Shown piece after piece: positions 1 through 64,000 of a stretch of 64,000 nt of DNA (position 1 is its first letter; every line of letters starts with the position of its first letter). The stretch is from positions 1 through 64,000 of the forward strand of contig NZ_NMQZ01000004.1 in the NCBI RefSeq assembly GCF_002864685.1, written 5' to 3'. This DNA comes from Alloalcanivorax mobilis (GTDB taxonomy: Bacteria; Pseudomonadota; Gammaproteobacteria; Pseudomonadales; Alcanivoracaceae). The notes under the pieces were generated by a model. The model did not search any database and was not told the origin of the DNA. It was given only the letters and a program-made list of their open reading frames with translations. A program made the position numbers and the translations under genes.

Positions 1-232
1 AAGGGCACCCGAAGGGCGACACAACGGGGTGTCCTTCCTTCCCTTCATAAAAAAAGAGGGGGCTTCGCTCCGGCCTACGGCCCGCACTGCGTGCGTTCAC
101 CCGCTGCGCGGGATGTGTTTACTATCTTGGACAAGCAAGACCAGCCGCTTGCGGCTGGAACGCCGAAGGCGGCCCGAAGGGTGAGTGGCAACGCCACGAA
201 TCAAGTAAAACGCCCAACAGGGCGTCAGCGGC
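1..232. repeat. Hairpin-chain repeat element, left copy
   Basis: This stretch is the reverse complement, with scattered substitutions, of 63546-63776 at the other end of the window. It is built almost entirely of short perfect hairpins with loops of two to four bases: 83-95 (CGCAC/GTGCG), 100-112 (CCCGC/GCGGG), 141-158 (CCAGCCGC/GCGGCTGG), 161-171 (CGCC/GGCG), 185-197 (GTGGC/GCCAC) and 211-224 (CGCCC/GGGCG). Open reading frames through it differ between copies and have no convincing start site, so I do not call a gene. The element may continue to the left of the window. Its function is unknown to me. Confidence 0.8.
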
Positions 233-351
233 GATGGGAAATGGATCGGCATTGAGTAAATTCCCGCTATTCCGCGATGAACCATAAAAAGGGTCACCCG
301 GGAGGGGTGAGGGGAGTAGCGAAGGTGTTTCATGCCTCCGTGAGGATGGAT

Positions 352-470
352 CGAACCGGCTTTTTGCCGGTTCGCCCCCTGCGGGGCTTCGCGGCACGTT
401 GTGCCGCTCGTCGTTATCTCGCTTGTAAAGCGAGATAATCGAACCTGAGAGGTTGGAATGAGCCGCTCAG
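352..470. repeat. Tandem series of perfect hairpins downstream of tRNA-Arg
   Basis: Consecutive hairpins almost touch one another: 352-374 (CGAACCGGC, T5 loop), 374-387 (GCCCC/GGGGC), 391-407 (GCGGCAC/GTGCCGC), 414-438 (TTATCTCGCTT, 3-base loop) and 445-470 (CTGAG/CTCAG, long loop). They resemble the 1-232 element in style but are not repeated at the right end of the window. No gene is visible in 233-475. Confidence 0.65.
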
Positions 471-475
471 GCCCA

Positions 476-522
476 CCAAATAAAAAAGGGCCACCCGCGA
501 GGGGTGGCCCTTTTTTATTTGG
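476..522 (-). terminator. Strong bidirectional terminator of tRNA-Arg
   Basis: A perfect 21-bp stem with a 5-base loop (GCGAG) has A/T runs at its base (AAAAAA and TTTTTT), so it can act as an intrinsic terminator in either direction. Its right arm runs into the encoded CCA end of the tRNA gene at 520-522. Transcription of the tRNA gene (minus strand) would stop here. Confidence 0.85.
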
Positions 523-596
523 TACGCCCGAGAGGATTCGAACCTCTGACCTTTGCCTCCGGAGGGCAACGCTCTATCCAGCTGAGCTACGGGCGC
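520..596 (-). tRNA. tRNA-Arg(CCG)
   Basis: Read on the minus strand, the sequence folds as a full cloverleaf. The acceptor stem GCGCCCG pairs with CGGGCGT (one G-U pair), the D arm has TAGCTCAGCTGG, the anticodon stem TTGCC/GGCAA encloses the loop CTCCGGA with anticodon CCG (reads CGG, arginine), and the T arm has GGTTCGAATCC. The 3' CCA is encoded. It is followed at once by a strong terminator. The 82 bp starting in the 5' end of this gene is duplicated upstream at 772-853. Confidence 0.95.
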
Positions 597-853
597 AAAA
601 CTTTTTTCTGCGTTAGCACGTTCGGTGCGCTCCGAACAGCCTGACGACGCGATGCGCCGTTAACGCTCCCGGCGTTCGCCGGTCCGGCCCCTTGCCTGGC
701 AGGGCAAGGGGCGCTCCGCCGGGCGAAAGCATGCTTTCGCTGGTCCGGCTGCGCCCAGCTGAGCTATCCAGGGGCGCAAAACTTTTTTCTGCGTTAGCAC
801 GTTCGGTGCGCTCCGAACAGCCTGACGACGCGGTGCGCCGTTAACGCTCCCGG
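591..853. repeat. 82-bp direct duplication of the tRNA-Arg upstream flank
   Basis: 591-672 and 772-853 are identical except for one base (A652 versus G833). Each copy starts with the first six bases of tRNA-Arg and continues into the upstream flank. Between them lie three palindromes: 669-682 (CCGGCG/CGCCGG), 687-712 (10-bp stem) and a perfect 18-bp palindrome at 723-740. The arrangement suggests that a second tRNA copy once stood here and was largely lost. No gene is present in 597-1072. Confidence 0.8.
754..777 (-). pseudogene. tRNA 5'-end remnant
   Basis: On the minus strand this reads GCGCCCCTGG followed by ATAGCTCAGCTGGG. It resembles a tRNA acceptor strand and D arm (compare TAGCTCAGCTGG in the intact tRNA-Arg at 520-596), but no anticodon or T arm follows. 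It sits directly in front of the second copy of the tRNA upstream flank. It is probably what is left of a duplicated tRNA gene. Confidence 0.5.
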
Positions 854-944
854 CCGTTCGCTGGGCCGGTCTTCCGGCCTTGACGGGCCTGGGTGTTGAT
901 TTCGGAGGCGCATGATAGCCGGTTGTGCGGGGGGAGTCCATGGA

Positions 945-974
945 TTGGGTGGGGCGGGGAGGGGTGCGTATAAT
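945..974 (+). promoter_or_regulatory. Putative sigma-70 promoter of the SugE/Gdx gene
   Basis: A consensus TATAAT at 969-974 is preceded, at an 18-bp spacing, by TTGGGT at 945-950, a weak -35 box. Transcription would begin near 981, giving a leader of about 90 bases. The leader contains a GC-rich hairpin around 976-1010. I looked there for a guanidine riboswitch and could not identify one. Confidence 0.55.
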
Positions 975-1072
975 GCCGCCGCCCGCCGGTGCGTGCGGTG
1001 GGCGGCGGGTCTGTCTCTTACGGGTTTCCGGCGGGGCCGTGTCTCAATGAGCCCGGTATTGGGAGGTATTCA

Positions 1073-1399
1073 ATGACCCCTTACTGGTGGGTGTTGCTGG
1101 CGGCGGTGCTGGTGGAGATCGCCTGGGCGATGAGCCTGAAGTGGATTCAGGTGCAGCCCGGGGTGCTGTCGGTGGGCTCTTCGCTGGCGTTGACGGCGCT
1201 CAACATGCTGGCCTTGTCGTACGCCATGCGCGGTATTCCGGTGGGCACGGCCTACGCGGTATGGACCGGGCTGGGCGCGGTGGGCATCACGTTGCTGGGT
1301 GTGCTGCTGTTTCACGATCCGCTCAACGCCGGGCGGTTGTTGTTCATGGGGCTGATCATCGCCGGCGTGGTGGGTTTGAAGATGACCGCCAACGCATGA
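1073..1399 (+). CDS. sugE: SMR-family exporter, SugE/Gdx type
   Basis: A 108-residue small multidrug resistance protein with four predicted membrane helices. It carries the membrane-embedded glutamate (E15) in helix 1 and the signature GTAYAVWTGLGAVG near residues 60-75. That signature is typical of the SugE/Gdx branch, whose members export guanidinium or quaternary ammonium compounds as antiparallel dimers driven by proton exchange. The start at 1073 is chosen because GGGAGG lies seven bases upstream; a longer in-frame extension from 989 has no support. Which substrate applies here cannot be told from sequence. Confidence 0.9.
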   Translation: MTPYWWVLLAAVLVEIAWAMSLKWIQVQPGVLSVGSSLALTALNMLALSYAMRGIPVGTAYAVWTGLGAVGITLLGVLLFHDPLNAGRLLFMGLIIAGVVGLKMTANA

Positions 1400-1506
1400 T
1401 GGCGCGGGCCCGGCGCACGCGGGTCGGGCTCGCCATTTTACAATCTTTTCCCGCTGTTGCAGTGTGGTTTGGGTAACCTTCAGCGTCAAAGGATGGAGTA
1501 AACACG

Positions 1507-2196
1507 GTGCGCATAGCTTACCTGGAAGACGATTACGCCCAAGCGGAGCTGGTCACTCACTGGCTTCGGGAAGCCGGGCATACCTGCATGCATCTCGCCA
1601 GTGGACGCGAGTTCATGAGTCTGCTGCGGCGAGACACCTTCGATCTGCTGTTGCTTGACTGGGAAGTCCCCGACATGAGCGGTTACGCCGTGTTGGGTGA
1701 GGTCAGAGCCAGCGGTAACCGGACCCCGGTGCTGTTTGCCACACAGCGCGATGATGAGTCATCGATTGTCGGGGCGCTGACCCAGGGAGCGGATGACTAC
1801 ATGGTGAAACCTGTCAAACAAGCGGAGCTTCTTGCCCGCCTCTCCGCATTGGGGCGTCGGGCCGGCGTGGGCGACATGGATGATCAAGGAATGATTACAG
1901 TGGGTCCCTGGACGATCGATCGGGGTCGTCGACAGATCCTCCTGGAGGAGGAAGCGGTCAAGCTCACCGATAAGGACTACGAGCTGGCCTGTTATTTGTT
2001 TCAGAACGTGGGCAAGTTGATGTCCCGGGCGCACCTGCTTGAGAAGGTGTGGGGCATCATGACGCCGATTGAATCCCGTACCGTGGATGTGCACATCAGC
2101 CGGATTCGGCGCAGCCTGCAGATCCGGCCGGAGCGCGGCTATCGAATCAAGACCGTGTACCAGCACGGTTATCGGCTCGAACCGATGGACGAATAA
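1507..2196 (+). CDS. OmpR/PhoB-family response regulator
   Basis: 229 residues starting at GTG, with AGGATGGAGT upstream as ribosome site. The receiver domain (about 1-115) has the acidic pair D8/D9, the phospho-acceptor D51 in LLLLDWEVP, the switch residue T79 and K101. A winged-helix DNA-binding domain (about 130-226) follows, ending in the typical RGYRIKTVYQHGYRL. It is therefore a transcription factor activated by phosphorylation. The CHASE2 histidine kinase gene 462 bp downstream on the same strand is the likely partner (inferred from neighbourhood). A small GC hairpin without a T tract sits just after the stop at 2200-2216. Confidence 0.9.
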   Translation: MRIAYLEDDYAQAELVTHWLREAGHTCMHLASGREFMSLLRRDTFDLLLLDWEVPDMSGYAVLGEVRASGNRTPVLFATQRDDESSIVGALTQGADDYMVKPVKQAELLARLSALGRRAGVGDMDDQGMITVGPWTIDRGRRQILLEEEAVKLTDKDYELACYLFQNVGKLMSRAHLLEKVWGIMTPIESRTVDVHISRIRRSLQIRPERGYRIKTVYQHGYRLEPMDE

Positions 2197-2658
2197 GGTC
2201 CGTCCTGGCCGGACGGGCGCTGCCCCGCCGGCCTTGTTGTTGCTGCCCTGGCTCGCGCCGGCGACCCGCCGGCGGCGGGCGATTCAACCCCCAAGTGATG
2301 TTGCGCGGTGCGCGGATGCTGTATCCTGCGGTCGGCGATGTCTGATCAGTCAGGCGGTTGGTGGCTGGAGCCGGCACGTCTCGCCGAGGGGCAGGGCGCG
2401 GCGGCGGTGTGCCAGCGGCCCGTTTTTCATTCGCTACGCTTTCCTGAAATCGCCCCAATCGGGCGCCACGGCGCTTTATGTGCGTCGTTGAACGCCGCCA
2501 CGGGGAAAATCGTGATTTCAGGCTGGACACGCCCAACCGGGCGGTTACTGTACCAGAGGGCGCGCGTGGGCCGGGAATCGTCAGGGACAGCGATAACAAA
2601 ACGGATTCGCGGATTTTCGTCGGGGTCATGGCCCTGGTTTTGACGTTTATAGGACACC
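2197..2658. other. 462-bp gap between regulator and kinase, no convincing gene
   Basis: Several open frames cross this gap on both strands (for example 2308-2643 forward, from an internal ATG at 2338), but none shows a ribosome site, a recognisable domain or a plausible hydrophobicity pattern. In related bacteria such a regulator-kinase pair is sometimes separated by a FecR-domain gene. I could not find a convincing FecR remnant here. Confidence 0.5.
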
Positions 2659-5259
2659 ATGCCGAAATTTGGCTCCGAACAAAAACGTTACCTGGTCGAG
2701 CACCTGTCGGTGCTGATGGTGGTGGCCGGCCTTTGCATACTGTTGATGATCAGCGGGGCGTTGTCGTTCCTGAACCGCTATCTCTACGACAATATGATGC
2801 AGATGGTGCCGGTGGAGCCCTCCGGTGACGTGGTGATCGTCGGCATCGACGAATACAGCCTGCGCGAGATCGGCCGCTGGCCCTGGGATCGCCGAGTGCA
2901 TGCCCAGATCATCAATCAGCTCCATAAGCAGGGCGCGCGCGCCATTCTCATGGATCTGATCCTCTCCGAGCCGGACCGGGCTCATCCGAAATCCGACCAG
3001 GCCCTGACCGAGGCGATCGCCAACGACGGCCACGTCTATTTGCCGGTGCATGTGGAGCAGTTGCGCTCCGGCGGGCAGTTGATCGAAGTGCTGCCGCACG
3101 CGCCCTTTGCCCGGGTCGCCAAGGGCCTGGGGCACGTGGATCTGGAGTTGGATGGCGACGGCGTGGCGCGTTCGGTGTTCCTGCGCTCGGGCATCGGCCA
3201 GCCCTGGTGGCCGCACATCACCCAGGCATTGCTTGAGGGCGAGGGGCTGCTTTCGCCGGACGTCTACGCCGCCGGTGAAGAGCAGAGCTTCGCCGGGCTC
3301 GCCAATGTGCGCAAATACCCCCGCTTTATTCCGTTCACCGGCGGCGCCGGGACCTACCCCCAGGTGTCGGCGGTGGATCTGCTGGAAGGGCGGGTGCCGG
3401 ACGATCTGATCAAAGGTCAGTTCGTGTTCATTGGCGCCACCGCCTCGGGGCTTGGCGATATGCTGCCCACCCCCACCGCCGGCCAGGGTGAATTGATGTC
3501 CGGCGTGGAGATCAACGCCAATATTTTCGATGCGCTGCGCGACGACCGGCTGATTCGTGGCATGGATACCCTGCCGGCGTTGTTGCTGAGCCTGCTGCTG
3601 GCGTTGCTGGCACCGTTGGCGCTGCCGTTCGTGCTGCCGCGCTGGAGCATCCCGCTGGTGATCGGTTCAATGCTGCTGACACTGGGCACCTGTCTGGGGC
3701 TGATGGTGCTGTTCGATCTGTGGTTCCCGCCGTCCTCGGCGTTGATCGCGGCTCTGGTGGCCTACCCGCTGTGGACCTGGCGCCGGCTTGAGTACTCGAT
3801 GGCGTATATGCGCAATGCGCTGGAGCGGCTCTCCGAGCACAGCGACCTGAACCGCCGGCTCACCGAGCCGGCGCCGCTGTCGCGGATGTTGCGCATGCTC
3901 GACCAGGTGATGCCGTTGCGCGCCTGGCGGCTGGACACCCAGGGTGGCGCGTCCGCGGTATCCGGCGGTGAGAAACTGGCGCCGGTGGATTGGCGCGGGC
4001 CGCTGGCGCGCCGCTATCCGTTCCGGCACGAGGGCAAGCGCTACGAGCTCTGGGTGGTGTGGCGCCAGGGGCTGGACGCGGACACCTACGATTACTGGAT
4101 TCGGGCGATGCTGGCGCGCACCGAGAATCGCCGTTCCCAGCAGGGTCCCCGTTTCGAAGTGATGGAAAAGCACGTCGAGCGCCTGCGTGACGAGGAGCAG
4201 CGCCAGCAGGCGCTGACCCGCTTCTTCCAGGTCGGCCTGGCGCAGATGAGCGAGGGCGTGCTGATCGCCGACGCTTGCGGCGGCGTGGTGTTTATTAACC
4301 CCCAGGCGGCCTATCTGCTCAGCCTGGAAGGCGTGGGCCAAGACACCCTGGGGCTGGCGGACATCGGCCGCGAGCTGGAATTCAGCGGTGAGCGGGGCTG
4401 GTTGGAGCTGCTCCAGGAGGTGCTCGCCGACGGGCGGGTGCAGAAGGAGTGCCGCAACCACCGTGGCATGGACCTCTACCTGGACATGATTCTGGTGCAC
4501 GCCGGCGACCAGCCCGGGCGCATGCTGATCATCAGCCTCAAGGACATTTCCGACGTCAAACAGGCGATGCGCACGCGCACCGAAATGCTGGATTTCCTGT
4601 CCCACGACCTGCGCTCGCCGATGGTCTCGGTGCTGGCATTGATCGGCAAGATGCGCCACGGCGAGCAGGGCGAAAAACTGCGTGAGTTTCTCGATAACGT
4701 GGAACATTACGCGCACCGCAACCTGAACATCGCGGAGCAATTCCTGCAACTGGCCCGGGTCGAGGCCGACGAAGCGGTGGAGATGGTCGAGCAGGACATG
4801 CTCGATGTGGTGGAATCGGCCATCGATCAGGTGCAGATCCAGGCCCAGACCCGCAATATCGCCCTGCGCTTCAATTACGACCCGGATCAGGATGTGTGGG
4901 TGCGGGGCAACAACGAGTTGCTTGAGCGGCTGGTGGTCAATCTGCTGACCAACGCCATCAAATACAGCCACGAAGGTGGTCAGGTGGAGGTCAGCCTGGC
5001 CGCCGAAGACGGCCGGGTGCTCTGCGAGGTGCGTGACCAGGGGGTGGGCATCCCCGAAGGCTTCCAGGATCGCCTGTTCGAGCGCTTCAGCCGCGCCAGC
5101 AACAGTGGCGGGGGGCGCACTCGTGGCGCCGGCCTGGGGCTGCGTTTCGTCAAGGTGGTCACCGAGCGTCACGGTGGCGATATCCAGGTGCGGAGCGAGC
5201 CCGGCAAAGGCAGCTGTTTCACGCTTTCGCTGTTGCGGGTGGAGGTCAGCGGGCTGTGA
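2659..5259 (+). CDS. CHASE2-domain hybrid-free sensor histidine kinase
   Basis: 866 residues. An N-terminal membrane helix (about 15-38) is followed by an extracytoplasmic CHASE2 domain (about 40-300, with VVIVGIDEYSLREIGRWPW), a cluster of three membrane helices (about 305-375), a linker with a coiled stretch, a PAS-like domain (about 515-630), a HisKA domain with the phospho-acceptor H649 (FLSHDLRSP) and a HATPase domain. The N box (NLLTNAIKYS), G1 box (DQGVGIPEGF) and G2 box (GAGLGLRF) are present, so the kinase should be active. CHASE2 senses unknown extracytoplasmic signals. No receiver domain is fused. The OmpR-type regulator upstream is its probable target. Confidence 0.9.
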   Translation: MPKFGSEQKRYLVEHLSVLMVVAGLCILLMISGALSFLNRYLYDNMMQMVPVEPSGDVVIVGIDEYSLREIGRWPWDRRVHAQIINQLHKQGARAILMDLILSEPDRAHPKSDQALTEAIANDGHVYLPVHVEQLRSGGQLIEVLPHAPFARVAKGLGHVDLELDGDGVARSVFLRSGIGQPWWPHITQALLEGEGLLSPDVYAAGEEQSFAGLANVRKYPRFIPFTGGAGTYPQVSAVDLLEGRVPDDLIKGQFVFIGATASGLGDMLPTPTAGQGELMSGVEINANIFDALRDDRLIRGMDTLPALLLSLLLALLAPLALPFVLPRWSIPLVIGSMLLTLGTCLGLMVLFDLWFPPSSALIAALVAYPLWTWRRLEYSMAYMRNALERLSEHSDLNRRLTEPAPLSRMLRMLDQVMPLRAWRLDTQGGASAVSGGEKLAPVDWRGPLARRYPFRHEGKRYELWVVWRQGLDADTYDYWIRAMLARTENRRSQQGPRFEVMEKHVERLRDEEQRQQALTRFFQVGLAQMSEGVLIADACGGVVFINPQAAYLLSLEGVGQDTLGLADIGRELEFSGERGWLELLQEVLADGRVQKECRNHRGMDLYLDMILVHAGDQPGRMLIISLKDISDVKQAMRTRTEMLDFLSHDLRSPMVSVLALIGKMRHGEQGEKLREFLDNVEHYAHRNLNIAEQFLQLARVEADEAVEMVEQDMLDVVESAIDQVQIQAQTRNIALRFNYDPDQDVWVRGNNELLERLVVNLLTNAIKYSHEGGQVEVSLAAEDGRVLCEVRDQGVGIPEGFQDRLFERFSRASNSGGGRTRGAGLGLRFVKVVTERHGGDIQVRSEPGKGSCFTLSLLRVEVSGL

Positions 5260-5285
5260 TTCTCCGGTGCTGGCAAACAGCCATT

Positions 5286-5313
5286 TTGTCCCCGTGTTTT
5301 CTAGGGGTATAAT
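5286..5313 (+). promoter_or_regulatory. Putative sigma-70 promoter of the cytochrome c5 gene
   Basis: TTGTCC at 5286-5291 and a perfect TATAAT at 5308-5313 are separated by 16 bp. They lie 68 bases upstream of the cytochrome start and just after the kinase stop codon, so the cytochrome is probably transcribed on its own. Confidence 0.7.
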
Positions 5314-5381
5314 CGCCGCCGTCCAGAGGTTCCCCAGAGGCTTCCGACCTCTGACAAATTACTGAAATCAGAGGTGTAATC

Positions 5382-5846
5382 GTGAAGAAAATGCTGACTG
5401 CCAGTCTCGTTCTGATGGCCACGTTGTTTGCCGGTGTCGCGGCGGCCACCAGTACCCAGGACATTTCTCCTTACCCCCTGGGTGAGCGCTCCATTCTCAG
5501 CGATCGGGCGGTAGAGCAGCGTCTCAAGCCGGTCGGCAGCGTTTGCGTGCAAGGCGAGGACTGCGGCACCGCCGTGGCCGCTTCCGGTGGCGCCTCCGGC
5601 GAGCCGCGCGATGGCGAAACCGTCTATAACGGCCACTGCGCCGCCTGTCACGGTACCGGCGCCGCCGGCGCCCCGGTGTTCGGTGACGCGGCCTCTTGGA
5701 AGCCGCACGTGGCCAAAGGCATGGACACCCTGGTCAAGCACGCCATCGAAGGCTTCAACGCGATGCCGCCCAAGGGCATGTGCTCCGATTGCTCCGATGA
5801 AGAGATCAAGAACACCGTTCAGTACATGGTCGACAACAGCAAGTAA
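5382..5846 (+). CDS. Cytochrome c5
   Basis: 154 residues with a Sec signal peptide (about 1-22). A mono-haem c domain carries the haem-binding motif C86-A-A-C89-H90, the distal ligand M128 in AMPPKGM, and the pair C134/C137 (MCSDCSDEE), whose disulfide is the mark of the c5 class. It acts as a soluble or membrane-associated periplasmic electron carrier toward terminal oxidases. The region between signal peptide and haem domain (about 23-75) contains two further cysteines (C55, C61). The start is GTG at 5382, eight bases after AGAGG. It has its own promoter and terminator, so it is monocistronic. Confidence 0.92.
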   Translation: MKKMLTASLVLMATLFAGVAAATSTQDISPYPLGERSILSDRAVEQRLKPVGSVCVQGEDCGTAVAASGGASGEPRDGETVYNGHCAACHGTGAAGAPVFGDAASWKPHVAKGMDTLVKHAIEGFNAMPPKGMCSDCSDEEIKNTVQYMVDNSK

Positions 5847-5866
5847 CGCGACAACGTGCAGTAACC

Positions 5867-5895
5867 AAACGGCCGGGCTTGTCCCGGCCGTTTTG
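5867..5895. terminator. Bidirectional terminator between cytochrome c5 and rep
   Basis: A perfect 11-bp stem, AAACGGCCGGG and its complement, with loop CTTGT, is flanked by an A run on one side and TTTT on the other. It separates the convergent cytochrome c5 and rep genes and can terminate both. Confidence 0.9.
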
Positions 5896-5914
5896 TGTGC
5901 GGTGCGTGCGCCGC

Positions 5915-7936
5915 TCAGTCGAGCAGGGCGCGCAGATTGGCGATGCTCGCTTCGGCGGCCTGGGTTTCCTGCTTTTCGTCTTTCTCGAACCCTTCGCCAA
6001 TGTAGTGCAGGTCGTCCTGGGGCAGCTCTTCAATAAAGCGGCTGGGCAGGGTGTCGATCTTCTCGCCGTACTGTTTGCGGGTGCGCGCCTGGGTCATGGT
6101 CAGCGTCTCGCGGGCGCGGGTAATGCCCACGTACATCAGGCGCCGTTCCTCGACGATGTTGTCTTCTTCGATGCTGGTGCGGTGCGGCAGCAGCTCTTCT
6201 TCCACGCCCATCATGTAGACATGGGGAAACTCCAGGCCCTTGGAGGCGTGCAGCGTCATTAACTGGACGCGGTCGGAATCGTCTTCCTGGTCCTGTTGTT
6301 CGAGCATGTCCATCAGCACCAGCTTGCTGATCACCGCCTCCAGGTCGGTGGCGCCGTCGTCGTCTTCTTCTTGTTTTTCCAGCATGCGTTGAATGTTTCT
6401 GACCAACTGCCAGACATTCTGCATGCGCTTTTCGCCGATGCGCGGGCTGGAGGCGTTCTGCATGATCCAGTCTTCGTATTTCATCTCGGTGATCAGCTCA
6501 TTGACCGCCTGCAGACTGTTGTGGCCAAAGCAGAAGCGCCGTTTCTGATCCAGCCAGCGTTTGAATTCGCCGAGCTTCTCCAGCGCCTTGGCGGGCATCA
6601 CCTCGGCCAGGCCCAGGTCTTCACACACATGGTAGAGGCCTTGTTCGCGCTGCGCCGCCCAGCCGGCCAGCCGCTCCAGCGTGGCCGGGCCGATTTCCCG
6701 GCGCGGCGTGTTGATGATGCGCAGGAAGGCGTTGTCGTCGTCCGGGTTGACCAGCAGCCGCAGGTAGCACATCAGATCCTTGATTTCGCTGCGCGCGAAA
6801 AAGCTGGTGCCGCCGGACACCTTGTAGGGGATTTGCAGCGATTGCAGCTTCATTTCCAGAATGCGGGACTGGAAATTGCCCCGGTAGAGCACCGCGAAAT
6901 CCCGCCAGTGCAGGCCCCCCTGCAAACGGCGATGGAACAGGTCGCCGGCGATCCAATCGGTCTCGCCGTCTTCGTCACGCATCGCCGCGATACGGATCGG
7001 CCCGCCGAAGCCGTAATCCGACCACAGGCTTTTTTCAAACACATGGGGGTTATTGGCGATCACCGTGTTGGCGGCTTTCAGAATGCGTCCGGTGGAGCGG
7101 TAGTTCTGCTCCAGTTTCACTACCTTGAGCGCCGGCCAGTCGTCCTGCAGCCGGGCCAGATTCTCCGGGCGCGCGCCGCGCCAGGCGTAGATCGACTGAT
7201 CGTCGTCGCCGACCACGGTGAAGTGGCCCTCGGGCAGCGCCAGCATGCGCACCAGCTCGTACTGGGCGCCGTTAGTGTCCTGATACTCGTCCACCAGCAG
7301 ATACTGAATGCGATGGCGCCACTTCTCGAGAATTCGGGGCTGGGCGCGGAACATGTCCGCTGGCATCAGGATCAGATCATCGAAATCCACCGCGTTGCAG
7401 GCGCGCAGCATGCGGTTGTAACCGCTGTAGGCCATCGCCGCGCGCAGTTCGTCGTCGCTGCTGGCATGGCTGACGGCCTGATCGGGGAGAATCAGTTCGT
7501 TTTTCCAGTCCGAGATGCGCTTTTGCACTCCGTCCACCGCGGCGGCGTCTTTTTCCGACTCGCCCTGCAACAGGATTTCCTTGAGAATTTCCTTGCTGTC
7601 CGCCTGGTCGAGAATCGAGAAGCCGCGCCGCAACCCGCACGCCGCCAGTTCGCTTTTGAGGATGCGCAGCCCCAGGTTGTGGAAGGTGGACACAATCAGC
7701 CCGCGGGTCTGGCCACGGCTGGCCAGCGCCTGCACCCGCTCTTTCATTTCCCGGGCGGCTTTATTGGTGAAGGTCACCGCGGCGATGCGCCGCGCCGGCA
7801 CGCCCCGCTCCTGGATCAGCCAGGCGATCTTGCGGGTGATCACGCTGGTCTTGCCGGAGCCGGCGCCCGCCAGGACCAGCAGGGGGCCATCCGTGTACAG
7901 TACGGCTTCCTGTTGGCGCGGGTTGAGATTGGACAT
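5915..7936 (-). CDS. rep: ATP-dependent DNA helicase Rep
   Basis: 673 residues, the same length as Escherichia coli Rep. This is a superfamily 1 3'-5' DNA helicase that helps forks pass protein blocks and restart. Motif I is AGAGSGKT near residue 25, motif II is DEYQDTN, motif III is VVGDDDQSIYAWRGA, motif IV is LEQNYRST, motif V is LMTLHASKGLEF, and motif VI is VGITRARETL. The Rep-like start MSNLNPRQQEAV distinguishes it from UvrD. It converges on the cytochrome gene and is divergent from the pseudouridine synthase gene at 8025, with 88 bp between them. Confidence 0.96.
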   Translation of the reverse strand: MSNLNPRQQEAVLYTDGPLLVLAGAGSGKTSVITRKIAWLIQERGVPARRIAAVTFTNKAAREMKERVQALASRGQTRGLIVSTFHNLGLRILKSELAACGLRRGFSILDQADSKEILKEILLQGESEKDAAAVDGVQKRISDWKNELILPDQAVSHASSDDELRAAMAYSGYNRMLRACNAVDFDDLILMPADMFRAQPRILEKWRHRIQYLLVDEYQDTNGAQYELVRMLALPEGHFTVVGDDDQSIYAWRGARPENLARLQDDWPALKVVKLEQNYRSTGRILKAANTVIANNPHVFEKSLWSDYGFGGPIRIAAMRDEDGETDWIAGDLFHRRLQGGLHWRDFAVLYRGNFQSRILEMKLQSLQIPYKVSGGTSFFARSEIKDLMCYLRLLVNPDDDNAFLRIINTPRREIGPATLERLAGWAAQREQGLYHVCEDLGLAEVMPAKALEKLGEFKRWLDQKRRFCFGHNSLQAVNELITEMKYEDWIMQNASSPRIGEKRMQNVWQLVRNIQRMLEKQEEDDDGATDLEAVISKLVLMDMLEQQDQEDDSDRVQLMTLHASKGLEFPHVYMMGVEEELLPHRTSIEEDNIVEERRLMYVGITRARETLTMTQARTRKQYGEKIDTLPSRFIEELPQDDLHYIGEGFEKDEKQETQAAEASIANLRALLD

Positions 7937-8024
7937 CGAGGCTCCGGAGCGGCGGCGGTGGCGAAGCGCGTATCATACCAGCCCGACCCCCACGGCGAAG
8001 AGCACGGCACGAGGTAATAGTGGA

Positions 8025-8735
8025 ATGAGGCTGGATCGCTTTCTCGGCCAGCACCGGGCGCTGGGCCGGCGCACCGTGCGGCGGCTGCTGGCCGCCGGCC
8101 GGGTAACGGTGGATGGCCGGCCGGTGCGCGACGGCCACCACCCGGTGGACGGCTTCAGCCGGATCGTGCTGGATGACGAACCGCTGCAGGGCAAGCAGGC
8201 GCGCTATCTGATGCTGCATAAACCCACCGGCTGTGTCAGTGCCACTTTCGACCCACGGCACCCGACGGTGCTGGATCTGATCGACGGTGAAAGCGACGAA
8301 CTGCACCTGGCGGGCCGGCTGGATTTCAATACCACCGGTTTGCTGCTGCTCACCAACGATGGCCACTGGTCGCGCCGGCTGACCCGCCCGGGTGGGCACT
8401 GGCCCAAGGTTTACCGGGTGCGCACCGAAGACCCGATCGAAGACCATTACGCGGCGACTTTCGCCGCCGGCCTTCATTTTCGCTATGAGGACCTGACCAC
8501 GCGGCCCGCCGTGCTCGAAACCCTGGGTCGGTACGAGGCCCGCCTGACCCTGAGCGAAGGGCGCTATCATCACGTCAAGCGGCTGTTTGGCCATTTCAAT
8601 AACCGGGTGGTGGCGTTGCACCGCGAGCGCATCGGCCCGATCGTGCTGGACCCGGCCCTCGCCCCCGGGCAGTATCGCCCCCTCACCGATCAGGAAATTC
8701 ATCTGTGCCGCCAGGACCCGGAGACCCCGCCATGA
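8025..8735 (+). CDS. rsuA: RsuA-family 16S rRNA pseudouridine synthase
   Basis: 236 residues. An N-terminal S4 RNA-binding domain (MRLDRFLGQHRALGRRTVRRLL) is followed by the pseudouridine synthase fold with the catalytic aspartate in GRLDFNTTGLLLLTNDG and the family motif EGRYHHVKRLFGHFNNRVVALHR. RsuA makes pseudouridine 516 in 16S rRNA. The exact target is inferred from family, and a second RsuA-type gene follows at 9532, so which of the two is the orthologue is uncertain. The ATG at 8025 begins the S4 domain. The stop overlaps the next start (ATGA). Confidence 0.88.
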   Translation: MRLDRFLGQHRALGRRTVRRLLAAGRVTVDGRPVRDGHHPVDGFSRIVLDDEPLQGKQARYLMLHKPTGCVSATFDPRHPTVLDLIDGESDELHLAGRLDFNTTGLLLLTNDGHWSRRLTRPGGHWPKVYRVRTEDPIEDHYAATFAAGLHFRYEDLTTRPAVLETLGRYEARLTLSEGRYHHVKRLFGHFNNRVVALHRERIGPIVLDPALAPGQYRPLTDQEIHLCRQDPETPP

Positions 8736-8989
8736 CCACGGGCCATCACGACGCTCACCGCAACGACCCTTTGCACGGCATTACCCTTGAGCGCATGGTC
8801 ACCGAGCTGCAGGAAACGCTGGGCTGGCCGGAGCTGGCGCGGCGGCTGCCGATCCGCTGCTTTCAATTTCAGCCGAGCGTGAAATCCAGCCTGGCGTTTC
8901 TGCGCCGCACGCCCTGGTCGCGCGCCAAACTGGAAGGGCTGTACCGCGAGAGCCTGGGCCTCGAGCCGCTGCCGGAGCCGCGCCCATGA
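8732..8989 (+). CDS. VF530 (DUF2132) small DNA-binding-like protein
   Basis: 85 residues matching the VF530/DUF2132 family by its core: LHGITLERMVTELQETLGW, then RRLPIRCFQFQPSVKSSLAFLRRTPWSRAKLE. Members are small helical proteins with a SAP/VHS-like fold suggested to bind DNA; no cellular role is established. It overlaps the pseudouridine synthase gene by four bases upstream and the NYN gene by four bases downstream, so the three are translationally coupled. This puts it in an RNA-modification operon, which hints at nucleic-acid binding (inference). Confidence 0.85.
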   Translation: MTTGHHDAHRNDPLHGITLERMVTELQETLGWPELARRLPIRCFQFQPSVKSSLAFLRRTPWSRAKLEGLYRESLGLEPLPEPRP

Positions 8990-9462
8990 CCCGCGTGGCG
9001 GTGTTCGTGGACGTGCAGAATCTCTATTACACCGCCCGGCAGACGTTCCAGAGCAACGTGGATTACAACGCGCTCTGGGCGCGCGTCACCGGCGGCCGCC
9101 AGGTGGTCGCCGCCCACGCCTACGCGGTGGACCGGGGCGACGAAAAGCAACGGCAGTTCCAGAACATCCTGCGCGCCATCGGTTTCAACGTGAAGCTCAA
9201 GCCGTTCGTGCAACGCGCCGACGGCTCGGCGAAAGGCGATTGGGACGTGGGCATCACCATCGATATCCTGGAACAGGCCGCCGACGCGGACGTGATCGTG
9301 CTGGCCTCCGGCGACGGTGACTTCGCCATTCTCGCCGAGCACATCCGCGCCAAACACGGCTGCCGGGTGGAGGTCTACGGCGTGCAGGCGCTCACCGCCG
9401 CCGCCCTGGCCCGCGCCGCTGACCAGTTCGTGCCCATTGAGGGCGGCCTTCTGTTGAAATAA
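8986..9462 (+). CDS. NYN-domain (LabA/DUF88-like) ribonuclease
   Basis: 158 residues covering a single PIN-like NYN domain. The conserved acidic residues are visible: D9 in AVFVDVQNLYY, the DWDVGITIDIL block, and the SGDGDF motif that completes the metal site. NYN proteins are metal-dependent RNases or RNA-processing factors. It is translationally coupled to the VF530 gene (ATGA) and followed by another RsuA-type synthase after about 70 bp. The whole group therefore looks like an rRNA maturation or RNA quality-control operon (inferred from context). No fused domain is present. Confidence 0.85.
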   Translation: MTRVAVFVDVQNLYYTARQTFQSNVDYNALWARVTGGRQVVAAHAYAVDRGDEKQRQFQNILRAIGFNVKLKPFVQRADGSAKGDWDVGITIDILEQAADADVIVLASGDGDFAILAEHIRAKHGCRVEVYGVQALTAAALARAADQFVPIEGGLLLK

Positions 9463-9531
9463 GGGGTGTTGGAATCACCGTTGCCGGAAGGGGCGGTTGA
9501 GACAAGCACCGTTGCGATGAGTGTGGTGGAG

Positions 9532-10260
9532 ATGAGCGAGACTTCCGTGCGTCTGGATTTCTTTGTGGCCCACGCCGCTGGCGTGACCCGCAAGCAGGCC
9601 AAGGCGCTGATTCGCGCCGGCCGGGTGGCGCTGCTTGATGGCACCGGCCAGCCGCGGGCCGGCAAAGCCAACACCGCGGTGGCCGCCGCCGACCGGGTGC
9701 TGCTGGATGGCCAGCCGCTGGCATTGCCCGGCCACCGTTACCTGATGATCCACAAGCCCGCCGGGGTGGTGTGCGCCACCCGCGACGGCACTCTGCCCAC
9801 CGTGATGGACCTGCTGCCTGGCGCCGAGCGCGAGAATCTGCGCATCGTCGGCCGGCTTGACCGCGACACCACCGGCCTGCTGCTGCTGACCAGCGACGGT
9901 GACTGGTCGCACCGCCTCACCGCGCCCCGCCAGCGCTGCGCCAAGCGCTACCGGGTGACCACCGCCGAGCCGCTCAGCGACAGCCAGGCCCGGCAACTGG
10001 CCGACGGCGTGGTGCTCAAGGACAACCCACGCCCGACCCGCCCCGCCGGGGTGCAACGGCTCGACTCGGGCGGCCTGTTGTTAAGCCTGGAAGAGGGCCG
10101 TTACCACCAGGTAAAACGGATGCTGGCGGCGGTCGGCAATCGGGTGGTGGCGCTGCATCGCGAAGCGGTCGGGGCAATCGAACTGGACCCGGCCCTGGCG
10201 CCCGGTGAATGGCGTCAACTGAGCGCGGCGGAAGTGGCGTCGGTGGGCGCGGACGCCTGA
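9532..10260 (+). CDS. Second RsuA-family pseudouridine synthase
   Basis: 242 residues with an S4 domain (VRLDFFVAHAAGVTRKQAKALIRAG) and the catalytic motif GRLDRDTTGLLLLTSDG. The closing block EEGRYHQVKRMLAAVGNRVVALHRE is typical of RsuA, RluE and RluF relatives. I place the start at the ATG at 9532 because GTGGAG lies just before it and the S4 domain begins there; a GTG at 9466 or an ATG at 9517 would add 22 or 5 residues. It and the gene at 8025 are paralogues within one cluster. The rRNA target of this one is not clear from sequence. Confidence 0.85.
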   Translation: MSETSVRLDFFVAHAAGVTRKQAKALIRAGRVALLDGTGQPRAGKANTAVAAADRVLLDGQPLALPGHRYLMIHKPAGVVCATRDGTLPTVMDLLPGAERENLRIVGRLDRDTTGLLLLTSDGDWSHRLTAPRQRCAKRYRVTTAEPLSDSQARQLADGVVLKDNPRPTRPAGVQRLDSGGLLLSLEEGRYHQVKRMLAAVGNRVVALHREAVGAIELDPALAPGEWRQLSAAEVASVGADA

Positions 10261-10261
10261 T

Positions 10262-10807
10262 TCAGGGCGCGCGCCAGCCGGCGAACAGCCGCTTGAGCGC
10301 GGCCGCGCCCAGGCGGTTCATTGCCTCGATGTTGCGTTCGGGAATCTGGTCCGCGTCCGGGTAGTGCTCCAGGGCCCGGCTCAGGCTGTCTTCGCGCAGT
10401 ATGTGCAGAATCGGATACGGCGCCCGGTTGGTGTAGTTTTCCGCGTCGCCGGGGGCGGTGCCGGCGAACTGGTAGGCGGGGTGGAAGCTGGCGACCTGAT
10501 AGGCGTCGCCGTCGCCATGATTTTCCAGCAGCGCGTCCACCTGATCGAGAAAATCATTGTAATCGAGGAAATCGGCGAGCATCGCCGGCACCACCAGCAG
10601 GGTGGTCTCGCGCTCGCCGGCGGCGCTGTCGTCGAGCCGCCGCAGTTCGGCGCTCAGCTGCGCCAGCAGTTGCGCCTCGCCGGTGGCGTCGCTGACCACG
10701 ATCGCCACCTGGTCGCGGCCATAGGGCTGACTCGCGAACGGGCACAGCCCCAGGCCGATCACCGCCTGCTCCAGCCATTGCCGGGTGCGTTGTTCGATCT
10801 CGTTCAT
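10262..10807 (-). CDS. DUF1415 family protein
   Basis: 181 residues matching DUF1415, recognised by WLEQAVIGLGLCPFA at the N terminus and the block FHPAYQFAGTAPGDAENYTNRAPYPILHILRE in the middle. No catalytic function is established for the family. The protein is soluble, with no signal peptide or membrane segment. It shares a 4-base start/stop overlap (ATGA) with the MOSC gene, which precedes it in the same direction, and ends one base after the convergent pseudouridine synthase gene. Confidence 0.88.
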   Translation of the reverse strand: MNEIEQRTRQWLEQAVIGLGLCPFASQPYGRDQVAIVVSDATGEAQLLAQLSAELRRLDDSAAGERETTLLVVPAMLADFLDYNDFLDQVDALLENHGDGDAYQVASFHPAYQFAGTAPGDAENYTNRAPYPILHILREDSLSRALEHYPDADQIPERNIEAMNRLGAAALKRLFAGWRAP

Positions 10808-11277
10808 GGGCGCGGCTCCGGATTGATGTCGATGTGATCGCCTTCACGGATCACGCCGGTGCCGAGAATCTCCGCGCGCAACCCGCCACGGCCCAGCAGT
10901 GAGCGGATCACCTCGCGTGGCGCCAGCCCGGGACGCGCCAGCAAATGCCCCACCACCGTGCACGGCTCGCACAGCTCGACGCCGCGCAACAGCACATCGC
11001 CGACCTGGAAGCGGCGGCCCGGCAAGTCGTTCAACGCCAGACCTTCGGTGAGCACGTTGCGCCGCAACGTGGCCGGGTCGACCGGGGCGCCGTGGCGCTC
11101 GGCGAAAGCGCGCACCTGCTCCCATTCGATCAGGGTGATCTGCTGTTCCGGGGCGTTGCCCCGGCGGTAGTGGCGGTCGCCGACGATGCCACAGCCCGAG
11201 CGGACCTGGACCGCCGGCTGGCGGTGAATCGGCGCACGCTTTTCAGCGGCGGTGTAGAGGGCGCGGACGCGGGCCAT
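10804..11277 (-). CDS. MOSC-domain protein
   Basis: 157 residues forming one MOSC (molybdenum cofactor sulfurase C-terminal-like) domain, with GDRHYRRGNAPEQQITLIEWE, the RRNVLTEGLALNDLPGRRF block and the cysteine motif GVELCEPCTVVG. Stand-alone MOSC proteins such as YiiM and YuaD bind or transfer Moco, often to reduce N-hydroxylated compounds. The start chosen is ATG at 11277, where similarity to the family begins; a frame open to 11412 has no start signal. It is coupled to the DUF1415 gene. The moaB-moeA genes for the same cofactor lie near 61 kb. Confidence 0.85.
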   Translation of the reverse strand: MARVRALYTAAEKRAPIHRQPAVQVRSGCGIVGDRHYRRGNAPEQQITLIEWEQVRAFAERHGAPVDPATLRRNVLTEGLALNDLPGRRFQVGDVLLRGVELCEPCTVVGHLLARPGLAPREVIRSLLGRGGLRAEILGTGVIREGDHIDINPEPRP

Positions 11278-11413
11278 GGCGGATGCTCGGCGGTGGACAG
11301 TGGCCGCCATGGTAACGGCCCTTGGCGCCGCCGTCAGCGCAATCGCGCGCGCAGGGCCAGCACATCCACCGGGCGCCGCCGGCCAGGGCAAAGAGCCGCG
11401 CTGGACAAGCACC

Positions 11414-11428
11414 TGTCATTTTCGGACA
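11414..11428. promoter_or_regulatory. TGTC-N7-GACA inverted repeat upstream of AraC gene
   Basis: An inverted repeat, TGTC and GACA separated by ATTTTCG, lies 28 bases before the start of the AraC-type regulator gene, in the gap shared with the divergent MOSC gene. Its position fits an autoregulatory operator. This is a proposal from position and symmetry only. Confidence 0.35.
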
Positions 11429-11456
11429 AAGCCGCGAACAGGTGTATCTTTCCCGG

Positions 11457-12509
11457 ATGAATACGCCGCCGCCCGTCTTCGCCAGCCTGGTCACTGATCG
11501 CACGCCGATCCCGGTGAACTACGTGCGCAATCTTCTGGAGCTGGTGGAGGAGTTCGGCCTCGACACCGCAGACTTACTGAAGCAGATGGGACTGACTGCC
11601 GAGCAGGTGTACAGCCCGGCGCCGGCGCTGCGTTTCGAGCAGTTCCGCCGGGTCATGGACGGCGCCCGCGCGATGACCGGCGATGCGGCCATCGGCCTGG
11701 CGCTGGGCCGGCAGTTAACGGTCACCGCGCATGGCCTGCTCGGCTACGCGGCGATCAGCAGTGCCAATCTGGGCGAGGCGTTGGGCCTGCTTGAGCGTTA
11801 TTTCCGCACCCGCACCCGGCTGTGTTTGCCGCGCCTGCGGGTGCAAGGCGATGGGGTACGCTTCTGCCTCGCCGAGCCTTATCCGCTCGGCGATATCCGC
11901 GTGCCTTATCTGGAGGTGGTGACCGCCGCCCTGGTCAGCGGGTTGCGTTACCTGCTCGCCGGTCGCTTCCGCGACGCCACCCTGGAGCTGCCCTACGCGG
12001 CACCGCCGCACGCGGCGCGCTACCCGCAGGTGCTGGGGATGCCGGTGCGCTTCGGCCAGCCGGTGGCGGCGCTGTGCTTCCCCGCCGCGCTGATGGCCGA
12101 GCCGTTTTCCCTGGCCGACCCCACTTCCCGGCAAATGGCGGCGCAGAAGTGCGAACAGGAACTGCTGCGCCTGGAAGCTGATCAGGACTGGGCCTCGCGG
12201 GTGCGCGCCCGGCTAATGCAGGCTGAAGGGATGTTGCCCAGCCTCGATCAACTGGCGGCCAGCTTTCATCTCACCTCGCGCACCCTGCGCCGCTATCTGG
12301 CCGCCGTCGGCGTGGGCTATCGCGACCTGCTCGACGAAGTGCGCATGGCCCGCGCGGTGCGCTATCTGCAAGACAACCTGCCGGTGCAGCAGGTCGCCGA
12401 CCTGCTCGGTTACGCCGAGCCCAGCAATTTTACCCGTGCCTTCCGCCGTTGGACCGGTCACCCACCCAGTTTTTATCAGGGCGTTGTTCAGAGGCTCCCA
12501 GGCGGCTGA
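11457..12509 (+). CDS. AraC-family transcriptional regulator
   Basis: 350 residues. The N-terminal ligand-binding region (about 15-225) is of the arabinose-binding-domain type found in OruR and ArgR-like AraC members. The C-terminal double helix-turn-helix spans about 240-340, with LTSRTLRRYLAAVGVGYRDLLDEVRMARA and VADLLGYAEPSNFTRAFRRWTGHPPS. The start is the ATG at 11457. Regulators of this class often control a neighbouring lipid or amino-acid catabolic gene; the SDR gene 164 bp downstream on the same strand is the nearest candidate target (inference). Confidence 0.88.
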   Translation: MNTPPPVFASLVTDRTPIPVNYVRNLLELVEEFGLDTADLLKQMGLTAEQVYSPAPALRFEQFRRVMDGARAMTGDAAIGLALGRQLTVTAHGLLGYAAISSANLGEALGLLERYFRTRTRLCLPRLRVQGDGVRFCLAEPYPLGDIRVPYLEVVTAALVSGLRYLLAGRFRDATLELPYAAPPHAARYPQVLGMPVRFGQPVAALCFPAALMAEPFSLADPTSRQMAAQKCEQELLRLEADQDWASRVRARLMQAEGMLPSLDQLAASFHLTSRTLRRYLAAVGVGYRDLLDEVRMARAVRYLQDNLPVQQVADLLGYAEPSNFTRAFRRWTGHPPSFYQGVVQRLPGG

Positions 12510-12673
12510 TCCGCCCGCGCGTTGGCTTTTGGCGCGGATCGTCGCGCTGTTCCTCGACACAAGGCACAATCGTCCCTTTCGCCGAGCCCTCGCCCGCCGT
12601 TCGCGGGTACAACGAGGGCCGGTGTTTATCGTTTGCGCGCCGCCTGAAGCGGGCGCCAGGAGAGGAGAAAACC

Positions 12674-13420
12674 ATGTTTGAAATGACCGGTAAACGGGTT
12701 CTGATCACCGGCGCGTCCAGTGGGTTTGGCGCCCATTTCGCCGTTGCCCTGGCCAAGCAGGGCGCCGATCTGGTGCTGGCCGCCCGCCGCGTCGAGAAAC
12801 TTGAGCAGACCGCGCAAGCGGTGCGCGATCTCGGTCGCGAAGCCCTGGTGGTGCCCATGGACGTGGCCGACCACGCCAGTGTGGAGAAGGCGTTCGCCGA
12901 CATGCCCGCCCTGGACGTGGTGGTCAACAACGCCGGCATTACCCGCGAAGGCAGCACCGACCGGATCGACGCCGAGGATTGGAACGCGGTGATCGACACC
13001 AACCTCAATGGGGTCTGGGCGGTCAGCAAGTTCGCGATCCAGCAATGGCGTCGCGACGAGCGCCCCGGCAACCTGATCAACATCGCTTCGATTCTGGGGC
13101 TGCGGGTCGGCGCCATGCTCGCCCCCTACACCGCCTCGAAAGCCGCGGTGGTGCAACTGACACAGTCCATCGCCCTGGATTACGCCCGCTACAACATCCG
13201 CTGCAACGCCATTTGCCCGGGCTATTTTGAAACCGACATCAACCGCGAATTCTTCCAGGGGCCCCACGGCGCCAAGCTGATCAAGCGGATTCCCTATCAC
13301 CGCCTCGGGCAGATCGACGAACTGGTCGGCCCACTGCTGTTGCTCGCCTCCGACGCTTCCAGCTACATGAGCGGCGCCGCCCTTCCGGTGGATGGCGCGC
13401 ATTTGTGTAATACGCTTTAG
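12674..13420 (+). CDS. SDR-family oxidoreductase
   Basis: 248 residues of a classical short-chain dehydrogenase/reductase. The cofactor motif is TGASSGFG (residues 12-19), followed by NNAG at 85-88 and the catalytic triad S139, Y152, K156 (PYTASK). R38/R39 after the second strand (AARR) suggests NADP(H). Length and C-terminal pattern (SSYMSGAALPVDGA) match FabG-like or 3-hydroxyacyl/steroid dehydrogenases; the substrate is unknown. AGAGGAG lies seven bases before the ATG. It sits between the AraC gene and a heptanucleotide repeat, so it is probably a single-gene unit. Confidence 0.88.
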   Translation: MFEMTGKRVLITGASSGFGAHFAVALAKQGADLVLAARRVEKLEQTAQAVRDLGREALVVPMDVADHASVEKAFADMPALDVVVNNAGITREGSTDRIDAEDWNAVIDTNLNGVWAVSKFAIQQWRRDERPGNLINIASILGLRVGAMLAPYTASKAAVVQLTQSIALDYARYNIRCNAICPGYFETDINREFFQGPHGAKLIKRIPYHRLGQIDELVGPLLLLASDASSYMSGAALPVDGAHLCNTL

Positions 13421-13422
13421 GG

Positions 13423-13635
13423 CGTTAGACGTCTGACGCCGGACGCCGGACGCCGGACGCCGGACGCCAGACGCCAGACGCCAGACGCTAAACCCGCGTC
13501 TGCCAGGCTTGGTGTGTTTTCTGCGAGACCCCGTGCAAACAGATAGGTTCGCGGAGGCATTCCAGGAAACACCCCATCGATCTCCGCACCGGGTTTAGCG
13601 TCCGGCGTCCGGCGTCCGGCGTCTAGCGTCAAGCG
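13423..13635. repeat. Heptanucleotide inverted array (CGCCGGA family)
   Basis: Ten tandem 7-bp units fill 13423-13492 (four CGCCGGA, three CGCCAGA and variants), starting two bases after the SDR stop codon. Six reverse-complement units (TCCGGCG and variants) fill 13594-13635. The inner ends form an exact 11-bp inverted repeat, CGCTAAACCCG at 13486-13496 and CGGGTTTAGCG at 13590-13600, around a unique core of about 93 bp. The same plan recurs at other gene ends in this window. Confidence 0.9.
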
Positions 13636-13686
13636 TCCGCCCACCCTTGACACCCCTTCCTCGCCAGGCCTAGTCTTTGAATCAAG

Positions 13687-13706
13687 ATTAATGAAGTCTC
13701 ATTGAT
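13687..13706. promoter_or_regulatory. Candidate operator of the TetR regulator
   Basis: ATTAATGA and TCATTGAT face each other across AGTC (one mismatch in eight), ending 23 bases before the proposed TetR start. Position and symmetry fit an autoregulatory TetR operator. Confidence 0.5.
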
Positions 13707-13729
13707 TGCGTCGACACCGGAGGATGACC

Positions 13730-14419
13730 GTGAGTGCAGCCCGTAATCCACGCGCGCCCCGCCGCAGCGAGAACGAAACCCGCGACCGCTTGATCGATAC
13801 CGCTGAGCGTCTGTGGGCGGACGAGGGGCTGGGCTCGGTGTCGCTGAACCGCATCCGCAAGGAAGCCGGTGAGAAAAACGCCTCGGTGATCAACTATCAC
13901 TTTGGCTCCGAAGAGGGGCTGCTGCTGGCGGTGCTGCGCCGCCATTGGGACGCCATTATCGCCGACCGCCGGGCGCGGCTGGCCACCATCAATCGCGGTG
14001 ACGGAGTGGCCGCCGTACAAGGCTTGGCGGAGGCGATGGTATTGCCGTTCGCGGCCACCCTGACCACCCCGGAAAAGCCCTCCTGCTACGTGCAACTGAT
14101 GGCTCAGTGGTATCGCAGCCCGGCCTGGCGCAACGCCAAATCACTGAGCGGCTGGAACGACAACGCGGTGCGTGAAACCGAGCTGGTGGCGATCGACATC
14201 CTGCCCGAGCTGCCGGCCTGGGTAGTGGTGCAACGAATGCGCTTTCTGATCGGCATGGGCATCAATGTGCTGGCCGATTGGGAGAGCGCCGAGCGGCTAG
14301 CGCAAAAGCCGGCCGGGCATCTGCCGCGTCAGGTGGTGATCACCATGCTGATCGACAGCCATATCAATTTGCTCGGCGGTGCATGCGCCGCCTGGCTGAA
14401 GGAGGAAGAGACTCCCTGA
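13730..14419 (+). CDS. TetR-family transcriptional regulator
   Basis: 229 residues. The N-terminal helix-turn-helix (about 18-65) contains TRDRLIDTAERLWADEGLGSVSLNRIRKEAGEKNASVINYHFGSEEGLL (read in parts: the YHFGS recognition helix end is clear). The ligand-binding C-terminal half is divergent. GGAGG at 13719-13723 is six bases before the GTG at 13730 but directly abuts an in-frame ATG at 13724, so GTG is the better start. The dioxygenase gene begins 28 bp downstream on the same strand, so the regulator probably controls that gene and itself through the palindrome at 13687. Confidence 0.85.
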   Translation: MSAARNPRAPRRSENETRDRLIDTAERLWADEGLGSVSLNRIRKEAGEKNASVINYHFGSEEGLLLAVLRRHWDAIIADRRARLATINRGDGVAAVQGLAEAMVLPFAATLTTPEKPSCYVQLMAQWYRSPAWRNAKSLSGWNDNAVRETELVAIDILPELPAWVVVQRMRFLIGMGINVLADWESAERLAQKPAGHLPRQVVITMLIDSHINLLGGACAAWLKEEETP

Positions 14420-14447
14420 GACTTTCCGACAAAAAGGAGAACAACCG

Positions 14448-15344
14448 ATGTCGTATCGCAATATTGAAGTCCGCAAAGTCACCCCGCGCCTGGGCGCGGA
14501 AATTCACGGCGTGGATCTGAGCCAGGAACTGGAAGAGGACACCCTGGCGGAGATTCGCCGGGCCCTGGTGGACAACCAGGTGATTTTTTTTCGCGATCAG
14601 GACATGACCCTGGATCAGCACAAGGCGTTCGGTCGCCGCTTCGGCGAACTGCATGTGCACCCGGCGGCCAAATCGCCAGAAGGTCACCCGGAGGTGCTGC
14701 CGATCCACGCCGATGAACACTCCCGCTACGTGGCCGGCGAAGCCTGGCACACCGATGTGTCCTGCGATGAAGAACCACCAATGGCCAGCATTCTGCGCCT
14801 GCACACGGTGCCCGAATGCGGCGGTGATACGCTGTTTTCCAGCATGTACGCCGCCTACGATGCGCTGTCGCCGCGCATGAAGGAATTTTTGAAAAGTTGC
14901 AAGGCGGTGCATTCCGGTGAGCACGTTTACCGTGGCTATTATCAGACCGGAAAAGGCCAGCGAGAGGACACCCAGAACGCTTTCCCTGAGCATGAGCATC
15001 CGGTGATCCGCACGCACCCGGAAAGTGGCCGCCAGTCACTGTATGTGAATTCCGGGTTCACCACTCGCATCGTCGGGCTGAATAAAGACGAAAGCGACGC
15101 GTTGCTGAAATTCCTTTTCAATCACATTGCCCAGCCCCAGTTTCATTGCCGCTTCAACTGGCGCAAGAACTCCATCGCCTTTTGGGATAACCGCTGCGTG
15201 CAACATTACGCCATGTGGGATTACTACCCGGAAGTGCGCAGTGGTTACCGGGTAACGATCAAGGGCGACCGGCCTTATTTCGACAGCGAAGGCGTGGAAG
15301 GCGAGCTCAATCTGGCGCCCCACCGGCGCGTGCGGGCGGCTTGA
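14448..15344 (+). CDS. TauD/TfdA-family 2-oxoglutarate-dependent dioxygenase (AtsK-like)
   Basis: 298 residues of the Fe(II)/2-oxoglutarate dioxygenase family. The iron ligands are H101 and D103 (WHTDVS) and H253 (VQHYAMWDY); R268 fits the 2-oxoglutarate-binding arginine. The overall pattern resembles AtsK, which releases sulfate and aldehyde from alkyl sulfates, as much as TauD (taurine) or TfdA (2,4-D). Substrate therefore remains open. AAGGAG lies eight bases before the ATG. The TetR gene upstream probably forms an operon with it. An SdsA-like alkyl sulfatase is encoded 20 kb away at 35483. Confidence 0.85.
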   Translation: MSYRNIEVRKVTPRLGAEIHGVDLSQELEEDTLAEIRRALVDNQVIFFRDQDMTLDQHKAFGRRFGELHVHPAAKSPEGHPEVLPIHADEHSRYVAGEAWHTDVSCDEEPPMASILRLHTVPECGGDTLFSSMYAAYDALSPRMKEFLKSCKAVHSGEHVYRGYYQTGKGQREDTQNAFPEHEHPVIRTHPESGRQSLYVNSGFTTRIVGLNKDESDALLKFLFNHIAQPQFHCRFNWRKNSIAFWDNRCVQHYAMWDYYPEVRSGYRVTIKGDRPYFDSEGVEGELNLAPHRRVRAA

Positions 15345-15351
15345 TACAGGG

Positions 15352-15393
15352 CGTCTGACGTCTGACGTCCGACGTCCGACGTCCGACGCCCGG
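15352..15393. repeat. Heptanucleotide array (CGTCCGA), one-sided
   Basis: Six tandem 7-bp units: two CGTCTGA, three CGTCCGA and one degenerate end unit. They lie in the 51-bp gap between the dioxygenase stop and the convergent livF stop. No facing inverted array is present here, unlike at 13423 and 56755. Confidence 0.85.
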
Positions 15394-15395
15394 AT

Positions 15396-16100
15396 TCAAG
15401 ACACCTCCAGCCAGCGAGTGCGCACCTCGTGGTTGGCGCGGAACTCTTCCACGCTGCCCTCGAAGACGATTTCGCCGTGGCCCATCACCGCCACGTGGTC
15501 GGCAATCTGCAACGCCAGTGACAACTTCTGCTCCAGCAGCAGCACGCCGATGCCACGGCGTTTCATTTCCAGCACCGTATCGCGCACCACGCCGACGATC
15601 TTCGGCGCCAGCCCCTCGGTGGGCTCATCAATGAGGATCATCAATGGGTTGCCGAGCAGAGTGCGGAACATGGTCAGCATTTGCTGCTCGCCGCCGGACA
15701 GGCTGCCGGCCTTGACGCGGCGGCGTTCGCGCAGGCGCGGGAACAGATCGTACAGTTCCTCCGGTGTCCAGGTCGGCGCTCCGGGGATGCCTTTTTTGCG
15801 CCCGATGGTCATGTTTTCGTCGACACTCAGATTAAGAAAAATCTCGCGCTCCTCGGGCACATAGCCGATGCCGGCGCGGGACACCTCGTGGGGCGCGCGG
15901 CCGGCCAGTTCGCGTCCGCCCAGGTTCACCGAGCCGGACGTGGGCGGCAGCAGGCCGATGATCGACTTGCACAGTGTCGAGCGGCCGGAACCGTTGCGGC
16001 CAAGAATGGTGCCGATCTCGCCGGGTTTGAGTTGGTAGCGCACGCCGTTGAGCACATGGCTTTTGCCGTAGTGGGCGTGCAGGTCGTTGACGGTCAGCAT
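15396..16100 (-). CDS. livF: Branched-chain-type ABC transporter ATPase LivF
   Basis: 234 residues, the second ATPase of a LivFGHMK-type importer. The Walker A motif is GRNGSGRST, with arginine in place of the usual lysine (codon CGC, checked on the DNA). The signature is LSGGEQQ, Walker B is LMILIDEPTEGLAP, and the switch histidine is replaced by Q in LLLEQK, as is usual in LivF. The Arg variant occurs in some LivF proteins, so it need not mean inactivity. The gene is the last of livKHMGF and its start overlaps the livG stop by one base. Confidence 0.9.
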   Translation of the reverse strand: MLTVNDLHAHYGKSHVLNGVRYQLKPGEIGTILGRNGSGRSTLCKSIIGLLPPTSGSVNLGGRELAGRAPHEVSRAGIGYVPEEREIFLNLSVDENMTIGRKKGIPGAPTWTPEELYDLFPRLRERRRVKAGSLSGGEQQMLTMFRTLLGNPLMILIDEPTEGLAPKIVGVVRDTVLEMKRRGIGVLLLEQKLSLALQIADHVAVMGHGEIVFEGSVEEFRANHEVRTRWLEVS

Positions 16101-16849
16101 CAGGCGGTGGCCTCCCCGAGATAGGCTTCTTGCACGCGCGCGTCGGCGCGAATCTGCTCCGGCGTGCCGGTGCTCAATACCGAACCGTACACCAGCACCG
16201 AGATGCGATCGGCCAAGCGGAACACCACTTCCATATCGTGCTCGACGATCAGCAGGGTCTTGCCCACGGTGGCCTGCTCGATCAGTTCGATGGTGTGGCT
16301 GGTTTCTTCGCGGGACATGCCGGCGGTGGGTTCGTCGAGCAGGATCACGCGCGGCCCGGTAGCCAGGGTCATGCCGATTTCCAATGAGCGCTGTTGCGAA
16401 TAGGTCAGGTCGCCGGCGAGCCGGTCACGCTCGCTGCTCAGGCGCATGCGTTCCAGCACCTCATCGACACTTTCCTCGATGCGCCGCCAGGCCTGGCCCC
16501 GGCGGCTAAAGGGCCAGCGCCGGCCATGCAGGCCCATGACGCCGAGCAGCAGATTGTCGCGCACCGACACCCCGGCCACCACATTGGTGATCTGAAAGGA
16601 ACGCCCCAGCCCCAGCCGGTTGACGCGCGCCGGTGTCAGCCCGGCGATCTCCTGATCGAACAGGGTGATCGAGCCGGCGCTGGGCCGGTCGCGGCCGGAT
16701 ATCAGATTGAACAGCGTCGACTTGCCGGCCCCGTTGGGGCCCAGCAACGCATGCCGCTCGCCCTCGCGGATATCCAGGTCGACATTTTTCAGCACTTCGG
16801 TGGCGCCGAAGCGCTTTTGTACTCCGGTTAAACACAACGCCGATGTCAT
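16100..16849 (-). CDS. livG: Branched-chain-type ABC transporter ATPase LivG
   Basis: 249 residues. Walker A is canonical (GPNGAGKST). The LivG-type insertion NRLGLGRSFQITNVVAGVSVRDNLLLG is present, the signature is LTYSQQRSLEIGMTL (a divergent form common in LivG), Walker B is VILLDEPTAGMS and the switch is VEHDM. It pairs with LivF to power the LivH/LivM channel in the inner membrane. Its ATG overlaps the livM stop by four bases and its stop overlaps the livF start, so the three are translationally coupled. Confidence 0.92.
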   Translation of the reverse strand: MTSALCLTGVQKRFGATEVLKNVDLDIREGERHALLGPNGAGKSTLFNLISGRDRPSAGSITLFDQEIAGLTPARVNRLGLGRSFQITNVVAGVSVRDNLLLGVMGLHGRRWPFSRRGQAWRRIEESVDEVLERMRLSSERDRLAGDLTYSQQRSLEIGMTLATGPRVILLDEPTAGMSREETSHTIELIEQATVGKTLLIVEHDMEVVFRLADRISVLVYGSVLSTGTPEQIRADARVQEAYLGEATA

Positions 16850-18108
16850 GTTTCACTCCCGATACGATCCAGGGCCTGGCGATGACTGGCCATGGCCCAG
16901 CGTAGCAATACGGTGCCGGCGCCGATCAGCACCAGCACGAAGGTGAAGGTGCCGATGCCCAGCGGGTGCCAGTCGATGCCCCACAGCGACACCGGCGGCC
17001 AGGTCTCGCCGCTGGTCAGACGCAGCACCCGATAAGAGCTGCCCATCACGGTGCCTACCAGCTCCACCACGGTGATGGTGGCCACGGCGATCAGCAGGCT
17101 GGCCAGGGCGCCGACCGCGTAGGCGGGAGCGTGGTGCGCCAGACGGCCTTCGCGCGCCTGGCGGGTGGCGCCGCTGAACAGCCCGCCCAGCCCGCCGGGG
17201 GCGTACATGATCACCAATACGAAAATCAGCCCTTGGTAGAGCAACCAGAAATGCGACAGCCCGCCAATGTAATAACCGAACAAGGTGTTGAAGGCCGCGC
17301 CCAGCGCCGGACCGAGAAACACCGCCGAGCCGCCGATCACGGTGTTCAACACCACCTCCGCGGAGGTCAGCGTGGCGAACATGGAAGCATTGGCGGACTC
17401 GTTCATGAATGCCATCAGGCTGCCGGCCACCGCCGACACCCCGGCGGACACCGCGAAGCCGACCACCTTGATGGAATGCGTGCGGTAACCGAGAAAGCGC
17501 ACCCGCTCCTCGTTTTCGCGCAATGCGTACATCAGCAGCCCGAACGGGCTGCGCAGCAGCGCCCACAGCGCGATCACCAACAGCACGCTCCACACCAAAC
17601 AGTAGTAATAGACCGACGTGGCGTCCTGAAAGCCGAACAGCCACCAGTCGGTCCGAATCGAGCGCACCCCGGCCTCGCCGCCAAAAAAGCCCTGCCATTT
17701 GTCGGCGATCACATGGGTCAGCTCCGCCACCGCCAGGGTGATCATGGCGAAATAAATGCCGGTGCGGCGGCTGGCGAACCAGCCCATCAGCGCCCCCACC
17801 ACAACGCCCAGCGCGCCGGCCAGAACCGGCAGCAGGGGCGCGGGCAAACCCCAGCCTTCATCGATGGCGTTCATCATGTGCAAGGTGGCGAAGGTGCCAA
17901 TGCCCAGATAGGCGGCGTGGCCAAACGAGAGCAGCCCCATTTGTCCCCAGAGCAGATTGAAACCCATGGCGAACAGACCGGCGATCAGGCACTTGGTGGC
18001 CACGTTGATCAGGGTGGCGCTGTCGGTGAGCGGCAACAGCACCAGCAACAGCAGGGTGGCCGCCAGCCATGCGTAGCGAGCCACAGGCGAAGACATAACG
18101 CGGCTCAT
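16846..18108 (-). CDS. livM: Branched-chain-type ABC permease LivM
   Basis: 420 residues with about ten membrane helices and the permease signature block LLWGQMGLLSFGHAAYLGIGTF near residues 50-75. The middle loop GFFGGEAGVRSIRT is typical of LivM. The C-terminal part (about 330-420) extends beyond the shortest LivM forms. With LivH it forms the inner-membrane channel. It overlaps livH upstream and livG downstream by four bases each. Confidence 0.92.
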   Translation of the reverse strand: MSRVMSSPVARYAWLAATLLLLVLLPLTDSATLINVATKCLIAGLFAMGFNLLWGQMGLLSFGHAAYLGIGTFATLHMMNAIDEGWGLPAPLLPVLAGALGVVVGALMGWFASRRTGIYFAMITLAVAELTHVIADKWQGFFGGEAGVRSIRTDWWLFGFQDATSVYYYCLVWSVLLVIALWALLRSPFGLLMYALRENEERVRFLGYRTHSIKVVGFAVSAGVSAVAGSLMAFMNESANASMFATLTSAEVVLNTVIGGSAVFLGPALGAAFNTLFGYYIGGLSHFWLLYQGLIFVLVIMYAPGGLGGLFSGATRQAREGRLAHHAPAYAVGALASLLIAVATITVVELVGTVMGSSYRVLRLTSGETWPPVSLWGIDWHPLGIGTFTFVLVLIGAGTVLLRWAMASHRQALDRIGSET

Positions 18109-19052
18109 GAGCGTTCCCCCAGCAGTCCGGAAGGCCGCAGCAGCAGAATCAGCAACATCAGCAGATAGGGGATGGTGCCCGCCAGCGACGACAGGCTGAC
18201 GGTGAACAGGCCGCCCATTTGCGTGAGGGTGTCGCCCAGGCCGAGGGAGGCCGCGAGGCTGGCGAGGGACACATTCAGCCCCACCGCGAAGCTGGTCACC
18301 ACGCCAATCAACAGAGCGCCCACCACGGCACCGGACAAAGAGCCCAGGCCGCCGATCACCACCACCACGAACACCAGCGTGCCCAGGTCCGAGGCCATGG
18401 TTGGTGAGGTGGGGAAGAACGCGCCGGCCACCGCGCCGGCGAGGCCGGCCAGGGCGGCGCCGCCGCCAAACAGAGCAGTGAAGACGGTGGGCACGTTATG
18501 GCCCAGGGCGGCGACCATGTCGGAGCGGTGCACGGCGGCGCGCACTACGATGCCAAGACGGGTGAGCTGCAGCACCGCGAGGATGGCCACGAACATGACC
18601 AGCGCCACCACGCCAATGAACAGGCGGTAAAAGGGATATTCGATGCTGCCGACGCTGAAGGCGGCGAAGTCGAGACCGGCGGGCACTTGATAAGGCACGG
18701 CGAAATTGCCAAAAAAGACTTTGATGACCTCTTCAAAAATAAAGAACAGGCCGAAGGTCAGCAGCAATTCATGGGTGTGCCCCTGGGGCCGTACCCGGCG
18801 CAGAAGAAGCCGTTCGCTGAACACGCCCAGCGCGCCCACCACCAGCGGTGCGATCACCAGGCCGGCGTAAAAACCCAGATGCAGGCTGCACAAATAGCCG
18901 ATGTACGCGCCGATCATATAGAAAGAGGCATGGGCAAAGTTGAGCACGCCCATCATGCCGAAAATCAATGTCAGCCCGGAGCTGACCATGAACAGCATCA
19001 AGCCATAAATAACGCCGTTCAAAAGAGAAACGAGAAAATAATCCATAACCAA
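18105..19052 (-). CDS. livH: Branched-chain-type ABC permease LivH
   Basis: 315 residues with about eight membrane helices. The N-terminal block SLLNGVIYGLMLFMVSSGLTLIFGMMGVLNFAHASFYMIGAY is the LivH hallmark (key residues NG, GLTLIFG, NFAH), and GGLGSLSGAVVGALLIG near residue 235 is the second. It begins 107 bp after the livK stop and overlaps livM by four bases. Transporters of this family carry branched-chain amino acids, amides, urea or aromatic and aliphatic acids. The catabolic context here suggests an organic acid rather than an amino acid (inference). Confidence 0.92.
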   Translation of the reverse strand: MVMDYFLVSLLNGVIYGLMLFMVSSGLTLIFGMMGVLNFAHASFYMIGAYIGYLCSLHLGFYAGLVIAPLVVGALGVFSERLLLRRVRPQGHTHELLLTFGLFFIFEEVIKVFFGNFAVPYQVPAGLDFAAFSVGSIEYPFYRLFIGVVALVMFVAILAVLQLTRLGIVVRAAVHRSDMVAALGHNVPTVFTALFGGGAALAGLAGAVAGAFFPTSPTMASDLGTLVFVVVVIGGLGSLSGAVVGALLIGVVTSFAVGLNVSLASLAASLGLGDTLTQMGGLFTVSLSSLAGTIPYLLMLLILLLRPSGLLGERS

Positions 19053-19159
19053 CCCGTCAGGACCTCGACCAGGCCGGCGGCACGCTCAGCGGCGCCGCCG
19101 ACCGTCATTTGGGAACCGTTGAAAACCCCTTGAGCGCTCAGGCTTCCAGGCTAGGCCCC

Positions 19160-20407
19160 CTAGGGGCGTTGCATCTCGCAACTGGCGTCGGCCGGCACGC
19201 GGGCCTGCTCGGCGCTGAGCAACTGAACCGGCTTGAAGCCATATTCAGTATTGTCGATCTTGTACCGGGCATCCTTGCTGACCTTGGAGACCACCAGCGG
19301 CAGCAACAACTGATGATCCGAAGCGCGCATGGTCAGGGTGCCGGTGGGCCAATCATCGACCTGGGCTTTTTCCAGCGCCAGGGCAATCCGGTTGACATCA
19401 ATGCTGTCTTGCTTGGGCAGGCTGGACAGCGCCTTGGTGAGCATCATCATGGAAATCACGCCGTTGTTGCCCAGCCCGGCCGGGTAGGTGCCAATGCGCT
19501 TTTTGAAATCCTCCATGTACGCGGCGCCTTTTTCCTTGGCGGCCTCGGCGTTGAACACCTGGGCGATGTAACTGCCTTCGGCGGCGCTGCCGGCGGCGGC
19601 GATGCTGCCCGGCTGATCCAGATAGACGGTGGCCAGGTTGGCGTCCACGCCGCTTTGGTCAATCGCCTTGAGCAACAGCAGCAGGTCCCGGGACCAGTTG
19701 CCGGTGACCACGGTTTGCGCGCCCGAGCGCTGACTCTGCAGCGCGTAGGGAGAAAAGTCCGCGAGCTTGTTGGTGGCGTGCAGGGATTTGCCGACCACTT
19801 CATAATCGTACTTGTCGGCGTTGGCGAGAATCGCCTCCTGCATTTCGTGCCCCCAGCTGTAGTCCTGATTGATGGCGTAAACCTTTTCGCCGAGGGCGCC
19901 GGTCTTGCTCATCGCTTCCATCAACGCCTGAACGCGGATCGCCGCGGTGGTGGCGAAGCGGAAATGATGGAAATGACAGTTCTCGCCAGTCAGGCCGGCG
20001 GCTTCGCCGCCCATCGTGAAGCTGAGTACCTGCTGGTCCGGATGACGGCGATTCCAGCGGCGCACATCGCCGGACAACGACGCCGCCACCGAGGAGCCGC
20101 CACCCTGGGCAATGATATTCATGCCCTCGGCGACCGCCTGCTGAAAGCGGTCGGAGGCAACGCCGGTGGATTCCTGGGTGTCATAGAATTCGAGTTTGAT
20201 CGGCTCGCCGTGCCAGCCACCGTTTTCGTTGAAGCGATTCACCACGTAGGTCATTGCTTGAACGTACAGCTCCCCGGTGGCGGCGGACGCGCCCGACAGA
20301 GGCACCATGCCCGCGATTTTCAATGGCGCCGCCTGAATGGCAGCGGAAAAGATCGAAAACGTCGCCAGCGCGGTGAGCGCCAGGACCTTGGATTTCAATG
20401 TTCTCAT
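19160..20407 (-). CDS. livK: ABC transporter periplasmic substrate-binding protein (LivK-like)
   Basis: 415 residues with a Sec signal peptide (about 1-27, cleaved near IQAAP) and a type I periplasmic binding fold (Peripla_BP_6): LKIAGMVPLSGASAATGELY near the new N terminus and an AQGGGSSVAASLS ligand-binding segment. It delivers substrate to LivHM. The family binds amino acids as well as aliphatic and aromatic acids. It lies between the PRISE-type reductase gene (46 bp upstream) and livH, so reductase and importer are cotranscribed. That argues that the imported compound or a metabolite of it is reduced. Confidence 0.9.
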   Translation of the reverse strand: MRTLKSKVLALTALATFSIFSAAIQAAPLKIAGMVPLSGASAATGELYVQAMTYVVNRFNENGGWHGEPIKLEFYDTQESTGVASDRFQQAVAEGMNIIAQGGGSSVAASLSGDVRRWNRRHPDQQVLSFTMGGEAAGLTGENCHFHHFRFATTAAIRVQALMEAMSKTGALGEKVYAINQDYSWGHEMQEAILANADKYDYEVVGKSLHATNKLADFSPYALQSQRSGAQTVVTGNWSRDLLLLLKAIDQSGVDANLATVYLDQPGSIAAAGSAAEGSYIAQVFNAEAAKEKGAAYMEDFKKRIGTYPAGLGNNGVISMMMLTKALSSLPKQDSIDVNRIALALEKAQVDDWPTGTLTMRASDHQLLLPLVVSKVSKDARYKIDNTEYGFKPVQLLSAEQARVPADASCEMQRP

Positions 20408-20453
20408 TGGAGTGCTCTCCTTTTTATGAATACGGAGCGAACCGGCCGGGTGA

Positions 20454-21512
20454 TCAGGGAATCACCCGCTGGGCGCGGAACTCATCGAAGATGCGCTGCA
20501 TCATCTGGTAGCTGTCGATCATTTCGGTGAAACCGAATTGGTTGGCTTTGACGGTGCTGATGCCGTTGTCCCAATAGCGGCGGAAAACGGTGTCCGCGTA
20601 ACCCCAGGGCGCGATTTTCTGAAGCTCGGTTTTTTCCAGACCATGCTTTTCGATAATGCTCTGCCAGAGCGGGCCTTTGTCGGCCATGAACTCGGTCAGG
20701 CGGGTGGTGCGCACCGGCCCGGCGGGCATATCGAACATGGCGGCGATCGCCGGCCACATATGGCACCAGCGGAAGTGATCGCCATTGGCGGCATTGAAGG
20801 CCTGGTTGGCGGCACGAGGATCGGTGGAGGCCCACACCATCATGCGGTTGAGCAGGCCCACGTCGGTGGCGAAGGTAAGCGCATTGAAAGTCGCCTCGTC
20901 ACCGGGGAAATACAGCGGCTCGCCCAGTTCTTTCATGATCGTGGCGTAGGCGGCCAATACCGTCATCAGGTTGATGCGACCGCCGTAGGAATAGCCGCAC
21001 ACCGCGCCCGGGCGCGTGGTGGACCATCCCCAATCAGCGCCCTGCTGGCATTTCAAGGTGTAGGCGTGTTGATCCACATAGAAGTACGGCGGCTGGCCGG
21101 CCGGGTCGTCTTCGCGGCACGGGGTCTTGTAGGGGCCCAGGTCGTAGCCGTACTGTTTGACGCCTTCTAGCACATGCACATGTTCAAGCGCATCAATGCG
21201 CGGCAAAGCGGCGTCCATGAAATTAACGAACATGCGCGCGTTGAGCTGATTCTCTTCTTCGCGGGTTTTGCCGTTCAGCAGCGCGGTCCAGAAGATGTGA
21301 GTGACCGCGCTCAGATCGCCCAGGCCGGTCTCGCACTGGGACGGGTCGAGAAGATCCACCGGCCGGTGGTCGATGTCGACTTTCAGCTCCGGGCGGGTGC
21401 GCGACAAACCGATGACCTGCCAGCCCTCACTGGCGTCGGCCAGCAGCATTTCTGCCAGGTTGGCGCCACAGGTGCCACCGACGCCCGCGATCAGGGCGAC
21501 TTTTTTCTTCAT
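20454..21512 (-). CDS. PRISE-type SDR (progesterone 5-beta-reductase/iridoid synthase-like)
   Basis: 352 residues of an extended SDR. The cofactor motif GVGGTCGANLAE is near the N terminus. The PRISE-specific pattern follows: a lysine in VLEGVKQYGYDLGP (K119) and a tyrosine in PPYFYVDQ (Y145), replacing the usual YxxxK, then TRPGAVCGYSYGG. Enzymes of this family (plant 5-beta-reductases, iridoid synthase and bacterial relatives) reduce activated C=C bonds of enones with NADPH. The gene starts at ATG 21512 with GGAGAAC upstream and heads the livKHMGF operon. The substrate is unknown. Confidence 0.8.
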   Translation of the reverse strand: MKKKVALIAGVGGTCGANLAEMLLADASEGWQVIGLSRTRPELKVDIDHRPVDLLDPSQCETGLGDLSAVTHIFWTALLNGKTREEENQLNARMFVNFMDAALPRIDALEHVHVLEGVKQYGYDLGPYKTPCREDDPAGQPPYFYVDQHAYTLKCQQGADWGWSTTRPGAVCGYSYGGRINLMTVLAAYATIMKELGEPLYFPGDEATFNALTFATDVGLLNRMMVWASTDPRAANQAFNAANGDHFRWCHMWPAIAAMFDMPAGPVRTTRLTEFMADKGPLWQSIIEKHGLEKTELQKIAPWGYADTVFRRYWDNGISTVKANQFGFTEMIDSYQMMQRIFDEFRAQRVIP

Positions 21513-21678
21513 TGTTGTTCTCCTCATGCCTCGGGGAGGGAGTGAGCCGTAATCGGTCAGCTATAAGCTAGCGTCATCCCCGAAGCGGCGACACCGCGCA
21601 TTTCGAATGTCGGCATGAGGTGTTGTTATACGCCGGGATGGGCGGCGTAATGGCGGTTAAAGCGGGCGGGGAGACGGT

Positions 21679-22578
21679 TCAGAGCAGCTCTTCGTTTTCA
21701 ATTTCCTGGCGCAACCAATCGCGGAAAATGCGCAGTTTGGAGGAAGGCTCAACGCCTTTGGGCAAAACAAAATAATGCGCCAGGTCCCGCTCCAGCGGCC
21801 GTTGGAATGGCCGTATCAGGGTGCCGGTCTTGAACTCCGATTGCAGCATGCGCACTTGGCCGATGGCCACGCCGAGCCCGTCCATGGCGGCCTGATAAGT
21901 GAGTAGGGAACTGGGGAAGATCATCGGTTCGGTTTCATCCGGAAGTCTCAGCCCGACGCTGGAAAGCCAGTCCTGCCAGTCGATGCGGCGATAACGTGAA
22001 TGCAGCAGGCGGTGCTGAAACAGGTCCTGGGGGTTGGACAGGGCCGGGCCGGCGGCCAGCAGCGAGGGGCTGCACACCGGCTCGATTTGGTCGCCGAACA
22101 GAAACTCCGCATCGCCGTCCACCCAGTTGCCGTCGCCGAACTGAATGGCGCCGTCGACGTCGTCCTTGGCGAACGTCACCGGCGCCACGCTGGTGCTGAT
22201 GCGCACATGAATTCCCGGGTTGCGGGCGTGAAAATCGTTGAGCCGGCGAATCAACCACTTGGCGGCGAAGGTGGCGTACACGCGCAGTTTCAGTGGCGAG
22301 GCGGCGGTGGTTCTGCGCAGTCTGTCCGTGGCCGAGGCAATCGAGGCGAAGGCCGGGCCGATTTCCCGTTGGTAGCGCTCGCCCTCCGGAGTCAGACGCA
22401 CGCCGCCCTGCTCGCGCACGAACAGCTTCACGCTCAGATAGTCTTCCAGCGTGGCGATTTGGCGACTCACCGCGGATTGGCTCACGAACAGCTCGTCAGC
22501 GGCTTTGGTGAAGCTGCCGTGGCGCGCGGCGCATTCGAAAACACGGAGTGGATTAAGGGGCGGTACGGTGCGGCTCAT
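21679..22578 (-). CDS. LysR-family regulator (GcvA-like)
   Basis: 299 residues. The helix-turn-helix PLNPLRVFECAARHGSFTKAADELFVSQSAVSRQI is of the GcvA subgroup (key residues shown at 6-40) and the LysR substrate domain covers about 90-295. The chosen start is ATG 22578; the open frame runs upstream to 22659 but without family similarity. It is divergent from the acyl-CoA dehydrogenase operon (113-bp gap) and lies upstream of the reductase-liv operon in the same direction. It is well placed to control both arms of the catabolic cluster. Confidence 0.88.
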   Translation of the reverse strand: MSRTVPPLNPLRVFECAARHGSFTKAADELFVSQSAVSRQIATLEDYLSVKLFVREQGGVRLTPEGERYQREIGPAFASIASATDRLRRTTAASPLKLRVYATFAAKWLIRRLNDFHARNPGIHVRISTSVAPVTFAKDDVDGAIQFGDGNWVDGDAEFLFGDQIEPVCSPSLLAAGPALSNPQDLFQHRLLHSRYRRIDWQDWLSSVGLRLPDETEPMIFPSSLLTYQAAMDGLGVAIGQVRMLQSEFKTGTLIRPFQRPLERDLAHYFVLPKGVEPSSKLRIFRDWLRQEIENEELL

Positions 22579-22691
22579 CGGACCTTTATACCAACAAGTT
22601 ATGCCGAGTTTACATCTGTGAAGTGGCGTGATTTTTCGCGACGCCGACAATAGAGCCAACTACGCATTCATCACAGGACCGATCTTCTATC

Positions 22692-23858
22692 ATGAACTTT
22701 CAGTTAACAGAAGACCAGCAGGTGTTCGCCGATCAGGTGCGGCGCTTCGCTCGGGATAAGCTCGCCGACGGCGCGCTGGAGCGCGCCCACGATCCTTCCT
22801 ATCCGTGGGACATCGCCAGACTGCTTGCCGGCCAGGGCTTGCTGGGCATCCTCGTTGATGAAGCGGACGGCGGCATCGGCGGTACCCTGATGGACGCGGT
22901 GATCGCCATTCAGGAACTGGCGTTGGTATGCCCGAAAAGCGCCGATGTGGTTCAGGCGGGCAACTTCGGTGCCATCCGCACGTTCGCCGAATACGCCGAG
23001 CCACAACTCAAGGAACGGTTCCTGCCCGACCTGCTGGCCGGCAAGCAATTGCTGGCGCTGGGCATGAGCGAACCGGACGCCGGTTCCGCCGCCACCGAAC
23101 TGAAAACCTCCGCCCGGGAAGACGGTGATCACTATATTATTAACGGCAGCAAGGTGTTCTCCACGCACAGCCCGGACGCCACCGCCTACCTGATCTACGT
23201 GCGCTTCGGGCCGGGCGTGGGCGGGATTGGCTCGGTGATCGTTGAGCGTGGCACCGAGGGGTTCGAGGTGGGTAAGCCTTCCGCGTTCATGAGTGGAGAG
23301 GAATGGTCGCCGCTGTATTTCGACAACTGCCGGGTGCCGAAGAAGAATGTATTGCTTGGCCCGGGCGGATTCAAAAAACAGATTTCCGGGTTCAATGTGG
23401 AGCGCATTGGCAATTCTTCCCGCGCCCTGGCGCTGGGCCGGCATGCGTTCAATGTGGCGCGCGATCATGCTCTGGTGCGCGAACAGTTCGGTCGGCCGAT
23501 CTGTGAGTTCCAGGGCATCCAATGGAAATTCGCGGAGATGGCGATGAAACTGGACGCCGCCCAGTTCCTGCTTTATCGCGCCGCCACCAACGCCGACCGT
23601 GGCCTGCCGTCGCCCTACGAAACCTCGGTGGCCAAGCTCGCCTGTAACCTGGCCGGGTTTGAATGCGCCAATGAATCGATGCAGATCCTGGGCGGCATGG
23701 GCTACTCCACGGAGACCCTGGTGGAGCATTGCTTCAAACGGACCCGGGGCTGGCAGATCGCTGGCGGTTCCCTGGAAATTCTTAAGAACCGCATCGCCGA
23801 GGAAGTGCTGGGCCGCCGGTTCAGCCAGCGCGCGCCCAAGCCCAAGCAGGAACAGTGA
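22692..23858 (+). CDS. Acyl-CoA dehydrogenase family protein
   Basis: 388 residues with the three-domain acyl-CoA dehydrogenase layout. The FAD/acyl-binding segments are LALGMSEPDAGSAATELKT (about 121-139) and EQFGRPICEFQGIQWKFAEM (about 264-283), with MQILGGMGYSTE near 330-341. The canonical base of medium-chain enzymes (E in YEGT) is absent: the site reads IAGGS, with G358 at that position. E238 in FNVERIG corresponds to the alternative base used by isovaleryl-CoA dehydrogenase. It is the first gene of an eight-gene operon and precedes the acyl-CoA ligase by two bases. Confidence 0.88.
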   Translation: MNFQLTEDQQVFADQVRRFARDKLADGALERAHDPSYPWDIARLLAGQGLLGILVDEADGGIGGTLMDAVIAIQELALVCPKSADVVQAGNFGAIRTFAEYAEPQLKERFLPDLLAGKQLLALGMSEPDAGSAATELKTSAREDGDHYIINGSKVFSTHSPDATAYLIYVRFGPGVGGIGSVIVERGTEGFEVGKPSAFMSGEEWSPLYFDNCRVPKKNVLLGPGGFKKQISGFNVERIGNSSRALALGRHAFNVARDHALVREQFGRPICEFQGIQWKFAEMAMKLDAAQFLLYRAATNADRGLPSPYETSVAKLACNLAGFECANESMQILGGMGYSTETLVEHCFKRTRGWQIAGGSLEILKNRIAEEVLGRRFSQRAPKPKQEQ

Positions 23859-23860
23859 CG

Positions 23861-25945
23861 ATGAGTGAATCTTCCGCCCACCGGGCGAGCCTGGCCCAGG
23901 CGCTGTTTAAACCGGACAGCATCGCCCTGGTCGGCGTATCGGATGATCCCGGCAAGACCGCCGGTCGGCCCTTGCAGTACCTGCGCCAGGCCGGCTTCGC
24001 CGGCGCTATCTATAACGTCAATCCGGGCCGTGAGACGGTGCAGGGCGAAAAAGCCTATCCGTCGCTCTCCGCTTTGCCGGCGGTGCCCGATCACGCCTTT
24101 ATTCTTACCAACACCGAACTGGCGATGGCGGCGGTGGAAGAGTGCGGCCGGCTCGGCGTGGCGGTGGCCACCATTCTCGCCACCGGTTTTTCCGAATCCG
24201 GCCCTCAGGGGGTGGAGCGCGAGCAGCGCCTGGCGGAGATCGCCGGTCGCTATGGCATTCGTATTCTCGGCCCCTCCAGCCTCGGTGTGATCAGTCTGCA
24301 CAACAATCTGGTGCTGACCGCCAACGCCGCCTTCGCCGAACCGGATCTGCCCAAGGGCGGTGTGTTCTGCGCCTCGCACAGCGGCAGTCTGATCGGTGCG
24401 CTGACCTCGCGCGGTCGTGAACGTGGCATCGGCTTCAACGGCCTGGTGTCGGTGGGCAGCGAAGTGGATCTGTCGATTGGTGAAATCTGCGAGGCCACCC
24501 TGGATGATCCGGCCATCACCGGTTATCTGCTGTTTTTGGAATCCACCCGCCACGCCGACACCCTGCGCCGTTTCGCCATCGCCGCCGCCGCGCGCGGCAA
24601 ACCGGTGGTGGCCTATAAGCTGGGCCGCTCGGAAGTGGCCGCCGAGCTGGCGGTGTCGCACACCGGCGCATTGGCCGGTGAAGACGCGGTGGCGGACACC
24701 TTCCTCAAGGATTGCGGCATTGCCCGTACTGACACCTTCGAGGGCTTGTTGGAGGCGTTGCCGTTATTGGCCCGTGTGCCGTTGATGCCGGCGCAGCGAC
24801 GGCCCGCGGTGGGCGTGGTCACCACCACCGGTGGCGGTGCCGCCATGGCGGTGGACCAGCTCGGCATTCGCGGCGTCAACGTGGTCGGCCCCAGCGAGCA
24901 CACCCTGCAGCGGCTGGCGGACGCCGGCGTGCACGTTGCCGCCGGGCGCATCATTGATCTGACCATGGCCGGTACCCGCTATGAAGTGATGAAAGCCACC
25001 CTGGACATCATGCAAAGCGCGCCGGAGTTCGATCTGGTGCTGGCGGCGGTGGGCTCGTCGGCGCGCAGCCGCCCGGAACTGGCGGTCAAGCCGGTGATCG
25101 ACAGCATTGACGGCGGCAAGCCACTGGCGTGTTTTATTGTGCCGGAGGCGCCGGAGGCACTGCGCCGGCTCACCGACGCCGGGGTGCCGAACTTCCGCAC
25201 CCCGGAGACCTGCGGCGATGTGATCGCCGCCGCGTTTCAGCGCCGCTGGCCGGCCACCGTGATGCCGCCGGCATTGCCCGCCGGCGAGGCGATGGCTCTG
25301 GATGAAGCGCAGGCCTATGCGCTGTTCCAGCAGGCCGGCGTGCCCCACGCGCCTTTCGCGGTGCTCGACCCGGACCAACCGGTGCCGGCGCTGGCGTTTG
25401 ATTATCCGGTGGTGGCCAAGGTGCTCGACAAGGACATCGGCCACAAAAGTGATGTGGGCGGCGTGCGGTTGAACATCGCCGACGCGGAGGCGTTGGCCGC
25501 CGCCATGGCGGCGATCCGCGACGCGGTTCAGGGGCGTCTGCCCGACACCCGGGTGTCGCGCATCCTGGTGCAACCGATGCGCCGCGGGCTGGGGGAAGTG
25601 CTGGTTGGCTTCCGCCGTGATCCGCAAGTCGGACCACTGGTGATGTTGGCCGCCGGTGGCGTGCTCACTGAAATTTATCGGGATCGCGCACTGCGGTTGG
25701 CGCCGGTGACCCTGGAGGCGGCCCGGGACATGGTCGGCGAAGTGCGCGCTCTGCAAGCGCTGGCCGGCTTCCGTGGCCAGGCCAAAGGGGATCTGGAAGC
25801 GGTCGCCGAGGCGGTGGTGGCGGTGTCACGCCTGGCCGTGCTCGACGACGCCAACGTACTGGAGGCGGAAATCAATCCGCTGATGGTGTTCGCCGAAGGC
25901 GAGGGCGTGTTGGCCGTGGATGCGCTGATTCAGCAACAGCGTTGA
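23861..25945 (+). CDS. NDP-forming acyl-CoA ligase (acetate-CoA ligase family)
   Basis: 694 residues. The domain order is CoA-binding (about 10-140), succinyl-CoA-ligase-like (about 145-450, with the phospho-histidine motif SHTGALAGED) and ATP-grasp (about 470-690, with VVAKVLDKDIGHKSDVGGVRLN). Such proteins join a carboxylic acid and CoA with ATP hydrolysed to ADP. It presumably activates the pathway acid that the acyl-CoA dehydrogenase then oxidises. A GTG at 23855 overlaps the upstream stop; I prefer ATG 23861, which has CAGGAA at a better spacing. Confidence 0.88.
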   Translation: MSESSAHRASLAQALFKPDSIALVGVSDDPGKTAGRPLQYLRQAGFAGAIYNVNPGRETVQGEKAYPSLSALPAVPDHAFILTNTELAMAAVEECGRLGVAVATILATGFSESGPQGVEREQRLAEIAGRYGIRILGPSSLGVISLHNNLVLTANAAFAEPDLPKGGVFCASHSGSLIGALTSRGRERGIGFNGLVSVGSEVDLSIGEICEATLDDPAITGYLLFLESTRHADTLRRFAIAAAARGKPVVAYKLGRSEVAAELAVSHTGALAGEDAVADTFLKDCGIARTDTFEGLLEALPLLARVPLMPAQRRPAVGVVTTTGGGAAMAVDQLGIRGVNVVGPSEHTLQRLADAGVHVAAGRIIDLTMAGTRYEVMKATLDIMQSAPEFDLVLAAVGSSARSRPELAVKPVIDSIDGGKPLACFIVPEAPEALRRLTDAGVPNFRTPETCGDVIAAAFQRRWPATVMPPALPAGEAMALDEAQAYALFQQAGVPHAPFAVLDPDQPVPALAFDYPVVAKVLDKDIGHKSDVGGVRLNIADAEALAAAMAAIRDAVQGRLPDTRVSRILVQPMRRGLGEVLVGFRRDPQVGPLVMLAAGGVLTEIYRDRALRLAPVTLEAARDMVGEVRALQALAGFRGQAKGDLEAVAEAVVAVSRLAVLDDANVLEAEINPLMVFAEGEGVLAVDALIQQQR

Positions 25946-25965
25946 CGAACTATGACAAGAGCTCA

Positions 25966-26003
25966 TGCCGGGGTGCGCAATGTGAAGTTGCGCGCTGCCG
26001 GCA
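25966..26003 (+). other. Long intra-operon hairpin
   Basis: TGCCGG...GCGCAA pairs with TTGCGCGC...CCGGCA around the loop TGTGAAG, in the 104-bp gap between the ligase gene and the next gene. No T tract follows, so it is not a classical terminator. It could protect an mRNA end or mark a processing point that sets different levels for the two halves of the operon. Confidence 0.55.
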
Positions 26004-26049
26004 GGCGAACAGAATCGAATTCGATAACAACCGCTGACCGGGAAAAGAC

Positions 26050-26415
26050 ATGCAAGATCCACAACGTTTACCGGAACGGGTGAACGGCGACGGCTGGCTC
26101 GTTCATCGCGGCCGCTTTGTCGACACCACCTTCCTGTTGGAAGTGGGCGACCAGGGTTACCTGATCCGCATTCTGGACGGACGGGTCGAGTCGGTGCGTC
26201 CGGGACCGTTCGTAATGGCGCGCTGGAGCTTTGCCATTCGCGTGCAGGAAGAAGCCTGGGCGGAATACTGCCAGCCTTACCCGAAACCGGGTTACCACGA
26301 CATTCTCGCGATGGTGAAATTCAAGACCTTGAAGCTGGAGGGTGACCAGCACCCGCTGATGGCCAATCTTCTGTATTTCAAGGATGTACTGGTGAAATTG
26401 CGGGAGACGATCTGA
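26050..26415 (+). CDS. Small SCP2-like protein of the catabolic operon
   Basis: 121 residues with no signal peptide. The pattern (GYLIRILDGRVESVRPGPF, then MARWSFAIRVQEEAWAEYCQP, ending in LMANLLYFKDVLVKLRETI) resembles a compact SCP2 sterol-carrier fold, which binds acyl chains or hydrophobic ligands. The assignment is by overall pattern, not by a diagnostic motif. It shares one base with the alpha/beta hydrolase gene (stop TGA and start ATG), so the two are translationally coupled and may work together. A substrate-presenting role for the hydrolase is inference. Confidence 0.6.
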   Translation: MQDPQRLPERVNGDGWLVHRGRFVDTTFLLEVGDQGYLIRILDGRVESVRPGPFVMARWSFAIRVQEEAWAEYCQPYPKPGYHDILAMVKFKTLKLEGDQHPLMANLLYFKDVLVKLRETI

Positions 26416-27278
26416 TGACGGAAGCCATTTTTGAACCGGTGATCGGACGGTATCTGCGTCTTGATCTGCTCGGTGAGCCGCATCGCCTGTACATCGAGGA
26501 AGCCGGCCAGGGCATTCCGCTGTTGTGCCTGCACACCGCCGGCAGCGACAGCCGTCAGTACCGGGCGTTGCTCAACGACGCGGAGTTGCTCAAGGAATAC
26601 CGGGTGATTGCCTTCGATCTGCCCTGGCACGGTAAGACCTCGCCGCCGCCGGGCTGGCAGAATCGCGAGTACAAGCTGACCTCGCAGGCCTACACCGACA
26701 TCATCATGACCGTGTGCGAGGCGTTGGGCCTGGACCAGCCGGTGGTGATGGGGTGCTCGATCGGTGGCCGTATCGTGCTGCATCTGGCGCTGGAACACGC
26801 CTCGCATTTTCGCGCCATCATTGGCCTGCAATCCGGCGCCCACGTGGAGCCCTATTACGATCTGCAGTGGCTGCACCGGCCGGATGTGCAGGGCGGTGAA
26901 ACCTGCGCCGGCATTGTCTCCGGCCTGGTCGGCCCGGCGGCGCCGGACGATGGGCGCTGGGAAACCCTGTGGCATTACATGCAAGGCGGCCCGGGCATCT
27001 TCAAAGGCGACCTGCACTTTTACACCGTGGACGGCGACATCCGTGACCGGGTGGCGGAGATCAACACTGAACTGTGCCCGGTCTATCTGCTCAGCGGTGA
27101 TTACGATTATTCCTGCACCGCCGACGACACCCGCGCGCTGGGCCGCCTGATCAAGGGCACCGAGATCACCATCATGCCCGGGGTCGGCCATTTTCCGATG
27201 AGCGAAGACCCGGACGGTTTCCTGCAATACCTGTGGCCGGTGTTGGAGAAAATCCGCCACGCCGAAGCGCGGCCTTAA
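26415..27278 (+). CDS. Alpha/beta-fold hydrolase
   Basis: 287 residues. The oxyanion motif is LCLHTAG (H40), the nucleophile elbow is MGCSIGGR with S115, the acid is an aspartate in SGDYDYS near residue 235, and the catalytic histidine is in MPGVGHFPM near residue 257. The fold resembles C-C bond hydrolases and esterases of aromatic or cyclic ketone pathways. It could open a ring or cleave an ester within this pathway; the actual reaction cannot be told. It overlaps the preceding SCP2-like gene and is followed 19 bp later by the aldehyde dehydrogenase gene. Confidence 0.88.
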   Translation: MTEAIFEPVIGRYLRLDLLGEPHRLYIEEAGQGIPLLCLHTAGSDSRQYRALLNDAELLKEYRVIAFDLPWHGKTSPPPGWQNREYKLTSQAYTDIIMTVCEALGLDQPVVMGCSIGGRIVLHLALEHASHFRAIIGLQSGAHVEPYYDLQWLHRPDVQGGETCAGIVSGLVGPAAPDDGRWETLWHYMQGGPGIFKGDLHFYTVDGDIRDRVAEINTELCPVYLLSGDYDYSCTADDTRALGRLIKGTEITIMPGVGHFPMSEDPDGFLQYLWPVLEKIRHAEARP

Positions 27279-27297
27279 GCCACCCAGGGAGAACGCC

Positions 27298-28743
27298 ATG
27301 AACGAACACCGCTACCCGGCGCCGCGATTGTGGATCGACGGCGACTGGATCGACGGCGCCGGCCGGGCCGACCAGGCCGTGATCAACCCGGCCAGTGGCG
27401 CCGAGCTGGGGCGGCTGCCGCACGCCGGCCCGGCCGATATCGAGCGGGCCCTGCACGCCGCCGAACGTGCTTTCGAAAGCTGGCGCCGCACCAGCCCGGT
27501 GGCGCGCAGTGAGGTGCTGCGCCGCACCGCCGCGCTGATTCGCGAGGGCCGTGACACCCTGGCCCGGCTGATCAGCCTGGAGTTGGGCAAGCCCCTCGCC
27601 GAAGCCCGCGCCGAAACCGAGACCGCCGCGGAAATGTTCGAGTGGGCGGCGGAAGAGGGCCGGCGCGCCTACGGTCGGGTGATTCCCGAGCGGTCGCCGG
27701 GCTTGCGGATGATGGCGCTGCCGGAGCCAGTCGGCCCGGTGATGGCGGTGGCCGGTTGGAACGCGCCGGCGATCACGCCATCGCGCAAGATCGCCGGCGC
27801 CCTGGCCGCCGGTTGCTCGATCATCATCAAACCGTCCGAGGGTACCCCGGCCACCGCGCTGTTCCTGGCCCGTGCCCTGGAGCAGGCCGGCCTGCCCGCC
27901 GGCGTGGTCAATATGGTGTTCGGTGATCCGGTGGCGATTTGCGAGCAATTGCTGAGTTCGCCGGTGATTCGCATGATCACCTTTACCGGCTCGACGCCGG
28001 TGGGCAAACAACTGGCGGCGCGCGCCACCGCCACCATGAAACGGATGGTCTTTGAATTGGGCGGGCACGCGCCGGCGCTAGTGTTCCCCGACGTGGACCT
28101 GGACGCGGTGGTGAAGGGCGCGGTGGCCACCAAGTTCCGTAACAGCGGCCAGGTGTGCACCTCACCCACCCGCTTTTACGTCCACCAATCGATCCATGAC
28201 CAATTCGTGGAAGCCTTCGTCAAGCACGCCGCCGCGATCACCCCAGGCGATCCGCTGGCCGCTGGCACCGGCATGGGGCCGGTGCAGAACGCCCGCCGGC
28301 TGGACGCGCTGGAAGCACTGGTGGCCGATGCCCGCGAGCACGGCGCCACGGTGGCTACCGGCGGCCAACGGCGCGCCGGGGCGGGCTTCTTTTTCCCGCC
28401 CACCGTGCTCACCGGGGTCGGCCCTCAATGCCGGGTCGCCAATGAAGAACCGTTCGGCCCGCTGGCGATGATCACCCCCTTCGCCGACCTCGATGAGGCC
28501 ATCGGCCAGGCCAACCGCCTGCCCCTGGGCCTGGCCTCCTACGCGTTCAGCAATGATCTGCGCGTGGTGGATCGGCTCAGCCGCGAAATTCGCTGCGGCA
28601 ACGTGATCATCAATCATTGGAAAGTGTCGTTTCCGGAAACGCCGTTTGGCGGCGTGCTCGACAGCGGTGTCGGTCTGGAAGGCGGCATCGAGGGCTTGCA
28701 GGCGTTCCAGCAGATCAAGTTCGTCAGCCAGGCGGCGCAATGA
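27298..28743 (+). CDS. NAD(P)-dependent aldehyde dehydrogenase
   Basis: 481 residues of the ALDH superfamily. The oxyanion asparagine is N155 (GWNAPA), the general base is E253 (FELGGHAP) and the nucleophile is C287 (NSGQVCTSPTR). The cofactor segment KPSEGTP and the strand ITFTGSTPVGK are typical of succinate-semialdehyde and lactaldehyde type enzymes. It would oxidise an aldehyde intermediate to the acid that the NDP-forming ligase activates (inferred order). GGGAGAA lies before the ATG. The stop overlaps the MmgE/PrpD start (ATGA). Confidence 0.9.
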   Translation: MNEHRYPAPRLWIDGDWIDGAGRADQAVINPASGAELGRLPHAGPADIERALHAAERAFESWRRTSPVARSEVLRRTAALIREGRDTLARLISLELGKPLAEARAETETAAEMFEWAAEEGRRAYGRVIPERSPGLRMMALPEPVGPVMAVAGWNAPAITPSRKIAGALAAGCSIIIKPSEGTPATALFLARALEQAGLPAGVVNMVFGDPVAICEQLLSSPVIRMITFTGSTPVGKQLAARATATMKRMVFELGGHAPALVFPDVDLDAVVKGAVATKFRNSGQVCTSPTRFYVHQSIHDQFVEAFVKHAAAITPGDPLAAGTGMGPVQNARRLDALEALVADAREHGATVATGGQRRAGAGFFFPPTVLTGVGPQCRVANEEPFGPLAMITPFADLDEAIGQANRLPLGLASYAFSNDLRVVDRLSREIRCGNVIINHWKVSFPETPFGGVLDSGVGLEGGIEGLQAFQQIKFVSQAAQ

Positions 28744-30125
28744 GCGCGCCGCCGGTCACCGCGCTGTTGTTGGAGCGCGTCGGTGGGCTCGGCTGGGCGG
28801 GCCTGAGTGACAGCACCCGCGCGGCCACCGTGCGGCATCTGCTGGATACTCTGGCCGCGATCATTGCCGGCAGCGACCAGCGCGTCACCGTAGGCGCCGA
28901 GGCGGCGCTGGCCGGGGTGCGCGCGGCGGGTGCGGTGCCGGTGCCCGGCCGCGAGCGTCGCCAGGATCTGCTCGATGCGGTGTGGCTGGCGGCGGTGGCC
29001 GGCCACGGTCTGGAACTGGACGACGGCTATCGGCCTGGTTCCACCCACCCGGGCACGGTGGTGATTCCGGCGGTGCTGGCGCTGGCGCATCAGAGTCATG
29101 CCAGTGGCGAGGCGTTGCTCGAAGCGGTGGTGGCCGGCTATGAGGCGGTGACCCTGGTGGCGCGCCTGGCGCACCCACGAATGCGCCGGCGCGGCTTCCA
29201 TCCCACCGCCACCTCCGGCGTGTTCGGCGCCGCCGTGGCCGCCGCCCGCCTGCGCGGGCTCGATCAGCAAGCGCTGGAACGGGCCCTGGGCCTGGCCGCC
29301 AGTGGCGCGGCCGGGTTGTTCGCCTTTGTCGCCGGCGGCGCCGATGTGAAACGCTTGCACCCGGGCCACGCCGCCCGCGAAGGGGTGCTCGCGGTGCTGC
29401 TGGCGGAACAGGGGCTGGCCGGCCCGCCGCGGGTGCTGGAAGGCCGCGACGGCTTTTTCCAGGCGTTCGCCGGCGGTCTCCCCGAGCCCATCGACTGGCC
29501 GGCGGAGCGTGCCCGCGCGCCGGGTATCACCGATTGCTACATCAAACCCTACCCCTGCTGCCGGCATTTGCAGCCGGCCATCGACGCGGTGCTGGCGCTG
29601 GCCGGTGAGCACGATCTGCACGCCGAGGAAGTGTCCGCCATCGAGGTGGAGACCTATCGCATCGCCGCCGATCACGCCGCAGTGGGGTGGGAGGACTTCG
29701 CCAGCAGCCAGTTGTCGTTTCCGTTCGTGCTTGCCACCGCGCTGCGCCATCGCGCCGTGACGCTGGCGCACTTCAATGCGGCCGCGCGCGCCGACGCGGC
29801 CACCGCCGCGCTGTGCGCGCGGGTGTCGGTGCGCGCCAGTGACGACATGGACCGGCGCTACCTGGACCAGCGGCCGGCGCGGGTGCGTCTGCACGCCCGT
29901 GGCCGTGTTTACGAACACGACGCCAGCGAGGCGCTCGGCAGTGCCACCGTGCCGATGGACGAAGCCGCCCTGGAGAAAAAGTTTATTGACCTGAGCGCGC
30001 CGATTGTCGGCGCCGACCGGGCCCGCGCCTTGCGCCAGCAATGGTCGCGGGTGGAACGGGTGCACGATGTGGCGCCGTTGATCGACGCCACCGCGCCACC
30101 CTTCGATCTGACAGGAGTACCGTGA
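28740..30125 (+). CDS. MmgE/PrpD family protein
   Basis: 461 residues of the MmgE/PrpD family, which includes 2-methylcitrate dehydratase, cis-aconitate decarboxylase and many uncharacterised catabolic members. The family pattern is clear: HGLELDDGYRPGSTHPGTVVIPAVLALA (about 95-120), YEAVTLVARLAHP, GFHPTATSGVFGAA and KPYPCCRHLQPAID. No other methylcitrate-cycle gene (prpB, prpC, acnD) is nearby, so a propionate role is unlikely and a hydratase/dehydratase or isomerase step in this pathway is more probable. It is coupled by overlaps to both neighbours. Confidence 0.88.
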   Translation: MSAPPVTALLLERVGGLGWAGLSDSTRAATVRHLLDTLAAIIAGSDQRVTVGAEAALAGVRAAGAVPVPGRERRQDLLDAVWLAAVAGHGLELDDGYRPGSTHPGTVVIPAVLALAHQSHASGEALLEAVVAGYEAVTLVARLAHPRMRRRGFHPTATSGVFGAAVAAARLRGLDQQALERALGLAASGAAGLFAFVAGGADVKRLHPGHAAREGVLAVLLAEQGLAGPPRVLEGRDGFFQAFAGGLPEPIDWPAERARAPGITDCYIKPYPCCRHLQPAIDAVLALAGEHDLHAEEVSAIEVETYRIAADHAAVGWEDFASSQLSFPFVLATALRHRAVTLAHFNAAARADAATAALCARVSVRASDDMDRRYLDQRPARVRLHARGRVYEHDASEALGSATVPMDEAALEKKFIDLSAPIVGADRARALRQQWSRVERVHDVAPLIDATAPPFDLTGVP

Positions 30126-31009
30126 TGACCGACAACATACCGCTGGGCTTTATCGGCCTGGGCGTCATGGGCGCCCCCATGGCCTCCAATCTGACCCGCA
30201 AAAGTGGCCACCGCGTGCATGTGTTCGACCTGGATAGCGAGCAGGTCAACACGCTCACCGAGCTGGGCGCACAGGCCTGTGGCAGCGTCGCCGCGGTGGC
30301 CGAGGCGGCGGACATGGTGTTCCTGTCGTTGCCGGGCATCGCCCAGGTGGAAGAGGTGGCCGACGCCTTGCTGGCGGCGCCACGGCGGCCCGCCACCGTG
30401 ATCGACATGAGCACCAGCGATGTGGCGCGCACCCGCGCTCTGGCGGAGAAACTGGCGCAAGGCGGCATTGAGCTGGTGGACGCGCCGGTGGCGCGCCTGC
30501 GCGAGGCAGCCCGCAACGGCACCCTGCTGATCACCGTGGGTGGCAGCGACGAGCAGTTCGCCCGGGTGCAGCCGTTGCTGGCGCACATGGGCTCGGACAT
30601 CGTGCACTGCGGCGGCACCGGCTGCGGTCAGGTGGTGAAAATTCTCAACAACATGCTGGTGTTCATGAACGTCAACGCGCTGGCCGAAGCGCTGACCATC
30701 GGCCGTGCCGCCGGCGTCGACGGCGAACTGTTGTTCAACGCCATCAGTCTGGGGTCCGGCGACAGTTTTGCGTTGCGGCATCCGGGCCTGAACAATCTGG
30801 TGCCCGATCACTTCCCGGAAAAGGCGTTCCCCACTGACTACGCCATCAAGGACATCAGTCTGGCGTTGGCGCTGGCCGAGAGTGGCGGCGTGCGGGCGCA
30901 GGCCGCCACGCGCACCCGCGATTTGCTGTGCCGCACCCGCGACGCCGGCTTGGCGAAAAACTACTACCCGGCGATGATCCAACTGATCGACGGCCGTGTA
31001 AAAGGGTAA
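30125..31009 (+). CDS. NAD-binding beta-hydroxyacid dehydrogenase-like protein
   Basis: 294 residues resembling 3-hydroxyisobutyrate dehydrogenase and tartronate semialdehyde reductase. The Rossmann motif GFIGLGVMGAPMA and the catalytic K172 (GQVVKILNNML) are present. The substrate-binding motif, normally DAPVSGG, reads DAPVARL (119-125), so the glycine-rich carboxylate pocket is altered. The true substrate may therefore not be a simple 3-hydroxy acid. GTG at 30122 overlaps the upstream stop, but ATG at 30125 fits the family start better. The MBL gene follows four bases after the stop. Confidence 0.87.
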   Translation: MTDNIPLGFIGLGVMGAPMASNLTRKSGHRVHVFDLDSEQVNTLTELGAQACGSVAAVAEAADMVFLSLPGIAQVEEVADALLAAPRRPATVIDMSTSDVARTRALAEKLAQGGIELVDAPVARLREAARNGTLLITVGGSDEQFARVQPLLAHMGSDIVHCGGTGCGQVVKILNNMLVFMNVNALAEALTIGRAAGVDGELLFNAISLGSGDSFALRHPGLNNLVPDHFPEKAFPTDYAIKDISLALALAESGGVRAQAATRTRDLLCRTRDAGLAKNYYPAMIQLIDGRVKG

Positions 31010-31013
31010 GCCC

Positions 31014-31805
31014 ATGAGTCTGCCGGAGTACGAAGTGTTCGCCGTGCGCATGGCCAGCGCCGAGCGGCGCGCGCCGGACAATTTTCTCACCCGCGATGTG
31101 CACGACGGCATCATGCCGCTGGATTTCTACATCTGGGTGTTGCGCCACGCCGGCCATCTGGTGGTGGTGGACACCGCCTTCAGCGCGCACTCTTCCCAGC
31201 GCCGCAAACGCTCGCTGGAGGTGACCCCGGAACAGGCGCTGCAGGCGCTGGGTCACCCGCCCGGCGAGGTGGACGACGTCATCATTACCCACCTGCACTA
31301 CGACCACGCCGGCGGCCTGGCCAGTTTTCCCCAGGCCCCGCTGCACATCCAGGACCGTGAAGTGGCGTTCGCCACCGGCCGGCACATGTGTCACTCGTCG
31401 CTGAATCATTTTTTTGAAGTGGAAGACGTGGTGGCGATGGTGCGTGAAGTGTACGCCGGGCGTGTTCGCTTCCATGATGGCGAGACACGGCTCGCGCCGG
31501 GCTTATCCCTGCACCGGGTGGGTGGCCACACCGATGGCCTGCAAGTGGTGCGCGTGCACACCCGGCGAGGTTGGCTGGTGCTGGCCTCCGACGCGCTGCA
31601 TTACTATCAGAATCTGGAGCGCCGTAACCCGTTTCCCGCCATCTTTCACGTCGGCGACATGCTGGAAGGCTACGACCTGATCGAACGCCTTGCCGACTCT
31701 CCCGACCACATCATCCCCGGCCACGATCCAGCGGTGCGCGAACGCTACCCGCGCCTGACGGTACCCGACCTGGACATCGCCGTGCTGCATCAGTCGCCTG
31801 TTTGA
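31014..31805 (+). CDS. MBL-fold metallohydrolase (N-acyl-homoserine-lactonase-like)
   Basis: 263 residues of the metallo-beta-lactamase superfamily, with the dinuclear zinc motif THLHYDHAG (H93, H95, D97, H98), a later histidine in GGHTDGLQ near residue 171, an aspartate in ASDALHYY and a final histidine in IIPGHDP. The layout matches the AttM/AiiA lactonase subgroup. In this operon it is more likely to hydrolyse a pathway lactone or thioester than a quorum signal (inference). It is the last gene of the eight-gene operon, and a heptanucleotide array starts at its stop codon. Confidence 0.87.
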   Translation: MSLPEYEVFAVRMASAERRAPDNFLTRDVHDGIMPLDFYIWVLRHAGHLVVVDTAFSAHSSQRRKRSLEVTPEQALQALGHPPGEVDDVIITHLHYDHAGGLASFPQAPLHIQDREVAFATGRHMCHSSLNHFFEVEDVVAMVREVYAGRVRFHDGETRLAPGLSLHRVGGHTDGLQVVRVHTRRGWLVLASDALHYYQNLERRNPFPAIFHVGDMLEGYDLIERLADSPDHIIPGHDPAVRERYPRLTVPDLDIAVLHQSPV

Positions 31806-31942
31806 TGTCGGACGTCGGACGTCGGACGCTAAGTCAAAACCCGGTTCTTCTGACATTGCGGCTCTGCAACGAGTCTTTGCGTGAGCTCAAACCGCTCCGT
31901 TTGGGGGTTAAGCGTCAGTCGTCCGACATCAGACGTCCGACC
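31804..31942. repeat. Heptanucleotide inverted array (GACGTCG family)
   Basis: The left arm at 31804-31831 has four units (GATGTCG, two GACGTCG, GACGCTA). The right arm at 31908-31942 has reverse-complement units (TTAAGCG, TCCGACA, TCAGACG and others). The core of about 76 bp is unique. The array begins inside the MBL stop codon and ends 61 bases before the DMT transporter gene. Confidence 0.85.
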
Positions 31943-32003
31943 TTCTATGGATCGCCAGGCGGACATGAGGATAATGGCCCCACTTCGTTGATGGGGCGCC
32001 GCT

Positions 32004-32876
32004 ATGAATTATCTTTTCCCGCTGGGCGCGGTGCTGATCTTCGCGGGCAACAATGTGGTCAATCGGTTGGCGGTGGGCGTGTTGCACCCGGCGGAGATCG
32101 GCTTTTATCGCTGGCTGCTGGCGGGCCTGTTGCTGACGCCGTTTATGGTCGGTTCATTGCGTCGCCACTGGGGCGAGGTCAGGCCGCACCTGGGCCGCAT
32201 CGTGGTGCTCGGGTTGCTGGGCATGGCGGTGTACCAGAGTCTGGCGTATTACGCCGCGACCCTCACCACCGCCACCAATATGGGCATCATTCTGTCGTTG
32301 ATGCCGATGATGGCGTTGGGGCTTTCGATCGCCGTGCTGGGCACGCCGCTGACCCGTGGCGCCAGTGTTGGCGCACTGGTCAGCCTGGCCGGGGTGCTGT
32401 TGGTGGTGTCCGGCGGTGACCCGGCCGCGTTGTTGCATCAGGGGGTCAATGGTGGCGATGGCATGATGATCGTGGCCACCTTCGCTTACGCCGTTTACGG
32501 GGTGTTGCTGAAGCGCTGGCGGCCACCGGTGCCGCCGCTGCTGTTGTTGTACCTGCAGGTGCTGGTGGCGATTGTGTTTTTGCTGCCGTTATTGCTGATC
32601 TCGCCGAAACAGGGGGCCAGCCTGGCGGCGTTGCCGCTGGTGTTGTACGCCGGTTTGCTCGCCTCGATGGTGGCGCCCCTGTTGTGGATGGCGAGCATCG
32701 CCCGGCTCGGCCCGGGGCGCACCAGCTTGTTCTTCAATCTGCTGCCGGTGCTGACCGCCCTGATCGCCGCGTGGCTGTTGGGTGAGCGTCTCACCGGTGC
32801 CTTATTCCTGGGCGGCAGCCTGATTCTCGCGGGTGTGTTGATCGCCGAACTGTGGACCCGGCCCTGGCGGCAATAA
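32004..32876 (+). CDS. DMT-superfamily EamA transporter
   Basis: 290 residues with ten predicted membrane helices arranged as two EamA repeats (about 1-135 and 150-285). The first ends with GVLLVVSGGD and the second with GGSLILAGVLIAELW. Members export amino acids, nucleotides or other metabolites; no substrate can be assigned. It stands alone between a heptanucleotide array and the convergent comM gene, six bp away. Confidence 0.88.
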   Translation: MNYLFPLGAVLIFAGNNVVNRLAVGVLHPAEIGFYRWLLAGLLLTPFMVGSLRRHWGEVRPHLGRIVVLGLLGMAVYQSLAYYAATLTTATNMGIILSLMPMMALGLSIAVLGTPLTRGASVGALVSLAGVLLVVSGGDPAALLHQGVNGGDGMMIVATFAYAVYGVLLKRWRPPVPPLLLLYLQVLVAIVFLLPLLLISPKQGASLAALPLVLYAGLLASMVAPLLWMASIARLGPGRTSLFFNLLPVLTALIAAWLLGERLTGALFLGGSLILAGVLIAELWTRPWRQ

Positions 32877-32882
32877 GCCGAT

Positions 32883-34370
32883 TCATCCGCGTTGCAGATT
32901 CTGCCGGTAGCTGAGCGCTTCGCGCAGATGCGGGCGGCCAATATGCTCCTCGCCGGCCATGTCGGCGATGGTGCGTGCCACTCGCAGGCTACGGTGCAAG
33001 GCCCGGGCGGACAAATCCAGGCGCGTCATCACCGCCGCCAGCCAGGCGCGGTGCGGCGCCAGATCGCCGGCCAGGCGGCGGCTGTCCAGATCCCGGTTGA
33101 GGTGGCCCTGGCGCTGCCACTGGCGCCGCCAGACGGCGCTCACCCGCTCGCGCACCGCCGCGCTGGTTTCGCCATCGGGCTCGCCGAGCAGTGCCTGGGG
33201 CGTCACCGCTGGCACCTCCAGGTGCAGGTCGATGCGGTCCAGCAGCGGGCCGGACAGCTTGCTCTGATAGCGGCGCGCCTTCTCGCAGCGAAACCCGCAG
33301 CTACGCTCCGGGTCGCCCAGGTAACCGCACGGGCAGGGGTTCATGGCCGCCACCAATTGAAAGCGGGCTGGGAAACTGACCTGCTGGGCGGCGCGGGCGA
33401 TGTGCACCTGGCCGGTTTCCAGGGGCTCGCGCAACACCTCCAGGACCTTGCGATCGAACTCCGGCAGTTCATCGAGAAACAGCACCCCATGGTGCGCCAG
33501 TGAAATTTCCCCGGGCTTGGGATAAGAACCGCCGCCGACCAGGGCGCTGGCCGAGGCGGTATGGTGGGGTGAGCGGAACGGGCGATGCAGGAAGTTTCGC
33601 GTTGGCCGGGGCGTGCGTAAGGAATGAATCGCCGCCACTTCCAGGGCCTGGGCTCGGCCCAGCGGCGGCAGCAGCCCGGGCAGGCGCGCCGCCAGCATGC
33701 TTTTGCCGGAGCCCGGCGGCCCGCTGAGCAGCAGGGAATGCATGCCGCTGGCGCAGATTTCCAGAAGCCGCTTGGCGCTGGCCTGGCCATGAATCTCCGA
33801 CAGGCAGGGGCCGTCTGCGTCCTCGTGGCTGGCCGGCGGGGCCGGGTGGGGTGGCAGCGGTTGATGCCCCTTAAGGTGCGCGCACAGCGCCGTCAGGCTG
33901 TCCACCGCCAGAGTGTCGGCGCCGGCCAGAGCCGCTTCATCGCCGTTTTCCCGTGGCACCACCAGGGCGTGGCCCTGCTCGGCGGCGGCCAGCGCCGCCG
34001 GCAACACCGCCGGCACCGGGTGCAGGCCGCCGGAGAGCGCCAATTCGCCGATGTATTCGCGGCCGTCGAGCCGGACTTTGCCGAGCTGGCCGCTGGCGGC
34101 CAGGATGCCCAGGGCGATCGGCAGATCGAAACGGCCGCCGTCCTTGGGCAGGTCCGCCGGCGCCAGGTTCACGGTGATGCGGCGCTGGGGCAGCTCGAAA
34201 CCGCTGTTCACCAGTGCCGAGCGCACCCGGTCCTTGCTTTCGCGCACGGCGGTGTCCGCCAGACCGACGATGGTGAAACCGGGCAGGCCGGGGGCCAGGT
34301 GCACTTCAACGCGCACCGGCACCGCCTGGATGCCGCGCGTGGCGCGGCTGTGCAAAAGGGCGATGGACAT
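32883..34370 (-). CDS. comM: ComM/YifB-family Mg-chelatase-like AAA+ ATPase
   Basis: 495 residues. The N-terminal ChlI-like domain (about 1-165) has VEVHLAPGLPGFTIVGLADTAVRESKDRVRSAL in its opening; the AAA+ core has Walker A SGPPGSGKSM, Walker B GVLFLDELPEF and a zinc-binding-like MNPCPCGYLGDPERSCG segment; a C-terminal MCM-like helical domain follows. ComM is a hexameric branch-migration helicase that extends heteroduplex during natural transformation in Haemophilus and Vibrio. Its presence is conserved in most gammaproteobacteria and does not by itself prove competence. Confidence 0.95.
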   Translation of the reverse strand: MSIALLHSRATRGIQAVPVRVEVHLAPGLPGFTIVGLADTAVRESKDRVRSALVNSGFELPQRRITVNLAPADLPKDGGRFDLPIALGILAASGQLGKVRLDGREYIGELALSGGLHPVPAVLPAALAAAEQGHALVVPRENGDEAALAGADTLAVDSLTALCAHLKGHQPLPPHPAPPASHEDADGPCLSEIHGQASAKRLLEICASGMHSLLLSGPPGSGKSMLAARLPGLLPPLGRAQALEVAAIHSLRTPRPTRNFLHRPFRSPHHTASASALVGGGSYPKPGEISLAHHGVLFLDELPEFDRKVLEVLREPLETGQVHIARAAQQVSFPARFQLVAAMNPCPCGYLGDPERSCGFRCEKARRYQSKLSGPLLDRIDLHLEVPAVTPQALLGEPDGETSAAVRERVSAVWRRQWQRQGHLNRDLDSRRLAGDLAPHRAWLAAVMTRLDLSARALHRSLRVARTIADMAGEEHIGRPHLREALSYRQNLQRG

Positions 34371-34476
34371 GCCGCCATGCTAACGCCGGCGGCGCGCCAG
34401 GAGCGTGCGCCGCCGGCGCCGGTTGGCGTAGGAAATCCCCGGCGATCCCTGTGCGTGAATCGCCAGCCTCGGGCGG

Positions 34477-35376
34477 TTACCGCCGCGCGGCGAGCTGTTC
34501 GATCAGCGCGATGGTCTTGGCCGCCGCCGGCGTGGGCGTGTGCCCGGCCGGTTGCACCAGGGCGAACTCGACGCTCTGGTGGCTGTCGTCGATGTTCAAA
34601 CGCACCAGCCGGCCTTCGGCCACTTCCCGCCGGCAGAGCGTGGCGGTGGCGCTGAGAACGGCGTCGCTGCGGGTGACCACTTCCCGCAGCACATGAAGGT
34701 CGTTGCACTCGATGCCGAGCGTCAGCTTCTCTCCCGGTGTCAGCCCCAGCTTACGTTGCAAGCCGGCGCGGGCGGCGTCGGGCAACGGCACCGACACCAG
34801 CGGATAGGGCAGCAGGTCGCGGGTGGCCAGGCGCGCCCGTGCCGCCAGGGGGTGGCCGGTGCGCACGTACCAGCCGGCGGCTTCCACCGACAGTAACCGC
34901 GTTTCCAGAAGCGCCTGGGCCGGCACCGTGCGCCGTTCCACCACCGCGAACTCCAGCACTTCCTCGGTGACTTTGCGCAGCAGCGTGGCCCAATCATTGA
35001 CCTCCACATTCAGGTTCAGGTCGGGGTGCTCCTCCATCAAGGTGGCGAGCACATCGGGCAGCAGAATGGCGGCGGGGTAGGAACCGGCGCCGAAACGCAC
35101 CTCGCCCAGTTGATCGTTGCGGATCAGGTCGGCGTCGCGTTTCAGGCCACGGGCCTCGAACAGCACCCGCCGGGCCCGGTCCACCAGCCGCCGGCCGGCG
35201 GGGGTCAGCACCACGCCCTGGTGGGCGCGGTCGAACAACTGCACCCCCAGCTCACGCTCCAGGCCCTGGATTGCCCGGGTCAGGGCGGGCTGGCTGAGAT
35301 GGGAGCGGGCGGCCGCCTTGACGAAAGAGCCTTCCTCCGCCAGGGCCACCAACTGTTCCAGGCGGCGCAGGTTCAT
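34477..35376 (-). CDS. LysR-family regulator divergent from the alkyl sulfatase gene
   Basis: 299 residues with a helix-turn-helix at 1-60 (MNLRRLEQLVALAEEGSFVKAA, then SHLSQPALTRAIQGLE) and a LysR substrate domain from about 90. The start at 35376 matches family length; the frame runs open to 35550 without similarity. It is divergent from the SdsA-like gene with a 106-bp gap, the classical arrangement for a LysR activator of its neighbour, comparable to SdsB beside SdsA in Pseudomonas (parallel from established knowledge; orthology not tested). Confidence 0.88.
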   Translation of the reverse strand: MNLRRLEQLVALAEEGSFVKAAARSHLSQPALTRAIQGLERELGVQLFDRAHQGVVLTPAGRRLVDRARRVLFEARGLKRDADLIRNDQLGEVRFGAGSYPAAILLPDVLATLMEEHPDLNLNVEVNDWATLLRKVTEEVLEFAVVERRTVPAQALLETRLLSVEAAGWYVRTGHPLAARARLATRDLLPYPLVSVPLPDAARAGLQRKLGLTPGEKLTLGIECNDLHVLREVVTRSDAVLSATATLCRREVAEGRLVRLNIDDSHQSVEFALVQPAGHTPTPAAAKTIALIEQLAARR

Positions 35377-35482
35377 AAATGCGTTTTCTGCATTGAAAGG
35401 ATGAGTGTTATGCATTTGTAACATGGGCGGTGGCGGCGTACAACGGGCCTCGCCCGTCCGTCCCCTTGCCGTGGAGGTAGCC

Positions 35483-37417
35483 ATGAGCGGCTCCGACAAG
35501 CCCGAGAAAATCGCCCCGAAACCGGCGCAGCCGGCCACCGTCACTTGCAACCACGCGTGGCATCAGCGGTTGCCGTTTGAGGATCGCGCTGATTTCGACG
35601 ACGCCCGGCGCGGCTACATCGCCGGCTTCGACGGCGACCAGATCCGCCGCCAGCAGGATGGCCGCGTGGTATGGGATTTCCGCGCCTATCAGTTTCAGCA
35701 AACCGACCAGGTTCCAGACACGGTCAACCCGAGCCTGTGGCGGCTGGCGCAGCTGAACAACCACAGTGGCCTGTTCAAGGTGTGCGAGCGGGTCTATCAG
35801 ATTCGTGGTTTCGATCTTTCCAATATGAACGTGGTCGAAGGCGACACCGGCCTGATCATCATGGACCCGCTGGTCAGTGCCGAGGTGGCGGCCGCCGCGC
35901 TGGACACCTACTACCAGCACCGGCCGCGCAAGCCGGTGCTGGCGGTGATCTACACGCACAGCCATGTGGACCATTTCGGCGGCGTCAAAGGGGTGGTCAG
36001 TGAAGAGGACGTGCGCGCCGGCAAGGTGCGCATTTACGCCCCCGACGGCTTTATGGAAGAGACCGTCAGCGAGAACGTCTACGCCGGCCCGGCGATGCTG
36101 CGCCGCGCCCAATATATGTATGGTGGCCTGTTGCCGCGCAGCGAGCGCGGGCAGGTGGACGCGGGCCTGGGTAAGGGCACGTCACGGGGCACGGTGACAT
36201 TGATCGCGCCGACGCACAGCATCGTCGAGCCGATCGAAAATCACGTGATCGACGGCGTGGAAATCGAGTTCCAGCTCACCCCGGGCACCGAGGCGCCCTC
36301 GGAAATGAATCTCTATTTCCCGCAGTGGCGGGCGTTGTGCGTGGCCGAGAACGCCTGCCAGTGCATGCACAACATTCTGACCATCCGTGGCGCGCTGGTG
36401 CGCGACCCGCGGGTGTGGGCCTACTATTTGGGCGAAACCCTGGTGCGCTACGGTGACCGCAGCGACGTGTTGTTCGCCCAGCACCATTGGCCCACCTGGG
36501 GCGCGGACAACATTCGCGAATTTCTCGCCGACCAGCGCGACATGTACGCCTTTCTCAATGACGAAACCCTGCGTCTGCTCAACCACGGGCTGACGCCGCT
36601 GGACATCGCCGAGCGCCTGAAAAGCCTGCCCGAGCCCCTGGCCAGCCGCTGGTACGCCCGCGACTATTACGGCTCGGTCAGCCACAACGTGCGCGCCGTG
36701 TATCAGCGCTATATGGGCTTTTACGACGCCAACCCGGCGCATCTTAATCCGCTGCCCCCGGTGCCGGCCGCCAAGCGCACCATTGAATGGATGGGCGGCG
36801 CCGAGGCGGTGCTGGAGAAAGCCCGGGCGTCGTTCGAGAACGGTGAATTCCGCTGGGTGGCGCAGATCGTCAACGAGGTGGTGTTCGCCGATCCGGACAA
36901 CAAAGAGGCACGTTTGCTGCAGGCGGACGCGCTGGAGCAGCTCGGGTATCAGAGCGAGAACACCACCTGGCGTAACGCTTACCTGACCGGCGCCCAGGAG
37001 CTGCGCAACGGCGTTAAGCGGGTACGCGGTGGCGGCGCGCCGGATCTGGTGCGGGCGCTGACCCCGGACCTGTTTTTCTCATTCCTGGCGGTGCGCCTGA
37101 ACACCGAGAAGGCGGCGCGGCATCCGATGACGCTCAACTGGCGCTTCCCCGACCTGGACCGGGACTTCGCCCTGACGGTGCGCAACGGCGTGCTCACTCA
37201 CCTGGCGGACCGCCGCCACCCCCAGGCCGACGCGGATCTGAGCATGGACAAGGCGACCCTGGACCGGGTCGGTGTGGGTGAACTGACCATCCCCGAGGCG
37301 ATTGAGCAGGGGCTGATGACGATGCAGGGCGACAACGGCAAGGCCGCGACCCTGTTCTCGCTGCTCGATCAGTTCGAACCCAGTTTCAATATTGTCACGC
37401 CCGCGGTTCAACCCTGA
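35483..37417 (+). CDS. sdsA: SdsA-like alkyl sulfatase (MBL fold)
   Basis: 644 residues. The metallo-beta-lactamase domain carries the zinc motif THSHVDHFGG (H159, H161, D163, H164), and further metal-site segments are TEAPSEMNLYFP, CVAENACQCMHN and AQHHWPTWG. A dimerisation domain (about 400-515) and a C-terminal SCP2-like domain (about 530-644) follow, as in Pseudomonas SdsA1. The enzyme hydrolyses primary or secondary alkyl sulfates such as SDS. GGAGG at 35473-35477 supports ATG 35483. No signal peptide is visible, so it is probably cytoplasmic, unlike secreted SdsA1. Confidence 0.9.
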   Translation: MSGSDKPEKIAPKPAQPATVTCNHAWHQRLPFEDRADFDDARRGYIAGFDGDQIRRQQDGRVVWDFRAYQFQQTDQVPDTVNPSLWRLAQLNNHSGLFKVCERVYQIRGFDLSNMNVVEGDTGLIIMDPLVSAEVAAAALDTYYQHRPRKPVLAVIYTHSHVDHFGGVKGVVSEEDVRAGKVRIYAPDGFMEETVSENVYAGPAMLRRAQYMYGGLLPRSERGQVDAGLGKGTSRGTVTLIAPTHSIVEPIENHVIDGVEIEFQLTPGTEAPSEMNLYFPQWRALCVAENACQCMHNILTIRGALVRDPRVWAYYLGETLVRYGDRSDVLFAQHHWPTWGADNIREFLADQRDMYAFLNDETLRLLNHGLTPLDIAERLKSLPEPLASRWYARDYYGSVSHNVRAVYQRYMGFYDANPAHLNPLPPVPAAKRTIEWMGGAEAVLEKARASFENGEFRWVAQIVNEVVFADPDNKEARLLQADALEQLGYQSENTTWRNAYLTGAQELRNGVKRVRGGGAPDLVRALTPDLFFSFLAVRLNTEKAARHPMTLNWRFPDLDRDFALTVRNGVLTHLADRRHPQADADLSMDKATLDRVGVGELTIPEAIEQGLMTMQGDNGKAATLFSLLDQFEPSFNIVTPAVQP

Positions 37418-37689
37418 TCCGGCGCGCCCCGGCCCGCAGCGGCCGGGGCCGCATCGCCCTCAAGCTCGGCGACCTGCTTTTCCAACGCCTCCAGTTTCGC
37501 GCGGGTGCGCTCCAGCACCTGCTGTTGGATCTCGAACTCTTCCCGGCTGATCAGATCCAGGCGCGTCATCGTCTCGTTGAGCACCGCGCGCACGCTGTGC
37601 TCCACCTCCTGGCGCAGCCGCCCCAGATCGGCGGGCAGATGGCGGCTGATGTCGTTCATCAGACGATCAAGAAAGGGCTGGTCTTGCAT
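37408..37689 (-). CDS. ubiK: Ubiquinone biosynthesis accessory factor UbiK
   Basis: 93 residues of the UbiK/YqiC (BMFP) family: an amphipathic N-terminal part (about 1-40) and a C-terminal coiled coil (about 50-80, EEFEIQQQVLERTRAKLEALEKQVAELE in parts). UbiK works with UbiJ in the soluble complex that hydroxylates ubiquinone precursors. It ends tail-to-tail with the alkyl sulfatase gene, overlapping it by ten bases. The C-terminal tail after residue 80 is Ala/Pro/Gly-rich and not conserved. Confidence 0.92.
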   Translation of the reverse strand: MQDQPFLDRLMNDISRHLPADLGRLRQEVEHSVRAVLNETMTRLDLISREEFEIQQQVLERTRAKLEALEKQVAELEGDAAPAAAGRGAPDQG

Positions 37690-37768
37690 GGGACGGCTCC
37701 GAGGGCTGATCAGGTTGGCATGGTAGCGGATGGCGGTGGCGGGGCGCTAGACGCTGCCCTGGGGGGCG

Positions 37769-37890
37769 GTTTTCAGTTTTCAGTGTTCAGTTTTCAGTGG
37801 GTGGGGCGGGCACGGTGTCCCGCAAACCACGGCCCCGCCCAGGGGGCGGGGTCGTGCGTGCAAGCGTGTTGCGTGTAGCGTGCCGCGCCT
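37769..37890. repeat. Heptanucleotide units (GTTTTCA, GCGTGTN) and a GC hairpin
   Basis: 37769-37796 holds four units, GTTTTCA, GTTTTCA, GTGTTCA and GTTTTCA. 37829-37854 is a GC-rich hairpin (CCCCGCCC/GGGCGGGG) that could stall the amtB transcript, though without a T tract. From about 37856, a degenerate seven-base repeat built on GCGTGTT, GCGTGTA and GCGTGCC runs up to the amtB stop codon. Confidence 0.7.
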
Positions 37891-39213
37891 TTACAGGTTG
37901 TAACCGCGTTCGTCGTGTTGGGACAGGTCCAGGCCGATGGTTTCGTCTTCTTCGCTGACGCGCAGGCCGATCACCAGGTCGATCACCTTAAGGATCACGA
38001 AGGTGACGATGGTGGTGTAGATCACCGTGAACGCCACGCCCTGCACCTGTATCCAGAGCTGGGCGCCGATGTTGCGCACGTCGCCAAAGCCACCCAGTGC
38101 CGGGGCGGCGAAGGCGCCGGTGAGAATCGCGCCGACGATGCCGCCGACGCCGTGCACGCCGAACACGTCCAGGGAGTCGTCGTAGCCCAGTTTGCGCTTC
38201 AGGGTAGTGGCGCAGAAGAAGCAGATCAGGCCGGCGGCGATGCCGATGATCAGCGCCCCGGCCGGGCCGGCGGTGCCGGCGGCGGGGGTGCTCGCCACCA
38301 GCCCCGCCACCACGCCGGAGGCGATGCCCAGAGCGCTGGGTTTACCGTGCGCCACCCACTCGGCGAACATCCAGGCCAGCGCCGCGCCAGCGGTGGCGAT
38401 CTGGGTCACCAGCATGGCCATGCCGGCGGTGTCGTCGGCGGCGGCCGCGGAGCCGGCGTTGAAGCCGAACCAGCCGACCCACAGCATGGCCGCGCCGATC
38501 AGGGTGTAGCCCAGGTTGTGTGGGGCCATGTGCGAGGACGGGTAGCCCTTGCGCTTGCCGAGCATGATGCAGGCCACCAGACCGGCGATGCCGGCATTGA
38601 TGTGCACCACCGTGCCGCCGGCGAAATCGAGCACGCCCCAGTCCCACATGAGCGCGCCGTCACCGCTCCACACCATGTGCGCGATGGGCGCGTACACCAG
38701 GGTGAACCACACGCCCATGAAGATCAGCATGGCCGAGAACTTCATGCGTTCGGCGAAGGCGCCCACGATCAGCGCCGGGGTGATGATCGCGAAGGTCATC
38801 TGGAAGGTCACGAACACGCTTTCCGGGAAGGCGCCGATCAGCGCTTCCTTGGTGAGCTTGTTGAGGAACAGATTGTCCAGGCCACCAATAAAGGAATGCA
38901 GATTGAGCGTGCCGGCGCTCATGCCGCTGGTGTCGAACGCCAGGCTGTAGCCGTACACGAACCACAGCACGGTGATCAGGCCAGTGATGGCGAAGCACTG
39001 CATCATCACCGAGAGCAGGTTCTTCGAACGCACCAGGCCGCCGTAGAACAACGCCAGCCCGGGAATGATCATCAGCAGCACCAGCGCCGTGGAGGTCAGC
39101 ATCCAGGCGGTATCACCGGCGCTCAGCGCGGGCGTTTCCTGGGCCAGTGCCAGCGTCGGGAACAAGGCGGCGGCGAGAGCGCCGATTCGGATCAAAGCGC
39201 GTTGCGTATTCAT
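37891..39213 (-). CDS. amtB: Ammonium transporter AmtB (copy 1)
   Basis: 440 residues with a signal-peptide-like N terminus (about 1-24, ending in ALAQE) followed by eleven membrane helices, as in Escherichia coli AmtB. The twin histidines of the pore lie in FAGGTVVHINAG and DVFGVHGVGG, and the region AERMKFSAML and WFGFNAGS match the family. It conducts ammonium across the inner membrane. It starts 27 bp downstream of glnK copy 1 in one operon. The C-terminal tail with SEEDETIGLDLSQHDERGY is where GlnK docks to block the pore. Confidence 0.94.
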   Translation of the reverse strand: MNTQRALIRIGALAAALFPTLALAQETPALSAGDTAWMLTSTALVLLMIIPGLALFYGGLVRSKNLLSVMMQCFAITGLITVLWFVYGYSLAFDTSGMSAGTLNLHSFIGGLDNLFLNKLTKEALIGAFPESVFVTFQMTFAIITPALIVGAFAERMKFSAMLIFMGVWFTLVYAPIAHMVWSGDGALMWDWGVLDFAGGTVVHINAGIAGLVACIMLGKRKGYPSSHMAPHNLGYTLIGAAMLWVGWFGFNAGSAAAADDTAGMAMLVTQIATAGAALAWMFAEWVAHGKPSALGIASGVVAGLVASTPAAGTAGPAGALIIGIAAGLICFFCATTLKRKLGYDDSLDVFGVHGVGGIVGAILTGAFAAPALGGFGDVRNIGAQLWIQVQGVAFTVIYTTIVTFVILKVIDLVIGLRVSEEDETIGLDLSQHDERGYNL

Positions 39214-39239
39214 TCTTGTTTTCTCCTCGCGGCGCCGTG

Positions 39240-39695
<456 letters not shown>

Positions 39696-39710
39696 TCATC
39701 GGGCAAGGCA

Positions 39711-39726
39711 GCATGACTCATGCCAC
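39711..39726 (-). promoter_or_regulatory. Sigma-54 promoter of the left glnK-amtB operon
   Basis: On the minus strand this reads TGGCATGAGTCATGCT. It has the GG (-24) and GC (-12) elements exactly 12 bases apart and matches the consensus TGGCACGNNNNTTGCW except for two positions. The transcript would start near 39699, about 120 bases before glnK copy 1. Confidence 0.8.
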
Positions 39727-39809
39727 TTTGCCGCGCGGGCCGGGCACCACCATACACCGTATTCGCCTGGGGCTGCGCCAGTACCCGGCTTTCGGGCATT
39801 GTCGCGCCT

Positions 39810-39856
39810 TGCACCATTTTGGTACCAGCCCTAAAGCGGTGCACTATAATGCCGCA
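39810..39856. promoter_or_regulatory. Two NtrC-like enhancer sites shared by both operons
   Basis: 39810-39826, TGCACCATTTTGGTACC, closely matches the NtrC consensus TGCACC-N5-GGTGCA (one base off in the right half). 39840-39856, TGCACTATAATGCCGCA, resembles the known strong site of Escherichia coli glnA (GCACTATA...GCA). The two centres are 30 bp apart, about three helical turns, which suits cooperative binding of NtrC. They lie between the two divergent sigma-54 promoters. Confidence 0.75.
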
Positions 39857-39938
39857 GTGCCCCCGCGAAATACCCACGTCGCCTCGCAGATCAACCTTGT
39901 AAAAGCTTTCAACCCTCTGAGATAGCGTGACTTTTTAA

Positions 39939-40406
<468 letters not shown>

Positions 40407-40478
40407 GTTCCAAATCGTGTGAAAAGACGACCCATGCCAAGGTCTTGATCACGCTTCCTATTCTCGGAGGGTTGCAAC

Positions 40479-41738
<1,260 letters not shown>

Positions 41739-41765
41739 TTCTGTTTCCTTCCTTGGAGCATTGCT

Positions 41766-41789
41766 GGGCGCCTTCGGGCGCCCTTTTTT
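41766..41789 (+). terminator. Intrinsic terminator after amtB copy 2
   Basis: GGGCGCC and GGCGCCC form a 7-bp stem with a stable TTCG loop, followed by six T. It lies 28 bases after the amtB stop. Confidence 0.92.
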
Positions 41790-41929
41790 ATGGTGCGCGG
41801 CACGCGACACCAGGAAGTGCGTTACCGGCTGAACCCTGAAAACCGCCTGCCCCCCAATCCCCCGTCCCTTTCCGGGCGCTCCCCGGGTTACACTAGCGGC
41901 AATTGCCACCGCCACCCGATAGGCCCTGT

Positions 41930-43282
41930 GTGTTTGCTGAACTGAACCTGCACGAACGTTTGCTCCGCGCGCTCGAAGAACTCAACCTGAGCGAGCCCAC
42001 CGAGGTGCAGAAACAAGCCATCCCGGCGGCCCTGGCGGGCCGCGATCTGCGCGTGGTGGCGCGCACCGGCACCGGCAAGACCGCCGCCTTCGTGCTGCCC
42101 ATGCTGCAGCGCCTGTTGCAAGAGAAGGACGCCGGCATCGGCACCCGGGCGCTGATTCTGGCGCCCACCCGGGAGCTGGCCCGGCAGACCCTTAAGCAGG
42201 TGGAGGCGATGGCCCGGTTCACCTTCATAAAAGCCGAAGCGATCACCGGCGGTGAGGATTTCAAGGTGCAGGCGTCACGGATTCGCCGTAATCCGGAGAT
42301 TCTGGTGGCCACGCCGGGCCGCATGATCGAGCACCTGGAAGCCGGCAATCTGGCGTTTGGCGAAGTGAAGGTGCTGGTGCTGGATGAGTCCGACCGCATG
42401 CTCGACATGGGCTTCAGCGACGACGTGATGCGCCTCGCCGAAGCCTGCAATCCGGCCCGGCAAACCCTGCTGTTCTCGGCCACCCCGGGCGGCGAGGCGA
42501 TGGCGGCGATGGTGGCGCGCGTGCTGCGTGAGCCTGAAGCGCTGTTACTGGACAGCGTGCGCGAGCTCAATGAGCAGGTCGGCCAGCAGATCATCACCGC
42601 CGACGACCGCTCCCATAAAGAACGTCTGGTGCAGTGGTTGCTGGCTCACGAGCCGCATAAAAAAGCGATTGTGTTCACCAATACCAAGGCCGCCGCCGAT
42701 CGGCTCGGAGGCGTATTGCGCGCCACCGCCCACAAGGTATTCGTGCTGCACGGCGACAAGGACACCAAGGACCGCAAACTGGCGGTGGAACGGCTCAACA
42801 GCGGTGCCGTCACCGTGCTGGTGGCCACCGACGTGGCCGCCCGCGGCCTGGACGTGGACGGCCTGGAACTGGTGATCAATTTCGATATGCCGCGCAGCGG
42901 CGACGATTATCTGCACCGCATCGGCCGCACCGGTCGCGGCGATGGCGCCGGCCTGGCGATTTCCCTGGTGGAAAGCCACGAATGGAATCTGATGGCGAGC
43001 ATCCAGCGCTATCTGCGCCAGCAGTTCGAATTCCGGGTGGTCGAGCCGCTGCGAGGGCGCTACCAGGGGCCCAAGCTGGTCAAGCGTTCCGGTAAGGCGG
43101 TGGGCAGCAAAAACAAAAAGCTCAAGAAGCGGGCGCTGGCCAAAACCGGTAAGCCAGCTAAAAAAGTGGCGAAGAAAGCGGCCCGGCCGGCCCGCAAGGG
43201 CGCCGCCAGCAAGCCCGCCAGTGATTTGCAGGGCGGATTCGCCAAGCCGAAACGAAAAACCAACCCCGGCCCGCTGGACTGA
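41930..43282 (+). CDS. DEAD-box-family RNA helicase with DESD motif
   Basis: 450 residues. The helicase core has motif I ARTGTGKT (K50), Ia PTRELA, Ib TPGR, motif II reading DESD (152-155) instead of DEAD, motif III SAT, and motif VI HRIGRTGR. Serine at the third position is tolerated in some related proteins, so activity is likely. The last 80 residues are lysine-rich, a flexible RNA-binding tail as in RhlE and SrmB relatives. It probably acts in ribosome assembly or mRNA turnover. The start is uncertain: GTG at 41930 fits the family N terminus (FAELNLHERLL) but its ribosome site is poor. Confidence 0.88.
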   Translation: MFAELNLHERLLRALEELNLSEPTEVQKQAIPAALAGRDLRVVARTGTGKTAAFVLPMLQRLLQEKDAGIGTRALILAPTRELARQTLKQVEAMARFTFIKAEAITGGEDFKVQASRIRRNPEILVATPGRMIEHLEAGNLAFGEVKVLVLDESDRMLDMGFSDDVMRLAEACNPARQTLLFSATPGGEAMAAMVARVLREPEALLLDSVRELNEQVGQQIITADDRSHKERLVQWLLAHEPHKKAIVFTNTKAAADRLGGVLRATAHKVFVLHGDKDTKDRKLAVERLNSGAVTVLVATDVAARGLDVDGLELVINFDMPRSGDDYLHRIGRTGRGDGAGLAISLVESHEWNLMASIQRYLRQQFEFRVVEPLRGRYQGPKLVKRSGKAVGSKNKKLKKRALAKTGKPAKKVAKKAARPARKGAASKPASDLQGGFAKPKRKTNPGPLD

Positions 43283-43344
43283 CCTCGAGCGCCGGCCGGT
43301 GTCTGCTTCCACGGCGACGCCCTAAAAGGCGGGAACAGCAACCC

Positions 43345-43420
43345 CGTCGCTGGCAGGGCCTGCTCCTACGGCGGCTGCGTAGAAGAGTGTTTTGTGTAGG
43401 AGCAGGCCCAGCCAGCGGCG
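43345..43420. repeat. REP-like palindrome
   Basis: A 25-base left arm (43345-43369, ending GCCTGCTCCTAC) pairs with the right arm at 43396-43420 (starting GTAGGAGCAGGC) with two mismatches, around a 26-base loop. A related half-copy (GTAGGAGCAGGCCTTGCC) lies at 56870. This has the form of bacterial REP elements mobilised by RAYT transposases; no RAYT gene is in the window. Confidence 0.75.
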
Positions 43421-43477
43421 GATTCGATTTTAAGGCGCCAGCGCTCCTTGACCACGAATGGGTTGATTTTGATCCGG

Positions 43478-43498
43478 GCGTCCAGCGTCCAGCGTCCA
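43478..43498. repeat. Short heptanucleotide array (GCGTCCA)x3
   Basis: Three perfect GCGTCCA units lie 100 bp before the first pqiA gene. It is the shortest member of the GACGTCC-like family seen here. The 316-bp gap 43283-43598 otherwise holds the REP-like palindrome at 43345 and no gene. Confidence 0.8.
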
Positions 43499-43598
43499 GC
43501 CCACCTTTTTCCCTTTTTTACCGGTCTTCACGCCGACGCGCATGGTGACGGTACGAACGTGCCTTTAAAGTGGTTTTTTTGCCGGCGCGACCCCCACC

Positions 43599-44204
43599 AT
43601 GTCCGATTCGATTGTCTGCCACGATTGTGGGCTTGCCCTGAGTGCCCCGGCGCAACAGCGTCGCGGGGAATGGTTTTGTCCCCGTTGCCGGGCCCGGCTC
43701 GGTTCCTCCCACCGCATTCGCGTTGAGGCGGTCGCCGCGCTGGCGCTGGCGGCGCTGGTGCTGTGGGCGCCGGCCATGTTTCTGCCGCTGTTGAGCATGG
43801 ACCAGTTCGGCCTGTACAACGCGGTCAGCGTGTTCTCCTGTGTGACCGCCTTGTTCAGCAACGGTTACCCGCTGGTGGCGGCGCTGGTGGCGGTGACCCT
43901 GTTGGTGATGCCACTGGCGCAATTGCTGGCGTTGCTGGTCACCATGGCGCGGCTGCGCGGCGGCGTTAGCCTGGGCCGCTGGGTGTGGTGGTACCGGCAG
44001 GGCCGCGAATGGGCAATGCCGGAAATTTTTTTGCTCGGCGCGCTGATCGCCACCACCAAGCTCGGCGAGAACGCCACCCTGCATTTGCAGGCCGGGCTGA
44101 TCTGCCTGCTGGCGATGGTGGTGTTGCGGTTGATCGCCGAGGCGCTCGCCAATCCGGCGGCGTTGGATCGGGTGATGGAGCGTCGTCATGACCCGGCGCG
44201 CTGA
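43599..44204 (+). CDS. pqiA: PqiA-family membrane protein, first half
   Basis: 201 residues: an N-terminal zinc-ribbon pair (CHDC at 8-11 and CPRC near 27-30) followed by four membrane helices. It corresponds to the first of the two PqiA-like halves found fused in Escherichia coli PqiA and LetA (YebS). PqiA-type proteins work with MCE-domain proteins in moving lipids between inner and outer membranes. The stop overlaps the second half gene by 17 bases, so the two halves are translationally coupled. Confidence 0.88.
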   Translation: MSDSIVCHDCGLALSAPAQQRRGEWFCPRCRARLGSSHRIRVEAVAALALAALVLWAPAMFLPLLSMDQFGLYNAVSVFSCVTALFSNGYPLVAALVAVTLLVMPLAQLLALLVTMARLRGGVSLGRWVWWYRQGREWAMPEIFLLGALIATTKLGENATLHLQAGLICLLAMVVLRLIAEALANPAALDRVMERRHDPAR

Positions 44205-44694
44205 ACGGCAACTGGCCTGGGCCTTGCTGATCGCCGCCATGATCTGGCTGGTGCCCGCCAACACGCTGCCGATCATGACGCTCAATGGCATTGGCGGGCA
44301 GAGCTCGGGCACCATCGCCGATGGCATCAAGGGGTTGTTCGATTCCGGCATGCCCGGCCTGGCCCTGGTGGTGTTCACCGCCAGCCTGTTGGTGCCGTTC
44401 CTCAAGGTGCTGGTGCTGGCGGTGATCTACTGGCATACGCCGGAACACCCGGCGCCGGCAACCGCTGCCCGCGCCTACCGCTGGGTGTACTGGATCGGCC
44501 GCTGGTCGATGCTGGACGTGTTCGTGGTGGCGTTGCTGGCCGGCCTGATGCGCTTTGGAGAGATCGCCCGAGTCAACCCGGAGCCGGGCATCACCGCCTT
44601 TGGGCTGGCGGTGGTGCTGACCATGCTTTCCGCCCACGCCTTTTCACCGAAACAACTCTGGAAGGACGACGATGCAATCCGTGCAAACCCGTAA
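44188..44694 (+). CDS. PqiA-family membrane protein, second half
   Basis: 168 residues with four membrane helices and no zinc-ribbon cysteines: LAWALLIAAMIWLVPANTLPIMTLNGIGG near the start, and the loop TIADGIKGLFDSGMPGLALVVF are typical of the second PqiA repeat. Together with the preceding gene it supplies what is one polypeptide in E. coli. The stop overlaps the MCE gene by 23 bases. A split rather than a frameshift is indicated because each part has its own start within clean overlapping frames. Confidence 0.87.
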   Translation: MTRRAERQLAWALLIAAMIWLVPANTLPIMTLNGIGGQSSGTIADGIKGLFDSGMPGLALVVFTASLLVPFLKVLVLAVIYWHTPEHPAPATAARAYRWVYWIGRWSMLDVFVVALLAGLMRFGEIARVNPEPGITAFGLAVVLTMLSAHAFSPKQLWKDDDAIRANP

Positions 44695-45514
44695 CACCCG
44701 CTGGCCCTCGCCGATCTGGCTGGTGCCGCTGCTCAGCGTGGTGCTGGCCGGCTGGCTGCTCTATCAGCAGTTTCTGGCGTCCAGCCAGGGCATTGTGATC
44801 ACCTTCGACAATGGCAGCGGCCTGAAGACCGGCGTGCCGGTGAAATTCCGCGGCGTGCCGGTGGGCAGCATTGATGAAATCCGGCTCACCGACGACCTCA
44901 GCCGGGTGGAGGTGCACGCCAGCCTCAATCGGGACGCGGAAAAACTGGCCCGAGAAAACAGCCGCTTCTGGATCGTCGAGCCGGAAATCGGCGTGGCCGG
45001 CGCCCGCAACCTGGACACCCTGGTGTCGGGCAAATACATCGCCGTGGAAGCGGGCGACGGCGACCCCGCCAGCGAGTTCAAAGGGCTGGATTCGCCGCCG
45101 GAGCAGCAGCCGGAATCGGGCCTGCGCATTACCCTGGTGGCGGACGCCCTGGGCTCACTGAAACCCGGCCGGCAGGTGTTCTACCGGGACCTGCCGGTGG
45201 GCACCATCGGCGACAGCCAGCTCGCCCGCGACGCCCGGCACGTGGAAATCAGCGTGGTGATCGAGCCCCGCTACGCCAAGCTGGTGCGCGGCAACTCGGA
45301 ATTCTGGAACAGCTCCGGCCTGGATGTGGATTTCGGTCTGTTCAGCGGCGCCGACATCCAGGCCAGCTCGGTGGAAAACCTGCTGCGCGGCGGCATCAGC
45401 TTCGCCACCCCCGACCAGGCCGGCGGCCTCGCCGCCCCCGGCACCCGCTTCACTCTGCACAACGAAGCCGAAGACGACTGGAAAGAATGGGCGCCGGTGT
45501 TGGGGTGGCAATAG
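44672..45514 (+). CDS. PqiB/LetB-like MCE-domain protein, short form
   Basis: 280 residues: one N-terminal membrane helix (about 14-34), then two MCE (MlaD) domains at about 40-120 (GIVITFDNGSGLKTGVPVKFRGVPVG) and 150-230 (LRITLVADALGSLKPGRQVFYRDLPVG). E. coli PqiB has three MCE domains in 546 residues and LetB has seven, so this is a reduced version lacking the coiled-coil tail that bridges the periplasm. It presumably forms MCE rings for lipid transport with the split PqiA. No pqiC lipoprotein gene follows. Confidence 0.87.
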   Translation: MQSVQTRNTRWPSPIWLVPLLSVVLAGWLLYQQFLASSQGIVITFDNGSGLKTGVPVKFRGVPVGSIDEIRLTDDLSRVEVHASLNRDAEKLARENSRFWIVEPEIGVAGARNLDTLVSGKYIAVEAGDGDPASEFKGLDSPPEQQPESGLRITLVADALGSLKPGRQVFYRDLPVGTIGDSQLARDARHVEISVVIEPRYAKLVRGNSEFWNSSGLDVDFGLFSGADIQASSVENLLRGGISFATPDQAGGLAAPGTRFTLHNEAEDDWKEWAPVLGWQ

Positions 45515-45529
45515 GCAGCAATCGGGGTA

Positions 45530-45654
45530 GTTAAAAGTTGCAAGTTAAAGGTTGAAGCGCGGCGAGGCGTCGCGGATCAGTGAGACCTGGAGGGCGCGAC
45601 ATAACGAGTGGCACACCCGCCTCGCCTTTTAACTTTTAACTTTTAACTTTTCAC
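45530..45654. repeat. Heptanucleotide inverted array (TTTTAAC family)
   Basis: Left arm 45530-45557: GTTAAAA, GTTGCAA, GTTAAAG, GTTGAAG. Right arm 45627-45654: three TTTTAAC and TTTTCAC. The arms are reverse complements, and the core is bounded by GGCGAGGCG and its complement CGCCTCGCC. The right arm runs into the stop codon of the SDR gene at 45651. The unit sequence is unrelated to the GACGTCC family but the layout is the same. Confidence 0.85.
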
Positions 45655-46403
45655 GTCATTTTCCGAACAATCGCCAACGGCAATACCCGCATGGCGAAGC
45701 CCAGGGGCGCCCAGGGCCAGGCGGGGACGCAGGCTTTGGCGGGTTCTTTGTTGATCGCTTTGACCAGCGCTTTGCAGCCGGTTTCGGTGTCGACGATGAA
45801 CGGCGCGTTTTTGACTTTTTCGTTGATCGCCGAGCGGATGTATCCGGGATAGAGGGTGCTGATCTTGATCGGTGTGCCGAGCATTTCCGAGCGCAGCCCT
45901 TCGGCGAGGGCGGCCACGCCGGCTTTGCTGGCGGCGTAAGTGGTGATGTTTTTGCGCATGCCGCGCAGGGCGCTCATGGATGAGATCACCACCAGATGGC
46001 CACGGCCGTGGCGACGAAAGATCTGCATCGCCGCTTCGCATTGCGCCAGGGCGGCCACGAAGTTGGTTTCGGCGGTCTGGCGGTTGGCGTGGAACGCGCC
46101 GGTGCCCAGCGGTTGCCCTTTGCCAATGCCGGCGTTGACGATAATGCGATCCAGGCCGCCGAGCGCCTGGTCCAGTTCCTCGAACACCTGGAACACCCGG
46201 TCGTAATCGTTCACATCCAGAGCGCGCACCTCCACCTGGATGCGCGGGTGCGCGGCGAGCAGTTCGGTGCGCAGCGCTTCCAGGTTTTCCAGCCGCCGGG
46301 CGCACAACGCCAGGTTGCGGCCCTGGGCCGCGAACAGGCGCGCCATGCCTTCGCCCAGGCCGGAGCTGGCGCCGGTAATCAGGATCGTGGATCGGGTCGT
46401 CAT
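45651..46403 (-). CDS. SDR-family NAD(P)-dependent oxidoreductase
   Basis: 250 residues of a classical SDR: TGASSGLG at 10-17, VNAGIG at 89-94, catalytic S142, Y156 and K160 (YAASK). R37/R38 after the second strand (CARR) points to NADP(H). The C-terminal part, with KVKNAPFIVDTETGCKALVKAI and a hydrophobic end, resembles the DltE/SadH-like group acting on hydrophobic ketones or aldehydes. The start is ATG 46403. The last bases of the gene lie inside a heptanucleotide array. Substrate unknown. Confidence 0.87.
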   Translation of the reverse strand: MTTRSTILITGASSGLGEGMARLFAAQGRNLALCARRLENLEALRTELLAAHPRIQVEVRALDVNDYDRVFQVFEELDQALGGLDRIIVNAGIGKGQPLGTGAFHANRQTAETNFVAALAQCEAAMQIFRRHGRGHLVVISSMSALRGMRKNITTYAASKAGVAALAEGLRSEMLGTPIKISTLYPGYIRSAINEKVKNAPFIVDTETGCKALVKAINKEPAKACVPAWPWAPLGFAMRVLPLAIVRKMT

Positions 46404-46499
46404 CGGTGGGTCCTTGCGCGGCGGGTAGAGGAGTCGGCGCATGGTGACCGGAATCCGGGCCGCCGGCCAGACGCCGGGCCGGGAATGGCCTGTTCGGCC

Positions 46500-47177
46500 C
46501 TAGCGGTAGGTCAGCAGCTCACCGCTCAGATGCAGATGCTCATTCAGCGTTGCCAGGCGCAGGTTGCCGGCGTTGACCAGCAACCGCGTGACGCTGGTGT
46601 TGACCAGCCCCCGGTTGAAGGTAATCAGCGCTTCCTCATCCAGTTCCAGCAGGTGCTGGATGGCCACGCTGATGGCGCCGCCGGAGCTGAAAACCAGGGC
46701 GCTGTCGCCCCGGCCGAGCCCATTGGCCAGGCTGTACAGCGCGGCCAGCACGCGCTCGCGGAACGCTGGCCAGGTTTCGTTGTAAGGGTCTTCGTTGCGC
46801 TGCCAGCGGCGCAGGGCTTCCTCGAAGCGGGCCTGAAAGGCACGGCGGGGGTGCTCCTGCTGCTCCATCCAACTGGCCAGGGCGGCACGGTCGCCGGATT
46901 CCGGCCAATGCACCCGCAGCAGACTCTTGTGGTCGTATTCATCGAACCCCGAGTCGGTGCTCCATTCGTCAGGCAGCCCCAGTTCCTTGAGCGCCGCTTC
47001 GGCGGTCTCCCGGTGGCGGCGCATGGCGCCGCACACCACCCGGGGCACGCCCAAATCCTGACCGAGCAAATGCCGTCCCAGCACCCGACTTTGCTCCCAG
47101 CCCGTTTCCGACAGCGCATCGTAGTTCTCGGCACCGAAGCTGGCTTGGCCATGGCGGACCAGATAAATAACGGGCAT
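46500..47177 (-). CDS. Histidine phosphatase superfamily protein lacking the second histidine
   Basis: 225 residues. The branch-1 histidine phosphatase motif LVRHGQ (H9) and the phosphate-pocket arginine R56 (RRHRETA) are present. The usual second catalytic histidine (HGG) is replaced by serine: VFSSGGAIS with S165. Such variants are frequent in a subgroup of this family and may still be phosphatases or be regulators. The substrate is unknown. It lies alone, 96 bp upstream of nothing obvious, between the SDR gene and the divergent LysR gene at 47301. Confidence 0.85.
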   Translation of the reverse strand: MPVIYLVRHGQASFGAENYDALSETGWEQSRVLGRHLLGQDLGVPRVVCGAMRRHRETAEAALKELGLPDEWSTDSGFDEYDHKSLLRVHWPESGDRAALASWMEQQEHPRRAFQARFEEALRRWQRNEDPYNETWPAFRERVLAALYSLANGLGRGDSALVFSSGGAISVAIQHLLELDEEALITFNRGLVNTSVTRLLVNAGNLRLATLNEHLHLSGELLTYR

Positions 47178-47300
47178 GACGGCTCCTGGCGATATGGCGC
47201 GGTAGCGGGCGCGGCGTAGGCGTGGGAATTCTTGACCTCATGCTAGGGGGCGGTTTTCAATAAATCGAATGAATCTTGAAAATAACCGGTAATAAATAAC

Positions 47301-48227
47301 ATGCATGTTTCCCGATTCGATCTGAACCTGTTCGTGGTCTTCGACGCGATCTATACCGAAGGCTCGCTGACCCGCGCCGCGCGCGTGTTGAGCCTGACTC
47401 AGCCGGCGGTCAGCCATGCCCTGGGGCGCCTGCGCGAACGCCTGGAAGACCCGTTGTTCGTGCGCCAGGGTGCGCGCATGGTGCCCACCCCCCGGGCTCG
47501 CGCCATGGTCACGCCGGTGCGCCAGGCGCTGGGCGGCTTTCAGCGTTGCCTGAGCGATGAAGGCGGTTTCGACGTCAGCGAAGCGGAGCGCACCTTTGTG
47601 CTGGGTCTGCGGGACGGTCTGGAGGGATGCCTGTTGCCGGTGCTGATGGGGCAGGTTATCGATCAGGCGCCGGGTGTGCGTTTGCAGTCGATGACCGTGG
47701 CGCGCCGGCAACTGGCCACCGAGCTGGCCAGCGGCCGGCTTGATCTGGCGGCGGACGTGCTGTTGCCATTGCCGGAATCGATCGAGCACCGGCCGGTGCT
47801 GAGCGGGCCGTTGGTGGTGTTGATGCGTGAGGGACACCCGCTGGCCGGGCGGCTTGATCTGCCCGCCTATCTGGCCGCCCAGCATGTGCTGGTGTCCTCC
47901 CGGCGGGAAGGCCCGGGGATGGAGGACTTTGGTCTTTCCCGGCTTGGCTATCGCCGCCATATCCGGCTGCGTTGCCAGCATCATATGGCGGCCCTGGCCA
48001 CCGTGATGGGCTCGGATTTGCTGCTCACCATGCCCGGGTTGCTGGCCCGGCAGCTGGCACCGCCGGGCAGCCGCCAGGAGTTGCTGCCGGTGGATCTGGC
48101 GGGCCTGGAATTGCACTTGTACTGGCACCGCGACCAGAGCGCCGACCCGGGCCACACCTGGCTGCGGCAGCGGGTTCTGGCCCTGATGGCGGACCAGCAA
48201 GCTGGCGGCGCGCCAGCGCAAGCCTGA
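47301..48227 (+). CDS. LysR-family regulator (NodD/SyrM-like group)
   Basis: 308 residues. The helix-turn-helix segment RFDLNLFVVFDAIYTEGSLTRAARVLSLTQPAVSHALGRLR belongs to the LysR subgroup that begins with FDLNLL and includes NodD, LinR and CatR-like aromatic or hydrocarbon regulators (key residues at 5-45). The ligand domain follows from about residue 95. The divergent neighbour is the histidine phosphatase gene, with a 123-bp gap; regulation of that gene or of itself is possible. No close catabolic target is adjacent. Confidence 0.87.
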   Translation: MHVSRFDLNLFVVFDAIYTEGSLTRAARVLSLTQPAVSHALGRLRERLEDPLFVRQGARMVPTPRARAMVTPVRQALGGFQRCLSDEGGFDVSEAERTFVLGLRDGLEGCLLPVLMGQVIDQAPGVRLQSMTVARRQLATELASGRLDLAADVLLPLPESIEHRPVLSGPLVVLMREGHPLAGRLDLPAYLAAQHVLVSSRREGPGMEDFGLSRLGYRRHIRLRCQHHMAALATVMGSDLLLTMPGLLARQLAPPGSRQELLPVDLAGLELHLYWHRDQSADPGHTWLRQRVLALMADQQAGGAPAQA

Positions 48228-48316
48228 CACGGCGACGCCCTACGCCGTTCGGCTGCCTGGCGCGGTCACGCCTTCTTCGGATTGTGTTTTTGCATAGCCC
48301 CGACGATATTGCTATT

Positions 48317-48332
48317 TGTGACTTGGGTCACA
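48317..48332. promoter_or_regulatory. Consensus CRP/Vfr binding site
   Basis: TGTGA-CTTGGG-TCACA is a perfect match to the CRP-family consensus TGTGA-N6-TCACA. An AATAAT at 48351-48356 downstream could be the -10 element. The site would then be centred near -40 of a start at about 48363-48366, the class II activator position. The target would be the small membrane-protein gene at 48371. Confidence 0.75.
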
Positions 48333-48370
48333 TTTTGTTGTGAAAACGAAAATAATTGTTGGGGGCAACA

Positions 48371-48472
48371 ATGATGTATTGGATCGACTGGCCAACGGTG
48401 GCGAGGCGTGCCGCTATTATCATGATTCTTGGGGGCGTGGCGTTTGCCATTACCATGGCGGTCGCGAGCTGA
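48371..48472 (+). CDS. Small single-pass membrane protein, 33 residues
   Basis: A 34-codon open frame with two in-frame starts (ATGATG). The product begins MMYWIDWPTVARRAAI and continues with a hydrophobic helix (about residues 15-32, rich in Ile, Gly, Ala, Val), with two arginines marking the cytoplasmic side. I do not recognise the family. Support comes from a perfect CRP-type site and a -10-like box upstream, from a hairpin-like terminator downstream, and from the codon pattern of a membrane helix. A perfect 7-bp inverted repeat (ATTGTTG/CAACAAT, GGGG loop, 48355-48372) covers the start codon and could control translation. The transcript leader may be only a few bases. Confidence 0.55.
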   Translation: MMYWIDWPTVARRAAIIMILGGVAFAITMAVAS

Positions 48473-48531
48473 CCGGTTTTCCATGCTGCAACGCCGTTTT
48501 CGCATTTTCTGAATTATCCGATTTATACCTG

Positions 48532-48560
48532 CCTCTCACCGACGCTGACCCGGTGAGAGG
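48532..48560 (+). terminator. Hairpin after the small membrane-protein gene
   Basis: CCTCTCACC pairs perfectly with GGTGAGAGG (9 bp; G-C can extend it by one) around an 11-base loop or less. Only TTATT follows, so termination would be weak. It lies 60 bases after the small gene. Confidence 0.5.
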
Positions 48561-48608
48561 TTATTGTCGCTTGACAAGTTCTAAAACGGAACTGACTATG
48601 GAGAGTAA

Positions 48609-48733
48609 GTTTTCAGTGTTCAGTTTTCAGTTTTCAGCAAAACCGACATTGAGTGTTTGCTGGCGTAGGCACCTTGATTCCGGAGCACCAAGCCGGTTTT
48701 CTAACTGAACACTGAACACTGAACACTGAACAC
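48609..48733. repeat. Heptanucleotide inverted array (GTTTTCA/TGAACAC family)
   Basis: Left arm 48609-48636: GTTTTCA, GTGTTCA, GTTTTCA, GTTTTCA. Right arm 48706-48733: four TGAACAC units, the reverse complement of GTGTTCA. The core is bounded by AAAACCG and its complement CGGTTTT, again an inverted-repeat border. It lies 30 bp before the SDR gene at 48764. Confidence 0.88.
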
Positions 48734-48763
48734 TCTGAAAAACCCGGATGACGAGGAAATGCC

Positions 48764-49492
48764 ATGACTGCTCCAGCCGTATTGGTGGTGGGGGCGGGCG
48801 ATGCCACGGGCGGGGCGATTGCCCGCCGGTTCGCCCGGGAAGGGTTCACCGCCTGCGTGACCCGTCGGCACCAGGACGCCCTGGCGCCGCTGGTCGAGGA
48901 GATCGAAGCAGCGGGAGGCCAGGCGCGTGCTTTTGGCTGCGACGCCCGTGACGAACAGCAGACCATTGATCTGGTGGACACCATCGAACAGCAGGTCGGG
49001 CCGCTGGAGGCGGTGGTGTTCAACATCGGCGCCAACGTCAATTTCCCGATCCGAGAGACCACCGCGCGGGTCTACCGCAAGGTTTGGGAGATGGCCGCGT
49101 TCGCCGGTTTCCTGGCCGGTCGGGAGGCGGCCCGGGTGATGGTGCCACGCGGGCGCGGCACCATTATCTTCACCGGCGCCACCGCGTCGCTGCGCGGTGG
49201 CGTCGGCTTCTCCGCGTTCGCCGGCGCCAAGTTCGCATTGCGGGCGCTGGCCCAGAGCATGGCCCGCGAGCTGGGGCCGGAGGGCGTTCATGTGGCCCAT
49301 TCGATCATCGATGGCGCCATCGACACCGCCTGGATTCGGGATAACTTTCCCGAGCGCTACAAGCTCAAGGAACAGGACGGCATTCTCAATCCGGAGCACA
49401 TCGCCGACGCCTATTGGATGCTGCACCAACAACCCCGCGACGCCTGGACCCACGAGCTGGATCTGCGCCCCTGGATGGAAAAGATGGCGTAG
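48764..49492 (+). CDS. SDR-family protein with Phe in place of the catalytic Tyr
   Basis: 242 residues. The nucleotide-binding motif is VVGAGDATGGAIA, the NNAG motif is replaced by NIGA (87-90), and the active site reads S142 ... F152-A-G-A-K156, so the catalytic tyrosine is phenylalanine. The remaining fold pattern (RALAQSMARELGPEGVHVAHSIIDG) is normal SDR. Oxidoreductase activity by the usual mechanism is doubtful; the protein may bind NAD(P) for another purpose or use a different acid. It converges with the MFS gene nine bases downstream. Confidence 0.85.
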   Translation: MTAPAVLVVGAGDATGGAIARRFAREGFTACVTRRHQDALAPLVEEIEAAGGQARAFGCDARDEQQTIDLVDTIEQQVGPLEAVVFNIGANVNFPIRETTARVYRKVWEMAAFAGFLAGREAARVMVPRGRGTIIFTGATASLRGGVGFSAFAGAKFALRALAQSMARELGPEGVHVAHSIIDGAIDTAWIRDNFPERYKLKEQDGILNPEHIADAYWMLHQQPRDAWTHELDLRPWMEKMA

Positions 49493-49501
49493 ATCGCGGC
49501 T

Positions 49502-50692
49502 TTAGCCCGCGACCCGGGCGCGCAGCGCCACCCAGAACGACAACTGCGCGATCACGCCGGCGCCGGCCAGCACCGAGGCGGCGGCCAGCGCCGGGTTGGG
49601 GCCGACCACCGCGAGCGCGGCACTGCCGGCGCCGATCATCATTTGCGTGAAGCCGTACAGACCCGAGGCGGAGCCGGTCAGGTGGGGCACCACGCTGATC
49701 GCCTCGGTGAGGGTCGCCGGGCTGGCGATGCCGGCGCCGAGGGTGAACAGAAACACCGTGCCCAGCACCAGTTCCAGCGACAGATGGCCACTCAGCGCCA
49801 CGCCCAGAAACACCAGGGCCGCCACCGCGCTGAGCAGGTTGGCGCGCACCATCACCGTGCGGATCTCGAAGCGGCCCATCAGGCGGCTGGAAAGAATGTT
49901 GCCCAGCGACATGCCGGTCACCAGGATCGCCAGATACAAGCCGACGTGTTCCGCCGGGCGGTGCAGTTGTTCGATGAACAGGAACGGCGCGGCGCTGATA
50001 AAGGCGTAAATCGAGGTGGTGGCGCAGCCGCCGCCGATGGCGTAGCCCAGGAACACCGGCGAGCGCAACAGGCGCCAATAATCCCGCGCCAGGCTGGTGC
50101 CGGGCTGGCGGGTCGCCGGTTGATGGGTTTCCGGCAGCAATCGCCAAGTGAACAGAAAATTGGCCACGCCCAGGGCCACCAGCAGGTAGAAGATCGACCG
50201 CCAGCCCAGTTGCGTGGCCATGGCGCTGCCCAGCAGTGGCGCCACCCCCGGCCCCACGGTCATCATCAGATTCATCAGCGCCAGCCGTTGCGCTGCCAGC
50301 CGGGGGGCGGCGGTGTCGCGCACGATCGCCCGTGCCAGCACCAGACCAGCGCAACCGCCCAGTGCCTGGAACAAGCGCGCCGCGATCAAGGCGTTGACGC
50401 CCGGCGCCAGGGCGGCGGCGAGCCCGGCCAGGGTGTACAGCGTGAGCGCGCCGAGCAGCACCGGCCGCCGGCCAAAGCGGTCGGAGAGTGGGCCGTACAC
50501 CAACTGGCCGAGGGCCAGGCCGAAAATATACAGGCTCACGGTCATCTGCATGGCGGCGCTGGAGGCGTGCAGGTCGGCGCCGGCCACCGGCAGGGCGGGC
50601 ACGAAAATGTGCATCGCCAGGGTGCCGCTGAAGGTCAGTAACGCCAGCCCCCACAGGGCAGGCGCCCGTGGCGTGGAGGAGGGCGGTGTCAT
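49502..50692 (-). CDS. MFS transporter, Bcr/CflA drug-resistance type
   Basis: 396 residues with twelve membrane helices. The MFS signature between helices 2 and 3 is GPLSDRFGRRPVLLGALTLY, and the helix 4-5 block RLFQALGGCAGLVLARAIVRD is typical of the Bcr/CflA subfamily, which exports bicyclomycin, chloramphenicol or sulfonamides by proton antiport. Its start overlaps the stop of the marR-type gene (ATGA), so the two form an operon controlled by the operator at 51174. The true substrate is unknown. Confidence 0.9.
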   Translation of the reverse strand: MTPPSSTPRAPALWGLALLTFSGTLAMHIFVPALPVAGADLHASSAAMQMTVSLYIFGLALGQLVYGPLSDRFGRRPVLLGALTLYTLAGLAAALAPGVNALIAARLFQALGGCAGLVLARAIVRDTAAPRLAAQRLALMNLMMTVGPGVAPLLGSAMATQLGWRSIFYLLVALGVANFLFTWRLLPETHQPATRQPGTSLARDYWRLLRSPVFLGYAIGGGCATTSIYAFISAAPFLFIEQLHRPAEHVGLYLAILVTGMSLGNILSSRLMGRFEIRTVMVRANLLSAVAALVFLGVALSGHLSLELVLGTVFLFTLGAGIASPATLTEAISVVPHLTGSASGLYGFTQMMIGAGSAALAVVGPNPALAAASVLAGAGVIAQLSFWVALRARVAG

Positions 50693-51147
50693 TGCGACTC
50701 CAGGTCGCGTTCCGATTCCAGGGCGTCGCGCAGGCGCGCCATCACCCGCAAGGTGGTGGCGAGGTCCTGGTCGGACACATCCGCCAGGGTGCGGTCGCGG
50801 ACCTCGGCGGAGATTCGCTCCAACTGATCGACGATCGCGCGGCCCGGATCGGTCAGCAGGATCTCCTTGGCACGCCGGTCCTGGCCTTCGCGGCGTTCGA
50901 TGAAGCCCTGGCGTTGCAGGGCATCGAGCACCCGCACCACCGACGAGCTTTCCACCATCAGGGCGTTGGCGAGATCCTTCTGGTAGACCGGTGCCGGCAC
51001 CCGCGACAAATGCAGCAGTGGTCGCCAGGTGGCTTGGGAGAGGCCAAAGGGTTGCAGGCGGCGGTCAACGGCGCGGCGCCACAGGCGTGACACCTGCCCG
51101 ACCAAGGGGGCCAGGGCGTTGCGTGGCGAGGAATCCGGGGAGGGCAT
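50689..51147 (-). CDS. MarR-family transcriptional regulator
   Basis: 152 residues forming one winged-helix MarR domain: LSQATWRPLLHLSRVPAPVYQKDLANALMVESSSVVRVLDALQRQGFIERREGQDRRAKEILLTD (about 37-100, read in parts; the DRR wing motif is intact). It probably represses itself and the downstream MFS exporter gene, with which it overlaps. A perfect palindrome lies 27 bases upstream of its start. The inducer is unknown. Confidence 0.9.
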   Translation of the reverse strand: MPSPDSSPRNALAPLVGQVSRLWRRAVDRRLQPFGLSQATWRPLLHLSRVPAPVYQKDLANALMVESSSVVRVLDALQRQGFIERREGQDRRAKEILLTDPGRAIVDQLERISAEVRDRTLADVSDQDLATTLRVMARLRDALESERDLESQ

Positions 51148-51173
51148 GGCAATCGCTTATTTAGATGATATGG

Positions 51174-51197
51174 AAATAGATGATATGTCATCTATTT
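51174..51197. promoter_or_regulatory. Perfect MarR-type operator
   Basis: AAATAGATGA and TCATCTATTT form a perfect 10-bp inverted repeat around TATG. The half-site TAGATGATATG also occurs once more, as a direct repeat, at about 51162-51172, closer to the gene. AT-rich DNA in an otherwise GC-rich region also suits the promoter itself. Confidence 0.8.
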
Positions 51198-51287
51198 GCC
51201 CACCGGCAAGCGATGCGCGGCCGGCGGACGCCACCCTCCCGGTCTGCAACCGGTGCCGCACGGCGCGACCGGGAGGGATTGCCGGGC

Positions 51288-52148
51288 TCAGGCTTGCAGG
51301 GCGCGGGCCATGAAGGGCGGCAGAGAGAGCGCGCCTTTGTGGATGTCCGAGGTGTAATAGTGGGTTTCGAAGCCCTTGCCGCGGGCGTCCGCTTCGCGGA
51401 ATTCGCCCACGTCACAGCCTTTGCCGGCCAGGGTGCAACTCCACCAGCCGCTCGGATAGACCGGCTGCGGAAACGGCAGGGTGCGGGTGGATTCGAAGCC
51501 CGCTTCGCGCATGTTGCTGTGCAGGTCACGGATAATCGTGCTGCTGTGCAGCAGCGGCGATTCGGACTGCTGCACCAGCACGCCGCCGTCGGCCAGGGCG
51601 CGATGGCAATGGCGGAAGAACTCGGCCTTGAACAACCCCTCGGCGGGGCCCACCGGGTCGGTGGAGTCGACGATGATGACGTCGAAGCTGGCCGCCTCGC
51701 ACTCTTGCATGAACTTCACGCCGTCTTCGAAGCGCAGCTCCGCGCGCGGGTCATCGTTGCGCTCGCACAGTTCGGGAAAGTATTTCTCCGAGAAGCGGGT
51801 CACCTGCTCGTCAATGTCGATCTGGGTGGCGCGGGCAACGCCCTCGTGGCGCAGCACTTCGCGCAGAGTGCCGCAATCGCCGCCGCCGATGATCAGCACG
51901 TTGCGCGCGCCCTGGTGACTGAACAACGCCGGGTGCGCCATCATCTCGTGGTACAGGAAGTTGTCGCGGCTGGTGAGCATGGTGGCGCCGTCGATGGTCA
52001 TCAGGTAGCCGAACGTTTCGGTGTCCCACATTTCGATGTGCTGGTAGTCGGTGCGCACCTCCTCGAGCTTGCTGTTCAGGCGCAAGCCGAACGCGGTGCC
52101 GGCGGAGTCGAAATGTTCGATGAACCAGTTGTCGTCATGGGTGCTCAT
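51288..52148 (-). CDS. speE: Spermidine synthase
   Basis: 286 residues. The N-terminal beta domain (about 1-70) is followed by a Rossmann methyltransferase-like domain with VLIIGGGDCGTLREVLRH, the aspartates of VDSTDPVGPAEGLF, and YHEMMAHPALF. SpeE transfers an aminopropyl group from decarboxylated S-adenosylmethionine to putrescine. The start is ATG 52148. It is divergent from speA (184-bp gap), so both polyamine genes may share regulatory DNA. No speD or speB gene is in the window. Confidence 0.94.
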   Translation of the reverse strand: MSTHDDNWFIEHFDSAGTAFGLRLNSKLEEVRTDYQHIEMWDTETFGYLMTIDGATMLTSRDNFLYHEMMAHPALFSHQGARNVLIIGGGDCGTLREVLRHEGVARATQIDIDEQVTRFSEKYFPELCERNDDPRAELRFEDGVKFMQECEAASFDVIIVDSTDPVGPAEGLFKAEFFRHCHRALADGGVLVQQSESPLLHSSTIIRDLHSNMREAGFESTRTLPFPQPVYPSGWWSCTLAGKGCDVGEFREADARGKGFETHYYTSDIHKGALSLPPFMARALQA

Positions 52149-52332
52149 AGCAATCTTCCGGGGAAACACAAAACGGGGGCTCTATTGTAGGGCAAGCGCG
52201 CGGCCCGGCCACGGTTTTCCACCGGAACCAGAGCGTCATGCCTGGCGGTGCTGGCGGGGCGCGATTGCGACGTGCTATCCGCCGCCGCCGGCAGGCATAA
52301 TGCCCGCAATATCGCAGCCCCAAGGAATCGCC

Positions 52333-54213
52333 ATGAGTTCGCAGCCGCACAGCCCGTTTGACGCCATCTATAACGTGGAACGTTGGGGCGAGGGCTATTT
52401 CCGCATCGGCGCCGATGGCCACCTGCGGGTGCGCCCGCAAGGCGCCGATGGCCGCGAAGCGACCCTGGAAGACGTGCTCAGCGCATGCCGGGCCGCGGGC
52501 CTGCGCACGCCGGTGCTGGCGCGTTTCTCTGGCATCCTGCGCGACCGCGTGCGGCGCCTCGCCGGCGCCTTCCGCGACGCCATTGAGCAGCAGCATTACG
52601 ACGCCGGCTATACGCCGGTTTACCCGATCAAGGTCAATCAGCAGCGCCGCGTGGTGCACGAAATTCTGCGTGCCCGCGACGAAGGCGAGCCGGTCGGCCT
52701 GGAAGCGGGTTCCAAACCGGAGTTGCTGGCGGTGCTGGCGCTGTCCAATCCCGGCGACATCGTGGTGTGCAACGGCTATAAAGATCAGGAGTACCTGCGC
52801 CTGGCGCTGATGGGCCAGAAGCTCGGCGTGCGCGTGCACATCGTGGTCGAGAAGCTCTCCGAATTGCCGATGCTGCTCAACGAAGCGGAGCGCTTGCAGG
52901 TGTCGCCGCGCATTGGTTTGCGAGTGCGGCTGATGAGCATCGGCAAGGGCAACTGGCAGAACACCGGTGGCGAAAAATCCAAATTCGGGCTCAGCGCGCC
53001 GCAATTGATTCAGGCGGTGGAGCACTGCCGCGCCGCCGGCAAACTGGATTGCCTGCGCATGCTGCATTTCCATCTCGGCTCGCAGATCGCCAACATCCAG
53101 GACATCAAAGCGGGCATGCGCGAAGCGGCGCGTTACTACACGGAATTGCGCACCCTGGGCGCCGGTGTCGACACGGTGGACGTGGGCGGCGGCCTGGGGG
53201 TGGATTACGAGGGCACCCACTCGCGCTCCTATTGCTCGATGAACTACGGCGTCGCCGATTACGCCTGGCACATCGTGCAAACGCTGGCCGAGCAATGCGC
53301 CCGTTTTGGCCAGCCGGTGCCCGACCTGATCTCCGAATCCGGGCGCGCGCTCACCGCCCACCACGCCGTGCTGCTGCTCAACATCACCGACGAAGAGCGC
53401 CTCGAACGGGCCGACGTGCAGGCCCCCGGCGAGCAGGACGGCAACGAATTACGCGAGCTGTGGCGCCTGAACGGGCTGCTGGTCGGCGAGCAGCCCAACC
53501 TGCTGGAGATTCACCCGGAACTGGTGGGCGCCTGGCAGGATTTGCACCTGCGCTATTTGAGCGGCGAATTGAGCATCGCCGACCGGGCCCGCGGCGAGCA
53601 ACTGTACATCAACGGTCTGTTGGCGCTGCGCGAGCGTCTCGACCCGCGCCGCCGTCAGCAGCGTGAACTGCTTGATCGCCTCAACGAACTGCTCGCCGAC
53701 AAGCTGTTCGTCAATTTCTCGGTGTTCCAGTCGGTGCCCGATGTCTGGGGAATCGATCAGATTTTCCCGGTGCTGCCGCTCTCCGGCCTTGATCAGCCGG
53801 CCACCCGGCGTGGTGTGCTGCAGGACATTACCTGCGACTCCGATGGCCGCATCGATCAGTACGTGGACGGCGAAGGCGTGGAAACCAGCCTGCCGTTGCC
53901 CGAGCGCATCAACGGCCACCTGGGCATCTTCATGGTGGGCGCCTACCAGGAAATCCTGGGCGACATGCACAATCTGTTCGGCGACACCGATTCGGTGGAT
54001 GTGAACCTCACCGAAACCGGACAGATCGAGCTCAGCCACGCGATCCAGGGCGACACCGTCAGTTCGGTATTGCGCTATGTGAACTACGACCCCGAGCGTC
54101 TGCTCGGCACCCTGGAGCAGCGTTGCCACCAGGCCCAACTCGACGACGCCGAACGGCAGCGCTTTCTCGGCGAGATTCGCGATGGCCTGGCCGGCTACAC
54201 TTACCTGGAATAA
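52333..54213 (+). CDS. speA: Biosynthetic arginine decarboxylase
   Basis: 626 residues of a fold III (alanine-racemase-like) PLP enzyme. PLP-binding lysine K100 lies in YPIKVNQQ. The HFHLGSQ and VDVGGGLGVDYEG segments bind the cofactor phosphate, and the late CDSDG motif supplies the active-site cysteine and aspartate across the dimer. It converts arginine to agmatine, the first step toward putrescine. AAGGAA precedes the ATG at 52333. The last codons are followed by two imperfect copies of its own 3' end (54203-54250). Confidence 0.95.
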   Translation: MSSQPHSPFDAIYNVERWGEGYFRIGADGHLRVRPQGADGREATLEDVLSACRAAGLRTPVLARFSGILRDRVRRLAGAFRDAIEQQHYDAGYTPVYPIKVNQQRRVVHEILRARDEGEPVGLEAGSKPELLAVLALSNPGDIVVCNGYKDQEYLRLALMGQKLGVRVHIVVEKLSELPMLLNEAERLQVSPRIGLRVRLMSIGKGNWQNTGGEKSKFGLSAPQLIQAVEHCRAAGKLDCLRMLHFHLGSQIANIQDIKAGMREAARYYTELRTLGAGVDTVDVGGGLGVDYEGTHSRSYCSMNYGVADYAWHIVQTLAEQCARFGQPVPDLISESGRALTAHHAVLLLNITDEERLERADVQAPGEQDGNELRELWRLNGLLVGEQPNLLEIHPELVGAWQDLHLRYLSGELSIADRARGEQLYINGLLALRERLDPRRRQQRELLDRLNELLADKLFVNFSVFQSVPDVWGIDQIFPVLPLSGLDQPATRRGVLQDITCDSDGRIDQYVDGEGVETSLPLPERINGHLGIFMVGAYQEILGDMHNLFGDTDSVDVNLTETGQIELSHAIQGDTVSSVLRYVNYDPERLLGTLEQRCHQAQLDDAERQRFLGEIRDGLAGYTYLE

Positions 54214-54250
54214 CACTTGCCTGGAATAACACCTACCTGGACTAACCGAA
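54203..54250. repeat. 16-bp tandem triplication at the speA stop codon
   Basis: ACCTGGAATAACACTT, GCCTGGAATAACACCT and ACCTGGACTAACCGAA are three successive 16-bp units, the first containing the speA stop codon. Slippage or duplication at the gene end is the simplest explanation. It does not alter the protein. Confidence 0.85.
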
Positions 54251-54262
54251 CAAGGACGAACC

Positions 54263-54730
54263 ATGGCCGAGCACGCCGACACCGCCCGGGACCGGGCCCG
54301 ACAGGAAGCTGCCTTGCAGCGCCTGGAGCGCTTCAGCCGCTTCACCGATTCCAGCATTGGCATTCCCTTCACCCGTTTCCGGCTCGGTGCCGAGGCGATC
54401 ATCGGCCTGGTGCCGGTGGTTGGCGATGCCGCCGGGCTGGTGTTGTCCAGCTATGTTCTGCTGGAAGCGCAGCGCGCCGGCGTTCCCGGCGCGCTGAAGC
54501 GCAAGATGCTGCGCAATATGCTGGTGGATTTCATTGGCGGGTTGCTGCCGGTGGTGGGCGACGCCTTCGACGCCATCTATAAAGCCAACACCCGCAACAC
54601 CCGCTTGTTGCGCGAGCACCTGCACCGTCAACTGCACGAAGAGCGCAAGGACCCCTTCCCCTGGGCGACGCTGGCGGGGCTGTCGGTACTGTTCGCGCTG
54701 ATCACGGCGGCGGTGGTGATGGTGCTGTAA
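54263..54730 (+). CDS. DUF4112 membrane protein
   Basis: 155 residues matching DUF4112: LERFSRFTDSSIGIPFTRFRLGAEAIIGLVPVVGDAAG and the repeated GLLPVVGDAFDAIYKANTRN (key PVVGDA motif occurs twice). Two hydrophobic segments fall around 46-65 and 90-110, and a C-terminal membrane helix at about 133-153. No function is established for the family. It follows speA by 49 bp on the same strand and converges with the DUF523 gene. Confidence 0.85.
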   Translation: MAEHADTARDRARQEAALQRLERFSRFTDSSIGIPFTRFRLGAEAIIGLVPVVGDAAGLVLSSYVLLEAQRAGVPGALKRKMLRNMLVDFIGGLLPVVGDAFDAIYKANTRNTRLLREHLHRQLHEERKDPFPWATLAGLSVLFALITAAVVMVL

Positions 54731-54736
54731 CCGGGT

Positions 54737-55294
54737 TCACTGGTTTCGGGCGCGCCAGTGGCGAAACACCGCCGTCACGAAGGCGGCCAGGGCCTGAGGG
54801 TCAACAAGCCCGGTTTCGCTGCACATCGGCAGGCCGGCAAAGCGTTCGCGCAGGCGCGCGGCGAAGGCGCCGTCGGTGACACCGTGCGGCACTCCGGCGG
54901 CGTCGTGCACGGGCGTGTCGCCCAACCCGCAACTGGGTGAGCGTGCTTTGAGAATAAAGCCGTCCAGTGTCTCCTCGATGCGATCCGCGCAGCCGCTCAG
55001 AGCATCGGTGAAATCGTGCCCCGGGGCGGCGACGCCGCGCACCCGCTGGCTGCCATCCAGGTCCACCACCCGGATCGGCGGGCGCGGCACCGGCAGGCCG
55101 ATGGCCGCCTCGGGGCAGAACTCACGCAGCCTGACCAGCCCGGCCAGGGTCTCGCCAACGCGCGGATCGTATTTATGGTCACCGTCGTAACGCACCCGCC
55201 GGCCCAGCAGGCAGGCGCTGACGCCCACCACCGGCCTATGTGCTGGCTCCAGCGGCAGGGTGACGCCCAACTCGCGCAGCAAATCCGGTAGCAT
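54737..55294 (-). CDS. DUF523 / TudS-like Fe-S protein
   Basis: 185 residues of DUF523. Three cysteines, C28 in SACLLGRRVRYDG, C60 in REFCPE and C122 in ARSPSCG, are those that hold the [4Fe-4S] cluster in the 2-thiouracil desulfidase TudS. The protein may therefore desulfurate thiolated nucleobases or other thio compounds; DUF523 proteins are known to be functionally diverse. It is divergent from the 2-hydroxyacid dehydrogenase gene with a 38-bp gap, so the two promoters must overlap. Confidence 0.87.
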   Translation of the reverse strand: MLPDLLRELGVTLPLEPAHRPVVGVSACLLGRRVRYDGDHKYDPRVGETLAGLVRLREFCPEAAIGLPVPRPPIRVVDLDGSQRVRGVAAPGHDFTDALSGCADRIEETLDGFILKARSPSCGLGDTPVHDAAGVPHGVTDGAFAARLRERFAGLPMCSETGLVDPQALAAFVTAVFRHWRARNQ

Positions 55295-55332
55295 GGAGGG
55301 CTCCCACAGTGTGATTACAGGGACAGTCTCCC

Positions 55333-56304
55333 ATGAAAGGCGTGATTCTCGACAGCCAGACCCTCAACCTTCCGGAGCTGGACAGCGCCGCCCTGGAGGC
55401 GGAGCTGCCCCATTGGACCCGCTACACGCAAACCAGCCCGACGGAACTGCAAAGCCGTTTGCAGGGCATCACCGTGGCGGTCACCAACAAGGTGGTGATC
55501 GACCGGGCGGCGATCGAGGCCAGCCCCGATCTCAAGCTGATCTGCATCAGCGCCACCGGCATCAACAACGTGGACCTGGACGCCGCCCGCGAGCGCGGCA
55601 TCGTGGTGTGCAACGTCAGTGGTTACGGCACCGCCAGCGTCGCCCAGCACACCTTGGCGTTGATGCTTGGCCTGGCCACCCGCTGGCACCAGTATGACCG
55701 CGACGCCCACGCCGGCGCCTGGAGCCGCTCGCCGATGTTCTGCCGCATGGATTACCCGGTGATGGAGCTACAGGGCAAGGTGCTGGGGCTGATCGGCCAC
55801 GGCGACCTGGGGCGCCGGGTTGGCGAACTGGCCGCCGCCTTCGGCATGACCGTGAAAGTGGCCGCCTCGCTGCGCCCGGGGGCCGACCCCGCCGGCCGCA
55901 CACCGCTGCCGGAACTGCTTGCCGAGGCCGACGTGATCAGCCTGCATTGCCCGCTCACCGAGCAGACCCAGGGGTTGGTGAACGACCAGTTTCTGGCGGC
56001 CATGAAGCCCGGCGCCTTTCTGATCAACACCGCCCGTGGCCCTTTGGTGGACGAACCGGCTCTGGCGCGGGCGCTGCGTGATGGCGTTTTGGGCGGCGCC
56101 GCTCTGGACGTGCTCAGCCAGGAGCCGCCGCCGGCGGATCATCCGTTGCTGGCGGCGGACCTGCCCAATCTGATCATCACCCCGCACAGCGCCTGGGTCA
56201 GCCGGGAATCCCGGCAGCGGCTTCTGGATGGCGTGCTGGGCAATATTCGCGCCTGGAAAGCGGGCCGCCCCAGCAACGTGGTCAACGGCATCGAAAGCGC
56301 CTGA
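55333..56304 (+). CDS. D-2-hydroxyacid dehydrogenase (hydroxypyruvate reductase-like)
   Basis: 323 residues. The NAD motif is GLIGHGDLGRRV, and the catalytic residues are the arginine in NTARGPLVDE, the glutamate in SQEPPP and the histidine in ITPHSAW. The pattern ISATGINNVDLDAARERGIVVCNVSGYGTASVAQHTLALML (in parts, 74-110) matches glycerate dehydrogenase HprA and its relatives. It likely interconverts hydroxypyruvate or glyoxylate with the hydroxyacid. The next gene follows 28 bp later on the same strand. Confidence 0.9.
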   Translation: MKGVILDSQTLNLPELDSAALEAELPHWTRYTQTSPTELQSRLQGITVAVTNKVVIDRAAIEASPDLKLICISATGINNVDLDAARERGIVVCNVSGYGTASVAQHTLALMLGLATRWHQYDRDAHAGAWSRSPMFCRMDYPVMELQGKVLGLIGHGDLGRRVGELAAAFGMTVKVAASLRPGADPAGRTPLPELLAEADVISLHCPLTEQTQGLVNDQFLAAMKPGAFLINTARGPLVDEPALARALRDGVLGGAALDVLSQEPPPADHPLLAADLPNLIITPHSAWVSRESRQRLLDGVLGNIRAWKAGRPSNVVNGIESA

Positions 56305-56332
56305 TCGCTTAAGATAATCGAGAGAGGCAATC

Positions 56333-56755
56333 ATGTGGCGACAACACAGCATCCGCCTGGCGGCGCGTCCGCGCGGTTTTCATCTGGTCACCGGTGACGT
56401 GCTTGACGCCTTGCCGGAGCTGGCGGAATACCGAATCGGCCTGCTGCACCTGTTTATTCAGCACACCTCGGCGTCGCTGGCGGTGAACGAAAACGCCGAC
56501 CCGGATGTGCGCGACGATCTGGAACGCCACTTCAACGCCACGGTGCCGGAAAACGCCCGCTACTATGAGCACACCCTGGAAGGCCCGGACGACATGCCCG
56601 CGCACATAAAAAGCGTGCTGATCGGACCGTCACTGACGGTGCCGATCCGCGACGGCGCGCTGGCATTGGGGACCTGGCAGGGCCTGTATCTGTGCGAACA
56701 CCGCGACCGCGCCGGACCCCGCACGGTGATCGCGACGCTGCAGGGGGAGGGGTAG
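56333..56755 (+). CDS. YjbQ family protein (UPF0047)
   Basis: 140 residues of the YjbQ/UPF0047 family: [33 protein letters not shown] carries the conserved histidine and asparagine/aspartate residues, and [14 protein letters not shown] closes the domain. Members show weak thiamine-phosphate synthase activity and form metal-binding trimers; the cellular role is unsettled. It is probably cotranscribed with the dehydrogenase gene. Its stop codon directly abuts a heptanucleotide array. Confidence 0.88.
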
Positions 56756-56985
56756 ACGCCGGACGCTAAACCCTCAGGTTCGGGGCAACGGCGCCGTGCC
56801 ATTCGGCCAAAACATTTCGCGATCGAGGATCGCTCCCACGCGGCGTTGTAGATGGTTTTGTGTTTTGCGTAGGAGCAGGCCTTGCCAGCGACGGGTTTGA
56901 TCTTAATCTTTAGCGTCCGACGTCCGACGTCCGACGTCCGACGTCCGACGTCCGACGTCCGACGTCCGACGTCCGGCGTCAGACC
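56755..56985. repeat. Heptanucleotide inverted array (TCCGACG family), longest copy
   Basis: The left arm at 56755-56768 has only two units (GACGCCG, GACGCTA). The right arm at 56909-56985 has eleven: TTTAGCG, eight perfect TCCGACG, TCCGGCG and TCAGACC. The border GACGCTAAA faces TTTAGCGTC as at 13486. The core (56776-56908) contains REP-like fragments, including GTAGGAGCAGGC at 56870. It ends 15 bp before the stop codon of the lipoprotein gene at 57001. Confidence 0.92.
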
Positions 56986-57000
56986 CCAGACTCCCTTCCC

Positions 57001-57729
57001 CTATTTCGAAATCCACTGCAGAAACTCGCGGCGCTCTTCCGGCGTGGCCTGGTTCCATTGCGCTTTCAGCGTGTCCAGATAGCTGGCGGCGGGGGCCACG
57101 GTATTGCCGGCCGGGGCGGGGGTGCCGGCGTGGGCGGGCTTGGCGGGCGCCGGTTGCGGTGCGCCCTGGGGGGCGATGGCGTTCTGCGGTGCCACGTTGT
57201 CACCGCCGGCGGCCTTCACCTCGGAGCCGGTCAGCGGCGCCAGAATGCCACGGTTCAACACCAGGCCGCTGGGCTGGGAGGGCACTTTTTCGCCGGTGCT
57301 GACGTTCTCCACCCAGCCACTGAAGTTGGCTTCCAGGGCTTTCGCCTGGTCCGGGTTCTCGGGGCGTTTGTAGTCCAGGCGGTAAAAGCCGCCGGCCTTG
57401 CCGTCGACGATGAATTTGGCCGGGTCGGATTTCATCACTTCGTGGTCGTCCGCGTTCAGGTCCCACAGTTCCTTATAGTAGGCGATCACTTCGTAGCGGC
57501 CGGGCAGCAGTTTGAGATCCTTGTAACCGCTATTGAAGAAGGTGTTGGCGCCGGTTACCTCCTTGCCGTTGATGGTGTAGATCTCCAACTGCGAAGGCAC
57601 GCGCAAGGTGGTGACCTGGGCATCGGCGCGGGCGTTGCCCTCATAGAGCTGAACCACGGGATTGCGAGCACAGGCGGCGAGCAGGAACATCGACGCGATA
57701 ATCAATAATGAAGCACGAAATGAAGCCAT
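57001..57729 (-). CDS. DUF2057 (YccT-like) lipoprotein
   Basis: 242 residues. A lipoprotein signal peptide with lipobox LLAAC puts the acylated cysteine at about residue 20. The mature part matches DUF2057/YccT: VVQLYEGNARADAQVTTLRVPSQLEIYTINGKEV and LLPGRYEVIAYYKELWD. A Pro/Ala-rich linker (about 185-225) leads to a small C-terminal end with WNQATPEERREFLQWISK. Function is unknown; localisation to the envelope is clear. It stands 66 bp downstream of the small membrane-protein gene in the same direction. Confidence 0.8.
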   Translation of the reverse strand: MASFRASLLIIASMFLLAACARNPVVQLYEGNARADAQVTTLRVPSQLEIYTINGKEVTGANTFFNSGYKDLKLLPGRYEVIAYYKELWDLNADDHEVMKSDPAKFIVDGKAGGFYRLDYKRPENPDQAKALEANFSGWVENVSTGEKVPSQPSGLVLNRGILAPLTGSEVKAAGGDNVAPQNAIAPQGAPQPAPAKPAHAGTPAPAGNTVAPAASYLDTLKAQWNQATPEERREFLQWISK

Positions 57730-57795
57730 GATGGTCTCCCGGTTGCGCGGACCCGCCAGTGTGGCGGCGCCCGGTGAATGTTTTATGACAACCTT

Positions 57796-58131
57796 TTAAA
57801 AGCCCCAGGTGGTGAGGTTGTCCGGCGCCCGGTCGCGCGCCAGGCTGATCAGCCCGCGCACGCAACGCACCACCCACCAGATAAAAATCACCGCGAACAG
57901 CAACCAGCCGATCAGCGCCAGGGTGGTGACGCCGGCGATCAGGTTGTAGAACAGGCCGATCCAGAACGTGCGGTACTGGAAACGCAGGTGTTCGCGCAGC
58001 GGCGGCAGCGCCTGGCCGGCATAAACGTGGGCCACGGCGGCGCCGATCAGGCCGGTGACGCCGCCGGTGATCGGCGCTGTCAGCAGCAGTATATAGCCGA
58101 CCCGCACCAGCGCCGGGCTGGTCTGGTTCAC
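57796..58131 (-). CDS. DUF4870-like small membrane protein
   Basis: 111 residues with three predicted membrane helices (about 10-35, 55-75 and 72-92). The block LREHLRFQYRTFWIGLFYNLIAGVTTLALIGWLLFAVIFIWWVVRCVRGL resembles DUF4870/Tic20-like small membrane proteins of proteobacteria. No function can be assigned. Its start overlaps the stop of the Kunitz-like lipoprotein gene by four bases, so the two are translationally coupled. Confidence 0.75.
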   Translation of the reverse strand: MNQTSPALVRVGYILLLTAPITGGVTGLIGAAVAHVYAGQALPPLREHLRFQYRTFWIGLFYNLIAGVTTLALIGWLLFAVIFIWWVVRCVRGLISLARDRAPDNLTTWGF

Positions 58132-58457
58132 TGCCCGTTATTGCTGGCCGCCGGGCTTTGCGGCGGATTTTCCGCCGGCGTCATGCTGCGCGGCAGAGGC
58201 TGTGGCGCGGGCGCGTAGCAGGTGGCGATGCAGGCATCCAGGGTCTCGAACGGCACCTTGCCCTGGCTGCCGCCCCACAGGAACGCCTTGCAGCTTTGCT
58301 CATCGCTGTCGTAATAGAAGCGCTGGATGGCGGCGCGACCGTTGCCGGTCTCCGGCTTTTCAAAGCAGACGTCCGGCAACGGGTGAGCCGGGGGCGTGGT
58401 TTCGCAGCCGGCCAGGCCGAGGGCCACGGCGATCACGATCAATGGTGCTTGGCGCAT
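58128..58457 (-). CDS. Lipoprotein with a Kunitz/BPTI-like domain
   Basis: 109 residues. The lipobox LAGC has C18 as the acylated residue. Residues 31-80 align with BPTI at near-identical spacing: C31, C56, C76 and C80 match C5, C30, C51 and C55; RFYYD (46-50) matches RYFYN; CKAFLWGG (56-63) matches CQTFVYGG; F70 matches F45. The third disulfide is gone: G40 and S64 stand where C14 and C38 would be. R41 falls at the P1 position, which in inhibitors points to trypsin-like proteases. A Pro-rich tail follows. It would sit in the periplasm or outer membrane. Inhibitory function is inference. Confidence 0.8.
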   Translation of the reverse strand: MRQAPLIVIAVALGLAGCETTPPAHPLPDVCFEKPETGNGRAAIQRFYYDSDEQSCKAFLWGGSQGKVPFETLDACIATCYAPAPQPLPRSMTPAENPPQSPAASNNGQ

Positions 58458-58526
58458 AGGGTCGTTCCTCCTTGATGGCGCCGTTCATGATACCCGTTTT
58501 TGGCGCCGGGTCAGCCCGGGTGGCTG

Positions 58527-59054
58527 TTATTGGCAATGTTTGCGGTCGGTTGGCAGGGTGTCGCCGCGCAGCCGGATCACGGTCTTTTGCAGCAGCAGAT
58601 TGTTGGGCAGCGTGTACAGATGCCCGTCGCTGTCTTCCAGGGTGACGAAGATCAGCCCCATATGGCGCACCTGGCCGGTGACGGTGTTGTCGCCGTCGAG
58701 AAAGCGAATGCGATCGCCTACCTTGTAGGGCGCGGTGAAAAACAGGATCACCGCCGCGGTGGTGTTGCTGAGCATCGACCAACTGGCGAACAGCGCCACG
58801 CCCAGCAGGGCCACCAGCGAGGTGGCGAACACCATCACGCCGTCTCCGTTGAGCCCCCAGATCGCGCCCAGGGCCACCAGGCTGAGCAGCATGCACAGCA
58901 CATTGATGATCACCGACATCTTGAACACCCGGCCCCGGGACAGCTGGCGCTGGGCACCGATGCGGCGGGTGATGCGGCGCAGCAGGGAAGAGAGCAGATA
59001 AAAGCCGAGCATCGCCGCCAGGGTCAGCAGGGTTTTCAGCAGTAGTGGTGTCAT
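58527..59054 (-). CDS. Small MscS-family mechanosensitive channel-like protein
   Basis: 175 residues with three membrane helices (about 5-25, 50-72, 76-100) followed by the MscS beta domain: LFASWSMLSNTTAAVILFFTAPYKVGDRIRFLDGDNTVTGQVRHMGLIFVTLEDSDGHLYTLPNNLLL (in parts). It is much shorter than E. coli MscS (286) and stops after the beta domain, lacking the alpha/beta cage. Similar minimal forms exist. The start is ATG 59054; an open frame to 59123 has no signal. It may release ions or solutes under membrane tension. Confidence 0.82.
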   Translation of the reverse strand: MTPLLLKTLLTLAAMLGFYLLSSLLRRITRRIGAQRQLSRGRVFKMSVIINVLCMLLSLVALGAIWGLNGDGVMVFATSLVALLGVALFASWSMLSNTTAAVILFFTAPYKVGDRIRFLDGDNTVTGQVRHMGLIFVTLEDSDGHLYTLPNNLLLQKTVIRLRGDTLPTDRKHCQ

Positions 59055-59227
59055 GGTGTCAGCCCCGGCGGTCCGCGACGAAAGGATTGTGCCGGCGCTC
59101 GCGGCCAATGACCGGAGATGCACGACACGTCATCGGGCAGGGTGGCGTACTTCATGGCGGTTCGCGGCGTTCAGGCACAAACCGCCAGTGTAGCGCGTCC
59201 GCCGGGAGCCGGCGACACGGGCGCCGC

Positions 59228-60598
59228 TCAGCGCGGCTCGATGCGCACCGGCAGGCCGTCCTTGGGCATCGCCAGGGGCACCAGTTGCACCGGCATCTGG
59301 TAGCCCGGCGCCACGCTGACCCGATAGCGGCGCAGGAAATGGAACAGGAAGGTCTTGGTCTGCAGCTCGGCGAAGTTCAGCCCCACGCATTTATGGTGGC
59401 CGCCGCCGAACGGGATCCACTGAAACGGGTGGCGCTTGTGCTCGGCGCGCTGGTCGCTGAAGCGCTCCGGGTCGAAACGTTCGGGCTCACTCCAGTATTC
59501 AGGCATGTAGTGGGTGAACAACGGTGACAAGTTGACCAGGGTATTGCGGGGCAGGCGGTGGCCCTGGAAGGTCACCTCTTCGGCGGTGCGCCGGGGGAAG
59601 GTGGTCAGCGGTGGCCGCAGGCGCAGGGTCTCGCGGAACACCCAGCCGGTTTTTTCCAGTTGGTGGATGTTGTCATAATCGAGCGCCGGCGCATCGATGG
59701 TGGCGATCTCCCGGGCCAGGGCGTCCTGCCATTGCGGATGTTGCGCGAGCAGATAGATCAGCGAACAGAGCGTGCTGGTGGTGGTGTCGTGGGCGGCGAA
59801 CAGCAGGAAGATCATGTGGTTGGCGACGTCCTGCTCGGTGAACGCGTTTTCCCCTTCCTGATCGGCGGCCCGGCACAACTCGCTGAAGAAGTCCGCTTCG
59901 CGGGCCGCGCGCTTGGCGGGGATCAGGCCGGCCATGAATTGCTCCAGATAGCGCCGCCCACGCATGCCCCGGTGCCAGAGCGTGCCGGGGATCGGCAGAC
60001 GCAGCAGCGCCAGCGAGGCGTCGGCGGCGTCGATAAAGGAGCGGTTCACGCGATCCGCTTCCGGGCCCATCTCCAGCCCCAGGAAGGTCTGCGCGCCCAC
60101 GTCCAGCAGCAGGGCTTTGACGCGATCAAAGAAGCTGAATGTTTCGCCCTCGGGCCATTCGCCAATGCCCTCGGCGATGCGCGGGTTCATGCGCGCCAGA
60201 TAGCTGGCCAGCGCCGGCTTCTTGAACGCCTGCTGCATGATGCGCCGATGAAACTTGTGGTCGGCGAAATCGCGCAGCATCAGGCCATCGGTGAACAGTC
60301 GCTCAAGAATCGGATTCCACGCCGCCCGGCTGGAGAACACATGCTCCTGATCGCGCAGCACGAACTCGTTGGCCTGTGGCCCCAGCAGGGTGACGCCGCG
60401 CTGAAAAAGAATGCTGCCCCGGTGCACCAGGCCATGGCGTGCCGCCTGGCGTTGCACCAGGCCGTGGTAATCGCGCAGGAACGGCAGCGTCTGGCCGAGC
60501 AGCGGCCAGCCGTAATCGCCGGGAATGTGGTCGAGCCGCCGCTGCGGCAGGCGCGGCAGCCGCGCCGCCCGCGCCTGGGCAGTGTCCATGGAAACCAT
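59228..60598 (-). CDS. Cytochrome P450
   Basis: 456 residues. The I-helix oxygen-binding motif is AAHDTTTS, the K-helix ExxR is in FRETLRLRPP, and the haem-binding loop is PFGGGHHKCVGLNFAE with the cysteine thiolate. The N terminus HIPGDYGWPLLGQTLPFLRD recalls the CYP51/CYP26/CYP120 group, which oxidise sterols or retinoids, rather than the alkane-hydroxylating CYP153. No membrane anchor is present, so it is soluble. No ferredoxin or reductase gene is adjacent. GGAG lies nine bases before ATG 60598; ATG 60589 is an alternative. It is divergent from moaB with a 221-bp gap. Confidence 0.9.
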   Translation of the reverse strand: MVSMDTAQARAARLPRLPQRRLDHIPGDYGWPLLGQTLPFLRDYHGLVQRQAARHGLVHRGSILFQRGVTLLGPQANEFVLRDQEHVFSSRAAWNPILERLFTDGLMLRDFADHKFHRRIMQQAFKKPALASYLARMNPRIAEGIGEWPEGETFSFFDRVKALLLDVGAQTFLGLEMGPEADRVNRSFIDAADASLALLRLPIPGTLWHRGMRGRRYLEQFMAGLIPAKRAAREADFFSELCRAADQEGENAFTEQDVANHMIFLLFAAHDTTTSTLCSLIYLLAQHPQWQDALAREIATIDAPALDYDNIHQLEKTGWVFRETLRLRPPLTTFPRRTAEEVTFQGHRLPRNTLVNLSPLFTHYMPEYWSEPERFDPERFSDQRAEHKRHPFQWIPFGGGHHKCVGLNFAELQTKTFLFHFLRRYRVSVAPGYQMPVQLVPLAMPKDGLPVRIEPR

Positions 60599-60819
60599 GC
60601 GCTGTCGCTCCAGCTGGATAAGGGCGCCCGGGGGCGCCGGTGGGCATTGCCATCACCGGGCAATCGCCGCCAACTCACTGTATAGCGGCAATGTAGCGTC
60701 GCGGCGGCACCAGCGAGAAGCGCCTGTCGGCAGGTGTCAAACCCGGCTGTGCGGCGCGGCCCGCTTCGCCGGGAGCGGCGGCACTGGTACCATCGGGAGC
60801 CCCGCAAGAGGAAACCGCC

Positions 60820-61353
60820 ATGGCCCATCAAGAACGTGATTTTCAGGCTCTCGCCATTGCCGTGCTGACGGTCAGCGACAGCCGCGACGCCGCCAGCGAC
60901 ACCTCCGGTGACCTGCTGGTGGCGCGCCTGCAACAGGCCGGCCACCGGCTGGCGGCCCGCGAGATTGTCCGCGACGACATCTATCAACTGCGCCGGGCGG
61001 TGTCCGCCTGGATCGCCGACGACGGCGTCCAGGTGGTGCTGACCACCGGTGGCACCGGTTTTTCCGGCCGCGACTCCACGCCGGAAGCGCTCACCGTGTT
61101 GTTCGATAAACAGATCCAGGGTTTCGGTGAGCTGTTCCGCCAGGTCAGCCTGGCGCAGATCGGCCCGGCCACGATCCAGTCGCGCTGCGTGGCCGGCGTG
61201 GCCAACGGCACGGTGATTTTCTGCCTGCCCGGGTCCAACAACGCCTGCGCCACCGGCTGGGATGAAATCATCGCCAACCAGCTCGATGCCCGCACCCGGC
61301 CGTGCAACTTCGTGGGTCTGGTGTCGCAACGGTTTCAAGAGAGCAGCCAGTGA
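60820..61353 (+). CDS. moaB: Molybdenum cofactor biosynthesis protein MoaB
   Basis: 177 residues of the MogA/MoaB family. VLTVSDSRDAASDTSGD, VVLTTGGTGFSGRDSTPEAL and the FCLPGSNNACATGWDEI segment form the molybdopterin-binding pocket. MoaB/Mog adenylylates molybdopterin before metal insertion. Length and N terminus favour MoaB over MogA. It overlaps moeA by four bases (GTGA), so the last two steps of Moco synthesis are coupled here. MOSC proteins that use the cofactor are encoded at 10804. Confidence 0.93.
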   Translation: MAHQERDFQALAIAVLTVSDSRDAASDTSGDLLVARLQQAGHRLAAREIVRDDIYQLRRAVSAWIADDGVQVVLTTGGTGFSGRDSTPEALTVLFDKQIQGFGELFRQVSLAQIGPATIQSRCVAGVANGTVIFCLPGSNNACATGWDEIIANQLDARTRPCNFVGLVSQRFQESSQ

Positions 61354-62585
61354 GCGCGCCCACCGCGTTGATGCCGGTGCCGCGGGCGCTGGAAAGGCTG
61401 CTGGCGGCGGCGCGGCCGTTGGGCCGCGAGCAAACGTTGCCCTTGAGTGAAGCGGGCGGCGGCTGGCTGGCCCTGCCGGTGAGCGCCCGGGTGGATATGC
61501 CGCCGCACGACAACGCGGCGGTGGATGGCGTGGCCCTGCGTTTCGCCGAGCTGGGCGAAGCGCCGCTGACTCTGCCGGTAACGCTGAGAGTGCCAGCGGG
61601 CGCCGCCCCCGGCGAGTTGGCCGGCGGCGGCGTGGCGCGCATTTTCACCGGTGCGCCGGTGCCGGCCGGCGCCGACACCGTATTGATGCAGGAGGATTGC
61701 CGGTTCACCGAGGGCGCCGTGACTCTGCCGGCGCGCGACGGCGTGGAAGCCGGCCAGAACATCCGCCCGGCCGGCCAGGACGCCCGGCACGGCGACACGG
61801 TGTTGGCCGCCGGCGCCCGGCTCACGCCCATGGCCCTGGGGCTGGCCGCTTCCGTGGGGGTACCGGAACTGACCGTGCGGCGGTTACGGGTAACGATTCT
61901 CAGCAGCGGCGATGAACTGCAGGACCCGGCCGAGGCGCCACGACCGGGCAAAATCTACAACAGCAACGGCCCGCTGATGGCCGCGTTGTTGCAGCAAAGC
62001 GGTTTCCCCGACGTCACGCCCCTGTGGTTGCCCGACGACCGCGCCGCCACCGACCGGGCGCTCGACGCTCTGCTTGCCGACCCTGATCACCGGCCCGATC
62101 TGGTGCTGGCCAGCGGCGGCGTGTCGGTGGGCGAGGAAGACCATTTGCGCGCCGCCCTGGAAAGCCGCGGCGGGCTGGCGTTCTGGCGGTTGGCGATCAA
62201 GCCCGGCAAGCCGTTTACGTTCGGCGACCTGGACGGCATCCCGTTTTTTGGCCTGCCGGGCAACCCCTCGGCGGTGCTGGTGTGCTACCTGACCCTGGTG
62301 TTGCCGTTCTTGCGGCGCTGCCTGGGCGCGCCCGAGGCGCTGCCCATGGCCACGCCGGTGGCCGCCGGCTTCGACGTGCCCCGCGCCGGCAAGCGCCAGG
62401 AATACCTGCGCGTGCGGCGGCTATGGCGCGATGGTCTGGCGGTGCTGGAAAAACACCCCAACCAGAGCTCCGGCATGCTCAGCTCGGCGGTCTGGGCCGA
62501 AGGGCTGGCGGTGGTGCCGGTTGGCCGCACCGTACAAGCCGGCGAGCCGCTGGACTATTACTCTTTCGCGGATTTATTGGCTTAA
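61350..62585 (+). CDS. moeA: Molybdopterin molybdenumtransferase MoeA
   Basis: 411 residues, the usual MoeA length. The N-terminal domains contain [13 protein letters not shown] and the [34 protein letters not shown] block (in parts). The catalytic MPT domain has [27 protein letters not shown] and [26 protein letters not shown]. It inserts molybdate into adenylylated molybdopterin. GTG at 61350 is the likely start: it overlaps the moaB stop, with AGAGAG upstream; an ATG 21 bases further in is less well placed. It has an acidic, normal C-terminal domain. Confidence 0.93.
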
Positions 62586-62589
62586 AAAA

Positions 62590-62690
62590 AGAGGCGCTTG
62601 CACGCGGGACGCACGCGCGTTGCGCTACACGCAACACGCGAAAAAGCCGCCACCGTAAGCGTGCGTGCCGCGTGCAGCACCTCTCTCAAG
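62590..62690. repeat. Imperfect inverted repeat with seven-base units (ACGCAAC family)
   Basis: GAGGCGCTTGCACGCGG at the left faces CCGCGTGCAGCACCTC at the right (about 14 of 16 paired). Inside are CACGC-containing seven-base units (ACGCAAC, ACGCGAA, GCGCTAC). It fills the gap between moeA and the SDR gene and echoes the GCGTGTA repeat at 37856. It is the most degenerate of the heptamer sites. Confidence 0.6.
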
Positions 62691-62698
62691 GAGTGGTT

Positions 62699-63457
62699 AT
62701 GAATTCGGATAAAAAAGTGGCGATCGTCACCGGTGCCGGCACCGGCATTGGCAAGGCCTGCGCGCTGGCGCTGGTGGAAGCGGGTTACCAGGTCGCCTTG
62801 GCCGGCCGTAATCTGGAGCGCCTGGAGCGGGTGTTGGAAGAGGCCGGGCTGGGGCCCGAGCAGGCCATCGCGGTGGGCACCGACGTGGGCGACGAAGAGT
62901 CGGTGCAGCAACTGTTCGACCGCACCGTGACCGCCTTCGGCCGTCTTGATCTGCTGTTCAACAACGCCGGCACCGGGGCGCCACCGCTGCCGCTGGAAGA
63001 CCTCAAGGTGAAGCACTGGCAGGCGGTGGTGAACACCAACCTGACCGGCGCGTTTCTGTGCACCCAGGGGGCATTCCGCATCATGAAAAACCAGACCCCC
63101 CAGGGCGGGCGCATCATCAATAACGGTTCCATCTCCGCCGAGTCCCCGCGCCCCAATTCAGCGCCCTACACCGCCACCAAGCACGCCATCACCGGCCTCA
63201 CCAAATCCACCTCCCTGGATGGCCGCAAATACAACATTGCCTGCGGCCAGATCGACATCGGCAACGCCGCCACCGAGATGACCGAGCCGATGCGCCGGGG
63301 CGTGCCCCAGGCCAACGGTGAGATCGCCGTGGAACCGATGATGGACGTGCGCCACGTGGCCGACGCGGTGGTGCACATGGCGGCGCTGCCCCTGGAGGCG
63401 AACGTGCAGTTCATCACCCTGATGGCCACCGCCATGCCGTTCATCGGGCGGGGGTGA
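62699..63457 (+). CDS. SDR-family oxidoreductase
   Basis: 252 residues of a classical [11 protein letters not shown] at 11-18, NNAG at 88-91, and the catalytic S144, Y157 and K161 (YTATK). The lack of a basic pair after the second strand does not clearly decide between NAD and NADP (AGRNLERLE is present, with R37, which favours NADP). AAGGAG lies six bases before the ATG. The C-terminal part [59 protein letters not shown] is typical of a widespread SDR group of unknown substrate. It is the last gene in the window. Confidence 0.88.
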
Positions 63458-63469
63458 GGGTTGGGGGCA

Positions 63470-63490
63470 GTTTTCGGTTTTCAGTGTTCA
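63470..63490. repeat. Short heptanucleotide array (GTTTTCA)
   Basis: GTTTTCG, GTTTTCA and GTGTTCA lie 13 bases after the SDR stop. They belong to the same unit family as 37769 and 48609. No facing arm is seen before the hairpin-chain element. Confidence 0.75.
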
Positions 63491-63545
63491 GTGGGAGATT
63501 CTATGGTGCCCTGCAAGAGCAGTGACGGTGAGAAGATCTCTCTTA

Positions 63546-63776
63546 CCGCCGTTGACGCCCTGTTGGGTGTCCTACTTGATTCGTGGCGTTGCCACTCACC
63601 CTTCGGGCCGCCTTCGGCGTTCCAGCGGCAAGCGGCTGGTCTTGCTTGTCCAAGAAAGTAGGCACATCCCGCGCAGCGGGTGAACGCACGAAGTGCGGGC
63701 CGTAGGCCGAGGCGAAGCCCCTCTTTGTATGAAGAGAAGGAAGGACACCCCGTTGTGTCGCCCTTCGGGTGCCCTT
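63546..63776. repeat. Hairpin-chain repeat element, right copy
   Basis: This is the inverted copy of 1-232. It retains the same chain: GCCCTGTTGGGTG, GTGGC/GCCAC, the CGCC/GGCG pair, CCGCGCAGCGGG and the GACACCCCGTTGTGTC hairpin (given in parts). Reading frames through it differ in phase from those in the left copy because of small indels, which argues against a protein-coding role. The rest of 63458-64000 contains the REP-like palindrome at 63874 and no gene. Confidence 0.8.
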
Positions 63777-63873
63777 CATTAGACGTCGCGTAGGAGAGGC
63801 CGGGCGGCGTTCCGCTGGGCGGCATTCCGCTAGGCGGCATCCCGCCCAGCCAGCGACGTCTTTTGATGTTTAT

Positions 63874-63956
63874 GTGGGAGCGGTCCTTGACCGCGAAGGG
63901 GCTTTGCCGGGCAGTCCTCGCCTTCGGCTCGGTTCGCGGTCGGGGACCGCTCCCAC
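63874..63956. repeat. REP-like palindrome at the right end
   Basis: GTGGGAGCGGTCC...GACCGCGAA (63874-63897) faces TTCGCGGTC...GGACCGCTCCCAC (63933-63956) with few mismatches, around a 35-base loop. The motif resembles Pseudomonas-type REP sequences (GGGAGCGG...CGCGA), which RAYT transposases mobilise. Confidence 0.8.
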
Positions 63957-64000
63957 GGTGGCGCTGTAGCATAGGCCTGCGCCGAAGTTGGATTCTGGTT

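Follow-up and report, generated by a model that had tools for sequence, protein, structure and literature searches.

Mirror-paired heptanucleotide arrays as candidate arms of small mobile hairpins between the genes of a bacterium

Eukaryotic foldback transposons (FB/Galileo-type) have long inverted termini, made of variable-number short tandem repeats, around a variable loop; they are mobilised by known transposases, and their repeats are longer than the units described here. Integron attC sites carry 7-bp boxes, RYYYAAC and GTTRRRY in that order, and occur with an integrase and cassettes. In bacteria, REPINs are REP doublets that form hairpins and are linked to RAYT transposases (PMC3116915). 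Intergenic GGGAATC heptamers form convergent inverted pairs in Xanthomonas (70 in Xcc, 75 in Xac), and the account given of them there states that they are generally not associated with mobile elements (PMC4692102). TAACTGA heptamers have been reported from Beggiatoaceae, cyanobacteria and Bacteroidetes (PMC4679880), and the SPADE survey, in its section on these repeats, presents heptamers as the most abundant intergenic tandem repeat in widely differing prokaryotes and sees no clear hint of what they do (PMC6344855). A link of heptamer arrays to mobile hairpins in bacteria was not found in the parts of the open-licence literature that treat such repeats. The earlier note on this DNA knew of no described equivalent in this group, and nothing was found that contradicts it; however, heptamer arrays are already published broadly (PMC6344855), as are convergent pairs for Xanthomonas (PMC4692102).

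In this study, we analyzed a window of 64 kb (the whole stretch of DNA presented above, part of contig C34 in the 4.10-Mb genome G000). We propose, with a probability of roughly 0.57, that the mirrored heptamers are arms of non-autonomous foldback/REPIN-like mobile hairpins inserted repeatedly between genes. In a scan of periods 2-24 with a score cut-off of >= 14, period 7 accounted for 10 arrays in the window and periods 2-6 and 8-13 for none; the remaining matches had period 14 (n=6), 21 (n=2), 15 (n=1) and 16 (n=1), periods 14 and 21 being multiples of 7. No period-7 array appeared in 30 order-2 Markov resamples of the window. The arrays are real at the places given in the earlier note and far beyond chance. 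An Rfam search of the window returned a single tRNA, with no match to any array. Two other tandem repeats lie at 54197-54246 (16-bp unit x3.1) and 63802-63845 (15-bp unit x2.9). The elements of the window, part by part, are the following.

13428-13488, plus strand: left arm of element A1 (GACGTCT, 4x GACGCCG, 3x GACGCCA, GACGC), beginning 7 bp past the stop codon that ends at 13420
13489-13597, unstranded: hairpin core of A1, type 1 (TAAACCCG..GGTGTGTTTTCTG..CAGGAAACACC..CGGGTTTA), with a 92% identical copy of the element at G000:C49
13598-13639, minus strand: right arm of A1, GCGTC plus CGGCGTC-type units
15352-15392, unstranded: single, partnerless GACGTCN array (self-palindromic unit), flanked by two convergent ORFs
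31804-31829, plus strand: left arm of A2, GACGTCG units, overlapping a stop codon
31830-31911, unstranded: core of A2 (TAAGTCAAAACCCGG..TTGCGGCTCTGCAA..GGGGGTTAA), resembling type 2 in a by-eye comparison with other cores
31912-31942, minus strand: right arm of A2
37769-37798, plus strand: single B array, GTTTTCA x4
43478-43500, minus strand: lone right arm, GCGTCCA x3, the preceding sequence resembling a type-2 right end (by eye)
45530-45556, plus strand: left arm of the C-unit element, GTTAAAA / GTTGCAA / GTTAAAG
45626-45651, minus strand: right arm of the C-unit element, CTTTTAA x3.7
48608-48637, plus strand: left arm of the B-unit element, TTTTCAG/TGTTCAG
48638-48703, unstranded: core of the B-unit element, between both B arms
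48704-48734, minus strand: right arm of the B-unit element, CTGAACA x4
56755-56766, plus strand: left arm of A3, GACGCCG GACGC
56767-56912, unstranded: core of A3, containing a REP-like GTAGGAGC sequence
56913-56984, minus strand: right arm of A3, about 10 units of CGTCCGA
63470-63493, plus strand: single weaker B array, score 11, under the cut-off of 14

Tandem 7-mers were present in all five stretches that had been named before (13423, 15352, 31804, 43478 and 56755). That list was incomplete, since two further unit families, TKTTCAG (B) and AACTTTT (C), occur in the window: B forms a mirrored pair at 48608-48734 and stands alone at 37769 and 63470, and C forms a mirrored pair at about 45530-45651. 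This makes three families in the window and four in the fetched genome stretches, family D (GAAGCTK type) lying elsewhere in the genome. The mirror layout with CGCTAA / TTAGCG ends described earlier was recovered at 13423, 31804 and 56755, with TTAAGCG as the right end at 31804 against TTAGCG elsewhere, but not at 15352, which is partnerless, nor at 43478, where the right arm stands alone. Most arrays do start near a stop codon, as had been claimed, with four of the five (13423, 15352, 31804 and 56755) overlapping one or beginning within about 8 bp. At 48570-48764, a promoter-like TTGACA..ACTAT precedes the B element, and the start codon of the next gene follows it; this promoter-like sequence, with a GTTC..GAAC dyad, was also seen by eye in several sister genomes. 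Because of this position, the B element would be transcribed as a leader hairpin.

The same organization extends over the genome. In G000, the CGCTAA-ended unit pattern GACGNCNGACGCTAA matched 58+42 times on the two strands, TNTTCAG x3 91+77 times and GACGYCN x3 183+184 times, each against 0 for the reversed-pattern control. In 97 G000 stretches (432 kb, some overlapping), which were picked around pattern hits so that array counts therein are not genome-wide rates, there were 193 period-7 arrays, and every other period from 4 to 21, bar the multiples 14 and 21, gave at most 5. Neighbouring arrays of the same family within 250 bp of each other in these stretches were convergent in 82 of 86 cases (A 66, B 10, C 4, D 2), after identical pairs from overlapping stretches had been removed and palindromic GACGTC arrays left out; the other four, all of family A, comprised three same-strand pairs and one divergent pair. 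In the fetched stretches of G012, G005 and G001, 14 of 14 neighbour pairs were convergent. By eye, the units of most families share a dinucleotide polarity, with AG reading inward. The period is not strictly 7 in arrays of the CACGC type (L308, L311, L312, L315 and L316; G002, G009, G012 and G005), because 7-bp CGCAACA units are mixed there with 8-bp CGCTTGCA and CGCATACA units. Two compound arrangements were also seen: a complete A-unit element nested inside a D-unit hairpin with GCTTCAA/TTGAAGC-type arms (L107, G000:C67:112600-116600, at 1938-2222), and a whole A element of about 121 bp, arms included, in three tandem copies (L078, G000:C22:4800-11600, at 4760-5143).

The core between the arms had been taken for unique sequence, and this view has to be given up, as it is a repeated hairpin type; the element at 13423 and its copy at C49 agree over 193 bp. 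When 57 A-family cores from the fetched stretches were sorted by short motifs, the type-1 stem motif (TAAACCCG .. GTGTTTnCTG .. CAGnAAACAC .. CGGGTTTA) was found in 37, with both halves in 35, the type-2 stem motif (GTCAAAACCCGG .. TTGCGGCTACGC .. GCGTAGCCGCAA .. CGGGTTTTGAC) in 19, and neither in one. The exact type-1 stem pattern occurred in 6 of 46 genomes of the family. Across 22 aligned type-1 cores, picked for clean ends, 8 of 11 predicted inner-stem pairs were invariant, and one pair covaried (UA 8, CG 5, UG 3, AU 2, unpaired 4), with both sides changed in 7 sequences; this single covarying pair is weak support for the stem by itself. Folded as single-stranded DNA, the 13423 element reached -71.5 kcal/mol against -44.5 (sd 3.4) for shuffles (z = -8.0), and the B element -30 against -15.5 (sd 2.8; z = -5.2).

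Thirteen genomes of the genus, G000 and 12 sisters, were compared, and the elements are lineage-specific. Per strand, GACGYCN x3 was found 143/272 times in G012, 11/27 times in G005, 0-8 times in four others and not at all in six. The three window elements at 56755, 48608 and 45530 were missing in every comparable sister. For the 56755 element, no array followed the orthologous gene in 12 of 12 sisters, the downstream gene adjoined in 11 of 12 (not in G011), and the gap in several sisters held a different REP-like palindrome instead. For the B element at 48608, where the right flank alone was aligned, none of the 12 sisters had an array in the 160 bp preceding the aligned start of the gene, and the C element at 45530 was absent in all four sisters with both flanks aligned. 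At the gene end upstream of 13423, 11 of 12 sisters had no array within 260 bp; G012 carried an independent element of its own there, with the other core type, directly past the same stop codon.

The sites of G012 were compared with those of G001, G002 and G011, with aligned flanks 87-99% identical. Thirteen of 15 sites were examined and 11 resolved; L325 and L329 had no sister locus fetched, and L331 site 1 and L326 were left out with their left side unresolved. At 10 of the 11 resolved sites, the cored element was missing from all three relatives, and the eleventh, L328b, is an old element common to all relatives in some form. At six of the ten empty sites (L323, L324, L328, L332 and L331 sites 2 and 3), every relative lacked an array with at least two good units, and one or two heptamer-like units were already present at L324, L332 and L331 site 2. 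Another array family occupied L327 in G001 and G002 and L330 in G001, and core-less heptamers lay at L322 and L334 in G002; since relatives carry other arrays or heptamers at G012 sites, the same gaps have been hit repeatedly. At L322, the left arm of G012 is common with G002, where the core is absent. The G002 orthologue of L334 (L400) has a perfect, core-less 28-bp palindrome of four heptamers (GTCGGACGTCTGACGTCAGACGTCCGAC), and the G002 orthologue of L322 (L417) contains a nearly identical stretch. Because several empty sites already hold heptamers, the target may be heptamer-like, or part of an arm may predate insertion. Occupied and empty sites, compared by eye, showed no constant target-site duplication, but the arrays blur the junctions. 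The earlier note had named identical and static sites in sister strains as a finding that would speak against it; the sites are not static, because elements are missing at orthologous sites in sister species.

Considering mirror pairs, homologous cores, occupied and empty sites and unit-wise arm growth, all of them observed, we have proposed a plausible model. Each mirrored pair would be one small non-coding, hairpin-shaped element, in which a loop or core separates two convergent arms of tandem heptamers, allowing a single strand to fold back; this single-strand hairpin would presumably be the moving or recognised form. The elements would insert into intergenic gaps, as the occupied and empty orthologous sites indicate, in a non-autonomous manner and probably through a trans-acting enzyme. 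After insertion, local duplication through slippage or unequal exchange would add whole units to the arms or remove them; unit-wise change is visible in neighbour units and at one shared site, and polymerase slippage may be the growth step. The loop may hold a conserved core or other REP-like repeats, or be nearly empty. Many mirrored pairs in other phyla have short, unrelated loops, so that homologous cores are no general feature, and the arms may partly belong to the target, given the heptamer units at empty sites and the core-less G002 heptamers at L322 and L334.

Another explanation, which we consider unlikely on balance, has two layers: heptamer palindromes form first as a landing site, a MITE-like core later enters the loop, and only the core moves. 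Its main support is that arms and core can be exchanged, because unit type is coupled between arms and yet differs on the same core. The fraction of GACGT units was coupled between the two arms with r = 0.97 over 71 pairs, a value reached by 0 of 5000 permutations (one of the 8 rows flagged in this test, at window 56919, is a single array split by the pattern). For seven GACGT-armed elements, one of which has only a 26-bp loop, the nearest core relative in each case has GACGC arms, and the arms around the same type-1 core are of GACGCC units in G000 and G005 and of CACGC type in G002, G009, G012 and at one G005 site. Core-less mirrored pairs (loops of 8-54 bp; also L338/L339 in G005) and the G002 states of L322 and L334 would fit as well. 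However, L323, L328, L332 and L331 site 3 lack an array of at least two good units in every relative, which indicates that arms can come in together with the element.

It is improbable, in our estimate, that the hairpins are kept for a function at gene ends (bidirectional terminator, mRNA 3'-end protection or cistron insulation), with mobility incidental. Of 95 placed array clusters, 41 lay in convergent gaps, which make up 68 of the 224 gaps of those stretches, and the clusters were a median of 7 bp from the neighbouring stop codon; these figures come from a crude ORF finder, with 31 of 136 clusters inside ORFs, 10 more unplaced and overlaps included in the distances. Similarly, four hairpins on phage contig L496 begin 2-13 bp past an ORF end (mechanical ORF list), ahead of a GGAG-like sequence. 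In contrast, presence is not conserved among sister species, the B element at 48608 lies between promoter-like sequence and start codon, and the purging of insertions into genes would also leave survivors beside stop codons.

Plain 7-mer slippage at already palindromic sites, with no mobile element, appears very improbable as a general account. Heptamer arrays do vary alone: eight fetched IncFIB plasmids of Enterobacter and Salmonella (L452-L459) each carry, upstream of an AAA-ATPase gene, a single, unmirrored TTTTCAG array whose consecutive units number from 5 to 10. These plasmid arrays were rejected as mirrored elements, being single and unmirrored and hence ordinary variable-number repeats, and served as a control. 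Slippage could hold for single arrays such as that at 15352 but is strongly disfavoured for the cored elements by the homologous cores at many loci, the empty sister sites and the mirror polarity of 82/86. As a growth step within the mobile hairpins proposed above, local duplication agrees with the arms themselves. In G000, 51.6% of adjacent units were identical, against 34.5% (sd 1.6) after within-array shuffling, and because neighbouring units are alike more than shuffling allows, the arms seem to lengthen by local duplication and not through a copying enzyme. At the shared site L328b, the right arm has 1 full unit in G011 and 16 in G012, a difference that argues for arm growth in place. Mean arm lengths in G000, left and right, were 5.7 and 6.2 units for type 1 and 6.4 and 5.3 for type 2, and the number of units in one arm did not correlate with that in the other (r = 0.07 and 0.19); these groups follow a looser first sorting of cores (58 matches as 32/24/2, one core twice). 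The earlier view that slippage alone does not explain the mirror layout is supported, since this layout belongs to hairpin elements, but a special copying mechanism for the arrays is not supported: the likeness of neighbouring units and the uncorrelated arm lengths are what local duplication by slippage predicts.

The arms of G012 are one-sided. Among 30 of 34 right ends examined, right arms were bimodal, with 1-2 units in 12 cases and 7-22 in 18, and perfect CGGCGTC made up 194 of 201 right units in 23 elements with a readable left end; left arms were mixed and had a mean of 4.7 units. Arm lengths in G012 may be understated because its contigs end in arrays. This pattern, which may leave room for a copying step, would be compatible with either a long-armed master copy or growth linked to one side of the element. 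We give very little credence to a templated, telomerase-like repeat-adding enzyme as the builder of the arms, for which this G012 pattern and the species-specific unit type on the same core could speak, since in G000 the likeness of adjacent units speaks for local duplication and both arms are about equally long.

Similar arrays were found far outside the genus. When genome contigs were searched for exact CAGTKTT x3 + CAG, at least 118 stretches matched; judged by their record titles, the 80 matches listed come from ten phyla or more, and as most are metagenome bins, some titles may be wrong. CAGTKTT occurs with the same polarity in records titled Planctomycetota, Chloroflexi, Acidobacteria, Verrucomicrobia and Gammaproteobacteria and in viral contigs. 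Among the 80 matches listed, B pairs at most 400 bp apart were convergent in 19 cases, same-strand in 3 and divergent in none. Period 7 accounts for 136 arrays in the same 80 loci, and no other period from 4 to 13 for more than 10; as these loci were picked for a heptamer, only the 44 of 136 arrays whose consensus differs from the two B units are informative. Matching neighbour pairs there were inverted in 6 of 8 cases for non-B units and 16 of 17 for B. The B scan of viral contigs yielded 56 stretches, with 21 convergent, 6 same-strand and 0 divergent pairs, counts that include repeated contigs of seemingly the same phage. One 70-kb IMG/VR contig (3300036851_000385; L549, L555, L558) carries five convergent GACGCCA pairs with related 38-42-bp cores and one divergent neighbour pair between two GACGCCA hairpins. 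Against plasmids, the B element matched 27 records (Enterobacter 23, Citrobacter 3, Salmonella 1); no plasmid matched a 121-base piece of a G012 element. It is tentative, and on present evidence rather doubtful, that mirror-paired heptamer hairpins form one trans-phylum mobile foldback class of bacteria and phages that explains the excess of intergenic 7-bp periodicity in prokaryotes.

Candidate movers were sought in the genomes and in the elements. Y1 (RAYT-type) transposases matched in 13 of 13 genomes (48 matches), and at 29 of the 30 loci examined no heptamer array of these units lay within about 1.5 kb; the sole exception, L304 (G000:C14:59694-60199, L116), has an unpaired B array about 200 bp away. 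Several Y1 genes have GTGGGA or GTAGGAGC repeats nearby instead, and RAYT/Y1 was rejected as mover on these grounds. No transposase was found inside an element among the ORFs of one long element, L433, which has the longest G012 core (1303 bp) and whose ORFs appeared repeat-derived by eye. Integron attC sites were also rejected, because the order in family C (GTTAAAA left, TTTTAAC right) is opposite to that of the attC boxes; by eye, the units of A, B and D are unlike those boxes.

If the mobile-hairpin reading is true, the arms would offer a testable handle on the long-unexplained excess of seven-base repeats in bacterial genomes, and the question would shift beyond regulatory roles of single arrays to shared cores, empty sites and the mover. 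The elements would also allow the survival of long inverted tandem arrays in bacteria to be studied in a natural setting.

Among known systems, heptameric simple sequence repeats of the STRR type share the near-perfect or perfect intergenic tandem 7-mers. Mirror layout and mobility, both of concern here, are not discussed in the part of the SPADE survey devoted to heptamers (PMC6344855). The Xanthomonas GGGAATC pairs are intergenic convergent heptamers as here, with no shared core mentioned in their description (PMC4692102). The TAACTGA repeats likewise form intergenic 7-mer arrays, patchy across phyla, with indels between two Cyanothece strains mostly in 7-nt steps; unlike here, the sections describing them count 169 direct sets and one indirect set in the main genome, most of the repeats lying just upstream of start codons (PMC4679880). 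REPINs, as portrayed in the relevant sections, are also short intergenic inverted pairs in many copies, form hairpins in single-stranded DNA, are proposed to be non-autonomous mobile DNA, and show whole-element tandem copies and insertions into one another; their arms are single REPs, whereas those described here are variable-number tandem 7-mers, and RAYT genes here adjoin other REP-like repeats at several loci rather than heptamer arrays (PMC3116915).

The elements described here are inverted, hairpin-forming intergenic pairs in many copies, as REPINs are; because 29 of 30 Y1 loci lack these arrays, membership in that class fails and the likeness of layout stands. With MITEs they share terminal inverted repeats, non-coding content and presence or absence at orthologous sites. 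Their inverted termini of variable-number short tandem repeats around a loop have the same layout as those of foldback transposons, and, if the proposed reading is true, they would be a bacterial counterpart to these eukaryotic elements, in which arm units that change fast and differ between species surround a core of greater age.
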